Below are positions 1 through 64,000 of a stretch of DNA of 64,000 nt, one piece after another. The stretch is from Arbacia lixula (lineage: Eukaryota > Echinodermata > Echinoidea > Arbacioida > Arbaciidae): the NCBI GenBank assembly GCA_963669155.1, contig OZ022577.1, positions 12,457,395 through 12,521,394 of the forward strand, in the 5' to 3' direction. The notes under the pieces were generated by a model. The model ran no database searches. It had not been told where the DNA came from and saw only the letters and a program-made list of their open reading frames with translations. A program made the translations under genes and the position numbers. Every line of letters starts with the position of its first letter. The stretch's first letter is position 1.

Positions 1-311
1 GTAGTTCCATTACTGCAGAACTAGTTTGTTTTGTTTTGCTTTGTTTTCAGTAAACCCAACTTCCCCACTTAATGCTGCTATCTGATTTGCATACAAAAAG
101 TCATGCAGAAAGAAAAACAGTAACATTATACAAAATTATACAAAACAGGTATAAATTGTAGTTCCATTACTGCGGTAAAATACTAATTTATAAAAGTACA
201 CACAAGTGGAGAACTTGTGTTTGTTTGTTTTCATAACACCAAACTTCCCCACTTAATGCTGAGCATTATATGATATGCATACAAAAGTCATGCAGACAGA
301 AAAACAGCAAC
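1..311. repeat. Tandem duplication of about 160 bp
   Basis: Two diverged copies (about 1-130 and 159-311) start with GTAGTTCCATTACTGC and share, in order, a T/G-rich run, ACTTCCCCACTTAATGCTG, and ATGCATAC...GTCATGCAGA followed by an AAAAACAG word. The left copy may continue beyond the window. From 312 to 2025 I see only AT-rich sequence with no supportable gene. Confidence 0.6.
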
Positions 312-2025
312 ATGTTGATGGCATTAACCACTCACACTGATCACTGATGTGACCTTTAGAATCAGCAATACACTAGTCATGGGAGCAACAGAAAGGGAAC
401 GGCCTAGCTACTCCATGTTCATGTACACTGCTCAATGTCATCAGGTTTCCTCCATTTTCATGTAATATGTACATGTAGGATCTGTTTTAAAAAAATCAGA
501 AATATGATTTTCAAAGAGAGACGATGAGTGTCTTACAGATCTGTGGTGAAATCTTTGAGAGACTTGTTCTTTTGAACATGCACTGCCTTAAAATCAACAT
601 GTTTATTTTACACATTCAATGCAACATGTCCATTATTAACTATTAATTTTCATGAATCTATTCATTCTCATTGTGTGATATATTTTGCTGACTGTCAATT
701 CTCTAATGTGTTCAAATACAATGTACAAGAAAGTGCAAGATCACAATGAAGAATTTTGTTTTTCTCTTTCACAGGCACAACTTCACCCCATAGGCCCACA
801 CTATTCTTGCCTGGCACACTGCACTATGAATAAGCACCAAGCTAGAGCTCTTGAACTTATGCTATTACTAACATCCACGCAGACCAACACTTATGTATAC
901 TGAATGATGCTTCCTGTCAGATGTGGAGTGATTGACGCCCACATCTCAGAACTAAAAAGACTTCAGACATTGCTTAACGGTAAAGAAAGGGCCAGAGAAA
1001 GGGTTCGGTCCCTCCAGGCTGTGACTGAACTCATACTAGTAAAGTGCACATACTTCAAATATCATACCAAGATTATGTTGCCTGTGACTTAATACCTCTC
1101 AAGAAACAAAGTGAACACTTAAATTGTACTAGCTGTAAGATATTAGATAACTTATTTTTGGTTCACAATACATTATACGAAGTGTCTTTTGCCTCTAATA
1201 TAGCAATACATGTGTATTGTACAACCCGAATATAATGGAACTCTAAAAAAAAAATCTCTTATAGACAAAGTGAAAGCTAAAATTGTACAGGATAGTTGAT
1301 AAATTAAATTACTTTTTCTTTGTGTCACATGAATAGAACAAAGCTTCAAAGTTCTAAGAAGTTACTGAATCCAATGTGAAAGTATAGAAAAGATCAATGT
1401 TCAATCTCACATAATTTAACTACAGTTCCAATTTTTGAACAATCAGAACAGAAGACTGGTGCACAACCACAATTCACATGCTACTGCTCTAAACTCAATA
1501 AGACAGGGAAAGAAAACAAGTCACAATGCAAGACTGGTGAAAGAACAAAACTGCACACCCATAACCCACACCCAAATACTCCATTCACAAACAAAGTTAG
1601 AGAAGTTGGAAGCCAATACTTTCAAGCAACATCAAAGTTAAATACTGTACTAGCAGCACAGAGATTCTGGTTATTGACCCAACACACAATAACAAATGAA
1701 ACAAAAGTCCACTTTGTTTTACAAAGGGTAGTCCGATGAACACTTTCCCACAAAGATCATCCAAAGAAAGTTTATCTGACAGCATTTGCACGAAACAGGC
1801 ATATCTTTACTGCACTTCCATACGAAAATACATACATGATGTCTTGAAGTACACTGTATCCACATGTCGACAGCAGATTATGTACAATATGCATGAAGAA
1901 TATACTAGTGCATCTTCTGACTACAGTAACCACATCCATTTCACCTATAATACTACAATGCAATGAAACAGATTTCTCAATGAGGCAAAACTTCACATCA
2001 AGACTACCTGCAGAAAAAGAAAGGC

Positions 2026-2253
2026 CTAAATATACCGTAGATGTACAGTATGCACATTGTATTTGCCGAGCTCCAACACAACAGTGTACAACTCAACAAG
2101 TTCCTCTAGCTCCCAGTAGTAGTTATCATACTCTCTGTGCTGGTGCTTGATTTCACTGCATGTGTACATTACACCACGTGAAAGCCAGAAGTCCAGTGGT
2201 CTTCCTGTATCTCTGGTCCTGTTGAAACCTTGTCTGCTCCCAGAAAACTTGAC
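2026..2253 (-). CDS. Probable terminal coding exon of an unrecognised gene
   Basis: On the minus strand an acceptor (ATTTTAG before GTCAAG) opens a 75-codon frame ending in TAG. The peptide begins VKFSGSRQGFNRTRDTG, continues with RPLDFWLSRG and an acidic/aromatic stretch HREYDNYYWELEELVELY, and ends HLRYI. The composition is protein-like (balanced, many charged and aromatic residues), unlike the low-complexity shadows around it. Phase 0 at its start fits the phase 0 donor of the exon at 5792-6011, so the two may belong to one gene, with or without more exons between. I do not recognise the family, and no membrane segment or catalytic motif is visible. The exon lacks its own start codon, so it depends on the splice-site call. 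Confidence 0.42.
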   Translation of the reverse strand, partial: VKFSGSRQGFNRTRDTGRPLDFWLSRGVMYTCSEIKHQHREYDNYYWELEELVELYTVVLELGKYNVHTVHLRYI

Positions 2254-2567
2254 CTAAAATCCACAACACCAGATGATATCACACACAGTATACCAGTATG
2301 GTATGGCACAGCCGCACAGGAGCATTACAGATAAGGCTACACTGGTCTGAACTATGAACTAACTGCACACATGTAAATGTACATGTAGGGCACACGTAGT
2401 AAAGTTTTTATTGCTCATGGTATTCAACACCGACAGCAGTTGACTAAGGGCTATAATACAGGAGTGCCTGATTGTACCGATATGCATCAGTAAACAATTG
2501 CATTGTATTTTCAGGGTAGTCTGCACGCACAAACACTTTTCAGTCAATGAAGAGAAAAGAGGTTGTT

Positions 2568-3049
2568 GAAGGGAGAGTCCACCCTGAAGTTAAGTTGGAT
2601 TTGATAAAAGCAGAAACAAAAAAGTAACATATAAGTGAAAGTTTGACGAAATTCTGTCAAAGGATAAGAAAGTTATGATCTTTCAAATTTTCAATTTTGT
2701 GACATCACGTGTTAGGTGCTCTCCTATACGTTGTATGCTATATGATTCAATACATTGCTCTTTTTCCGTAGGAATTATTTTTTTTACAGCAGTATGTCTG
2801 TAAACACATGTTTCTAATGATGTTTCAAATCCACAGGTAAAATGATGCATATGTATGTATGAGAAAATCAACATTTAAAAAAAATATAGTACACAACATG
2901 TGGGGAAAGCATCTCCCACATGACGTCACATAATAACAAATTCAAACAATCTCATCCTTTGATGGATTTTCATCAGACCGTCATATGTTTCTTTCATGTT
3001 TTTGCTTTTAGTAAAACCAACCTAATTTCAGGTTGGACTATCCCTTTAA
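2568..3049. mobile_element. TTAA-type fold-back MITE, copy 1
   Basis: The left end has GAGTCCACCCTGAAGTTAAG and the right end is its inverted counterpart (TTTCAGGTTGGACTATCCC, then TTTAAA). Inside each arm are the family hallmarks: ATATAAGTGAAAGTTTGACG, GATAAGAAAGTTATGAT, and TGACATCACGTG / CACATGACGTCA facing each other across a short spacer. It is the same family as the copies at 14.3, 21.6, 30.5, 40.3, 41.1 and 44.3 kb. No coding capacity. Confidence 0.8.
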
Positions 3050-3353
3050 ATTGTCAAAGAGATATATACTTTCTGACAAGATCTGAACTATTACACAAAG
3101 TGCAGAAATCAACTGGCATATCAGTCTATTCTCTCTCTTGTCAGATCTAACTACTTAGACACATGCAATTGTGTTTTGAGGACAGGGTGAAAATAATTCT
3201 GTACTTGCAGACTACGACTACATGTACATGTATGTTCAGACACCAGTAAACTTCATAGTCTAGGTTATAGGCAGTTGAAATGTCTTTCTGCTAGCCTTCA
3301 ATCATAATTGGCATGAAATGTGGTTCCACAGACTATGTAGAGTACACATATAA

Positions 3354-3360
<7 letters not shown>

Positions 3361-3394
<34 letters not shown>
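3361..3394. repeat. (CT)n microsatellite
   Basis: About 34 bp of nearly pure CT. It lies in the putative intron between the exons at 5792-6011 and 2026-2253. Apart from this and the two fold-back elements I see nothing in 2254-5791. Confidence 0.8.
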
Positions 3395-4636
3395 GATAGA
3401 AACAGAAAGTGAGAAGAAAGTAATACTTAGTTGCTTAGTTGGTACTTCACATACATGTACTGTAGGATATTCCTGTGATTGAAGCATGTTTGTACCAGTA
3501 GGAGGGGAAACGAGTCTAGCCTAAACTGTAGACTATACAGCTCTTGAGAGCTTTGTCCTTTACCCTCAAAGTTAATGTACAAGCAGGATGTAAATACTCT
3601 ACACACCATGCATGTAATTCACTGCAAACTGAACAGAAATCACAGCAATAAATTCTTCCTATTAGGGCTACATATATTTGTGGAATGCTGCCCTCTAACA
3701 CTGTGAGATATACATGTGTGACCACAGCTTCTTCTTTGAACCACAAACTGGTAGATATACAAATCCCTACTCTAATTACAATTTCCCTCATTAACTCTTC
3801 ATAATCCTGTTTAATCAGTCAATGTGAGTAGTTAGAATTTTGATATGTATACATGTTGGTGTGGCCATAAACAATGTACAAGCCATCAGACACAAATGAC
3901 AAGTCCGACTGTAAACCTGATATTGCTGCGTGGTGAATTATAGGGAGGCTTTCGCCTATATATGGAGACTTTAATCTACAGGTAACCTAGCAGAATATGG
4001 CAGAATGTGAGACTGTATTAGTGCTGAACGTGTGGCATGCACTTCACTGAGGTACTGAGGCACTCAAAATAATTTTCTTCCCTCTATTCAAAGTACGGTA
4101 CTACCCAGAGTGGAGGAAAGCATGTACTAAAAATTACATATGTATCACTCAAATTAAGTGGGAACATGAGTTCAAAACAAGATGAAGCAAATTTGGATAC
4201 ATCATACATCATACACATGTGTGCTACATGTGTTCCCTTCACAACACAATTAAATGTGTGCGTATGCTTTAAATTTCAGGTAACAGCTGCAGGAATGGCA
4301 CTTTTTTCTTTTTTTCTAAAGCATAATAATCTATGCAATAATACTACATGTACATGTCTTATTTAGCGGAATGCGTGGATTAATTGAATATGATGGAATA
4401 AACACACTGACTGAGCCATACTGTATATCATGCCAAGTTTTATCTTGGGCTCCTTTTGATTTGTGTACATGTACTATTGTAGGCTCAATTACCCTGTGCC
4501 TGAAGGTACTTTTTCATGTAACTGTAGTTTACATTCAACTAGACTCTTAAGTAACTACAAAAGGAGCACAAGAACTTCACTTGTACTCTTGCTGCACATA
4601 AGAGATAAACATGCAGATGTAGTGAACCATTTACAG

Positions 4637-5012
4637 TTAAAGGGCATATACTGTACTGGGAAAGCAAAAAAGCCTTAAAAATGTAATTGTTAGCAATCTT
4701 CTTGCCAATGGTCTTAAATTCATGTATTGTCTATTTTAGAAGCTTGCTGAAAGTTATTTGCCCTCAAATGATCTACATTTGGAGTAATGAGTGATTCAAT
4801 CACAAATCCTCAAAATGTTCGGGCCGAACATTTTGAGGATTTAATCATTAATCATTCATTACTCCATATGTGGTTCATTTGAGGGCAAATAACTTTCAGC
4901 AAGCTTCTAAAATGGACAATACATGAATTTAAGACCATTGGCAAGAAGATTGCTATAACAATTACATTTTGAAGGCTTTTTTGCCTTCCCAATACAGCAT
5001 ATGCCTTTTAAA
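4637..5012. mobile_element. Long palindromic fold-back element (about 375 bp)
   Basis: The two arms are nearly perfect inverted copies. The left starts TTAAAGGGCATATACTGTA and the right ends TACAGCATATGCCTTTTAA. Matching inner blocks include GCTTGCTGAAAGTTATTTGC versus its inverse and GGTCTTAAATTCATGTATTG versus its inverse. The centre is the palindrome CAAAATGTTCGGGCCGAACA. TTAA-like flanks suggest a TTAA-targeting DNA transposon derivative, but the sequence is unrelated to the more common family at 2568. Confidence 0.85.
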
Positions 5013-5791
5013 AAATAAATGAAGCATCTGCATATGATATCATCACTGAATAGCCTTGCATAGTTGCATACCGGTGCTTAATATCAATAATGTGAATGTT
5101 CCTACATGCACATGTACTTGAAAAGATTTTGGGCATAATATACATTGTTTATGTCTACAAATACACCATTTGCCTTTAATAAGGCGAATTTAATAATATA
5201 CACATTGTGTGCTTTATAAAGTTTACATTTACTATTAGAGAAATGGTACTATGCATGTCCCAATTTTCCTCAATAGGGGGCTCACTAGTAATTCACACAA
5301 GGGAAAGATCAAGTGTATACTGAAGTAAGTACTGATCAAAACTTTCTTGACAGAAAAAATCAAGTAGGCTTCACATTTCCACTATGTAAGAAAACTTCAT
5401 GCATGTTGTTCAAACAATACAGTGGCCACATAGCTTGTCTGAGATTTGTCCCACCAGCAACAACTACGTGATTCAAAGTGTACCGGTATTCCACCCATTA
5501 AAATTGAAGCACATGCATACATGCACATCATAAAATGCTAAGAGGCAGTTAAAAGGAAAATTCCTGTGAATTTGAATACATTATGAAAACAGCTTAAATT
5601 CACAAATAATGACAATCGTAAGATTATATTATTGGAATATATTCAAGGCTATAATAACTGCTACGGTTACACACGGAAACAGCTGAAAACATCCAACATG
5701 AAAACACAGCACTGAACCATACTCTGTGGAACTACATGAAAATGTTTGTGGTCTTCCTAGCTCTGATGTGTCTACTTTGCTAATCCCTTAC

Positions 5792-6011
5792 CCTTCTCTG
5801 TGCTGACGTTCCACGAACTTCAGCATTGACGCTCGTGCCATAGCTAGGGTTGTTCGACCCCTCCACTTGGATTGGCGTCCGGCGATCAGCGGCATCTATT
5901 TGGCCTTCCATTGTCTCTGGTTCGTCCTGCTGATCCTCTTCTGCTTCTAGCATCAGCCGAGTGTTCTCCGTTGAATTATCTTCGTCTTCTTCTCGTATAC
6001 CCATGTGGAAG
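5792..6011 (-). CDS. Probable first coding exon of an unrecognised gene
   Basis: On the minus strand an acceptor (TCCTAATGCAG) is followed by seven untranslated bases and ATG at 6004. The frame runs 71 codons to a good donor (AGAAGG then GTAAGG), phase 0. The peptide MGIREEDEDNSTENTRLM... is strongly acidic and polar, with no signal peptide and no membrane segment, like a disordered cytosolic N terminus. Base composition is clearly richer in G+C than the flanks, which supports coding. The intron-exon border just before the ATG implies a noncoding exon further right, perhaps near the CpG-rich stretch at 9.24-9.48 kb. It may join the exon at 2026-2253. The family is not recognised. Confidence 0.58.
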
Positions 6012-8044
6012 CTGCATTAGGAGACAGAAACATACCATTTACATACTGTACATGCCTGCTAGTCACTGCCATACTCCCCCATGCAGGACGTGAGAGGACG
6101 TCACAAATTAGTTGCTTCCGCCTCAGCAACATGGCTAAATGACTGCATGTTAACTAGATATAATCAACCAGCAGATTACCAAAAATACAACAAACTCAAA
6201 ACTTCTACCAAAAGTTAAAATGTGTATAGGAATAGGCACAAAAAATCCAAAAGCTATTATTGAAATTTGAAAATCATACAAATCCTAAAATTTTAATGAT
6301 GTATTTAAGATGTTTTAAAGGGCAATGAAACCTCCATAACAAGCTGATTTGATCACAAACATAAAAAAAGGATTGATGGAAGTTTGGTCAAATTAGACAA
6401 TGCACAAGGAATTATGATTACATGTACATATATAGGAATGGAATAATTAGCCCCAAAAGCCTTGATGGACAGTTTCCTGTTCCATACATTACTTATAGGA
6501 GCTATACTGTCACTGTGCCCAATGCACTTAATACTGTAAGGTCTATTGTAACTCATTGTACATGTACCTTATTATCCTTATGTACAGTTCATTAAGAAAT
6601 AATTTTGCATCTTCAGAAGTCAAATTGGCAATGCAAGAGTTTAGGGCTTGTAAAGTTACTGTAAAACCTTGGAACTTTCTTATAATATGTCAGATTTTTT
6701 GCACATGACATGCACATTTGACTGTGTTCTTATTTGATTCAAATTAACTTGTTATCAGGGTGTGTAGCCTTTTAACAACTCAACAGGTATTCAGCAAATA
6801 TGCAAAGCATTTCAAGGAAACAAAAATGTTATCTGGCAGCATGCACACAATATTGTATGTTTGAATTGAACCTAGTTTTCCCCCTACCCCCACCCCCTAA
6901 TAATCACTACATGTACACTATATGCCCATTTAATTTCAAGTTTGGGTTATATCAGAGTACCTTCAGTCAGGTTTGGCTCATTTCCTGTTCACAAATATAC
7001 CAAGTTTCTATCCACTTCCCCATCTACTAAATAGTTCAGGACAGTATAACAAATCATGGCCAATTTGTTGGTACATGTACAGACACAGCAGACTTCCAAT
7101 TGGACATGAAAAAGGTGGGTGCCTTACTAGGGGAAAGAAACTTTTAACATCTGACTGAAACACTGATCATAAGTTAAGTGAATGAAAACAGAAAATCAGG
7201 AATATGATACGCTTTAGTGAAAATCACTACTTTAATTGAATTCTGATCATTAAATTTCATGGGCTACATGTACAATCCAGCTCATAGGAATTGGGTTTTG
7301 AATTGTGTTAAAACATCACATTATTCTAGATGCAAATCTACATCAGATGTACAATTTCTTTTGCTGCTGCAGCATATTGATCAGCAAAGCCCATTGATAT
7401 TTGATAATATACATGTAAAGGAGACATCATTTTTTGGTGATAAGTATTGGTAGGCCGACAGTTTTGTCCTGAAAATACAACTGTTATATATTGATCACTC
7501 AAAATATGTTAATATTACACTTCTAAAGAGATGAAGCATCCAAATTTTACAGCTTAATTTCTTTTCTGTCTCAAATCGTCTGTGTGGAAAGAATGGGCCC
7601 CCTGTCATACATCATGTTCCTTGTGTTTAAATACTGAGAAGATCACTTGTTTACCTTGGATTTGCTGAGTAAGAAACAGCGCTACTAATTGAGATTTTTA
7701 AATTCAAACAACTTCCTTATCATATGTCTGATATTTGTCAAACTTACGTAGAATTGCTAATGATGTGAACTTCGTTTGGAGATTCTTTTATTCAGTTCAA
7801 CTTATCATCAGGGTCATTAACAGAAATGAGTAACTTCTGCATCATATGAAACAAATGAACACAATCAACTTTCCAAACAAAACTGGTATACCCACTGTTC
7901 AGTAATTAACTCAAAGCACAAGATATTTTGACCTTGTAAGTATCTAGATGGCCATCTTACTTACACACGTAAAGATTTGTTTTAAGCTTTAAGAATCAAT
8001 AGAATTTCAAACAGGTCTGGGTTTTTTTTGTTTTGTTTTTTCCC
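6012..8044. other. AT-rich stretch without a supportable gene
   Basis: I found no exon with splice support and no clear inverted-repeat element. At 7268-7294 the words AATCCAGCTCATAGGAATTGG resemble the end of the fold-back element at 42256, so this may be a small remnant of that family. Confidence 0.4.
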
Positions 8045-8353
8045 AAAGAAATTTTAGGCATACACCCAGTAATAAGGATAGCGTGCTCCATCCTGTAAAT
8101 GAACAAAAAAAAACAAGTCAGACAAAAATCTTGGAACCAGACGGGATTTGAACCTGCTATCTACTGATTACCGGGCAGCGACTTAACCACGCAAGCTATT
8201 TCTAGTTCACGGGTCAAGACACAACAACATGGAAACAAATACCCAAAAGAGTCTCATTTCATCTGACTCATTTTGTCTGACTTGTTTTTTGTTCATTTAC
8301 AGGATGGAGCATGCTATCCTTAAATAGTGGGTGTATGCCTAAAAATTTCTTTG
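8045..8353. mobile_element. Fold-back element carrying a tRNA-like sequence in its loop
   Basis: The left arm (about 8045-8127) and the right arm (about 8265-8353) are inverted copies. Matching words are TTTTAGGCATACACCCA, GGATAGCGTGCTCCATCCTG and TAAATGAACAAAAAA, each found inverted in the right arm. The spacer of about 137 bp holds the tRNA-like segment described separately. No coding frame. Confidence 0.82.
8134..8208 (-). other. tRNA-like sequence (tRNA pseudogene or SINE-head type)
   Basis: Read on the minus strand, the 75-nt segment begins GAACTAG and ends CTGGTTC, which pair as a 7-bp acceptor-like stem with one G-U. It contains GTGGTTAAGTCGC, resembling the A-box region of Ser/Leu-type tRNAs, and GGTTCAAATCC, one base from the B-box consensus. 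The T arm closes with one A-C mismatch. Against a working tRNA: the base expected as T8 is displaced by about three nucleotides, and the anticodon stem is poor, so no anticodon can be assigned with confidence. A tRNA-derived relic is the safer call. Confidence 0.6.
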
Positions 8354-9239
8354 TAAATTGAAATTACCCAAGAAAGCCCTTTCACTGAAGATCTAGGTCT
8401 GTTTTTGTTTTTTAATGTAAACATTGGTAATAAATGTTTTTAAAAATGAGATTAAAAGGAAACAGTGATCAAGTAGTTTGTGTATAAGGCAAGCAAATGT
8501 TTGTTTTAAAGCCTTGTGCAGAAGAACGTTTTCTGAGCTCTACGTTGCTTGTGGCCGACATTTTATGTCTAATTCTAGTTGACAATTCAGAGCCTGTACA
8601 TGTAGTTGTTTTTTTCACAACTATACACATTCCCCTGCCCTGGATCAAACAGTAGCACGGAGTACAATAGACAGCTGATGCAAGAGGACTAAATACGGTA
8701 GCCAGAATAACTAGCATTCTATCTATTACCAGTTCTGTTAATCGAATGGCACACAATTACTTCTACTTCTATGCTATTTCTCAACAAAGGCTGTTCAGCA
8801 TCTACATTAGATGAGGATGTTGTGCCACACAATTGTGTTGAGCTTCCAAGTGGAAGCAAAGAGTGCTTTGTGGCTATGCTCTTTCTAAATATATGCATTG
8901 CTGTGATACATGTGCATGTATGTACCTAGTTACATATGCTAGTAGAACTACCCCTTTTAACTTGCCATTGATAGCAGATCTTTTCTTTCCTGCAAAATAC
9001 CTACTTTTCTAACACACTCACTCAATACAAGTTCACTCTCTCTACTAAGCTTAGTAGCAGATAGTAAGTAGTACTGGTCCAAAAACCCGCCCCTTCCACT
9101 GAAACCGGCCGTTGCGTATTTCTCCTCAATGAGCATTATCAAAGTTTGGATCTGTGGTATGTTGTGTATTTGTGCTTTAGAAAACAAAATGCAATTTTTT
9201 TTAGGACAAATTTGGCAATATGGGGAAATATTTGGACAT

Positions 9240-9480
9240 TTTCATCTGTTTTTCAACTTGCAGTCGTACGTGTACTTCCGTTTTTCGGGAGCTTTCGCTC
9301 AAAGTTCTACAAAGCACGGACTCCCCGGGAGAAAACAAATCAGTGGCCGTCGCACAGAGAGGGTCCTCATGATAAGGCGATATCGCTTTTTGGCGATCAC
9401 AGCCAGACACAGTGCAGTGCATAATTAAATTACGTAATGCCGCGCCAGCGCGCTGATTGGCGATTGATTCACTTGTGAGG
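9240..9480. promoter_or_regulatory. CpG-rich, promoter-like stretch
   Basis: A sudden block of CpG-rich, G+C-rich sequence in AT-rich DNA. It holds ATTACGTAAT and two inverted CCAAT-like words (GATTGGCGATTG) near 9459. It could be the promoter of the minus-strand gene whose coding exons lie at 6011 and below. That link is inference from position only. Overlapping open frames here look like by-products of the G+C content. Confidence 0.35.
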
Positions 9481-9890
9481 CAGATCTGAAACGGACGTGA
9501 TTTCTACCACAGACTGTCACAAACTTGGTCCCTCATGGGGCAATTCAATGTTGCTATAGTAACTTCTCAATTTTGCACATGGACCATAGATTTTCCGTTC
9601 TAGATCAGCGGGCGTCGTACGAGGAAAACTCTCTATTTTCCCATATTTTCTCGTGAATTTTTTATACCACTCAAAATAAAGTGATCAAGAAGCAATACTG
9701 GTTAATTTTTGGCACCACACTTCCTGGATTGACAGAGATATTGCACATTTATATCAACTTGTGCCAGTCTCAATGACGTTTTGTGAACTGAGTCATGAGT
9801 CAGAGGTGAAGCAATATTCGAAGTGTGGTTTCTCCAAAAGTTTCTTGCTGATCTTCAATACGAACATTTTTTTTTTCAAAGAACACAACT

Positions 9891-10503
9891 TCAATACGTG
9901 CCTTTACGGTTCTAGCATCGCAATGCATGGCGGGACGGAATTCTAGTACGCGAGCGTTCAGCGATCGCTGCGGTCATATCGTTTACACGCTCATGACGCT
10001 AGCTGCGGCGAGCGCGAAGTTCAATATTATTATTTTCATGTTACAGATTTGTTATGTGGATCGGTTCCGACGTGAATACTTTCAGTAAATCTGAATCATA
10101 TTTTAACGATAAGAACTTTGATTTGTATTATTGTACTTTTTATTCATTTAATTTAATTTTATTTAATTTCACACATCACATCACAACACACACATCTTTG
10201 CACATATGGGACTACCACCCGAGTCTCGACGACGTCTCGAATGTCTCTCTCTTTGCTTATTATTTTCTCTACAAACCCTTTATAAATAATTATTTAGATA
10301 CAATAATACGAATCAAAAGTTCTCATCGAAAAAAAAAAATTCAGATTTACTGAAAATTATCACGTCGGAACCGATCAAAGTAACAAATCTGTAACATAAA
10401 AATGACATTGTAATCAATGACCGCAGCGATCACTGAACGCTCGCGTACTAGAATTCCGTCCCACAATGCCTTGCGATACAAGAACCGTAAAGGTACGTAT
10501 TGA
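9891..10503. mobile_element. Fold-back element of about 610 bp
   Basis: The left arm starts TCAATACGTGCCTTTACGG and the right arm ends CCGTAAAGGTACGTATTGA. Further inverted pairs are GGAATTCTAGTACGCGAGCG and AGATTTGTTA...ATCGGTTCCGACGTGA. The arms are G+C-rich and the centre (about 10080-10330) is AT-rich. No transposase-like reading frame is present, so it is a non-autonomous element. Confidence 0.85.
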
Positions 10504-10639
10504 TATATGAGTGGAATGTTAGTATTTTGGCCAATCAACTTGGTATGCATATATTCAAAAGGAAACATGGGGTATGGTTGAGGCACCCGCATTATACATT
10601 TGTATGACAGTGACACTGACAGAAAGTGTGTACGTAGAC

Positions 10640-10920
10640 CATACACTGTAGACGTTGAGGTGCTAATGCACTTTGGTATCCCACATATATAATGCACACA
10701 ATGGGAACGCTGCAGTACTGATTGTCGTCGGCAGAAAGTGACCTAGAAATCACTTTTTTGGACAAATTAAGCAGCGAAAATTTTGTTTAGGGTTAGGGTT
10801 AGGGTCAGGGTTAGGTTTAGAATTAGGTTTAGGGTTAGGGTCAGGGTTAGGTTTAGGGTTAAAAATTCATAAAACTAGTGGGATACCAAAGTGCATTAGC
10901 GCCGACGTTGACAGTGTACA
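10640..10920. mobile_element. Small inverted-repeat element containing a TTAGGG-like array
   Basis: The inverted ends share GCTAATGCACTTTGGTATCC (left, from about 10660) and GGATACCAAAGTGCATTAGC (right, about 10881-10900), plus an outer ACACTGT word. The interior first has AGAAAGTGACCTAGAAATCA, then about 75 bp of degenerate TTAGGG/TCAGGG/TTAGGT repeats at about 10787-10862. A second, incomplete copy lies at about 29228-29400. Confidence 0.75.
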
Positions 10921-12056
10921 AAGTATGTGACTCACTCTCACTCGACTCTCAATCGCTATCACTCCCACGTCTATTCAATCCGGCTTTAGTTTGCCAATGA
11001 GAAGTACTTCACATCCTCTTTATATCACAGGAGAACCACAGACTGAATTCATTATAAATTCAAAGTACCGTGTAGTCTATTTACCGATTATATCCTTGTC
11101 ATGAACATCGTATATTTGGTCGTAATTAATCCCTCTGTTCTTCCTTGTCACCAAAATACACAACTCTTCCAGTATCAAAGTGTACACAAACCGTATACAG
11201 TCAATACGGTACGGTAAGCTTGATAGGTATACTTCACGCTCAGTGCCTGTGCGCCGCGAATAAATGATAAGTAGCCCAATTTTGTTGGCACCTTTCTGAA
11301 ACCCCAGTATAGTCCTTGCATGCAGGACAAAATTGCTCTATGGGATTTATGTATATTACTCGTAAATGTTCAAATGTGTGTGATTTTTCACGAGCCGCAA
11401 AACTATTTCGATTTGTGGACACAACCTATAATTATTTTTCCATAGACTTAGAGAATGTGTCAATGAGAAATTAAAACAAAAAACATGAACAATTAATATT
11501 TATGATGAGGTTGCCTTTCCTCATTAATAGTTTGAAGACCAAGACTTTAGAGCCCGCAACTGAGGCTACTAGCAAAGTTCCTCAAACTGTCATGAGTTAT
11601 AATGACCACTCGTTATGCTTATATGATAGCAACATTATTTAGATATGAACTCAATATCTTATGCGAATGTTCATTTTAATTATGCCGTCTTTGGTACAGT
11701 TTTGGGAACTCCCCTACTGAATAACAAAACGATTGGGCATAGAAATATGGTGCATTGTGGTACCCCAGCCTTGACTCCCCCCTGGCAAGTCTGAAAAAGT
11801 AGCATGTACACGATTTCTTCCCTATTTTTATACAATGTTTAACTCATCATAATATTCATATTGCCCAGTAATAGAATGCTTTAAGACTTCAATACTATCA
11901 CTACGTCAGCACTGAAAATACATTGTGTAATAAATAAAGTTGTCTTGTTATCTCTCTCTCCCCTCTCGAGGGCTCTAATTCTATGCACTTCTCGTCGTCT
12001 CCGTCTAAACCTCCTTTTACCAGATCTGTATGTCCGTTTCTCCTTTTGCCTTTTAT

Positions 12057-12099
<43 letters not shown>

Positions 12100-13440
12100 T
12101 CTTCTCGCTAGGAAGTATGAAGTTTGTCTTTTTATTCAAGGTGTTTATCAGAGTGACATCAAGGTGGTCATACAGAGCGAATGAAATATGATACGCATTA
12201 ACTATATACATTAAAAAACAAGACAAAAGAAAGGCAACTTTGTTCCAGCGTGTACTTTGTTTTTATTTGATTTATTCGAAATTTTTCGATATCAGTAATA
12301 TTTTATTACTAAAATAGCGCATATACATTTTCTTTAGATATGTCTGTTCTGTAATTGTCAAACAACTTGCTAAACGATGTTACATACATGAAAGCATTTT
12401 GATAGATTTCAGGTGAACAACATCCACATTGAATACGACGGAACAAAACTAGATATGCACCCTTGGAAAGTACATATACTATGAACGAACTGAAAAAATG
12501 TGTTGGTCTACTACCAACTTACTTGAAAAACATGAGAAAAATCACAGACTGAAGAAGCTGGCGATAGTTGATTAAATGAGAGACAAAGCTGTATGATGAA
12601 GTTATCGTTGATTATTGCTTAAGAGACTCCTTAAGTCTATACTATGTCATCCAGTGATGTAATTCTTCATATATTTCACGTAGAAGACACACGAACAATC
12701 TAAATAATTCACTTTTATCCACATTGTTTTGTTATATACGAGACGAAAAAAGATGTGAGCACAGACGTATTAGTTTCCATATCTTTCAGGATTATATTTA
12801 CATAACAAATGTATAACCCTTGCTATTTCTCAGATATTGCTCAAACTCTCACAACTACACTCATCTGGTTGTCTTCTCGTATGCAGATCAACTTATTATC
12901 AAGAGTGTGTGAACTCCATGTACGTAATACGTGTAATACATCAACAATTACTGTTCTGACAACCTTATCCATTATCTCATTTAGAGGACATGCACATTTT
13001 AGCTAAACATATACCATGTCTAAATCTGGTTTCAATGTCAATTAAAGTGCAATACATTTAACACGAACATCAACATAATTCTCATTACAAACTGACAAAT
13101 TGTAATACACTTTCAAACGTTTGAATATCACATATTTACACACAAACATAGAACATAAGAGGAAATAGTTAATCAAAACATCTTTGATGACGAAATGTTA
13201 ACTAATTTAATTGAAACGCAAAACACTAAATTTACTACACTGTATTTGCACACAATTATACATTCAACCTTTAATATCACAACCACAAATGTTATCGAGG
13301 AATTGCATTGCCCCATTTTTATATTATTTTAGCAGTATAATAATATTATAATTTCAGCCTCCAAATATACAAACATTATGGTCTTTGTATGGAATTGGTG
13401 TGGTTTGGAGAAGATTCATGTATAGTTCGACTAGTATAGG
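10921..13440. other. Intergenic stretch and possible 3' UTR of the CUB gene
   Basis: No exon found. A (CT)n tract occupies 12068-12092 after a C run. Read on the minus strand, AATAAA-like words occur near 12262-12275 (plus-strand TTTATT) and could mark the end of the CUB gene transcript about 1.6 kb after its stop. That is a guess without a supporting downstream element. Confidence 0.3.
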
Positions 13441-13545
13441 ATTATTAATCGTTGACAGAATGTGATGGGACGAATGTGATGACAGAATGTGATGACGAAT
13501 GACGAATGTGATGACAGATGTGATTTGATGACAGAATGCATGGGA
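13441..13545. repeat. Imperfect minisatellite of GACAGAATGTGAT units
   Basis: Repeated GACGAATGTGATGACAGAATGTGATGAC-type words of about 10-16 bp with deletions between them. It lies downstream of the CUB gene stop codon on that gene's strand, so it may be transcribed in the 3' UTR. Confidence 0.7.
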
Positions 13546-13890
13546 CGGTAAACTGCTTTCGACTCATGAGTTCATTATGCATGCACCTCATTAATCCCTT
13601 ATGTGCCACATGGTTGTTTTTTTATCAAAAGTAATACACACAAACCATACAGAGCAGTATTTCGTCTGGCATTTGAATGGTTAAGAAATGGTTTTCCTCT
13701 GTCGCTCACTTCTGCGGCTGCTCTGGAAGTAGAAACCGAGTGAATGAATAGTCACATTTCGACTGTCATGATTATCGTGTACATGTATATCGTAAGTGCT
13801 AGCGGTAAACCTCTACGGGTCGCATGCCCTTAAATTCGTTTCTATGCAGGTAATTTGTGAATGTCTCTTTTAGCTGTCATCACGGTTGGC

Positions 13891-16800
13891 TTACACCAGC
13901 TGTTCGGAAGGGACGAAGTTTCGCGAAGGTTTGTCTTGAGGAGGCGGGTTCACTACCGCGCTCACTGTCTTCACGTTCTCTCCTTCCCCAGCCACCGCGC
14001 CACCATCACCCAAGCCGTCAGACGATGCACGCCGCTTTGCCGGCGCCGCGGCGGCACTTTCTTCACCGCACATGGCGCCGACGGTGCTGGGGGCAGAGCC
14101 GACGGGTTCCGTAGCCCAGTCCTTGGCCCAGTCCTTGTAAGTCTGCCAGTAGTTCGCCTCTTCGGTCGCATCCACGTCAAAGCCGGACTTGGAGTTCGTC
14201 CTCCTGCATCCAGTGATAACATAAGTCACGGGGAAATACATAAAGAAGCCGGAGAGACTTTTCTATACTTTTCCTTGGTGATTAAGTTCGCGATGATTGT
14301 TTTCTCTTCTGCAATGGTAGCACGCCTTTAAGGGATAGTTCACCCTGAAATTAAGTTGGTTTCAATAAAAGGAGACACATGAAAGAAACATTCGTGAAGG
14401 TTTGATGAAAATTCGCCAAAGGATAAGAAAGTTGATATGATTTTTTTTTAAGTTTGATTTTGTGACGTCATCTGCGAGGTGCTCTGCCATTGTTTTTTTT
14501 TCGAAAATTTTCTCAAAAAATATCCTTTCACCTGTGCATTTGATACATCATTAGAAATACGTTTTACACACATGCATGTACTGTATATGAACATCACCAT
14601 TCAGTTGTCAAAACATAAAGACAGTAATTTATGGAATAATCTGGACAAAACTTTATGGGAGAGCACCTCGCACGTGACGTCATAAAATTGAAAGTTCAAA
14701 AGATCATAACTTTCTTCTCCTTTGACGGATTTTTGTCAAAGCTTCACTAAATAATTGTTTCTTTCGTGCCTCGATCCCTGCTTATAATGAAATCAACTTA
14801 TCTTCAGGGTGAGCTATTGTTAAATACCATCTACAGTGAACGACAGTGTCAATAAGATTATTTTGATGACAATGGTCAATGTATAAGCATTCACTGGAGG
14901 ATTAAATAAACTCACGTATACTTTGCTTAATATAACGCCCACGTATCCGTAGAAGAGTCTTGTATTTCTATTTTCATTCACCATGGATTTCCCTTTAATA
15001 ACATTTAAAACAAGTATTCATGTATTTTTAATTTGTACCTATTTTTTGCGCAGTAAAGTGTTAGCACGATGAGCAGAATGACAAGAAACGCCGCCACGCC
15101 CGTACAGATGAAGATCGTCAGCTCCACTTGCCTGTCCGTCATTCGACCTAAAAGACAAGTGAGTCATTTGATTTATAATAATTATGACCTATTCAGAGAG
15201 TGGATGTGGATAAGGGGAAATTCCAAAGTAATAAGTATTAAGAGTGGTAACTGAAATAAACAAAATATTACTAATTTTTAAGAAGTTGATACAAAAATAC
15301 ACATTGTGGTGGTATTAATGTGTACCAATAAATGCACATGTTGTTTATTCAGTTTATCAGATATTGCCTTGCCTTTAAAGGAGGCTAATCTTTATTCATT
15401 TTATGAGGGATCATGACATACAGGAAAGGAAATCTCACCTCTTTCTGGGATTTTGCTTTTAGTCACAAGCACGCCTCTTAATGAAGTCGTAGATTTACTC
15501 TCCCTTGTGGTAGTCATGGATGCTGAATCAACCTGACCATCTGGAAAAGCGGTAGTTGTTCCAACGTTTGGTGTTGACGCATCCGTGTAATCGAGCATGG
15601 TGACAAACTCTTCTATTTCTGTGATGTAGGGATCTGTAATTACGATTGCTTGATCAAATACAGTAATAACTTCATCATCACTCGGTATGTCTGACGAGTC
15701 ACTAAGGGGAAATGTCAACCTGGGCCTCTCTGCATCCGTTTTTCTGGTCTGTGTATCAACATCCACAGAGGATTGATCAACTACAGATGACTCAAAGACC
15801 GAAGATTCGTCGTCACCGCCAAGAAACACCCTGAAGGCAGTATCACTGTACGATGAATTTCCCCATGTGTCATTTTCAGGAAAGCCCTGGGGTATACCTT
15901 GCGAGAAATTATACCACATTTTGAAGCCGTTGTGAGTCTGAGTGCGGATGCTCCCCGATATGAACTTGATAGTTGCGGATTGCGCAGCCGGTATGGGTGC
16001 TGATGCATCGTCACCTGCGCAATAACGTTTCTGGAAGAAGCCGTCTCCTGCAAAGAGCGTGACCTGAACATGAGTGTCCGAGAGAAGACACGTCCGTCTA
16101 TTCCTGGTTCTGGTGGCGTCCAGATCTAGGAAGTGGAACCCAAGGCTCACGTACTCGCCAGGTTCCGATAGCATAGTCCATACACATTCAGAACTTGGCG
16201 GATAAGGTCGAGGGAAATCGTCTGCTGGCAATATACCAGAATTACCATGGATTAAGTACTGACAGTTAGACGGTTTGAGGATCTCCTCGGCAGGCTGAAA
16301 CGCTCTCCACGAGACATTGGTGTAAAGATTCGGACACACACATGGGAACTTCAATTCAGCTAAACTACCATTATATGGAACATCAAAAGCAACATACGCG
16401 GCACAAAAACCTCGACCACTACTAAATTGAGAGGAAAATTCTATATAGATCGAATCACCCTGCGTGATGAAGAAATTTTGGCCGTTGGTGTCGCAAAGGA
16501 TGGACAAATCCCCAGAGGTGTTGACACTGAGATAGCCGTAACGTAAGTCACAATTGGATGGTGCACCAAGATCGACATCAAGAAACTTGAGCACAATTCC
16601 TTGTTTGCTCGAAGGAGAGTTAACAATCCAACGACAGGTTGTGTTGATGGGGTAATCATTGGGATAAAAAGGAGATGAAAATGAACCGAATAAATTTACA
16701 AAACTTGCACCGCACTCGTCTGTCCTGGTTCCCTGGCACATATCTTCTTCCGTTACAAGAGGAGCCAACACTGTAGGTGTCACTGATGAGGATTGCTGGG

Positions 16801-19800
16801 TTGAGGGCTCTATTGGCGGCGTAGATGCAGCGGCCGTTGGTGGTATTGTTCTCAAGATTGGCTTCTCTGTACCAGCAGGTTTCAGTGTATAATAAGCCTG
16901 AAAACCTTTGCCGGTTGAGCTGCTGTTAAATTCAATTTCTACAGCATTCGAAGGAATTGCTAACTCCTCAACCGCATTGTGTGAACCGCACATCATCATT
17001 TCTTCTCTCGTCACACAGCTTCTGATCAACAAAAAGGCATCAGCATCACTACAGGATGGGGGCGATCCTTCTCCTAAATCAAAATATTTGAAAGTCAGGT
17101 CGACTTCCACTTCACCCCCACGAATAACCCACAAGCAGTGCGAGCCTGCAGGAAACGGGTCTGGGAAGAATGGTGAAGCAAGCCAATCCCTGTCCTTTGA
17201 CGAATCCACATACCACTGAGACCAGACGTCACCAATTAAGCATCTGCTCATGAGAGCGGGGAGAGAAACAGATCCATTTGCGATTCTGCTTTCTACTTCA
17301 CTATTTGCGTTACATTGCGTGTTTGTCTCCGATTCAAGTGTGAACATGGCGAGAAAGCCTCGACCCTGTCCCAGTCGACCAAACATGGATACCTTAAACA
17401 TCCCGTTTGGAAATGTGTAAGACAAGCCTTCCCCTCTCCTACCACACAATATAATGTCTTCTGAAACGAAGTCTGTTATAGTTACATAAGAGTATCGGGT
17501 GTCGCAGATATCGAGATATGAAGAATCAAGTTCAAAGTCTCTAAACGTGAGATTAATGGAGGTATTCCCTTCTGCCATTACCAGCCAACACGACGTGTAG
17601 TTCGCAGGATAATAACGAGGGAAGTTTGCGGTGGCAAACGTCCCACCCAACTGGTCATCTGCAAAAAGCACTGTACATTCAGACGAGGGCATCGCGGACG
17701 AGGGCGTGGCGGACAAGGGCGTCGCGGACGTGGGCGTCGCGGACGAGGGCGTCGCGGACGGGGGCGTCGCGGACGAGGGCGTCTCGGACAAGGGCGTCTC
17801 AGACGAGTGCATCGCGGACGAGGGCGTCGCGGACGAAGGCGTCTCGGACAAGGGCGTCTCAGACGAGAGCGTCGCGGACGAAGGCGTCGCGGAGGCGGGC
17901 ATCTCAGACGAGAGCGTCTCAGACGAGGGCGTCTCGGACGGGGGCGTCTCAGATGAGGGCATCGCGGACGAGGGCGTCGCGGACGAGGGCGTCGCGGACG
18001 AGGGCGTCGCGGACGTGGGCGTCTCAGATTTGGATGTATGGACATCCCCAATTCGTCTTCTAAATGGGTCATCATCACCATCGATAGAAGTGTAGTTTAC
18101 TCTTATTCCACGGCCACCCTTCTTGTCTCTTGGATTAAAAGTGAACATCATTTTATTAGTTCTCGATGTAGTGTTGGAATACGGAAGCGCTCCACAGTAG
18201 ACCTGATAGAGAGAGAAGTCTTGATTTGAGTCATCCGGTGCCGTTGGGGTGAGAATTGTCAGTTTGGGGGTCCTGTCGCTGCAACTAACTGGAGATGAAT
18301 AACCGAGATCAATATCTACAAACTGAAGAAGAATTCTGTTCCCTTCAATCACTGTTATGTCCCAAGTCGTTTGGTATGGGGAGTATTTATCCGGATAACC
18401 TATGGAGGTGAATGTTCCGGAATGACCTATCATATAGTATGTCATCGTCAAATATTGCCACATGTCGATAATCTCACGTAAATCTAAGAGCCAGCTGTCA
18501 ATGTCGAGCATGTCCTGCCTCGAAACCCTCAACTGCGCAACAAAGCCGTGCTGAACTTGAGGAGACCTTTGATAGAAGAGATCGATGCGATGGGTTGAGG
18601 AGAACCTAGACCCCTCTGATTGATTGGAACAAAGGAATGTTTCTTTTATTGTTTCTCTATCTTCCCAAGCGCGTATTCGGATAAAAGAATGCGCTTCAGC
18701 ACAATTATCCATGTCGCTGGGAACAGATAAGCCAATCTCGAGAAAAGTAAGTTCCACCGTCTCGTTCCTGTCCAGTTTCAAAGACATAGAGCATGAAGAG
18801 TTGTCAACAGGAACTCCGATGCCAGATCTGATGAAATTTCTATCCAGAACAAGACAGCTATCGTCACCGAAACCCGTTTCGTCTGAGTCGTCCGATCCTG
18901 AAAATTCGACATCACTCGACTGTTCTTGATCGTCAGCCGGTCTCACGTCGTCCAAATAATTTATGTTCGTGTACCACAATGTCCAATTATTCTCAGGGAA
19001 TTGCCGATTGAATGTAATCGATGTCTGGTTAGCGACCGTCATGAAGGTGATGCTAGATGGACGCGATGGAGTTTGAATCGCTGGGCAAAATGTATGTATT
19101 GTCCTAATTGGCCTCACACTGGGCTCACTTTCTGATAGTCTAATGAATGGTTCAGGCTTACGGAAGCACTGATTTATAGATGCTGGAACCCAAGTAGTGT
19201 CGTTGAATATGATATTGATCAGAAATCCCTTCGGAGCCAAAACGACGCAACGTCTGCCTCCAGCATTTTTTGAATCGATCATACCAGAAGAATTGTGTAG
19301 TTCATAAATACACATTGAGTTCGGTCTTGCGGCTCTCTTAGAAATGAACGACAGCCCCTTGTGTAGCAAGTACTCAGCCGCTTTCCCTTCTTCGTCAGGA
19401 AAACTGAAATCTGGAGAGAAAAAAAAACATAAAAAGTCTGAAAATGGAATGTTCTGTACATCAGTATATGGAGCAAATTCAAAAATGAGATGCAACATGC
19501 ACCGTTATTGTCATGCAGTGCATTATAAAACAAAATAATTATAATAATTATAATAATTAGATAGATTAATGACACAATAACGACATCATAATTAATCGAT
19601 CATACTTGGGATGGTAAACGAGTTAACATTCAAGGAAGACAACCTTAACACGCGAAAGCCCTACAATCATTTCTTCAATAAAATAATACACTGTATGAAC
19701 AGTGCATTCAGTGCGTAGTTTCACTTTTGATCTTGCCTTGTATTCCGATGATGTACCAGTTATGCACTCGTGCTGGCACTAGCCTGGTCATCTCCTTCTA

Positions 19801-22800
19801 CCTCCATTCCATATGTATTACGCTTATATTGGTTTATACACCAAATAATATTCTCTTGTTTCCTTTCCTTTTTCTTACCAAAACAAAAGTGAGCCAATTA
19901 TCATAATATCATTCAACGTCTTGGTTCAAGAGATCAGTATAACTTCTTGGTGTAACACCAAGGGTGTGATACCGATGTACAGCTTGTCCGCAATAAAAAT
20001 TACAAAGGCAATTTCCGCAACGATAACTTAAGAGATCTTTAATCAATCAGAATGTTGTTTCGGAGCATGAAACTATAATTAATTTCTACAGCTTGCAAAA
20101 AATAAACTGTTCGATTTGCTTCAATGGTTATGGGGAATGAGGATCTTCTGTCAGTCATGTCATGTGTCTATTTCTTCCAAATCTGACTCTTGGATGCTCT
20201 TGGCACCGAAATGAATGGAAATATTTTACTAACAACTGTAAGGGCAACTAACATGTGCATACCTTTATAGAAATACTATTTTCTTTTACTTCATTTAGTT
20301 CATTATCTATGTCGTCACAGTAAAATACAAAAGAAAGATGCCGTCACTTTCTATTATATTGTGCAAGAGTACAATTTTGATCCTTAAGCGTGAACACAAT
20401 GGACAACACGTCTCACAAAATCTGTTGGGAAAGGACATCGGACATGAATTGATAAAAGATCCCCATTCTCCATGACCACTGAAGCAAAACGTATAGGTTT
20501 TTTGGAAGATGAAGGTAATAAGTTTTATTTCAGACCCTGAAACATCATTCTGATAAATCTAATATCCTTAAAGTTATCGTTGCGGAAAGTTCCGGGTTTT
20601 ATGCGGGGGGCGGAGGGGGGGGGGGGGGGGGAGCTGTACATTTTGAAAGATAACCCAACATTATTTGTTTACATGTATGCTTACTTCTTGAAGATGATTG
20701 CTGAATATATCTATAAACCCCTTACTTATATTTTCAACCTATCTCTAGAACAAGGGGAAGTACCTCCCAGATGGTAACAGTCCCGCGTTACACCAGTATT
20801 TAAAGGAGGTCAAAAGTCAGACATGAATAATTACCGACCAATTTCAATATTATGTACTGTGACCAAAATTATTGAAAAACGGATATTTACTCAACTTTAT
20901 ACTTTCTTTAACGACAATATTGTTTTGAATAAGAATCAGTGTGGTTTTAGGCCTAACTACTCCACTCAATCAGCCCTGGTGAATTGGTTTGACAGTATTG
21001 ATAAAGGGGGGTTATAGTTGGAGTCGTAATGTTGGACATGAAGAAGTCATTTGATACAGTAGACCATGACATTCTTGTTCGTAAGCTCCGACGGTATGGC
21101 TTAGACCAGTGTACTCTACTTGATGGTTTAAAAGCTACTTACCAGAGCGTACACAATGTACTGTTGTAAATGGGGTACAAGCAACTTCACAAATTGTAAC
21201 ATGTGGATCACCACAGGGATCTAATCTATGTCCTCTCTTGTTTGTTATCTATATAAACGATCTACCCATGCATGTAAACGATTGTCAAGTATCGCTTTAT
21301 GCAGACGACACCTGTGTGTACTCTGCTGGGAAAACCATTGAAGATGTAGCGCGTAACATAAACCATGATTTACGCAAAATAGATTCATGGTTAAAGTGTA
21401 ACAAACTAGCATTGAATGCTTAAAAGTGTGAATTTCTTTTGATCGGCACCAGAAAGAGAATCAAATCTGTAATAGCTCCCCATATTCATATAAATGGAGT
21501 TGACATGGAACGTGTAAAACATACTAAATACTTTGGAATAGAAATTGATCAATATCTAGACTGGAGTTATCAAATTGAGTCAATGAGTAAAAACATTGCC
21601 AAAAGCGTTTTCTTATTAAAGGGGAAGTTCACCCTTAAATCATTTTGGTTTCAATAAAAAGAGACAAATGAAAGAAACATATGAGTGAAGGTTTGACGAA
21701 AATCGGTCAAAGGAAAAGAAAGTTATTTGATTTTGAAGTTTTGATTTTGTGACGTCACGTGCGAGGTGCGCTCCCATATGTTGTGTACAAAATAAGTCAA
21801 TAAATTGCTTTTTTCTGTTTTTGACAACGGAATGATTTTTTTTCGTACAGGTATGTGTGATTTACTATTTTAATCGTTGCAAATTGATAACTGTATAGAC
21901 AAATTGACAATAAGGAGAAATAAGCGTGAACTATTGAATATACATAAAATACTACATGGAATGTCTGCCAATATCATTCGTAGACATTTCTCATTAAAAA
22001 CGTATTAGGCTGAGGAAAACAACATTGCTATTAGACTTGCCGCTGCCTCGTACAAATAATAAAAAAAAGTCTTGCCTATCGGGGAGCCAAAATGTGGAAT
22101 GAATTATCTAATGAAATAAGAATCTTGCCGAATTTTAACCAATTTAAGACTGCCCTCAATAAATTTCTTGCCTTTTGAAGTATCTGACTTTCACATAGCA
22201 TATAGTTTTCTTACATTATTCGAACACATGTATGAATGATAGAACAAAAGTAGCAAATTTATTTTTTTTCTTTCTTTCTCTTCAAGATGTTTTTTTCTTC
22301 TTCTTTCTTTCTTTTAAATGATTAAGTATGCATAATTTTCATATATGTTTTTGTTTTTATTTGTTTGTATTGTTCCTATATTTTGATATGTTGTTTTGAT
22401 AATGTATTATGTTCAAATGTATGATGTGTTATGTTTTTATCATGCACGGCCCCCCTGAAAAAACAGCCTTTGGCTGAAGTGGGTCACCGTGCTAACATAA
22501 AATGAACTGAACTGAACTACATTTTGAATCGATCATACCAGAAGACGTGTGAAGTTCATGAGAGTAAAGTGGGTGGGTATCCTGCGGTGATCCGTTTTCC
22601 CCCATCTTAGAAAGGAACAGCTGCTCCCTGCTTAGCAAGTACTCAGCCACCCTCCCTTGTCCATCGGTAACATGGGAAACTGGGAGAAACAAAACACATA
22701 CTCTAACAAGATGATAAGAGGTAGCGCATCCCTCATGTGTATTATTTTTAAATCCTTAAAAACATTGCATGGCATTGCGTATAGGTGTTGTTCATAAAAT

Positions 22801-25800
22801 AAGACACCCAACACTGTCGTAGGATTCAAATAATGCATGGAAAACGTACTTCGCCTTATTTTACCTCTTAAGATTACTTTTATTTTCAATTGCAAATCAA
22901 AGTTAACAATTATACCTTCCATCCTCAATCTGATTTTACCTTTCCTTTGCTTCTTTTAAAACAATTTTTGTACCTCCAGCCTTGCGGAGAAAACACTTTC
23001 TTTAAAATCATACTGTATGAAAGTTTCTCCAAAAAAAAACAAAATATATGAAGGGAAAAAAGGTGGTTTAATCATTCTTTCAGAATGAATGCGCCAATAA
23101 AAATACAACATCATGCATTGTATTTCCATGCAATGGTCAAATGATCATGTTTTCATTACGATACAACATACCCCTTTTCAGTATAAAGAGGGTTTGATGA
23201 TTAGATGAAGAAGACGGTGAATATCAAAGGGATTCTAAAGTGTTGTCCCTTCCACTTCCCACTCACTTCCCTTAACAGCAGCAAAATTAGTGTTCGGTCG
23301 GCAGGTGCAAATACCATATCCGTTCCTGTGCCCTGTTGCATAAAACTTCCCATTGGTGGTAACTTTGTGCTATCAATGGCAACCTCTATGGAAATATCGA
23401 ATTTGATTGGCTGTCGCGCGGTGTTACCATGGTAGTTACTATTGATGACAGAGTTACCATCAATGGTAAGGTTTCATGCAACGGGGCCTTAGACCCACTT
23501 ACCCTGTGCCGAATGTTGACTATCGGCGAGACCCCGGTGTTCCTGGCTAGCGGAGAAGATATCGTCCTGTGGGGAGTTTAATGAAGAAATAAAGTGTACA
23601 TTTTGCCCCATCGAAATCCATGACAATGATGGGATCATGGTTTTGCCATTACACGTACCATCATCATACGCCTTGCTGTAATTTCGTATCTTCTAATATA
23701 GAGCTGATCTGGGCCATGTTGCATATAGGTTTCCAATTATTGTAACTCACTATCAATGGTAATTTCCATGGCAACATCCAATGAGCTCTCATCATTGCAC
23801 CTGTTGCCATGGTAGTTACCACCGATGGTAAATTACAAAACCTACATACGTATCATCAGACGCCTTGCTGTCCTTTTGTATCTTCTAATAAAGAGCTGAT
23901 CTGGGCCATGTTGCATATAGATTTTCAATTATTGTAACTCACTATCAATGGTAATTACCATGGCAACAGCCAATGAGCTCTCCTCATTGCATCTGTTGCC
24001 ATGATAGTTACCACTGATGGTAAATTACAATAATTGAAAACCTATATGCAACATGGCCCTGGAAGATGAACTATAAAGTTGTGTGACGATGACAGTGGTG
24101 TAAATGATGGCTGAAATATTCGGGATATGAACGAAAACGCCAAATCATTCTAACAACAAAAAGTTACTAGTAAGTATTCTGTGAAGCTGGATAGGTTCCG
24201 CATTTTGATATAGCAGTATGCAATGGGAGGCGTGTGGTCTTCTCTATGGGTGTGGCAGGACACGAGGCAAATTATACGTGTTAAGTATATATTCTGGTCG
24301 CAGTCCGCAGAAATTATAGTTATACGCTCCCAAGATTTATTCAATTTTTGCAGGGGTGGGTGGGGTGTGTAACGGTTTCAGTAAGGAATCATGAAAGTGT
24401 GAAAGAGAAATGTAGGTGTGGATGTGGTGTAGAGAGAGAGAGTGAGGGGTGAAATGAGTTCGGAAAAGTCTTTCAAGAAGGAAAGAGGTGATTTTTGTAG
24501 CGATATTGTAAGCTATAGTATTTTCTGTTAGTACGATTGTTCTGTTACTAGATATATATAATTGGAATATATAGTTGGAGATTAGATACATGATGATTAG
24601 ATACATGATGAGATCAGATCAGATCGATTGGCGTTACACTATATACGTCCAGTGCCCATTTTGTCTTCTATTTTTTTTTCTTGTTTTGGACTGTAAACAT
24701 CATGTGAAGCTATATTTGACCTCAACCATATTCAATTTGGCTCGTCTGACTTTATATGTGCAAAGTGCAATGAACAACTCTTTCCTTTCAATCATGTTAT
24801 CGAAGATGATGAGTTCTTATGGACTCTCCAGCAGTTTTTTCATATGAGTAAGATTATTCCATATGCTAATGTTCAAAATCTTAAAATTAATCCTTTTGTA
24901 ATGAATAATAATCTTGAAGACGTGCAATATTCCCTCAATTTACAATCTCCCGAAGAAGATAGTGTAGAGAATACTTTTGATTTTCCAACAAATCCATGTT
25001 CATACTATGTTCCTGATGATTTTTATACCAAATTCAAACATTTTGAAAATAGATTATCGTTATTACATTTGAATGCTAGGAGCCTTTGCTCAAACTTCAA
25101 CAAACTTGAGGAATTATTGACTTCTCTAGATTTTTCTTTTTCTGTTATAGGAGTATCAGAAACCTGGCTGAACTCTTCCATGTTAATTTCGATGTATAAT
25201 ATACCCAATTATTCATTTGTGCATACATGTCGTGATTCAAAGATTGGCGGAGGCGTTGCCTTGTACATTTCTGAAAACGTTGATTTCTTGGAGAGACCAG
25301 ACTTAAATATAAATAACTCATTCCTTCAAACTATCTTTATTGAAATCGTTAATGTCAAATCAAAATATGTAATTGTCGGGAATGTCTATAGACCTCCCAA
25401 TACTGATATTGATTCTTTTTTACACGAGATGAATTCTCTCCTTTCCCATATACATAGTGAAAATAAAAAAAATTATTTAATGGGAGACTACAATATAGAT
25501 TTGTTAAATACTGAACATCACACTAAAAGTAAAGATTTCTTCGATACTATGTTCTCCTTTAATTTATTCCCTGTAATCACTAAGCCTACACGCATCTCTT
25601 ATAAATCTGCTACCATAATAGATAATATTTTTACAAATGCAATCCAATTTGAACATGAAAGTGGATTACTATACTCTGACATTTCGGATCATTTTCCAAT
25701 ATTCTATGTTGCTAAAAAGTTTAATAATAATTTTGTTTCAAGGGAACCTCGTCTTAAGAGAATGATAAATGATGCTGGGATCGATTGCTTAAAAAATAGA

Positions 25801-28800
25801 TTGAGCTGTTTAGATTGGACACCAATTTACGCATCGAAAGATATCAATCATGCTTATGACCTGTTTTACTCCATTTTTTACTGTGCTTATAATGAATGTC
25901 TTCCTATTGTTCGCAATAAAACAAAGAAAGTAAGATTCCATAAACCCTGGATTACTTCTGGTATTATAAAATCTATTAACAAAAAAAACATGTTATATAA
26001 AATCTTTCATAAATACTCTGGACCAGCAAAGATAAAAGAAAGGAAAGAAGAAAAATACAAAAGTTATAAAAACTGTTTGATTAAACTTATTCGCTTTGCA
26101 AAAAAAGAGTATTATACTAAAAAATTTAACATCTTAAAAGGTAACATGCAGAAAACATGGCAAGAAATTAATCATATATTAGGAAAAAAAAGTAAGGTTT
26201 CTCTTCCAACAAAAATGTATTTTAACAATGAATCCTTTGAAAGCAACCAAATGAAATCTGAACATTTCAATAGATATTTTGGTAACTTAGGTAAAAATCT
26301 TGCTCAGGTCATCCCTGACTGTAGCACTGATTTCATGAGCTTTCTAGGAGGGAATAATATTCAATCAATATTTTTAAAACCTACCAATATACATGAAGTA
26401 TTGAAGATCTGCTCCTCCTTGAAATCAACGTTTTCCTGTGGCTCTGATGATATTATCCCATCTATTGTGAAAAAATGTATCTATCAATGTGTCCATCCAC
26501 TGTGTCATATATTTAATATGTCTCTTGAATATGGTGAAGTTCCTAAAGCATTTAAAAAAGCCAAAATTGTTCCAATCTTTAAAAAGGGTGACCGTAAAGA
26601 CATAGTCAACTATAGACCAATTTCTGTTTTACCCATCTTCTCGAAGATATTAGAAAAAATTGTTTTTGAACGTTTGTATAGTTTTCTGAATTATAACAAC
26701 ATATTGATTTCACAACAATTTGGTTTCCGTAAAAAATATTCAACGTATATGCCAATTTTTCATATGTGTGATCGTATAATGCAAGAAATAGACAAGGGGA
26801 ATTTTACCATCGGTATATTCTTGGATCTGTCAAAAGCATTTGACACCGTTGACCATGACATACTTCTTAAAAAAATGAAACATTATGGAATAAGAGGTCT
26901 TGCTCTTAACTGGTTTGATAATTACTTATCAAATCGTATGCAGTATGTTATGGTCGACGGTGTCAAATCACATTTCAGTCATGTATCATACGGAGTTCCG
27001 CAAGGGTCCGTCCTCGGCCCGTTGCTTTTTCTGTTGTATATAAATGATCTTGTAAACTGTTCCTCAATTCTAAATTTTATACTCTTTGCGGATGACACCA
27101 GTATTACTCTTTCTCACCAAAATATCACTTCTCTAATTGATACCATGAATAAAGAACTTCATAATGTTGTTACCTGGCTCCAGTGCAATAAACTATCTTT
27201 GAACTTGGAAAAAACAAAATGTGTACTTTTTAAAACACATGCTAAAAAAGTTGGTATTGACATCCCACCAATTATAATGGATGGTAGGATTATTTCTCAG
27301 GTGTCAAATATTAATTTTTTGGGCATCAAAATAAATGAATCCCTTTCCTGGAAACCTCATATTGATGATTTATGTACACGCTTATCAAGAACTACTGGTG
27401 TCCTCCGCAGATTGAATTTTATTTTACCCAGACATGTTTTGATTTCATTATATAATACTCTGGTTTTACCCCCATCTCACTTACTGTTGTATGTTATGGG
27501 GAAATGGATTTAAAACTCATTTACATAAATTATTTCTGACTCAAAAAAGGGCAATAAGATCGGTTTGTAATGCACACTTTAATAGTCACACAAACAGGTT
27601 ATTTCTTGATTGTAAAATATGTGACTTGGTCCTTTTGTACACCTATATTTTTATGTATAATTACCATTCAAATTCCTTGCCAAATATTTTCAATAATCTT
27701 TTCAGCACAAACGCCTCTTATCACTCATACTTTACGCGTCATTCAGCAGATCTTCACCATTATTTTCCTAAAACTAAAATTACTCAAAATTCTTTGCGGT
27801 ATAGGGGAATCAAACTATGGAATGAATTGAATAATGATATTAAACAAAGCAAAACTGTTAATAGATTTAAAAAACTCTTGAAATATGAAATGTTCTGTCA
27901 ATATGAAAATCTTGCCAAAATAACTAATGAATAGCATACCGTAGGTCTCTATAATATCTTTTTACTATACATGTACCATATTTGTTCTTTGCACTGCGAG
28001 GATAACGTGTTTTGCAGTGCACTTTAGTGTTATTTTCTCTCTCTCTCTCTCTCTCTTTCTTTCCCTGTATGTTTTAAATTGATTTGTATTATATATGTCA
28101 TGGTGGTGCCCCACCTACAAGTTCCTTTGAACTTCCAGGGGCTCCTAATCCCATGTTTTATCAAAGTTTGTATATTTATGTATTTTTTATGACTGATTGA
28201 ATAAATTTGAACTGAACTGAACTACATGCAGGTAAGGATGTGAGATGGTGTTTTTGTTAGATGGGTTCTGAGCTCATGGTTGTAGAGTGTGTGTGTGTGT
28301 ATGGGGGGGGGGGGGGATGGGGATACCAGCTGGCCGATGAGTTGCGATGCGGATATAGTTCCATTTGACAGGTGAGAGGGACGCGGAGGCGAGAAAGACA
28401 AATACATCCAGCATTTCGCTGGTTCGAAAGAATTAAATTGATATTACTTACATTGCCTTTTACAATCTTAAACCCTCAATCAACGGTGTCGGATTAATCA
28501 GAGATAAGGGAGAAAGCACAATGGATTACTATTATTCATAATATATCACCATTATCATCATCGCAAGAACATTGTTCAACACGTCTAGTACCGCCCTGCC
28601 AATCGTCACCATCCACATATCATCCATTATTCATTCACGCACCAGTCAGCTTGTCTAATTACAATCGTATGTCATTGCCATAACTGCAAGGGCGGAAATC
28701 GAAAATAGTGTGTGTGTGTGTGTGGGGGGGACATTTGATATTGTGCCCCCCCCTTCAAAATGGTGGGGGGACGCGTCCCCCCGCCCCCCCCCCCCCGGGA

Positions 28801-29620
28801 TTTCCGCCCATGCATAACTGTAATCAATTATATAATCACGATGGATGGAATTGGTGATGTGACACATTGCCTATACGGAGATGACACAAGTGACGAACAT
28901 CCATTATCATCCATTATGGTTGACATGTCTCTATGCTAGATGTAAAATAGCGACTGATGATGGTTATTTCGACGATTGTTTTCGATGATGAACATACTGT
29001 CTTATTGCAACACCACTCAGATAAGCATAATGCATGCTGGTGTTAAATTTGAAACGTGCCTGTACGTTTAAGAAGTCACCAAGAATGATATATTTCAAGT
29101 TAAAATACTTACGTTGTGCACGACTTCACACGACTTCTCAACATGTCAGACGGTCTACGTGAAGTTTAATATACTTTCAAAAAGGAGTGCAATGTTCTAT
29201 ACAATAATCATGTTTAGCTGGATCAATATAATGCAGTGCTCATGCACTTATGTATCCCAACTTCTTACGCAGTCAATGGTAACACTGCCATGCCGAATTT
29301 TGGTCGGCGGAAAGTGACCAAGAAATCATTTTTTGGACGAATTAAACTGTGCAAATTAAGCCCAACAATTGGGGTTAGGGTATTTTCGTAACATTCGTGG
29401 GTTACGAAGGAGCATATAGCACCCGGGACTTCTGTTTCCTGCATGTTAACATGTTGCATTATACATTGCGGTAACTCACATTGCCCTCTTCATTGTCGAT
29501 CGCAGTGATCTTCATCAGCGTCTCTCCACTGGGTGGACTCGCCGGTGCCCGTGTCATCGACCAGCTCATCACCGGAACGACGAAGACCACGATGACGAGC
29601 AACGTGTTGAGGTTTGACAT
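13891..29620 (-). CDS. Multi-CUB type I membrane protein (five-exon model)
   Basis: Exons read on the minus strand: 29620-29480, 23566-23503, 19410-15439, 15147-15039, 14203-13891. All borders are AG/GT with GTGAGT, GTAAGT, GTGAGA and GTACAA donors, and the phases match (0, 1, 1, 2), giving 1532 codons plus stop. Residues 1-21 form a signal peptide (MSNLNTLLVIVVFVVP...). The giant third exon carries seven CUB or CUB-like domains at roughly 102-218, 254-364, 394-511, 646-761, 791-912, 967-1079 and 1117-1241, seen from the spaced Cys, aromatic and acidic residues (for example SGTFTSIGYP, FSSPFYPNDYP, CRWIV). Residues of about 529-646 are a Thr/Ser/Pro repeat likely to be O-glycosylated. Residues of about 1402-1425 (FICTGVAAFLVILLIVLTLYC) form one membrane helix, and the last 107 are a cytoplasmic tail. 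CUB domains usually bind proteins or glycans outside the cell; the ligand here is unknown. An in-frame ATG also lies upstream, at 29701. The first intron holds a LINE; the second holds a broken extra exon and an older LINE. Confidence 0.82.
14328..14824. mobile_element. TTAA-type fold-back MITE, copy 2
   Basis: The left end is AGGGATAGTTCACCCTGAAA and the right end TCTTCAGGGTGAGCTATTGT followed by TAAA. It has the family's inner words, including TGACGTCATCTGCGAGGTGC opposite GCACCTCGCACGTGACGTCA. It lies in the fourth intron of the CUB gene, between the transmembrane and tail exons. Confidence 0.85.
17684..18030. repeat. Coding 15-bp minisatellite (TPSSA/TPSSE repeat)
   Basis: About 23 units of GCGGACGAGGGCGTC and variants, inside the third CUB-gene exon. 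On the coding (minus) strand it reads Thr-Pro-Ser-Ser-Ala/Glu. It is far richer in G+C and CpG than its surroundings. The unit is a multiple of three and lacks stops in several frames, so it also creates open frames reading RPRPRR and ASRTRA. These are by-products, not genes. Confidence 0.9.
19411..20639. other. Second intron of the CUB gene, left part
   Basis: AT-rich, with no exon or clear repeat apart from a short TAATTATAATAATTA stretch near 19538. A G-rich tract sits at about 20606-20630 beside the truncated 5' end of the first LINE. Confidence 0.4.
20640..22520 (+). mobile_element. Decayed CR1/Jockey-type LINE, 5'-truncated
   Basis: Fragments of a reverse transcriptase appear in order: FLKMIAEYIYKPLTYIFNLS, MNNYRPISILCTVTKIIEKR, QCGFRPNYSTQSAL, KKSFDTVDHDIL, LYADDTCVYSAG, and HTKYFGIEIDQYLDWSYQIE, then a C-terminal WNELSNEIRI word. 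Several stops (one directly after PPRW near 20777) and frameshifts break the frame, and the endonuclease region is missing. A half copy of a fold-back MITE sits at 21616-21866, and LINE sequence beside it seems to be missing. The 3' end is AATGAACTGAACTGAACTAC at 22501-22520, with no poly(A) tail. It lies antisense inside an intron of the CUB gene and ends exactly where the duplicated exon begins. Confidence 0.85.
21616..21866. mobile_element. TTAA-type fold-back MITE, half copy nested in a LINE
   Basis: Only the left arm is present: TTAAAGGGGAAGTTCACCC through TGTGACGTCACGTGCGAGGT to the central GTACAGGTATGTGTG. The inverted right arm is missing and LINE-like sequence follows. It resembles the copy at 44331 most closely (both begin AAAGGGGAAGTTCACCCT). 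A later deletion taking the right arm and some LINE sequence is the simplest explanation. Confidence 0.8.
22521..22679 (-). pseudogene. Duplicated, LINE-interrupted copy of the start of CUB-gene exon 3
   Basis: On the minus strand an acceptor (TTTGTTTCTCCCAG) is followed by a frame that aligns with the start of the real third exon: GRVAEYLL versus GKAAEYLL, and SSGMIDSK in both, with the plus-strand string TTTTGAATCGATCATACCAG shared. It keeps phase 1, so exon 2 could still splice to it. Homology stops at 22521, where the older LINE's 3' tail begins. Reading on gives a stop after about nine LINE-derived residues. The rest of the exon was not found on the LINE's other side. Confidence 0.75.
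23327..23489. mobile_element. Small fold-back element of about 160 bp
   Basis: The left end CCCTGTTGCATAAAACTTCC faces the right end GGTTTCATGCAACGGGGCC. Inside are inverted TGGTAACTTTG / GAGTTACCATCAATGG words. It is related in layout, and by its GGTAAC/GTTACC core, to the elements at 23711 and 49068. It lies just beyond the donor of CUB-gene exon 2, in intron 1 on the gene's minus strand and partly outside it by less than 20 bp. Confidence 0.65.
23640..24060. mobile_element. Two tandem copies of a GGGCCATGTTGCATATAGG fold-back element
   Basis: A block of about 190 bp, beginning near CGCCTTGCTGT and GTATCTTCTAATA-AGAGCTG, is present twice. Each copy contains the fold-back element: the first (from 23711) lacks its right end, the second (23903-24060) is whole, ending TTGAAAACCTATATGCAACA then TGGCCC. 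CCATGGCAAC and GTTACC words face each other in the arms. Another whole copy lies in LBR intron 8. Confidence 0.75.
24640..28222 (+). mobile_element. Nearly full CR1/Jockey-type LINE
   Basis: The main frame (about 24694-27513) encodes an apurinic-type endonuclease (LLHLNARSLCS, VSETWLNS, MGDYNIDLLN, SDISDHFPIFY) and then a reverse transcriptase (VNYRPISVLP, FGFRKKYST, LDLSKAFDTVDHDIL, GVPQGSVLGPLLFLLYINDL, LFADDTSI). In phase before the ATG at 24844 is an ICAKCNEQLFPFN zinc-finger-like end, and further upstream the match moves to another frame. The C-terminal part (MLWGNGF..., to 27934) continues one frame over. The shift falls at the C run at 27471-27475, which looks like one extra base. The 3' end has a CT tract, GGTGCCCCACCTACAAGTTCC, and a GAACTGAACTGAACT tail. 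It lies antisense in intron 1 of the CUB gene. With so few breaks it is much younger than the LINE at 20.64 kb. Confidence 0.93.
28223..29227. other. Intron 1 of the CUB gene, right part
   Basis: Low-complexity tracts dominate: (TG)n then G run near 28290-28315, and (GT)n, C and G runs at 28705-28800, the latter flanked by inverted GGGCGGAAATC / GATTTCCGCCC words that suggest another small fold-back element. No exon seen. Confidence 0.4.
29228..29400. mobile_element. Incomplete copy of the 10640 inverted-repeat element
   Basis: Shares CAGTGCTCATGCACTTATGTATCCC with the left end at 10655, and GGAAAGTGACCAAGAAATCA and TTTTTTGGACGAATTAA with its interior. It then keeps only one GGGGTTAGGGTA word of the telomere-like array before similarity ends. 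Confidence 0.6.
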
Positions 29621-29814
29621 TATTATTGCAAATTCCAGAATATCAGCAAAAACGAAAACAAAAAGGAAAAGAAAAATATGAATCCAGAAGTTGTCCGTCA
29701 CATCATGTGCAAGGTACGGCCGTGTAGAATTTAGATTCCGTCCAGCCTTAGACTACATGCTAATGCATGTCTGCTGGTATGATGTGAGCACCCTTCAAAC
29801 TTTCCTGAAGCTGC

Positions 29815-29880
29815 CAAGACGATCGCAGCGATGTCGAATACCGCGCCAGATCTCGCGCGCAAAACAGACCATTTTCGTAA
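29815..29880. promoter_or_regulatory. CpG-rich stretch upstream of the CUB gene
   Basis: A short CpG-dense block (ACGATCGCAGCGATGTCG, CGCGCCAGATCTCGCGCGC) lies about 200 bp before the signal-peptide exon of the minus-strand CUB gene, where its promoter or 5' UTR would be expected. No clear TATA box. Position is the only link. Confidence 0.35.
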
Positions 29881-30529
29881 TGTATTCACAACTTTCCTCC
29901 TAAGTACATAGTAACGCGTTATTGAATTCACCTGTATTGATTCAGCTTCAATGGATTGGAATGCATTCTGAATACAATAGTTGTTGCTAGTGGATAAACT
30001 CCGTACAAGTTTTATGGTTACCATTAGTTCCGTATTGTTTGACCGGCGTGTATAAAATTTGCATGCGTAACGAAAATCGTTAATTCCTGATCATTCTTTT
30101 CAAGCCTTACAGTTGTCACGATGAGCAGTTAGATTATGCACATCATTTGCATAAACTTGAGTAGTTTTGCAGCTGAAGGTTGGAAAGTGGAATTCGAAAG
30201 GTTGCGTCATGAAAAGGGATTATGAATTCCTCTGATTGAGGGGTCAGTGACTATGAATAAGATGGTCAGGCTGGTCTTGACACTATACGGACAAATTTCT
30301 GAGTCAAAGGGACCCTTTTAAATTTTGTTCGCGCAACAAAAAGACCATGTTCACAGTGTGGTGGTCAAAGGCAAAGGTACAGTCATGTGATTGGTATAGA
30401 GAATACATGTGTACAGCTTGAATGATTCAAAGAAATCAGGGTGTAAATGCACGCGATGGAAGCAAGTCATCGGCGGGGGCACAGGAGGCGCACGCCCCTT
30501 CTAATGGGGGAACCACACAGTGAACAAAA

Positions 30530-30979
30530 TTAAAGGGATATTCTACCCTGAAGAAAAGCAGAAACATGAGATAAACATATAAGTGAAGGTTTGACGAAAG
30601 TTCGTCATTGGATAAGAAAGTTATTATCTTTTCAAATGTTCACGTGCGAGGTGCTCTCCTATTATGTTGTGCGCAATATGAATCCATGAATTGCTTTCTT
30701 TTTGTTTTTGATGAAGGAAAATGTGTTATTTTTTTCAGAGAGGTATCTGTGTGTGAGAATGTGTTTCTAATTATGTAAGAAATGCACAGGCAAAATAATG
30801 CATATTCTTTTGAGAAAAATAGACATTTAAAAACAAAGACGTTACAAAATTAAAATATAAAACAATCGTAACATTCTTATCCTTTGACGGATTTTCACTT
30901 TCACTTTCACTAATATCTTTCTTTCATGTTTCTATTTTTATTTAAATCAACTTAATTTCAGGGTGGACTATCCCTTTAA
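30530..30979. mobile_element. TTAA-type fold-back MITE, copy 4
   Basis: Flanked by TTAA at both ends: TTAAAGGGATATTCTACCCTG on the left and TTTCAGGGTGGACTATCCC then TTTAA on the right. The arms carry the AACATATAAGTGAAGGTTTG and GATAAGAAAGTTATTATC words. It has lost part of the right inner arm, including the second TGACGTCA block. Confidence 0.85.
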
Positions 30980-31631
30980 TACAATGATATGACACTTCAG
31001 TCGGCGCCCCCTTCATTTTCGCTTTTGCCATCGGTGCCCACTCTATTTCTAAATCCTGGGTCCGCGTAAAAATTATGATGGTTTGGTGTCATTTCCCACC
31101 ATTGACGTGATTAAAGTATAGCGTAGCGAGACCTTTAAACATGTTGGCAGTGGAGGAATAAAGTGATAGCTTATATTATTTGCGATAATCTAAAATGTGA
31201 GTGTATTAGATGAATATGCGGAATCCTTCGTATGATCATTTGACGGTGGTCAATACCGCCGGCTCACTGCTATATCAGGCATGCACTGAACGCACATTGT
31301 TGGTGCATGCTGCGATCATGATTTTGAAGGAAAGAAAAATCCGTTGACAGTCTTTAAAATCTAATATATATGTTCTATAAAAAAAAAAAAAAAAAAGAAA
31401 TCCACCAATCTGTTCCTCTGATTATGTTGATTTTTTCCCCTTCAAATCACGACATATTTCGTAATCCCGAATGATACTTGAATTGTTTTTTTCTCAGGGT
31501 ACATCACCTTTGGTTGCAGAAAGTAACACAAGAGAGAGCAAGTTATGTCCTCATGAGCGATTCTTTATATCCTCTGTTTCGATTTCATTGCGCGTGTTTT
31601 GTTAATCTTTATCAATATTGTGATCAGACCA

Positions 31632-31926
31632 GGGAGTGTTACACCAAGCTGTTCGTAAGATACTGGTGACCTGTTCTTGTGTTAAATCAGATTCTCAATT
31701 GATTTTAATCCCATCAGCTATAAAGTTGAAATCTAAAATTTGTAAATCAAAATACTTTTACAAGCATCTGAATGCAAACTTTATGATTTGTCAAATTTGA
31801 TTAGGATTGTTGGAGTTTAACTCCTACTTAATTAAAACATGAACAATTTGTGGTTTCTGATTTAGCACAAGAACAGATAACCAGTTCTGTGTAAAGTCGT
31901 TACAAACAGCTTAGTGAAACACCCCC
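31632..31926. mobile_element. Fold-back element of about 295 bp
   Basis: The left end GGGAGTGTTACACCAAGCTG faces the right end CAGCTTAGTGAAACACCCCC. Inner inverted pairs are TGTTCTTGTGTTAAATCAGA versus TCTGATTTAGCACAAGAACA. Non-coding; it lies between the CUB and LBR genes. Confidence 0.75.
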
Positions 31927-31929
31927 AGA

Positions 31930-32997
31930 CCGTCTCAAGAGGCAATGTTCAAAACCCCTCATTTCACTGAACGGAGATATACATCCTTCTATCAATATTT
32001 TGAGCAAAACGCGGCCAGACTCCAAGACCAACAAAACCTTGTTTCCGCGTGGAAACGTCAGATCCGTTGCGCTTTCTTTGAGGTATAAAAAAAATCAACT
32101 GAAAAGTGATGTCTTCCACAGTGATTCTTCCGTGATCTTCATTGTCATTCATATAGTTTCTATAGGGTTTTAATTGTTATCAAATGAACACTGTAACGGT
32201 ATTTCCGCTAGCACTCGATTATCTCCTATGTCTCCCACGATTTCTCAATGATATTTCACGGAACGCTTTAAGTACGCCCTCGTCACCAACATTATCTTGA
32301 ACTGGTCCAAATCAGTCTCTCAGCAGTCTGTAGGAAGGCGGTTGTTCAAGGGTGTAAGCGACTGTGAATGCATAGATCTTTGGTTCGATCAACCAAAGGG
32401 CAATTTGCTAGTAACGTTTACTGAACGCTCAGCGATCTCTCATCTCATGTTAAAAAGAGTCCTATTACATTTTCACCAGAAATCCAACCTTTGATTACGC
32501 AACATTTACCTCATATGAAATTTGCTGGAAATTAATAATTGGTTCCTCAATGAGAATGCAATTTAATCAGAGCGTTTCCACAAAGATAACTATCTCCTTG
32601 GCGGGTCTTGTAGACGAGAGCTGTGCATGCTAAGAAAAGTTTAATGGTATACTGCGCCACAAGACCAATCACAGTTATGGATCGTATAAGACTGTGGTTG
32701 AAACTTAAAGCAAAACTTAGTTCTTTTTCAGCATGTTTGCTCCTAGGCTAGGAACTATTTGCAAAATACATGTATCACAACTTTCGGTAGAAAAACAATA
32801 ACAGGCAAGACGTGTTTTTTTCTGTTTTTATTGGTTTTCATAAAACAGTATATAACAAACAATATAGGCTGACCATAAGTTCAAGGCTATTTAAACACAT
32901 TAACAAGCTAAATTATCTAAAGTTAACTTAATAATCAGCCACAAACATTCATCTTCACAACATACCACTCACACATACACAGGCACACACACACACA

Positions 32998-33040
<43 letters not shown>

Positions 33041-33719
33041 GTCTTTCCAATGTTAAAAGCTTGTATAAAGTTTAACTTTCTTCATACTTTCCTATGTTAT
33101 AAAAGAGGACCCTCATTACTGCATAACAAGTACAAATTACATCAAATAAGTAAAATAATTGAAACAGGATGAATTTATTTAAAACTGTATGGTCCATTTC
33201 TTAAAATGAGCACTCAGCTTATTCTTTTTTTGAGCTATCTTATATTCTACATTTTGTTTTGATTTAACCATTGAGATAAAAGCTTCAAACCTCAGTTCTT
33301 TCTCCTGAAATTTGCAAGAGTAAATGTAAAATTTCAAATACAAAAAAAAAAAAACATTAATACAAGAGTCATGTTTACTTCCCGTATGTACACCAAACAA
33401 ATAATTGAATTTTGAGAATACTAATTCACGGGAAAAAGACGTGTTTTCTTCATTTGAAATGACTGATAAGACGAACACATTGGTCATTGCTGCAGGAAAT
33501 CCCACTTAGTAATAAAAGGGGAATGTTTGTATTATTGTAATTTCCCTCTTTTTCTTTTGCTGATAACAAAAGTAGCCTACTTAGTTCTTTTTTTCCTTAT
33601 GACCAATCGTCCGAGGTGAAGAACACAAATCATGATGAATGAGATTTACTACAATCAGCTGGCAGCTGGAAAGAAAATAGTATTGTGGGCGTGGGAACAA
33701 TATATGAGAAATTGTCTTC
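31930..33719. other. Intergenic stretch between the CUB and LBR genes
   Basis: No exon with splice support. It contains a (CA)n tract at about 32985-33036 and A-rich runs. Confidence 0.4.
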
Positions 33720-33934
33720 TAGGCCAATCAGAGTGCTCAAAGCTCTTCGCCTGTCCTACCTAATTTAAATAAACCAATCAATGACCTTCCCGCTTCGCGT
33801 CCCTTGTATACCGTTACGCCTGCGCAGAGCTTTGTGCCCCGATTTTGAATGATACGAGTATCAAACGGACAATCAGAACTGTCAAGTATTCTGTTTTTGT
33901 TTCACCTTTCGCTGATTCTTCATCTTCATTAACG
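33720..33934 (+). promoter_or_regulatory. Probable LBR promoter and noncoding first exon
   Basis: Two CCAAT boxes (GGCCAATCAGAG at about 33722 and AACCAATCAATG at about 33773), a CpG-rich TTCCCGCTTCGCGTCCC stretch and a CCTGCGCAG word resembling an NRF1 half site precede a region ending TTCATTAACG and a strong donor GTAAGA at 33935. LBR's coding exon has an acceptor at 37261, before its ATG, so a noncoding exon upstream is required, and this is the best candidate. The transcript start itself cannot be placed. Confidence 0.55.
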
Positions 33935-36900
33935 GTAAGACGTGCTTGGCATTTGATGGGGAATGGCTCTATTTTTAATTAATTACATTATATGAATAAT
34001 ACTTGCTATTAACGTAGTCGTAAGGCTTCATGCATCGATTGTTTATCACGATTGCACGGCTTGCTCGCGGCCGCTGCCTTGAAATTGAAAATGGCTTCGC
34101 GGCTTTGGAGTCCACGGACGCCTGTATTGTCCCCGGAGCAGCGGCTGTGAAGACGCTGTAGTTTGCGGTGGTGCCGGTGTGTGTGTTTGTCCGTGTTATT
34201 CGACAGCAAACTTAATTTGCCATGGCTTATCAATGTATCATTGAACATATTTATAACATGAATAACATTCCTTTCGTGAATAAAGTTATTGTGGATTCTA
34301 TCTGTGCGTTAATTTATTCTACACCTGTCAGTTGAAACATATGTAGAAATAAATAGGAAACGAAGTAAATGAACGCTCAATCATTGACATTACGCCGGAC
34401 GGGGGAGCTCCCAGGTACATCACAACCAGCGTGACGCGTGAGCGTGATCGCCTTGCGAATGCACTTCGTCTGCTGGCGACTTGACAAGATTAGACTAGAG
34501 TGCACGATCAACACTGATGAAAAGAGTTCCTCGAATCTTCTTGATAAGTGATAGATGAAATATTATGGAAGACCACAGTTTGATTAAAATTCTTCATCAG
34601 ACAGCAACTTTTATCATTTTGATTTTGTGATGGTTTCTTGAATAGTTCAATGAATTAACAGTCTAGGCCTATATCATAAACTCGATAGTGAAGATCTGGA
34701 CTAGAATAGGGCTAGTGAATTTACGAAGTAAATATGTGATTTTAAGGTGATTTGATGGCCCGATTATTTTTGAAAACAAGCTGTTTATTTAGGTGATTTC
34801 AAGTTTCAATGACAATGGCTTTCCAGAATTGTGCGTGGCTGATGAATCATAAATTTCCCTTTATAATTTAGTTGTTTAAACCGTTCATTTGAAGTGATCG
34901 GCTAGTAAGTATTATTTAGCAAATATTGACACAAGGTGAACATTAGTCAATATCAACATGGTTAGTATTGAGGGAAAGTCCAATTGTTATACTTTTTTAA
35001 ATTCAGGCCGTTGAGTTTGTCATTGCAATGAAATGATTCAATATATTGATTACCAACTTGCCTATAGCAAGAACGGTATAAGTGCGTTGGTTGCGCCCAT
35101 AGAGAATTTTAGCTCAGATGCATCAGAATAGCAATTTGGGGGCCTTACAAATGTACGCACAAAGAACCTCCTTTGCTACAGAGCTGGAGAAGCTGTCAAA
35201 AATCATCTCAACACATCACTTCATTAATAAATGGGAAGTAAACACATCTCTTTCAGGGAAGAGAATACACAGGGGTTGGGGCGATTTCGCCCCCCAAAAT
35301 GCTTAAAAGAGCCATGGAAAATGTTTGAAGAGCATCCAAAATTCCCATAGACACAATGTAAAATTGTAGCCAAATTGGCCAAAGTGGTAAAAAAGTAGCC
35401 CCTGAAAATTTTGAATTAATTTTTTCCTTGGAGACAACCCAAACTCAAATCTATTTGCAATGTCAAATTCAATAGAGGTCTAGATATAAAGTGGAAAGTT
35501 TTTAAAAAGTATTATCCTCTTTATCATGGTATTTATTTATACACCAACTTTTAAAGAGAGTTTAGTTTTTAGATCCATTCTCCCAATAAAATAAAATACA
35601 TACATTCTGCATGATCTACAAAATGACATAAAGCTTGTAAAATGTCTGAATGAAACTTGAACCTGATTGACATTTTCCATAGGCATAAGTATACTATTTT
35701 ATCACAGAATTACCAAGAAATGAAGTTTGTTCAAAATATATTTGTGCATAGAGCATTCGTTTGATCAAGTTACTGATATGCAGATATAGTGTGTTTGGTA
35801 AAGGATTTTCCGCACTGTAATTTCTCCAGTTGAATATCAATGACTCGATAGAGTTTAAAGATGGCCCGTCCCTTTTACAAACATCTGTAAACTTCATGAA
35901 AAGTGTATAGCCACTCTCTGAAATGATGACAAAGTCAGGGAACTTTCAGAATTAGGTCTGCAAAAGGGATGGGCTACCTTTTAAGTAGTACATTTCTTCA
36001 AACTTCCCGATACCGTTTTATGGAGATTGGTTTACGATACTGGAAGTCTCTAGTTGAACTTGTGTACACTCTGTGAGGTAATACACTAATTTGATATGTT
36101 GGATTTACCAAATGTGTTTTTTTTTATCCTTAAGCTTGTTCTGAAAATCACATATATTTAACACATGTACTGCTTATTCAACTTCTCACTAATGGGCATT
36201 TTGTACCAATTATTTATGTATGAAACAGTTTGTCAGTTTCTTGAAACAATTGTAGAAATCTGAGCAAACTTAAATATGTTGGGGCATTTCTTACATTTAG
36301 CCTTTGAAAATATTTCAATGATTTTAAAGTGAGTGATGATGAAAATTTGAACCATTTACATGTTTAAGCTCTATTGAGGAGGAGTTATTCAAGACAATCA
36401 TCTAAGATGCACACAAGAGTAGGACTGACCTGGTACCAAACAACACTTGTGTGGCTTGTAGTACCTTGTAGGGTGCTAAATTAAACCTATTCACTCATTC
36501 TATTCATAAGCACACGCAAGTAAATTATGCAAATACCTGCATGGAAGGGCCTGCTTCTTGGAGGTGATTAAAAAGTATTTATCATTGAACTCTGAGAGCC
36601 CTTGTGTCAACACCCACAAAAGCCTACTAAGCAGTGATGACACAAATTATGTAGATTGCCAGAGCTGTCTTAGCTAAGGGGTGTGGTTCAACATGGGAGG
36701 CATCACATATTCTGCAGATTAGAGAGAACTTGTTGAGTATTTTCAGGAAGTGGGTAGCTTTACATGAATCTGTGATTCAGTAAAGGTGAAAGTATCCTTG
36801 TGTGTGAGTCAAGATTGTTTATTACCAAGAGAGAAACCCTGCATTTTACAGATTAAATCCAAGGAAATATTTGCTGTATTTTGAAAACTACATTTGTGAC

Positions 36901-37261
36901 TAATTTAAAAAGAATAGTATCAAAGTTTAAAAAACCTGTCAAGTCCATTTATTTGTTGCTTTCTACAGATGTATTGGTGAAATTTTTTGTACTCTTCAAA
37001 CTTCATGAAAGGAGCTGTTTTTGATTGTTTGTACCTGTTATGTTACCAACTTTAATTTTAGCAACTTTTTCCAAGTTTAATATTTTTTTCACTCCTTCGT
37101 CAAGAAGAGGATGCTCTGTGTGTGTGATAAATGTACAAAAACAATGTGTCATGTATAAATTAAGAAATGTACATATACATGTATACAGGCCAACATAATT
37201 ATGAAGTGATTTTTTCCTTGCTCTTTGTGTGACCCCCCCCCCCCCCCTCCCCCACCCCCAG
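33935..37261 (+). other. 5' UTR intron of LBR
   Basis: Its first 300 bp are CpG-rich (about 34050-34160 includes TCGCGGCCGCTGCC and a short frame starting MASRLWSPRTPVLS that stops after 19 codons), so this could be an alternative first exon or the tail of a CpG island. The remainder is AT-rich with no repeat I could define. It ends in a C-rich tract and CCCCCAG. Confidence 0.45.
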
Positions 37262-37288
37262 GGCTTGGAGTGAGAACACACCTTCACG

Positions 37289-40200
37289 ATGTCCAGAGCA
37301 GCATTTGCAGTGAAAGATACTGTGATGGCCAGGTGGCCAGGCAGCACACTCTGGTTCAAGGCCAAGGTGCTTGATGGATCCGAAGATGACTACCTGGTCG
37401 AGTTTGAGGATGGCACTGAGGAACGACTCCCAAAGAAAGACGTCAAGGTAATTTTTTCTGATTTTCTGATTTTTCTGTTTTCTTTGTTATTGCGTAATTT
37501 TCATTTTTAGATGTTTTATGTTCGGATATCTTCTGAAATTGTGTATGTGTTTGTATGTATTTTACTATTTTCCTCATGAAAATGTATCTTTCAAAAAGCT
37601 GCAAAGATAAACAAATTGATGCTTGATAGTTCACCGTAATACATAATATGTGATATTTCAAGAAAGAGAGTAATAATGAAATAAAACATGGAGGAGACAT
37701 CGTCAGGTGGTGAATTTATATTTTTCCTGAGTGGAAAATCGGAACTCAACTTCTGTTGAATTAAGATGGTTGTTTTGGGTTATTAATGATGTATTTGATA
37801 CCAGTTTGAGACCAGGTTTATCATGATATCCTGAGTTTTTCTTATCATACTGATCTGTGAGCTAAAAAAAAATAGTAAAAGTAACATTGTATTTGGTTGT
37901 CCATTCCATTGTAATACTGTTTCAGATTTAATTGCAGAATAGATGACAACAGAATCTGTTTAAAAAACAACTTGACATGCCACAGTAACAGTGATGTCAT
38001 GAGACTTTCCTTTATTTTCACCAGTCTACATTTAGCTCCCATCACTATAAATGTATTTAATCTTTGTTCTTGTTTTTCAGTCAGAAGCATTCTTCACCCG
38101 TTCAAGATCCCGCTCAAGATCAAAGTCACCAAGCCGAAGGCGATCGCGATCCCCTGCCCGCAAATCCTCGCCATCCAGAACTCAGAAGAAGGCCAAAAGT
38201 CCTACAAGGAAAGTGGTCCAGGAGAAGAAAGAGGTGGTTGAAACACCAGTCTCTAGGACGCAGGAGAAACGCTCAGAGTCAAAAATTGTCAAGGTAAGTT
38301 CAGCATTACTGTATTCTTGAATCCATTAATCTATTGTCTTTGTTACAGAAATGATCTTAAGTAGCCACCATTTCTACCATAAAAAAGCGATAACAAAATT
38401 AAAACTCTGACCTGTCATTATACAGTGCAACTTTGAAGAAGAAAGCAACAAGTGAACATTACTTTGTTCATTAGACGTTTTGAGAGCTTCATTCTAATAC
38501 CTTCTTGAATCCAAAATGTATACAGAAATAATAATTCATGAAGTCAAAAACATAATAAAGGCCATTATTTTGTAATGCTGATGTCCACTCAAGTAGAAAG
38601 TTAAAACTAAGAACTAATGTCCTTCGCTTGCTCCATTAAGCCCTTAAGACCATACAAGTAGATCCTGTCACTTTTCTTCAGTGACTTCCTTCCTCTTTTC
38701 CCCAGGGACTCATAAAGGTAAATGTGACCTTGCCCTACTTTTGAATACTGACTGGAGGATTGCTTTTGTCCTCAGAAATCAATTAAACCAATCAATTGTC
38801 CTGCCTTTGAGTTTACTTATACTTATTCACTCTCAGGATCCATGTTGTGGTCAGGGTTTACTATTTAGCTGCTTCAGTGACTTTGAGCACAATAAGCCTC
38901 AGAGTACCAAACCTGATAGTGATAGAGCAAATGTTGTGCACCAATTTTCCAGAAAAACGTAATTGTTCTGATTAAGGAGGAGTTTAAAAGTGCTGAAAAA
39001 AATCAATTTGAGCCTTGTCTGCATTTTTAATGTTGATTTTAAAGAGACAACATTGATACACACTGTACAAAGTGACAAGACTTGGCTCTTTTATGATGAT
39101 ACAGACTTACAAGCTGTATATAAAAAAAGCAATGAATGTATTTACTAAATATAGTGTATTGCAATGAGACTTGTTTGGATATAGTTTCCTTGTGAAATTG
39201 AATATCATTACATTATCTGATATATTTTATTAATTGGATTTGATTGTATAATAGTGTAGATGTAATGTAAGTATCTTGGTCAGTTTAATAAGCTACTCTG
39301 GATAGCAAAATTTCATAGAATTAAAGCTTTAGAAGAGGATGTAAAAATATTTAACAATGGAAACTACTCACTATAGTAGGTGTATACTACCAATCTACCA
39401 TCAACTTTGTCTTTGTCCAATGCCACGCAAAGAATCATGTATCAGTGCTTGTGTGTCATAATGTCACTTTGACAAATAACTAGAGTGTGACTTGCAGATT
39501 TGCAGGTATCTTTTTAAAAAAAATGCCTAGATTTGTAACAGCAACTGAATAGTTGCACATGGCGTCTTAACTCCATGAAATAGTCTGTGACTCTGTGTGT
39601 GTGCATAGGTACATGTACATATATACAGAGTGAGTGTGTTGAACACAATGTGAATGGTTTGCATGCAAACTGTGGACATATGAAGGTCACAGTTAGGGTC
39701 ACAACCTGGTAAAACAGCAGGATGTGTAATTACTGGTTGCAAGGAACACAAGGCTTTAGGAGGACGTTTTACTGATGAAGTGTTGACAAATTCCAATTAT
39801 CCACAGTGTATTGTTGCACATAACTGGCTCAGTGTTCTATACTGTTCTGCTTTAAGTATTGATTTGAATTAAAGAGCAACATTTATAAGTTAAAAAAAAA
39901 ACATTAGATCATGATTTATATGTGGACAACATTTGATAACATGGAATATCATTCAATAACATGATTATTGAGATGTCAATGTGTAAGGCTCTATAGATGC
40001 TTGTCATTTTACATGGTGTGCACATTTGTGTGGGAATTCTTTTGCCCAATAAAATTCCATGTGCAAACTTTTGGCTACATTGGCAACATTCTTTTGTCTG
40101 CCAACGTCACAAAGTAGAGCACGTGAGACGACCCTTTCTTGGGGCACACTTTCTTCTTACCATGTGCAGACCCCTCATGGTGAATGGGAGGCTCCCTGTC

Positions 40201-43200
40201 TAGGTTAGTACAATTGAGTTTGCTTCAATTAATAACTGTTAAAGGATTCATAGCTCATGTGCAGTACAATACACTAATGACTAGTCAGTGATAGTGTACA
40301 CTTTTATTAAGTGAACTGTTCACCCTTAAGATAAGTAGTTTTCACTAAAAGCAGAAACATGAAAGAAACATATTAGTGAAGCTTTCACAAAAATCTGTCG
40401 AAGGTTAAGAAAGTTATGATCTTTTGAAATGTCAATTTTGTGACGTCACATGTGAGGTGCTCTCCCATATGTTATGTGCAGTATAATTCCGTAAATTGTT
40501 ACTTTTCTGATTTTGACAAAGGAATGATTTGTTTTCATGCAGGTATACATGTGTAAAACATGTTTTTAATGATGACATATCAAATGCACAGATAGAAGGA
40601 TGCATATCATTTGATAAACATGAACATTTAGAATTTTTTTTTATACACAACATATGAGAGAGCACCTCCCACGTGATGTCACAAATTCAGTAGTTTAAAA
40701 GATCATAAATTTCTTATCCTTTGACAGATTTTCATCAAACCTTCACTAATATGTTTCTTTCATGTGTCTGCTTTAATTCAAACCAACTTATTTTCATGGT
40801 AAACTATCCCTCTAAGTAAATCCATAGCATAGCAAAATCGCCCTTTCCTTAGTTTATGACATGCCTGTAAGATTTCATCACTCATTTGACAATCATTTTA
40901 AGTATGAAATATAATAAACCTTTGTCACTGATACTTCATGATCATATATTTTTATCAGTTGAGAGCCGGCTTTATATCTATTTCCCCCAAGAACCTATTG
41001 ATAAGACTCCCTGATAGTGAACATTGTACACATGCATTTTATTACTTTGAGGCAAATATTAAAGGGATAGTTCACCCTGAAATGATTGTTGTTTCAATAA
41101 AAGCAGACACATGAAAAAAAAAACATATTACTTAGTGAACGTTTGCTGAAAATACCCGTCAAAGGATGAGAAAGTTATGATCTTTTAAAAAAAAAATTTA
41201 TTGTGTGATGTCACATGTGAGGTGCTCTCCCATGTTGTGTACAATTTTTTGAAAATACAGGGGTGCATTTTCTAAAAAAAAGAATGCATTCTTGTACTTG
41301 TGCATTTGATACATCATCAAAAATGTGTTTTTACTCACACATAGATGTATAGGGGGAAAAAAATCTGTCAACAGAAAAAGAGCAATTTAGTGGTATGTAA
41401 TTATATTGTACCGGTACACAACATATGGGAGAGCACCTCGCACGTGACATCACAAAATTGAAATGTCAAAATCTAATAACTTTCTTTTCCTTTGTCCGAT
41501 TTTCGTAAAATCTTCACTGATATGTTTCTTTCATGTGTCTGCTTTTATTGAAACAAAAATAATTTCAGGGTGAACCAGCCCTTTAACTGTGTAGTCTTGC
41601 AGAACTAGACTTATATAACAGCCCCATTTGAGTGCTGGGTCAAAGTGCACTGACAATGAGACCAAATCAGACCATGCTAATCTTATCAATCACCTCATGT
41701 GTGTACCTGGTTGTGTAATATGTCCCTGGGTGTCTCAGTCAGGCCACTGTTGAATGAATGAGTGATTAAATGAATGGAAAATTGTGTAATTTGTTCATAG
41801 CCACTACTTGAGTCACACTTCAGATTGCATACTGCTGGGAGGCAAGCATTTTAAAATTCCTCTCTAATTGGCAAGGTTGATTTCTGGAGGAGTGCTACAT
41901 CTAAGTCTGCATATTCACAAATTGCGTGTGACAGTGTGTGTACAGTACCACCCAATTCAGTTTCTCATACTGGGTTCACATCTTGAGGAGCCAGCTAGCC
42001 AGAATAGTCAAGTTGATGTGGCTCTTCTACAGTCTAAGGTGTGTTGGAATTATAGTACCTTGTTGCATTCAGTGCTTAGTGAGCGTCTTGTTTAACAGTG
42101 GTCTTCTCAATAATAGAAAGAGTACTGTACATGCTGGTGAGTTAACTCTAGATAGTTAGTGTGAATCTTTAAACATTGTGCTAGATTTATGTTTATAGTG
42201 TGGGTCAATGTGTCACATATTTGCTATTTGAGTAGAAATGATAATAGATCATTTACATACACTCCAGCTCAAAGGAATTGGCATAGGGAAAGGAAAAGGG
42301 GAGAAAGGGAAGGAGCCGCAGTTTTAAACCACGGTGTATTTTGTCCAGTTCAGCATGAAACACGATGCTTTAGCCTAAAAAGCATGTTTCATGCAGAAAT
42401 GGACAAAATATACCACGGTTTAAAACTGTGGCTCCTTCCCTTTCTTCCCTTTCCCTTTCCCTATGCCAATTCCTTTGAGCTGTAGTGTATGTTATAGTGA
42501 CTGAGTACCAGGAATGACAGTTCAGTGTGATTCTCTTGCAAATGTTTTATAACTCTTGTAAATCATATTCCCATTTTGCTATAAAGGTCTTGGGCAAATT
42601 CTCTCTTTTGACCCCAACCAAAGGAGTGAAAAAGGTATTGACAGTAGACGTTTTGAAGTGATTTTGACTTGAGTTTTGAATTTCATTCCCTCTTTGTTTT
42701 TCATTGAAACTTTTTGATTTGATTGTTTGATGATATACCACCAACTGTGAAAACTTAAGTGTTTTTATTTTCTTGTTGATTTTTTTCTCTTTGATACTCT
42801 ATTTCTTTAAACTAACAACTTACCAATGTCCACATGTTTTAAACAGCTTTATATTTGGTCCAGTTCAGCATGAAACCCGATGCTTTAGCCTTAAAAAACA
42901 TGATCATGTTTCATGCTGAACTGGACAAAATATACCACGGTTTAAAACTGCGGCTTCTTCCCTTTCTTCCCTTTCCCATTTCCTATGTCAATTCATTTTA
43001 GCTGGAGTGTATCTCAATAGGCATGAGAGGGTTGAATTCCTTGGATATGTAGAGTTTGAACTAACAAATTTCTTTTGAATAACAATTAAGCACCAATCCT
43101 TCTAGACAGTGACGCCAGTCACTGTTACCTATATTGTACCTAAAAAACAGTTCTACCTCTGCAACATACTCTTTGTGTGAAACATTTAAATTGTCAGTTT

Positions 43201-46200
43201 ATGTGATTCTGAAATCATGATGCAATCTGTATTGCTGTGTTACATACCAAACCAGGTATTTCAGATTTCAAGTCCAGAATATATGTTTGCAGTGATTTAA
43301 CATTTTTAATTGCAAGTACAGACTGGTTATTGTAGAACTTATTTTTAACCCAAAAATTTACAAGAAAAGAAGGGACTATCTGTACTCGAGTGTATGAATT
43401 GTTCAAGGCATGCTTTTTGCACTTAAGGTATTTAACCCAAAGCCTGCCCCAATAGAGCAGCTAATCCTTTATTGTGCCCCCCCCCCCCTCAATTCCGCAC
43501 TAGGTGCGTCTTCATTAGCCCGATCAGACGAAATAGCGAGCTATTTTTCTGATCCGGGGAACTAGCCTGAAGTTGCAATCGCGTCTTCATTAGCTCGAAA
43601 CTCGGGATACGTAAGCTCGAGCTCGGGTTGCATAAATTATCCTGAGTTTCGCACATACCAGCAGTGTGCAACAGGAATAGGCCATGACCGCATGGCTTCG
43701 GTTGTGAGCTCGCATTCACGCACGTGTAAAAACATGTTACGTAATCAATGCCTCGTGGGCGCTGATGCATGCCGGGATCGAGAAATTTTCAGGCTAATGA
43801 AGACGCTCCGAACTAGCTCGAGCTATTTCGCGAACTAGCTCGAGCTAGCTCCATCTAGCCCAAGATTTCTTGGGAAATTTTCTCGACCAAATAGCTCGCT
43901 ATTTTGCCTGATCTGGCTAATGAAGACGCAAATAGCTAGCTATTTCGTGATCTGGCTAGCTAACCCGATCAGAACAAGCTCGCTATTTTGCCCAGCTCGA
44001 GCTAATGAAGACGCCCCTATAGTGCCAATTTAATTTTAAGGATTTTTCAGTTGTGCTTTAATTTCTGTGTTGGCATTTTGAACCACTGAATTTTTAAACC
44101 AATACTCTTTTTCAGAAAAGTTGTGAGCAATTTTATCACCTTCCTATGATACCAAATTGTACAGCAAAGTTAATTTGTTAATAAACTAATAAACATTCAG
44201 TTGCACAAGTTGACTCCGATTGATTTAGACTGATGGTCAGTACGGTAAGTTAGTTTGAATGTAGTCCATGGGTATGCTGACCATGATAGCCATTGATTTA
44301 ATTTATGTCATGCATTGTAATAGCTTTGAATTAAAGGGGAAGTTCACCCTAAAATTATTTTGGTTTCAATAAAAAGAGGCAAATGAAAGAAACATATGAG
44401 TGAAGGTTTGACGAAAATCGGTCAAAGGAAAAGAAAGTTATTTGATTTTAAAGTTTTGATTTTGTGACGTCACATGCGAGGTGCTCTCCCGTATGTTGTG
44501 TACATTTTTTTTCGAAAATGTGCATTTTCTCACAAAGATATGCATCCTTTTACTCGTGCATTTGATACATTATTAGAAATACGTTTTTACACACATACCT
44601 GTACGAAAAGAATTATTCTGTTGTCAAAAATAGAAAAAAAAGCAATTTATCGACTTATTTTGTACACAACATATGGGAGAGCACCTCGCACGTGACGTCA
44701 CAAAATCAAAACTTTAATATCAAATAACTTTCTTTTCCTTTGACCGATTTTCGTCAAACCTTTACTCATTTGTTTCTTTCATTTGTCTCTTTTTATTGAA
44801 ACCAAAATAATTTCAGAGTTAACTTCCCCTTTAATTTTTGAGAGTTGTGACCCTTAATTTGTCTTGCTGAAGAAAAACACATGGTGTACATCTGTTTGAG
44901 GTAGATACACAGAGAAGAAGTCAAACTGTGATGGTGTCTTTGGTATACTATCATCACTTATTTAATTATCCTTTATCACATTTCTTGCAGACACAGTCTT
45001 CTACAGTAACGAAAACTACCACAGAGCGTGTGTACTCCACCAGATCACAGATCAGATCAGGGAAGCAGCAGTTGGAGCTACCAGTAGAGATGAAGTCAGG
45101 GAAGGTCGGCAAGACAACACACCTTGAGTTTGGAGGGCCCATTGGTAAGAGGCAATTCTTTGATCATTTGTGTGTTTGATGATAAAAATGACGGCCAGAG
45201 TTTACATGTCAAGGTCAAATTGTGAAATATTGCTATCATGATAGTATGTGAAAATATGACCAAATATCACCAAACTTGGTACAATGACATTTGAAAGGTC
45301 TATCATATAATTAAGTTATATATCATAGCCAAATAGCAAGTTTTCCAGGCATTGTGGAATTGACTTTAATAGAGATTAAATGGCAATACTTCAATATCTG
45401 CCCAGGAGGGCGGAGGCATATCAGTCGACTAAGGGCAATCAAATTGTTGTACTTTAATTCTTGATTTTGCTAATCCTAATCCTTTGATCTCATCCTGCAG
45501 GCACCTTCTTCACTATCATTAGCCTTCCGTTGGTGGTGTATTACCTGTACTTTGCTTGCCAGCCCGATGCCTGCAAGCTGACCTACCAGCCCCCTTTCTC
45601 CCTGGACTGGAGGGACTACTACGACCAGGAGGCCTACCTCTTCTTCCTGGGCTGGTTCCTCTTCCAGGTCATCCTCGCCATGATCCCCATCGGGAAGGTA
45701 AGCAAATGACCAGCAGATGGAACTTTTACTCTTTTGTTTCTTTCTTGGGAGGAAATAACCTACGTACAAAGGATCCATGAAAAAAAAGGATAGTAGAAAC
45801 ATATGATAATAAGCTTCAGAGTGTAATAATATAATATTGACTGGCCTTGAGGGGGATACAACATATATTGCCAGAACTGTATTCATATTGCCCTAGTCGA
45901 AGATGAGGGCAATATGAATTCAGTGAGGGCAATATAGGTCGTATCTCCCGAAAATAAGATACAGATACAGATGATAAGTTCTTATACCCTAGTCACACTA
46001 GAGACGGAATAAGCCGGAATGCCGTCAGAATGAAAACTCTTGTCCCATTCCTGGATATTAAAAGTGCATTATAAAAATTCTGACTGCATTCTGAGTGCAT
46101 TCTAAATATTTGGGTCCATTCTTGTGTCCGGCCCGAATATTTTGCTCATGCTCAAAACTTACGAGGTGCATTCGAACTGGAGAAATATCGAACGGCATTC

Positions 46201-49200
46201 AAAGTGCAGTCCAACAGCACTCTGACTGCAATCCAAATATTCTGACGACATTTCAACAACACTCGAAACATTCCTATCACATTCAAAAGCACGGCTAGCT
46301 ATTGCTGCAACGTCAGTCAGCATTGAGGAGTCACTGAGGAGCATTGAGGTCATGCTGCCAAGAAAGATCAATTTGAAATTCCCTCCTGATTGTGGCTCGA
46401 ATTTTGAAAAGTTTTCATTTAGGCTGGTTCTGCTTGATTCCTGCTGATTCCGAATAAGTGTGACGGGGGCTTTAAGTTTGACCCCCTTGGCTTGATTACC
46501 ATACAAAATATTCATGAGGAAGATAATGTATATAAAATAGCTGTTTAGAATCCTATATATTTGTGTATATAGACTAAATTTTCTTGTAATCAGATTGAAT
46601 ATAATTAGGAGGTGAACAGCAGAGACGAACAATGATCATGCCAATTAGAGACCTACGCAGCAGTCAATGTGAATTGAAAAAAATTTAACTTTGGCTATAA
46701 AGAATTTGGAATGATTCGATGTTCCTATGCAACAGCAGTTGCCAAAGCAATTTGACAGAAAGTTGATGAGTGTCTCTTGTCATTCCTTGCAGCTGGTGCA
46801 AGGGCTCCCTCTGAGGTCTGGAAGGAGACTAAACTACAGGATCAATGGTAAGTGTGCTGCTCAAGATCATGTCATGTAAAATCAGTCACATGATGTGAAT
46901 ATCAAACTGACCATTGATACTTTCAATCAAATAAAGTAAACTCTGTGGGAGGTAAGAACTGTAACTTGTTCAAAGTATGATTTGGAGAGGACTGTCATTG
47001 TGACCCATTGACACTACTCTCACATTGGTTTTGCCACTTTGCGGCAGATAGCAGTTCAGTTTTGTTTCAGGCAAAATTTAAAAGTGGATAGACTTTGGAT
47101 GATTCAGATAAAATTGTGAATTTGTATTGCCTCATGCTGAATGAGTGATATGACGCCAATGTCCTGGTCCTCCCATTCTTTTCTACAGGCCTGTTCGCAT
47201 TGGTGGTGACCTTTGCGACCTTTGGGGGCATGGTGTACTACAAGTGCCCTGTGACCATGATCGTCGACAAGTTCCTGCCATTGATGACAGCCTCGCTGCT
47301 CTTCTCTCTGCTGCTCAGCATCGTGCTGTACATCAAGGCACGCAGGGGCCCCAACTCCGCCCTGGCCCCAGGGGGCAACTCTGGTAAGAACCTCAGGAGA
47401 TGAACTGCCTCAAATGCCATAGTGTGTTCCTCTGTCAAATGCTACTTACTGAAATACCACTTTCAGGCCCCGACATGCTCTCAAAGCTTTTTTACTGATT
47501 CTGATTCAAAATGGATATTTAAGGAAAGTGAAATGAGTTTTACAAACGGACAGATTTTCAATATATATCCTTTAACCATTCGTAATGATGTCGAACAGGG
47601 CTGATCTTGTTAGATTTGCACAATGAGTAAAGAAAGAAAAAAGATGGATGCTCAAGCCACACCCTGAATTGAGTTATTAAAAGTAAGATGAACTGTAACA
47701 GGTAATAGATGAAAAAAGGGTTTGAAAATTGTCATCCTTGACCCTCAGCTCTTGCATTGCCAATTGTCTTGCTCATGTGAAGTGTACAAGGAACATGACA
47801 AGTATGCAATGTATGTCACACATGTAAAGACCTTTTTGTTATGTATACAAAAAGCATGCACATCGTTTGAACAATATGTTAATAATGGGATCCCCCAACT
47901 TGTCTGAGGTTTGTCTGAGTAGCAACAATGAATTAAATTCAGTGTGCATTCCATCAATTGAAACTGAATCACTATATACAAGTAAATGTCACAACTTGTT
48001 ACTTGCAGTTAGGGAGAAAGTTAGGAATATGTTATGGAAACAGCTTATTGAAATGAAATATCTTGTTACAACTGTTGGTGAATGCTACTAACTATTTGTC
48101 TGACTGTCTCTCTCTTGACCAGGCAACTTCGTGTATGACTTCTTCATGGGCCATGAGCTGAACCCCCGCATCGGCAGCCTGGACCTCAAGTTCTTCTGCG
48201 AGCTTCGTCCTGGCCTCTTCCTCTGGGTACATTCTTCACTCCTTCCGTGCAGCTCTCAGTTTAAAGGAGCAAGATTGCCACACAAAGAGTTAATCACAGA
48301 CTAGCTATGTCATTGTTCATCAGGTGCATGGAGAGGAACACATTTAGTGTTTTGTACAACAAATTATGCCTACAAAACATAAAATGGACAGATCTGTATC
48401 AAAATTAATTGTACTATGGGCAGGGAATCCATGCTGTGAGGAAATCATAGAGAGACTATTTGACAGAGAAGGGCCTGATATGTTAGTGCTTTTGAGTGAT
48501 ATTTGCACTCAAATTTATGTTACTTATTGCATGTGGTATTGATATTCCTTTAAAGTTAAGACATTGTATTCATCTAACGTGACATCAACTCTCACCAATG
48601 CCCTGACGTCATCAGACAACACATCATACATGCCGTATACACACAGTCTTGATGCTATTTTGGTGGACCTTTCTCCTGGCTCTCACAACAAATTACACAT
48701 GTAGTACTGTTGCTCCTCTGCTAACTTTCTGTGTCGCATCATATTAGGTCTATTATAAGTCCGGTAGTGCTCCGTGTAGCACTCAATCACTGCCATATTT
48801 TCATATTTGCACTTTTGACCCCACTCTCCCATGCAGGCCCTGTTCAACTTCTGCTACCTGGTCAAGGTGTGGACAGCCTTCCCAGACAACCCTCCCTGGA
48901 ACCTCATCATGGTCTCTGTCTTCCAGTTCATCTACGTCTTCGATGCCCTGCTCTACGAGGTAGGTGGCCCTGGCGCCCGCCTCAATTTTATGAATTTTAA
49001 CTTCCATAAACTGAACACTTGATTCTTGATGCACAACTAGTTTTAGTGTGTTTATTTTGTGACTTCAGGGCCATGTTGCATATAGGTTTTCAATTATTTT
49101 TAACTTACTATCAATGGTAACTACTATAGAATCAGGTGCATTAATGAGAGCTCATTGGCTGTTGCCATGGTAATTACCATTAATGGCAAGTCACAATAAT

Positions 49201-52200
49201 TGAAAACCTATATGCAACATAGCCCAGGCTTAAAAGGTAGCATTCACAGAATTTGTTTTTGTGTGTGAGCCCTGCCAGGTACTTGGGTATGCCAATCTTC
49301 AGGTGAAGAGTTGAAACTTTCACCATGGCACAAGTTATTTCGACAAATGTGCAAACATTCAGTTCATGTGGCTATTGGCAAAAATGTAACTGGCATCCAA
49401 GGGAATACATTCACCCATTTCCAGTATAGATTTGCTTTCAATGAATGTCAGGTGTGGACACATATAATCAGACATGCAGATTGATTTTTTAAATATTTTT
49501 CTATTAACAAAATTATGCATCAGTAGGATGCTGCTGAATGTGGCAGATTAATTGCTGCTCAATGTGATTTAGGTGCATTACGTGTTACAAATGAATGTTT
49601 TACTGTGGCAAAAAAAGGAAAATTCAGGAAATATAAAGATAACCATGTGACAAATCTAAGCCATACAATCAAACAAGCAGACTCCAGAGAAGGATTATCC
49701 ATGTTTTTGAGTACATAATAAAAAGTATGATATAACACTTCTATAAATGTATTTTGTTTTCATCTACCTCTTTGTGTAGTCTGCCATCCTGACCACGATG
49801 GACATCATCCAGGATGGCTTTGGCTTCATGCTGGTGTTTGGTGACCTGACCTGGGTGCCCTTCACATACAGTCTGCAGGCACGCTACCTGGCTGAACACC
49901 CCCCTAACTACCCAGACTACTGCCTCATACCAGTCGTCCTGCTCTTCTGTGAGTACACATCTCTCCTCTTTCCTTCTCCCTCTCCTTCTATCCTACCTAT
50001 CATTCCATCCCCCAACTACCCAGACTATAGCCTCATACCAGTCATCCTGCTCTTCTGTGAGTAGACATCTCTCCTCTTTCCTTCTCTCTCTCCTTCTATC
50101 CTACCTATCATTCCATCCTCCCACCTACCCAGACTACTGCCTCATACCAGTCATCCTGCTCTTCTGTGAGTAGACATCTCTCCTCTTTCCTTCTCCCTCT
50201 CCTTCTATCCTACCTATCATTCCATCCTCCCACCTACCCAGACTACTGCCTCATACCAGTCGTCCTGCTCTTCTGTGAGTAGACATCTCTCCTCCTTCCT
50301 TCTCTCTCTCCTTCTATCCTACCTATCATTCCATCCTCCCACCTACCCAGACTACTGCCTCATACCAGTCGTCCTGCTCTTCTGTGAGTAGACATCTCTC
50401 CTCTTTCCTTCTCTCTCTCCTTCTATCCTACCTATCATTCCATCCTCCCACCTACCCAGACTACTGCCTCATACCAGTCGTCCTGCTCTTCTGTGAGTAG
50501 ACATCTCTCCTCTTTCCTTCTCTCTCTCCTTCTATCTTACCTATCATTCCATCCTCCCACCTACCCAGACTACTGCCTCATACCAGTCGTCCTGCTCTTC
50601 TGTGAGTAGACATCTCTCCTCTTTCCTTCTCTCTCTCCTTCTATCCTACCTATCATTCCATCCTCCCACCTTCCCAGACTACTGCCTCATACCAGTCGTC
50701 CTGCTCTTCTGTGAGTAGACATCTCTCCTCTTTCCTTCTCTCTCTCCTTCTATCCTACCTATCATTCCATCTCCCACCTACCCAGACTATTGCCTCATAC
50801 CAGTCCTGCTCTTCTGTGAGTAGACATCTCTCCTCTTTCCTTCTCTCTCTCCTTCTATCCTACCTATCATTCCATCCTCCCACCTACCCAGACTACTGCC
50901 TCATACCAGTCATCCTGCTCTTCTGTGAGTAGACATCTCTCCTCTTTCCTTCTCCCTCTCCTTCTATCCTACCTATCATTCCATCCTCCCACCTACCCAG
51001 ACTACTGCCTCATACCAGTCGTCCTGCTCTTCTGTGAGTAGACATCTCTCCTCTTTCCTTCTCTCTCTCCTTCTATCCTACCTATCATTCCATCTCCCAC
51101 CTACCCAGACTATTGCCTCATACCAGTCCTGCTCTTCTGTGAGTAGACATCTCTCCTCTTTCCTTCTCTCTCTCCTTCTATCCTACCTATCATTCCATCC
51201 TCCCACCTACCCAGACTACTGCCTCATACCAGTCATCCTGCTCTTCTGTGAGTAGACATCTCTCCTCTTTCCTTCTCTCTCTCCTTCTATCCTACCTATC
51301 ATTCCATCCTCCCACCTTCCCAGACTACTGCCTCATACCAGTCGTCCTGCTCTTCTGTGAGTAGACATCTCTCCTCTTTCCTTCTCTCTATCTCCTATCT
51401 TACCTATCATTCCATCCTCCCACCTACCCAGACTACTGCCTCATTTCAGTCGTCCTGCTCTTCTGTGAGTAGACATCTCTCCTCTTTCCTTCTCTCTCTC
51501 CTTCTATCCTACCTATCATTTCATCCTCCCACCTACCCAGACTACTGTCTCATACCAGTCGTCCTGCTCTTCTGTGAGTAGACATCTCTCCTTCTATTCT
51601 ATCTATCATTCCATCCTCCTACCTACCCAGACTACTGCCTCATACCAGTCGTCCTGCTCTTCTGTGAGTAGACATCTCTCCTCTTTCCTTCTCTCTCTCC
51701 TTCTATCCTACCTATCAGTCCATCCTCCCACCTTCCCAGACTACTGCCTCATACCAGTCGTCCTGCTCTTCTGTGAGTAGACATCTCTCCTCTTTCCTTC
51801 TCTCTCTCCTTCTATCCTACCTATCATTCCATCCTCCCACCTTCCCAGACTACTGCCTCATACCAGTCGTCCTGCTCTTCTGTGAGTAGACATCTCTCCT
51901 CTTTCCTTCTCTCTATCTCCTATCTTACCTATCATTCCATCCTCCCACCTTCCCAGACTACTGCCTCATACCAGTCGTCCTGCTCTTCTGTGAGTAGACA
52001 TCTCTCCTCTTTCCTTCTCTCTATCTCCTATCTTACCTATCATTCCATCCTCCTACCTACCCAGACTACTGCCTCATACCAGTCGTCCTGCTCTTCTGTG
52101 AGTAGACATCTCTCCTCTTTCCTTCTCTCTCTCCTTCTATCCTACCTATCAGTCCATCCTCCCACCTTCCCAGACTACTGCCTCATACCAGTCGTCCTGC

Positions 52201-54347
52201 TCTTCTGTGAGTAGACATCTCTCCTCTTTCCTTCTCTCTCTCCTTCTATCCTACCTATCAGTCCATCCTCCCACCTTCCCAGACTACTGCCTCATACCAG
52301 TCGTCCTGCTCTTCTGTGAGTAGACATCTCTCCTCTTTCCTTCTCTCTCTCCTTCTATCCTACCTATCATTCCATCCTCCCACCTTCCCAGACTACTGCC
52401 TCATACCAGTCGTCCTGCTCTTCTGTGAGTAGACATCTCTCCTCTTTCCTTCTCTCTATCTCCTATCTTACCTATCATTCCATCCTCCCACCTTCCCAGA
52501 CTACTGCCTCATACCAGTCGTCCTGCTCTTCTGTGAGTAGACATCTCTCCTCTTTCCTTCTCTCTATCTCCTATCTTACCTATCATTCCATCCTCCTACC
52601 TTCCCAGACTACTGCCTCATACCAGTCGTCCTGCTCTTCTGTGAGTAGACATCTCTCCTCTTTCCTTCTCTCTCTCCTTCTATCCTACCTATCATTCCAT
52701 CCTCCCACCTACCCAGACTATTGCCTCATACCAGTCGTCCTGCTCTTCTGTGATGATACATTTCTCCTCATTACCGCCTTTCTTTCATTCTCCTTCTGCC
52801 ATTTCATGTACCTCACAGACCATCTTCATTTTGTATTTTTCTGTAATCCACCCGCCTTTATTTTTCTGAACCATAATTTTGCTCAAATTTGTGCCCATCT
52901 TTGCATCTTACTTCTTGCTTTCTTTGCAAGGACTCAATCTCTCACATTACATTTTGTAATGAGTTATGTATATCCAGAAGGAAAACACAATCGTATTGAA
53001 GTTCTGCTTTCCCTTTATCCCTCTTCCTCACAGGCCTTGGATATTGCATCTTCCGTATGTCCAACAGTCAGAAGAATTCCTTCAGGCAAAACCCACATGG
53101 CAAGAGTGTCTCAAGTAAGTACCTTCTTTAGATAAGATTGTGAAACATCTTGAACAAATAATCAGTGCTTCTCTCTGCCAATTCTCCTCCCTTCCATCAT
53201 TACCTGGTGAGCTTAAAAACTAAGGGCTTGCCTTCTCCCCCCTAGTTTTTTACCCCTTTGTCTTCTGAGCATATCCATGTGTGCTGGTAAGATTGTCTAA
53301 TTCTTCAGCATAGAGAGGACTATTCACACACAAGTACAATAGCACTGTTTGCAACATACTTAATTGTTTACTTATACCGCACTTCTCCTGTATGGCCCAA
53401 AGTATGTACAATATTTCCAGTGTTACAGTATAGATAGTGGAATATGATTTTGTTTTACACGTATTTAGTAAAATATTTATTGGTGAAATATAAAATTGTC
53501 TATTTAATTCTTATCATGCAAATTGTATATTTTTGTAACAAGAGTTTAATTCCTCTGTCCCCCTCCTCTCTCTCTCTCTCTCTCTTTCTCTCCTTCCCCT
53601 AGACCTCCAGACCATCCCCACAGACACGGGCAAGCGACTGCTGATCTCTGGCTGGTGGGGTTTTGTGAGGAAGCCTAACTACCTGGGTGACCTCCTCATG
53701 GCTCTCTCATGGTCTCTCTGCTGTGGTAAGCTTTACCCATTCTCTCCCGCATACATGGAAGATTTCTGTCTACTTCCTGTAACAGCAGCCCACTAGGTTT
53801 ATGTCATTTATATTTATTTTATTCACTTCAAAAGAAAAACAGAAACATGATAAATCAATTGATCAGAAACATGAGACCAAAACAAATTTGAATCTTGAAA
53901 GTGTAGTTTCCCTTTGTACAACAAATACACTTTCAAAATGTTAACAAATGTACAAAAAATGAATAACTCACTTGGATTCTGTGGGAGACTCTTGGAAAGA
54001 ACCACATTTTTTTCCCTATTTTTACAAATCCACTGATTTGATCACACATCTTTATTTCAAGATGGACTGTTGAAAAGGTTTTCATTGTATCAAGACCCCA
54101 AGGCTGGATTTGCGCCGATATAAACTGTATTCACATTTGTTCCTGTGCCTGTTTTCCTCCACCCTTCTCCCCACCCACCCATCCAGGCTTTGGAAGTATC
54201 ATCCCCTACTTCTACCCCATCTACTTCCTCATCCTGCTGGTGCACCGGGAGCGCAGGGACGACGCCTCCTGCCGCCAGAAGTACGGTGGCGCCTGGCTCA
54301 AGTACTGCGCCACCGTCAAGTACCGAATCATCCCATACATCTACTAG
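37289..54347 (+). CDS. LBR: Lamin B receptor (Tudor + RS + sterol C14-reductase domains)
   Basis: Coding exons: 37289-37447, 38081-38293, 44991-45144, 45501-45697, 46793-46847, 47189-47383, 48123-48226, 48837-48959, 49780-49948, 53034-53114, 53603-53725, 54187-54347. All have GT/AG borders and matching phases; the sum is 577 codons plus stop (human LBR is about 615 residues). Residues 1-53 are a Tudor domain ([24 protein letters not shown]). Residues 54-124 are an Arg-Ser region ([20 protein letters not shown]) that in vertebrates is phosphorylated by SRPK and mitotic kinases. From about 177 there is a multi-pass sterol reductase: [46 protein letters not shown], and the end YRIIPYIY. By my alignment to human LBR, the Greenberg-dysplasia residues Asn547 and Arg583 are kept (Asn509, Arg545), so a working reductase is likely. 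In vertebrates it sits in the inner nuclear membrane and binds lamin B, chromatin and HP1. Intron 2 is full of MITEs, and intron 9 begins with an amplified donor array. Confidence 0.96.
40307..40815. mobile_element. TTAA-type fold-back MITE, copy 5 (LBR intron 2)
   Basis: The left end is TTAAGTGAACTGTTCACCCTT and the right end CTTATTTTCATGGTAAACTATCCC. The inner blocks TGACGTCACATGTGAGGTGC and GCACCTCCCACGTGATGTCA face each other. More diverged at its ends than the copy at 41059. Confidence 0.85.
41059..41586. mobile_element. TTAA-type fold-back MITE, copy 6 (LBR intron 2)
   Basis: Begins TTAAAGGGATAGTTCACCCT and ends AGGGTGAACCAGCCCTTTAA, with TTAA at both borders as expected of a TTAA target duplication. 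The inner TGATGTCACATGTGAGGTGC and GCACCTCGCACGTGACATCA blocks are present. Only about 240 bp separate it from copy 5. Confidence 0.88.
42256..42491. mobile_element. Nearly perfect palindromic element of about 235 bp (LBR intron 2)
   Basis: The left arm CATACACTCCAGCTCAAAGG is matched by the right arm CCTTTGAGCTGTAGTGTATG. Long inner pairs include GGAGCCGCAGTTTTAAACC and TTTTGTCCAGTTCAGCATGA with their inverses. The arms face each other across a few bases near AGCCTAAAAAGC. Non-coding. Confidence 0.9.
42837..43012. mobile_element. Left-truncated second copy of the 42256 palindrome
   Basis: It starts inside the left arm (TGGTCCAGTTCAGCATGAAA) and keeps the whole right arm (GGACAAAATATACCACGG, then TTTAAAACTGCGGCTTCTTC) to AGCTGGAGTGTAT. 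The two copies are about 345 bp apart in the same orientation. Confidence 0.82.
43500..44022. mobile_element. Complex inverted-repeat element with internal repeats of its own ends
   Basis: The outer ends are CTAGGTGCGTCTTCATTAGC and GCTAATGAAGACGCCCCTATAG. The GCGTCTTCATTAGC word or its inverse occurs five times (near 43508, 43583, 43794, 43916 and 44001), so subterminal pieces repeat the termini. The interior is full of AGCTCGAGCT and ATAGCGAGCTATTT palindromes and is CpG-rich compared with the intron. No open frame. Confidence 0.78.
44331..44834. mobile_element. TTAA-type fold-back MITE, copy 7 (LBR intron 2)
   Basis: A well-preserved copy: TTAAAGGGGAAGTTCACCCT on the left and TTAACTTCCCCTTTAA on the right, with TGACGTCACATGCGAGGTGC opposite GCACCTCGCACGTGACGTCA. 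It ends about 155 bp before the acceptor of LBR exon 3. Confidence 0.9.
45850..45949. mobile_element. Small inverted repeat of about 100 bp (LBR intron 4)
   Basis: The ends GGGGGATACAACATATATTG and CAATATAGGTCGTATCTCCC are inverted copies. A second pair, GTATTCATATTGCCCT and AGGGCAATATGAATTC, lies inside. Confidence 0.65.
45984..46474. mobile_element. MITE-like element with diverged inverted ends (LBR intron 4)
   Basis: The left end CCCTAGTCACACTAGAGACG, then GAATAAGCCGGAAT, pairs with the right end read inverted: GCCCCCGTCACACTTATTCG, then GAATCAGCAGGAAT. The interior has many GCATTCNAA-type words and no coding frame. The start of the element at 63721 has similar opening bases. Confidence 0.6.
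49068..49225. mobile_element. GGGCCATGTTGCATATAGG fold-back element (LBR intron 8)
   Basis: The left end GGGCCATGTTGCATATAGGT faces the right end ACCTATATGCAACATAGCCC. TTTCAATTATT and AATAATTGAAAA words, and TTGCCATGGTAATTACCA in the right arm, match the copies at 23711-24060. Confidence 0.8.
49905..52756 (+). repeat. Amplified exon-intron junction of LBR exon 9 (about 27 units of 109 bp)
   Basis: The unit consists of the last 39-49 bases of exon 9 (CCCAGACTACTGCCTCATAC ... GCTCTTCT), the 5' splice site GTGAGTAGAC, and about 60 bases of pyrimidine-rich intron (CTCCTCTTTCCTTCTCTCTC ... CCATCCTCCCACCT). The first donor, at 49949, is GTGAGTACAC and is the one that joins correctly to exon 10 (LLF-C-LGYCIFR). 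I count about 25 further copies of GTGAGTAGAC, and a last unit at about 52749 with GTGATGATAC. The first unit is 108 bp; most others are 109 bp; a few have small deletions. The copies are only a few percent apart, so the array is recent or kept uniform. Long frames reading [18 protein letters not shown] in it are repeat by-products. Confidence 0.95.
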
Positions 54348-55160
54348 GAGGCGTGCCGAGTTTGGGAGTGAAACGCTACCTTTCCACCACTCACCGAAAC
54401 ATTCCCTAGATCAAATGCCAGATGTGGTGGTGTTAGCATGAGGGCGAACTCTGCGAGATTCTAAATCATTCCCTATATCTGCTGAAGGTGCACCATCTCG
54501 AGAAGAGAGAGCAGGGGAGCATTATGGTGGCAGAATTATCCGTTTCAGTAATTAAAGAGACACAGATGTTTCACAGCATATATGGTGCCCTCGGCTATTA
54601 CAATGTGCAGGCAATATTGCCAGCAGGTTTTGTTCTACTTCCATCCCATCTTATATCAGATGATTATTCTGTGTAACTTTGGTGCTTGCTTTAGTATCTC
54701 GCTATTTGATTTGTCAGGGCTGCTATTTGTTTTACCATGGAGATATAAATGGTAAATAAATGCATTTGATACCAAGAAAGAAAGGTTCTTATGCAATTGA
54801 ACATATGCAGAAAGGAAGATGCTCGTACGTGGGGAGAAATTATTTGTGTGGTGGCTGAGATCAAGCATTTCTGAACGCTCCCTGAAAGAAAGAAAACCAA
54901 TAATTTGAGATCCTTTCATTAACAGAAAACTGCCAAACACTAACCATTTGAACTGTACATTTTTACTAACCTCAATGAGTAAATGTCCCAAGATTTGCTC
55001 AATGAATGAAATGTGATGACTTGAGTAAACTTGATGTTCCAACTATAACATTCATTACTTGAAATCAACATTTGTTCAAGCTGTTATTCATTATCATTAT
55101 TGATTAACTATTGTTAACTTCCGGTGTTCATGACTCTGAATGCTGCTCTCTGTCAAACCA

Positions 55161-55166
55161 AATAAA
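55161..55166 (+). terminator. Probable LBR poly(A) signal
   Basis: AATAAA in CCAAATAAAGTTG, about 0.8 kb after the LBR stop codon, is a good candidate for the 3' end. An earlier TAAATAAATGC at about 54755 is also possible, and others lie further on (56356, 57883). Confidence 0.4.
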
Positions 55167-55199
55167 GTTGTTTCCCCATAATTTGTTAGCACCAGTCAT

Positions 55200-58100
55200 T
55201 GTATATAACATGTAAATATGTACAGTACTTTTTCTATTGTGCCCATTCCAAAGAAAAGACGGTTTGTTCTTGTATTTCCATTGGTAATCTTGTTCCGGTA
55301 ACAAATCAGTATTTTGCCCATAGGATGTGATTTTGCAATAATTTTAGGCTTTTATTTATATTTTTAAATCTATTTCAAGGATTTTGAGCAGTGCCATGTG
55401 ACGTATGTGCCGTGGGGACTAAGAGATATATATGGAAAGTTGTGAGAGAGATCTTAATTGCATGTCACAAAGGGAAAAGGAATTTAAAGGCATTATAGAC
55501 ATCTGTAGTGTGTTCTGGTGATCTAATTACGCCATATTGACAATTGCAGTAATTGGTGACTTCATATTTTTTCTCTTTTTTTGGTTTTGGGTGTTTTTGG
55601 GGTGTTATTATTTATTTATTTTTTTATTTTTTTTGGGGGGGGGGGGGGGATTGAGAGGAAGATTTCATTGCATCTTGCAAGCACAGAATGATAGAGGACT
55701 ATTTCAACCTTTCTATGTTCATTATCACACAATGCAACAAATGTTGAGCTGAAGATAACTATGGAACTTGCAGTGGCTGTTTTGAGAAAAGATGTAGCGT
55801 TGAGTGTCATGTTTTTTCCCTCGCATAATGTTCTTTGCAGCGTGAAGAAGATATAGCTCAAAACGTATGTGTGTGTGAGAAAACTGCCCATAAAGTATTC
55901 TTGAAGTGTCTTTATATATGCAGTGTATTTCATGTGTTATGACTGTCAGATTGACAAACTCTTGAGACTACTAGATTGTACTGTATGCAGGTCTGTATTG
56001 TGCCTAGATATGTGTCATCACCTTTACACTAATCTCTAAATTGACTGATTTTACTTTGTTATTCTATGATTCTCTTTTTTTCTGATAGCTTATTTGCTGT
56101 TTACACTACATGTAATGGGACATTATTGATCATGTGCACAAAGAAATTGAAAACTTGCTCAGGTTGCAATTTCCTGCAAAATATGTGAGAGTTGTGTTGG
56201 TAGCACCTACTGACTTCATTCACTATAAGGTTGTTGACATTGAAGCAAAAGTAACACTGATGGAAACACTGAAATATTTGACGGTTGGCAATACAAATCA
56301 ACGTACAAGGCAGCAGTAGTTGGAGTAAACAAGAAATATATTCCTTTGTGTGTAAATAAACGATACATGTATATAGGGATGTAAATGTATGTGTAAATTA
56401 ATATTTCTGTGGAACTTAAAGAGCTAGGTGATTTACAAGTAGGGCACTGGTACAAGAATGCTAGTTGAGATTTATGTGCATTAGTCAAGAAATGGAACGG
56501 TCCGACACTCTCACACAAACACACAAGGCCGTAATTGGAGTACATGTACCGTATGCTCTCAATGTGCTGAACCACTTCAATGTTACCATGATGGGTCCAT
56601 TATTCCTGCTATCATCTCTAGTGTACTGTTCCATAAAATGGGAATACAGATCCCCTCTCAGCCAGCGTGGACCTACAACCATGGTCAGGAGTCCATATGA
56701 CTACACACCACAAGCATAATTGGAAACAGAGTCTACAAGCTAAAGCTTTACACTCTACCAACTAACCATACAAAATGAATTTGCGTGATTGCGTGTTAAC
56801 ATTACAGGTAGCAAATATTGATTTTGTTGTATGTGCGTACATATTGCTTTGGATTTGTTTGTGTATATTCAGGGACTGATAATGATCGTTACGTTTGCAT
56901 AATTGCATTACTCAGCATCTATGAGTGCATCTCACAATCTCGCTCAAAATTACTCAAATCTCATTTTTTATGCCGCTTTTCTGCTTTCATAGCATTTCTT
57001 TCGATTTATTTTTTGGTTTTCTTTATTACTTCTTTTAAATATTGTTTGCTCATTTGCTAGAGGAAGGCACTAACAGTATCCTTTTTAGTGACTGTAAGTT
57101 TGATGTCAGTGATTTTCTTTGTTTATCATTCAAATGGTGATATGTTGAAGTTATTCATACTCAAAGAACTTGGACAGGTACCATTATAGTACACCTTTTG
57201 TTATAGTGTAAATTTGCCGATTAGTTCACTTCCAAATGTCCAAAGCATAACAAAAAAAATCAATATAAAAATATTTGATTTTTAATTACCACTGTGTTGC
57301 AATGAAAAAAATACAGAAACAAAATATTAGACTTTGGACTTGGTTATTTATTTTTTAGAAGCTGAGCATACTCTATTGTCATGAAGAAATAAATCAAAAA
57401 GTATAATGCTAGTAGATTTTACAAAATAAATTTCATGCTTTGTAGGGAAAGGGAGACTTATGCGTTTCATGGTTGATTCCATGAATGTAAATTGATGCTC
57501 GCTTTGTGTGTTTTTCGTCTGTGACGAAAGACAGTCTTCCATTAGACTCTGAATTACCTCTTGCACTTGTACAGTATCTGAATTTCACTGTGAAATTGTG
57601 AATTTGAATTGTCTAGTTCAAAGACCATCATTTTTTGGCTGTGGCCAAAACCTTATTCCTATTTATGTCATGTGAACGGAAATGTCTTATTTTAATGTTC
57701 ATATGATGTTTTTAATGTCAATTCACCACGAATGGAAGCAGTCCTCTCTTTGTATAAAACTTTTCAGGATTTCAGATGCAACATATTTTACTGCACATAT
57801 TTCGAATGGAATTATTGGATTTTTACGAGCAAAACGAACTGTTATTTGTACAGTGTATGAGAATATTATGATATTGTGATACAATAAAATGTGTGACCTA
57901 GTTCTAGAATGGAAGTCAAATTGTGAATTTCTTGTGTGATTATGGCTTCTCTTTGTGTTTCCTTTCTGATCTGTAGGGGAGCCTGTCTTGATATTTTGTA
58001 TACATATTAGCGATAGGACTGAAAGGAAAATTTGGATCTGGGAGATGTATTCCATGTAAAGATATATCAATTTAATTTCAGTCTGTACACTGTACGGTAT

Positions 58101-59760
58101 CACAAATCACATAATTATACATGTATCTATACACGGAATAAAACTACAATATACAGTGCATAATTGTCTCAGTATTCATAACTGTTGTGTACACAGACCT
58201 CTGGACTAGAACTGAAGGCTGAAATATGAAAAGGCAAATACTGTATACAGTGTATTTGCACAGTGTACATCTGCACGTTGAACAAAGCGAATAAAGAAAT
58301 GTTGCACTACCACGAAAATGAAACCAATGGAATAGGTAGGGAAATTTTGTAGCCCTGTGTGTGTCATATAGGAGTTGAAGCAATAGAGGAAAGTCCGACA
58401 CAAGCTTTGCGTAAGGTCTACATCTCTATACATTACAAGATCATAAAGACGAGTTGTGTCAATACGTCATCTATTTTCACAAGTTCTGTTCAGAGTGCAG
58501 TTAGAAGCAGAAGGTGAGCTGCTAACACATAACTGATAGAAGAAAGGGGAATGAGAATCGTTGATGGGACAAAAACTTTTTTTCTCTCCAAACTTTTCTT
58601 TCCTGCTGACCCGGCCCCCTTTGTGTTTGCGTCAAGAAGGATATAAGCTTTCAAACAAAAGCAGGATTCAGACCCTGGCATACTTTGATGTTTGGGCCAC
58701 ATTTCAGGGTATCTTTCTACATGAGAAGCACAATGTCACTGATATCTAAGGTCCAGAAAAAAAAATATTGCCATTCTCATTGGGCTTAAAAAATCGAGAA
58801 GTTAGAAAAATCGCGAAGTTAGGGTGAAAGTTGCCGAGCAACCGTACCAAAAGCCGAATGGTCCTATTGTCCCTGTCCCCTAACTTTGTGATTTTTTAAG
58901 CCCAAATAAGAATGGCACTAATGTTGAAAAAAATGAGTCATTTTCGAAAAGCTGCATCAAGAAATTAAGTAAACAAAAAATAAGACAGATAGAGGTTAGA
59001 GAGATCTTGAGAAAGAAGCGAAAAGTGTGTCGAGGAACGTGACCTAGACAGTGACGTAGGTGCAAGCACCACCCTTTTGTCCCCATCCAGAACAAACACA
59101 ATACATAGAAACGCAGTGAAAAGAGAACAATCATCTGCAAAAATATTGCATAAAAAACTTGCTTGCCTTGAGCACACACTGAAAATAGAAATCCAAATTT
59201 TCATTGCGCAGTTACCAAACAAAGGCGTCTATACGCAGAAGACATGGTTGTTCCCTCCACCTTTCGGGGAGTCGATTGAGTGACGACATCATTGTACGTT
59301 TTAACCTGTGGCGAGTTCTGAACCGTGAGATAAAGAAAAGAATTTACCCGGGCGCATTATTTTGGGACTGTGCAGCTGGCTCGATAGTTTGCTATTGTAT
59401 TTCTGTCGAAAAACAACCAAGATTGAGACATTTCGCCTGTCGTGCTGGTCAGGGACTACATGGAGTAAGCTACCTCCACCTTTCAACAAAGATTTTCCTT
59501 ATTATCCAAAGACCAGCAAAGGATAGCAAACGGATGTATTCCAGTGAGATGACATGTTTATGAATTATCCACGTAATTAGCCAACATTCGAACTACTGGA
59601 TAAGCCTCTACACACTACAGATTTTAGCAGTATTATTATGAAAACATTGTTCCCTGGAACCTACAAACACATCTTTTCTTGCTTTGAGACATCTGGTTCC
59701 AGCCTATTTGGAAGTTGATTTGGTGAGTCACACTCTCAAAATGAATAAATTCACTTTGTT
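55200..59760. other. Intergenic stretch downstream of LBR
   Basis: No exon with splice support. It holds a T-rich then G-run tract at about 55610-55649 and a small inverted repeat at 58767-58918 (listed separately). Open frames of up to about 126 codons on both strands have no recognisable domain and ordinary AT-rich composition. Confidence 0.4.
58767..58918. mobile_element. Small inverted-repeat element of about 150 bp
   Basis: The left end ATTGCCATTCTCATTGGGCT, then TAAAAAATC, is matched by the right end AAGCCCAAATAAGAATGGCA. AGTTAGGG and CCCCTAACTT words form an inner pair. Confidence 0.65.
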
Positions 59761-59810
59761 TGCCATTTCAGGCACGAACGGTTACCGCGTGGTTAGACGG
59801 GTAACGTCGG

Positions 59811-59820
59811 TCCATATAAA
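59811..59820 (+). promoter_or_regulatory. Possible TATA box of the EGF-domain gene
   Basis: CATATAAAGG about 0.9 kb before the signal-peptide exon. Because an acceptor precedes that exon's ATG, a noncoding first exon upstream is expected. This is the only TATA-like word in a suitable place, which makes the link weak. Confidence 0.25.
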
Positions 59821-60732
59821 GGTCTAAGCCTTCGTTACTGATATTTTGCAGCCGGGGTATTATTCTCTATTCAATATTTTGTATCCGCTATGGTTGTATA
59901 TTTTGTGATGTGATGTCAACAGGAAGCAACACAATGGAACTCGCAGCACAGAATATATACAGTGTGCTGTATACGTTTCATCCCCGCGTGCGTATGTATT
60001 TTGATCGTCAGAAACGTTAATTTCATCCAACACAAAATTCTCAGGAGTCCCGTATCAAAAAACCTGCAATATGTCGGACGCTCGATAGATCACTATCACA
60101 AAAAATGTGTACTAGTTGTTTTTTTTTTTGCAAAGGATATCGATCACATGTTGTATAGATGTATCGTAACTACGTCACTGATTGCAAAAATAACTATGAC
60201 TTGTAATAGATAGCAATCATTAGTTGTTATTATGGAGAGCTGCAGAAGATGGCAATCGATATTGCCTGACAATTTGTAATATATTATAACCCATGCATTC
60301 TTTGCGATAGAGGACCCAAACTCATGAAAAAAAAATTAAGCAGATCGTCAAGTATGCTGCTTTGTATATCAGCGCCGCCAATCATTATTTAAATCCCAAA
60401 GGAATTGGGGTGATAGCAAAGCCCGCAGGTCGTTTTAACCATGTTTAACTTTTGCTGAGATGGTTTGGGTTGAATATAAACAAATGTTAACCTATAAAGT
60501 TAATGTTAGTGTCGCATGTAGAGTTAATCCTATGCGCACGATTTCATGTGTATGCATACTATTTATGTTCCTACATTATGTCACCACCCTATCTAACTTT
60601 GTCTATGATATCAAGAGAGAGTGATTTGACATTTTAAAAATACTTAATGATTGTGAAAGAACGGAGTAAAATTGTCAAGTTATTTTAAAGACGTACCGTT
60701 TCCTCTATTCATTTTCAGCCAATAGGTCTGTA

Positions 60733-61228
60733 ATGATGCGCGTAGAGGTTGGAATTCTCGTGTTGTGTTTGGTTGCAAGCTGCGGAACCCTCGTGAAGAG
60801 TAAGTTATATTTTACGATGCATGACCATCTCGTTTTCCAGTTGTTCAATCGTGGTATGATCATAATGTGTGTACGTCGATTTGAACAGTAATACGACTGA
60901 TTAATGATGATCTAGTTGCGGTGGTGATACAATGGCAATGATAAGGGAATGTGCGATATCCACGACTTACATAATCATGAAAATAACCCAATCAAACTGA
61001 CTTCTTCCCTTCTCATATGATTAATGATAGGGATCATGGGGATGGTGTTAATTATGTTTTTGAGAGATGCACGGTAGTGGTGGTGATTATGATGATGCTT
61101 GGAATTATTATATTACACCCTTCAATCAACTGTTTAAATTCAGATGATTTATTTTATATTGTAGCCTACATTGCGTATGGTTAAAACCATGATAACGGAT
61201 GTAATGGCTATGCTTTAGAAAGCCCACG

Positions 61229-61259
<31 letters not shown>

Positions 61260-61306
61260 ATATCGATCTCTACCTATCTCTCACTCTATCTCTCTCACGC
61301 TATCCC

Positions 61307-61365
<59 letters not shown>

Positions 61366-62505
61366 CGATCTCTACCTATCTCTCACTCTATCTCTCTCTC
61401 TCTATCCCCCTTCTCTCTCTCACTCTCTCTCTCTCTCTCTCTCTCATATCGATCTCTACTCTTTCTACACATTATTTCTATCACACTCTATCTTTCACTC
61501 TATCTCTCTCCCTCTCTCTCTCTCTCTCCCTCTCTCTCCCTCCCTCTCCCTCTCTTCTCTCTATATCGCTCTATCACTCCCCCATCTCTATCCCACGCGC
61601 ACTCCCCGTCTCTCTCTCTCTCTCTCTCTCTTATGTTTATAACTATCAACCTGTCTGCCCATAATTAGTGTTTACATTTCTTTCATACCTGGTGCCTTGT
61701 ACCCCCTGTATAATCATGCATGATGTGAGTGCTTTCATTTCACACCTCTTACTGTTTTCGTAAACTATCTCCCAAAAGAAGGCCGATACAGGGAAATGCA
61801 AACAATTAGCAAACACACACCCTCCCGGACAATCGCCAATATGTTATGTCAAGATAGGGGACTTTTTCATATTTCAATTCGTCGAATATGTAGCAGGCAT
61901 TCGTCACGTCTTCCGTGTTAGTTTACGCGTTCAACTCAAGACACTATCAATAACTGCGTTTTCGCGGGGTCTTCATATTTTCAGTGTGACTTATACAGCG
62001 TTTCCGAGTGCAATTTCAGTCCACTGTTAATGTTCCCAGTGAGAGAAGCATAATGTTTATTAAGAAGCATGAGTAACACGTTGGTTGCTTTTTTAAACTC
62101 ATTGTTTGAATGAAATCGGACAACTGAAAAGAAAGTGATGAATTTGTTAATGCTTCAAACAGTGATGCTTAATGTAGGCAAATTGGCAACTCTGTCACTT
62201 TTTGCCATTATGTTGTTAAGTGTATTTTGATAAACTTAATCTCCTTTGCTCTAATTTTTCTGATCATATCAAGAGCAACCTTTAACTTCTAGACCGGAGT
62301 TACCCTGTATAGTTAAATGTGGCATTTTATCTTTGTCGGCATGCATGCTATCCGCTCTGTCTGCCTCGTGACAGTGTAGGCCAAATACGTAACAACAATT
62401 TATGCGAACATTATGATAATGAATGGCGATGATGATAAAACTCGATGATAATTATCGATTTGATAAATGGTAATCATGATCACATACCAATCATCTTGCT
62501 TCGTT

Positions 62506-62546
<41 letters not shown>

Positions 62547-62558
62547 TGTGTGTGTTTC

Positions 62559-62602
<44 letters not shown>

Positions 62603-62819
62603 CATAAGCATGACAATTCCATCCGTTGATAACACCTATATTCATCTGGTTATTCAGGCAGCGCCTGTAGTGATGTGGTGTGTCAGAATGGTGGGGCTTG
62701 TTACGTAGCGTCCAACCCGTCTTCGACCGGGACGGGGTTCGTGTGCGTGTGCGCCCAGGGATACGAGGGGACGTACTGCGAGCTTGAGACACCCGTCGAG
62801 GCAGAGGAAGGTACTACAG
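60733..62819 (+). CDS. Secreted EGF-domain protein (first two coding exons)
   Basis: The first coding exon has an acceptor CATTTTCAG at about 60719, ATG-ATG at 60733, and a signal peptide (MMRVEVGILVLCLVASCG), ending at 60799 with donor GTAAGT, phase 1. The second exon, 62658-62819, runs from acceptor TTATTCAG to donor GTAAGG, phase 1 to 1, the usual arrangement of shuffled extracellular modules. It encodes one EGF-like domain with six cysteines: CSDVVCQNGGAC, then FVCVCAQGYEGTYCE, followed by an acidic ETPVEAEEGTT linker. The start at the first ATG is preferred, but the second is equally possible. Later exons lie either at about 63068 (weak) or beyond the window, so the full product and any membrane anchor are unknown. 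The intron holds a long CT-rich array. Confidence 0.78.
61226..61640. repeat. Compound CT-rich array
   Basis: (CT)n tracts broken by a higher-order unit, CATATCGATCTCTACCTATC and neighbours, which occurs three times (near 61259, 61361 and 61444). It lies in the intron of the EGF-domain gene. Confidence 0.85.
62509..62599. repeat. (GT)n followed by (AG)n microsatellites
   Basis: About 45 bp of GT, a short unique ATGC word, then about 30 bp of AG, ending about 60 bp before the EGF exon's acceptor. A further (GT)n and G-run tract lies at about 62875-62925 after the EGF exon. Confidence 0.85.
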
Positions 62820-62877
62820 GTAAGGGCCAGGCGCGGGGCCAGGAGTAGAGGTCTGGTGGTGGGGAAGAGGGGGTTTG

Positions 62878-62908
<31 letters not shown>

Positions 62909-63067
62909 GGGGGGGGGGGGGGGAGGGCGTGATGCAGAAATATTTACTTTGTCTTCCTAGTGTATGTAGGCAGGGATACTGTTATGAGGGATTGGACTAA
63001 ACCTTTCTTTGAACCCATGCTCCACGCGCCACCGAACAGTTATGTGTTCTCAACATGTGTTTTTCAG

Positions 63068-63276
63068 GTGGTTTAACAGTTATGACCATGACTGCGTGGC
63101 AACGGCTTCTCAGAGAGAAGAAGAGAAATGAAGGGTCTCATCTCGCTTGTCCAATCATGTTAATTAATAGCATCAATATCTCCATGAGCATAAAATATAT
63201 CAGCAAACAACAACAACAACAACAGATTTCAAGTGAAATACCTCAGCTGCACGCAAACGCACGCAACCACTGTTAA
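63068..63276 (+). CDS. Weak candidate last exon of the EGF-domain gene
   Basis: An acceptor TGTTTTTCAG at 63067 would open a phase-1-compatible frame starting GGLTVMTMTAWQRLLREKKR that includes six Gln codons from a CAA repeat and stops at 63276. No domain is visible and composition is not clearly coding. Splice phase is the only support. Confidence 0.2.
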
Positions 63277-63720
63277 TGAAAATACACAGTTGAAGATATC
63301 ATTTTGACAATGATGGAATCCCACGAATGCACAAGATATCGGAGAATGAAATTAGTGAATTTTAAATGTAATACAAATATGTCATATGTCAGATTTTTAA
63401 AATTATTCCTTATTATTTGATATTGTAAGAAGCAGAATACATGATCTTTTATAGTGTTGCCCTTAACTTCCTTGAAATTTGCACACATTGATAAAAAAAA
63501 TAGTTTCTAGAGGTAAAATGGACAGTCAAAGGTATTTTCTTTTTCATCCGCTAAATGTCGGTGCTGAACATGGGACATCAAAGCATTATCATGAATGTGG
63601 CATGCTTTTGAGATTTATTAGCACGTTTTAGCACCCATACAGATGTTTAAATAGATTGTGCTTGAGTGATCTTAAGTGATGATAATAATAACATTCTATT
63701 ATTCTTTGTAATCCTCATAA

Positions 63721-64000
63721 TACCCCCATCTCACTAGGAAGGCGATCATGGCAACCATGGCGATCTGTGTAAATCCCGCAAAGCATAGCAGAATCTTCCT
63801 CGAATTCGATTTTTAGCCTGCGAGGCGATTGCACTGCAACTCCACTGCGACCGACCTGCGCTGAAGGCGATGGTAATACACTGATAGTACGACGCTGCCA
63901 CTCTCTTGCCACGATTCGAGGCAGATGTGATGCGCTGCTTCTGCGATCAAAGCGACCGTACAGCGAGGCTCATGCGCTAATAAGGACCTCACTACGGTGG
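63721..64000. mobile_element. Possible left part of an inverted-repeat element cut by the window end
   Basis: The sequence changes abruptly to CpG-rich at ACCCCCATCTCACTAGGAAG, which resembles the start of the element at 45984 (C run, then TCNCACTAG). It contains repeated GGCGAT, GCGACC and CGATTC words and no coding frame with support. The right end is not in the window. Confidence 0.35.

What the first reader, a model, noticed from the sequence alone, without database searches (positions are those of the whole stretch)
49905..52756. A 5' splice site amplified about 27-fold in tandem inside LBR
The repeat unit spans an exon-intron junction: the end of exon 9, its donor GTGAGTA and about 60 intronic bases. 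About 26 near-identical donors follow one another with the same exonic context on their left. All could compete for the single acceptor of exon 10. The spliceosome must pick the first, or the gene tolerates, or uses, a large set of longer transcripts. I know of no standard class of element for such a donor array. It could act as a buffer, a decoy or a length-variable regulator of LBR output.
Basis: seen in the sequence. Interest (0 to 1): 0.82.

Follow-up and report, generated by a model that had tools for sequence, protein, structure and literature searches.

The report
Sea-urchin LBR splice-junction minisatellite ("mirage")
In a sea urchin gene the junction between one exon and the next intron has been copied 27 times in a row; this is a known but little-studied kind of DNA stutter ("mirage") that the same genome seems to show in several other genes, and the first, original junction is probably the one the cell uses.

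Summary
At 49908-52769 a 109-nt unit (end of a coding exon of a sea-urchin LBR/TM7SF2-like sterol reductase, its donor, intron start) repeats 26.6 times: 27 exon-end copies, 26 exact donors. All 27 matches of the unit reported from the 607-Mb assembly lie here. Donor 1 gives a protein collinear with its closest relatives; donor 2 adds 36 aa; donors 3-27 meet one stop at 50062. The last donor has decayed. It is not unique in kind: of 15 other tandem-donor arrays examined in this genome, 7 start at an apparent coding-exon end (nuclear receptor, sortilin, EGF, Ig and others), an eighth partly; one holds at least 121 donors. Such minisatellites are known in amphioxus as "mirages", reported not to disturb normal splicing (PMC3087553 passages). 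Best reading: a mirage minisatellite, first donor used, others latent. No RNA evidence was available.

The parts
   Evidence: gene model, frame open across ten exons, collinear with relatives
49908..52769 (+). junction-spanning minisatellite, 109-nt unit, 26.6 copies
   Evidence: TRF; unit alignment
49949..49955 (+). donor 1 GTGAGTA, predicted functional 5' splice site
   Evidence: joining to 53034 gives a 453-aa open model collinear with P0001-P0003 around the junction
50057..50063 (+). donor 2; only alternative donor that keeps an open frame when the array is retained (+108 nt, +36 aa)
50062..50064 (+). in-frame TAG met by every model that uses donors 3-27 with retention (101 to 2685 nt before the junction)
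50024..52640 (+). units 2-26: 25 latent microexons (33 nt; 30 nt in units 9 and 12) with CAG on the left and GTGAGTA on the right, separated by 75-76-nt (one 57-nt) intron-like stretches
   Evidence: 25 of 25 single inclusions stay open, 0 of 300 multi-unit exons do
52717..52749 (+). 27th copy of the exon end
52750..52756 (+). decayed donor of unit 27 (GTGATGA; -0.14 bits against 5.13 for the others, recalled matrix)
52750..52818 (+). diverged homologue of the unit's intronic part = probable ancestral intron start
   Evidence: local alignment score 45 against shuffles 25.7 +/- 4.3, 0 of 500 reach it

Best explanation
The feature is a 'mirage' minisatellite: a tandem duplication of an exon-intron boundary in a sea-urchin LBR gene that grew to 27 copies by later block duplications. 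Shown in sequence: the unit, its copy number, all reported matches confined to this locus, latent donor plus acceptor-like signals in the units, decay of the last donor, and a diverged copy of the unit's intronic part just downstream. Inferred: donor 1 is paired with the exon at 53034 in nearly all mRNA, the other donors are latent, mis-splicing to donors 3-26 gives a stop and mRNA decay, and the array is a tolerated mutational by-product because the intact boundary stays at its upstream edge.
For: Array and donors. 27 of 27 reported matches of the unit in the own assembly lie in this array (the tool warns that counts are lower bounds). Donor 1 gives the conserved length: the model aligns without gap to P0001 (Lytechinus pictus), P0003 (Diadema antillarum) and the unnamed close relative P0002 around the junction. 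Block duplications, e.g. a 433-bp exact repeat five units apart. At the downstream edge unit 27's donor is degraded while donor 1 at the upstream edge is intact. Donor positions do not avoid substitutions more than chance: 0 of 19 events in 7 positions, P=0.28. Seven other arrays of the genome start at an apparent coding-exon end. In the nuclear-receptor case only donor 1 of 12 leaves the frame to the next exon open, and the joined exons match Hormone_recep across the junction. Amphioxus mirages have the same anatomy and Adh3 and globin RT-PCR data suggest regular splicing (PMC3087553 passages; PMC3902484 passage).
Against: No RNA data: donor choice is not observed. Donors 1-26 are identical at -3 to +6, so sequence alone does not favour donor 1. 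Acceptors of most units score within the range of this gene's real acceptors, so some use is possible. Donors 2-26 are all intact, whereas 9 of 25 units of the PLC-like array have GC for GT and 2 of 12 of the receptor array have GTGTGG; this could hint at constraint, or at youth. A passage of PMC5389562 says that multiple U1 occupancy affects 5' site choice without lowering efficiency, so a downstream bias is possible.
Confidence: 0.82

Rival explanations
1. The units are spliced as serial microexons at a real level: donor 1 joins CAG of unit k and donor k joins the next unit or exon 10, each adding 10-11 residues (mostly [11 protein letters not shown]) in frame, lengthening a hydrophobic, presumably membrane-spanning segment.
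For: 25 of 25 single inclusions and the inclusion of all 25 (726-residue model) stay open, 0 of 300 multi-unit exons do. Acceptors of units 2-27 score 5.9-10.6 bits (recalled matrix), 83-89% pyrimidine. A TNA branch-like A lies 21-22 nt before the CAG in 26 of 26 stretches, and a full yTnAy site in 7 of 26. Units without unit 1's differences near the CAG, and the ten with T at position 104, score higher.
Against: Frame neutrality has about a 1 in 3 chance; the sortilin-like array lacks it (58-nt exonic part) and its CATTCAG site did not reach 5 bits. 19 of 26 stretches have no full yTnAy. The nearest relatives show no inserted residues at the junction, though they are other species. Amphioxus mirages are reported to leave splicing regular.
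Confidence: 0.1
2. The donor array regulates LBR output by splice-site competition: donors 3-26 yield a stop codon and mRNA decay, so copy number tunes the level.
For: All of donors 3-27 meet the TAG at 50062, 101 to 2685 nt before the junction, which should trigger nonsense-mediated decay (established knowledge).
Against: No conservation beyond chance; last donor decayed; similar architecture in unrelated genes, as expected of a mutational process.
Confidence: 0.05
3. Assembly artefact: the true locus has one or few units.
For: Longest exact internal repeat is 433 bp, beyond short reads; an amphioxus mirage is described as aberrantly assembled in a draft genome (PMC3087553).
Against: Contigs up to 55.6 Mb; units carry private variants and nested block duplications; no N in the window.
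Confidence: 0.03

Closest known systems
Mirage minisatellites of amphioxus (Adh3, globins BflGb6/BflGb9, TnC; PGBD5 compared with them)
   Same: Minisatellite-like tandem repeats that span an exon-intron boundary, AG/GT signals in many units, concerted evolution inside and diverged edge units, authentic boundary retained (PMC3087553, passages; PMC3902484, passage)
   Different: Here an echinoid; 27 units against 6 and 3 in the two BflGb6 haplotypes; 109-nt unit; length polymorphism, somatic instability and regular splicing are reported there and untested here
IFI6 (6-16) minisatellite giving multiple splice donors (Turri 1995)
   Same: A minisatellite provides repeated donors; two downstream repeat units are said to be used as donors (one sentence and citation in PMC4526556; original not held)
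   Different: Human gene, original paper not read; here use of downstream donors is unknown and would mostly give a stop codon
[quoted passage not shown] potato RdRp case)
   Same: Tandem duplication across a splice junction passes splicing signals to the copy; in potato the acceptor side is inherited and a cryptic exonic donor is recruited (PMC4974935, passages)
   Different: Mirror image: here the donor and pyrimidine tract are inherited and the AG comes from exonic Pro-Asp codons; splicing of the new introns is not shown
Internal tandem repeats at exon-intron boundaries of human segmental-duplication genes
   Same: Repeats at boundaries linked to novel introns and alternative splicing (PMC2812944, passages)
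   Different: Human duplicated paralogues with transcript support; here an echinoid gene without transcripts

Membership tests
Mirage minisatellite | Minisatellite-like tandem repeats | tested here: met
   109 nt x 26.6
Mirage minisatellite | Repeat unit spans an exon-intron boundary of a gene | tested here: met
   gene model and unit structure
Mirage minisatellite | Units carry AG/GT splice signals | tested here: met
   26 intact donors; acceptor-like CAG in units 2-27
Mirage minisatellite | Concerted evolution inside, edge units excluded | tested here: met
   11 identical unit pairs inside; unit 27 intronic part diverged, unit 1 with four differences in its intronic part
Mirage minisatellite | Regular splicing not disturbed | tested here: inconclusive
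   predicted protein from donor 1 is collinear with relatives; no RNA
Mirage minisatellite | Length polymorphism between haplotypes or somatic cells | not testable with these tools
   one assembly, one array
IFI6-type donor minisatellite | Several repeat units used as donors in mRNA | not testable with these tools
   no transcripts of this species at hand
Intron gain by tandem duplication | Duplicated segment is exonic and holds AGGT (Rogers form) | tested here: not met
   unit spans the junction; donor context is TCT|GTGAGT
Intron gain by tandem duplication | The new intron is spliced | not testable with these tools
   no RNA

The most novel reading that the evidence does not exclude
Sea-urchin genomes harbour a large standing population of mirages, from a few to well over 100 donors per array, that act as a nursery of new microexons and introns; in LBR some units are spliced as in-frame 11-residue modules that lengthen a membrane helix, with length set by unit number.
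Probability: 0.1. Interest if true: 0.8.

Novelty: new member of a known kind. Interest (0 to 1): 0.46.

Why it matters
It moves the finding from a one-gene curiosity to a recurrent mutational class, and extends that class, which under the name mirage I met in print only for amphioxus (searches; only named sea urchins; the library holds open-licence papers only), to an echinoid genome. One genome with such arrays in apparent nuclear-receptor, sortilin, EGF, Ig, PKC-like and LBR genes, one with over 120 donors, would be a natural test bed for how the spliceosome chooses among identical 5' splice sites and for intron birth by tandem duplication.

Tried and rejected
Considered and rejected: (a) unique element class: rejected after finding amphioxus mirages and sister arrays. 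(b) Selection on the donors: 0 of 19 substitution events in donor positions, P=0.28; in donor plus CAG positions P=0.16: not significant. (c) Dispersed repeat: all 27 reported matches of the unit lie in this array. (d) H-DNA mirror repeat as cause: longest near-mirror in the consensus has arms of 8 nt. (e) Enrichment of donors in arrays genome-wide: AGGTAAGT triplets 48 matches against 260 for the reversed pattern; AGGTGAGT triplets 311 against 178, with most listed rows from one array: no consistent enrichment.

Led nowhere: the CUB-gene ORF found no homologue at E<=0.001, so it did not help to name the species; paper search found no paper and search 45 none to the point; the acceptor-side control pattern (TTTTGCAG triplets) did not complete, so whether acceptor-spanning arrays are as common as donor-spanning ones is open. 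The 55-85 spacing search did not complete either.

Selection to tell: the 48 matches group by hand into 14 arrays; 8 were examined (L033-L040), picked partly because the printed letters looked coding; 6 were not examined. Of only the first rows were listed; all 7 arrays in them were examined (L041-L047). Splice scores rest on human matrices and a U1 5' end recalled from memory. Limits: L037 has no Pfam hit above cut-off; L045's C1_1 hit is below the curated cut-off (23.7 against 26.5 bits) and the PKC label is recalled; L038 has only four AGGTAAGT and 1.9 copies by TRF; L033's 5' part abuts an LTR-like element and its PLC-X reading is recalled, not tested; L040's ankyrin reading (other strand) is recalled; L041-L044 and L046 show no clear coding exon by eye, without a family search.

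Full report
What is there. TRF finds one array at 49908-52769, period 109, 26.6 copies. Splitting at CCCAG|ACTA and CTTCT|GTGA gives 27 copies of the exon end and 26 exact donors GTGAGTA; the 27th reads GTGATGA. Units 1-26 share 94.6% identity on average, with 11 identical pairs (such as 3=10, 8=11, 9=12, 19=24) and a 433-bp exact repeat five units apart: growth by block duplication, as in minisatellites.

Gene and species. Ten exons from 44991 to 54347 join to an open 453-residue sterol-reductase model (Pfam ERG4_ERG24); a Tudor exon lies upstream near 37274 (LBR_tudor). The best named relatives are sea urchins: Lytechinus pictus 82%, Diadema antillarum 80%. The window lies on a 39.9-Mb contig of a 607-Mb assembly. 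Joining donor 1 (49949) to the acceptor before 53034 gives a protein that aligns without gap with P0001, P0003 and the unnamed P0002 around the junction.

What the unit contains. The exonic part is at least 41 nt (CTACCCAG + 33 nt) and perhaps about 50; the rest is intron start. Because the copied exon end begins with ...CTACCCAG|AC and is preceded by a pyrimidine-rich stretch (83-89% C/T), each copied unit also has an acceptor-like site: 5.9-10.6 bits for units 2-27 with a recalled human matrix, against 8.1-14.3 for the ten real acceptors of this gene; the donor scores 5.13 in all of units 1-26. A TNA branch-like A stands 21-22 nt before the CAG in 26 of 26 stretches, a full yTnAy site in 7 of 26. 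Units 2-26 are thus latent microexons of 33 nt (30 in units 9 and 12) between intron-like stretches of 75-76 nt (57 in one). 25 of 25 single inclusions are open and in frame, the inclusion of all 25 is open, 0 of 300 exons spanning several units are. If a downstream donor is used with retention, donor 2 adds 36 residues and donors 3-27 all stop at TAG 50062.

Signs of function or neutrality. Nineteen substitution events among units 1-26: 6 in 33 exonic positions, 0 in 7 donor positions, 9 in 49 middle positions, 4 in the last 20; zero events in the donor has P=0.28 under uniformity, so no constraint is shown. The intron just behind unit 27 (52750-52818) is a diverged homologue of the unit's intronic part (score 45, shuffles 25.7 +/- 4.3, 0 of 500), probably the ancestral intron start; its donor is dead (-0.14 bits), while donor 1 at the other edge is intact. 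This polarity fits use of the first donor.

Not alone. All 27 matches of the unit reported from the own genome lie in this array (lower-bound search). A pattern of three AGGTAAGT at 93-123 nt gave 48 matches in 14 arrays by hand grouping; I examined 8. Five start at the end of what reads as a coding exon: nuclear receptor ligand-binding domain, 105 nt x 11.9 (L034; Hormone_recep 6.2e-12); sortilin VPS10, 104 nt x 5.6 (L035; 5e-30 for two joined exons); calcium-binding EGF exon (L036; 1.7e-7); a coiled-coil-like exon, 98 nt (L037, no Pfam hit above cut-off); leishmanolysin-like, four donors, 1.9 copies by TRF (L038; 6.2e-11). A sixth, PLC-X-like by recall, 54 nt x 25.1, has an LTR-like element at its start (L033). 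L039 and L040 are not of this kind. A second pattern with AGGTGAGT gave 311 matches (list cut short); all 7 arrays in the listed part were examined: a PKC-like C1 exon end (L045; C1_1 4.4e-5, below cut-off) and an Ig exon end (L047; I-set 9.8e-7) qualify, five show no clear coding exon. The Ig array has a 40-nt unit, 133.5 copies and 121 exact AGGTGAGT in the stretch read, which ends inside the array. In total 15 arrays examined: 7 at exon ends, 1 partly, 7 not or unclear. In the receptor gene only donor 1 of 12 keeps the frame. In 20 stretches of 10 kb, none of 34 arrays with period 20 or more exceeded 5.4 copies, so long arrays are uncommon in that sample. The reversed-pattern controls (260 against 48; 178 against 311) give no consistent sign that donors as such are favoured in arrays.

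What is known. Boundary-spanning minisatellites are called 'mirages' in amphioxus Adh3 and globin genes; many units carry AG/GT signals, haplotypes differ in unit number, somatic instability is reported for Adh3, regular splicing appears undisturbed, and a model of intron gain from them is given (PMC3087553, passages). TnC mirages and PGBD5 repeats are described in PMC3902484 (passage). A human IFI6 minisatellite with multiple donors is cited in four papers (original not held). Potato RdRp shows intron gain by tandem duplication in the mirror arrangement (PMC4974935, passages). Human boundary repeats linked to novel introns: PMC2812944 (passages). My searches showed me no report of such arrays in sea urchins, but only named them and the library holds only open-licence papers.

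Verdict. A real and clear array, best filed as a mirage minisatellite of a sea-urchin LBR gene, with donor 1 in use and the rest latent (0.82). Its function as a regulator is unsupported. The wider point, several such arrays in one genome, one with over 120 donors, is the more interesting outcome.

Noticed in passing
L047/L048 (own assembly C5:160004-165300 and beyond): Ig-domain exon end followed by a 40-nt unit repeated at least 133 times with at least 121 exact AG|GTGAGT donors; larger than the LBR array.
   Followed up: partly
L034 (own assembly C22:15594501-15597500): Nuclear-receptor ligand-binding exon end amplified 11.9 times (105 nt); only donor 1 of 12 keeps the frame to the next exon.
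   Followed up: yes
L033 (own assembly C2:39174001-39177000): PLC-X-like exon end (recalled reading) with AG|GTAAGT, 54-nt unit x 25.1; 9 of 25 units have GC instead of GT; an LTR-like element abuts the array.
   Followed up: partly
L035, L036, L037, L038, L045: Further apparent exon-end arrays: sortilin VPS10, EGF, coiled-coil-like, leishmanolysin-like, PKC-like C1.
   Followed up: partly
own assembly C4:3912904-3913960: A sterol-reductase paralogue (46% over residues 309-453) whose matched stretch appears to lack the introns of LBR there.
   Followed up: no
window 24697-27934: LINE-like element with endonuclease and reverse transcriptase domains.
   Followed up: no
window 15401-19504, minus strand: Long CUB-domain ORF with a 15-bp repeat (GACGAGGGCGTCGCG, 17682-18023); the protein search returned nothing at E<=0.001, which is odd for CUB domains.
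   Followed up: partly
window 10787-10861: Interstitial TTAGGG-like telomeric repeat.
   Followed up: no
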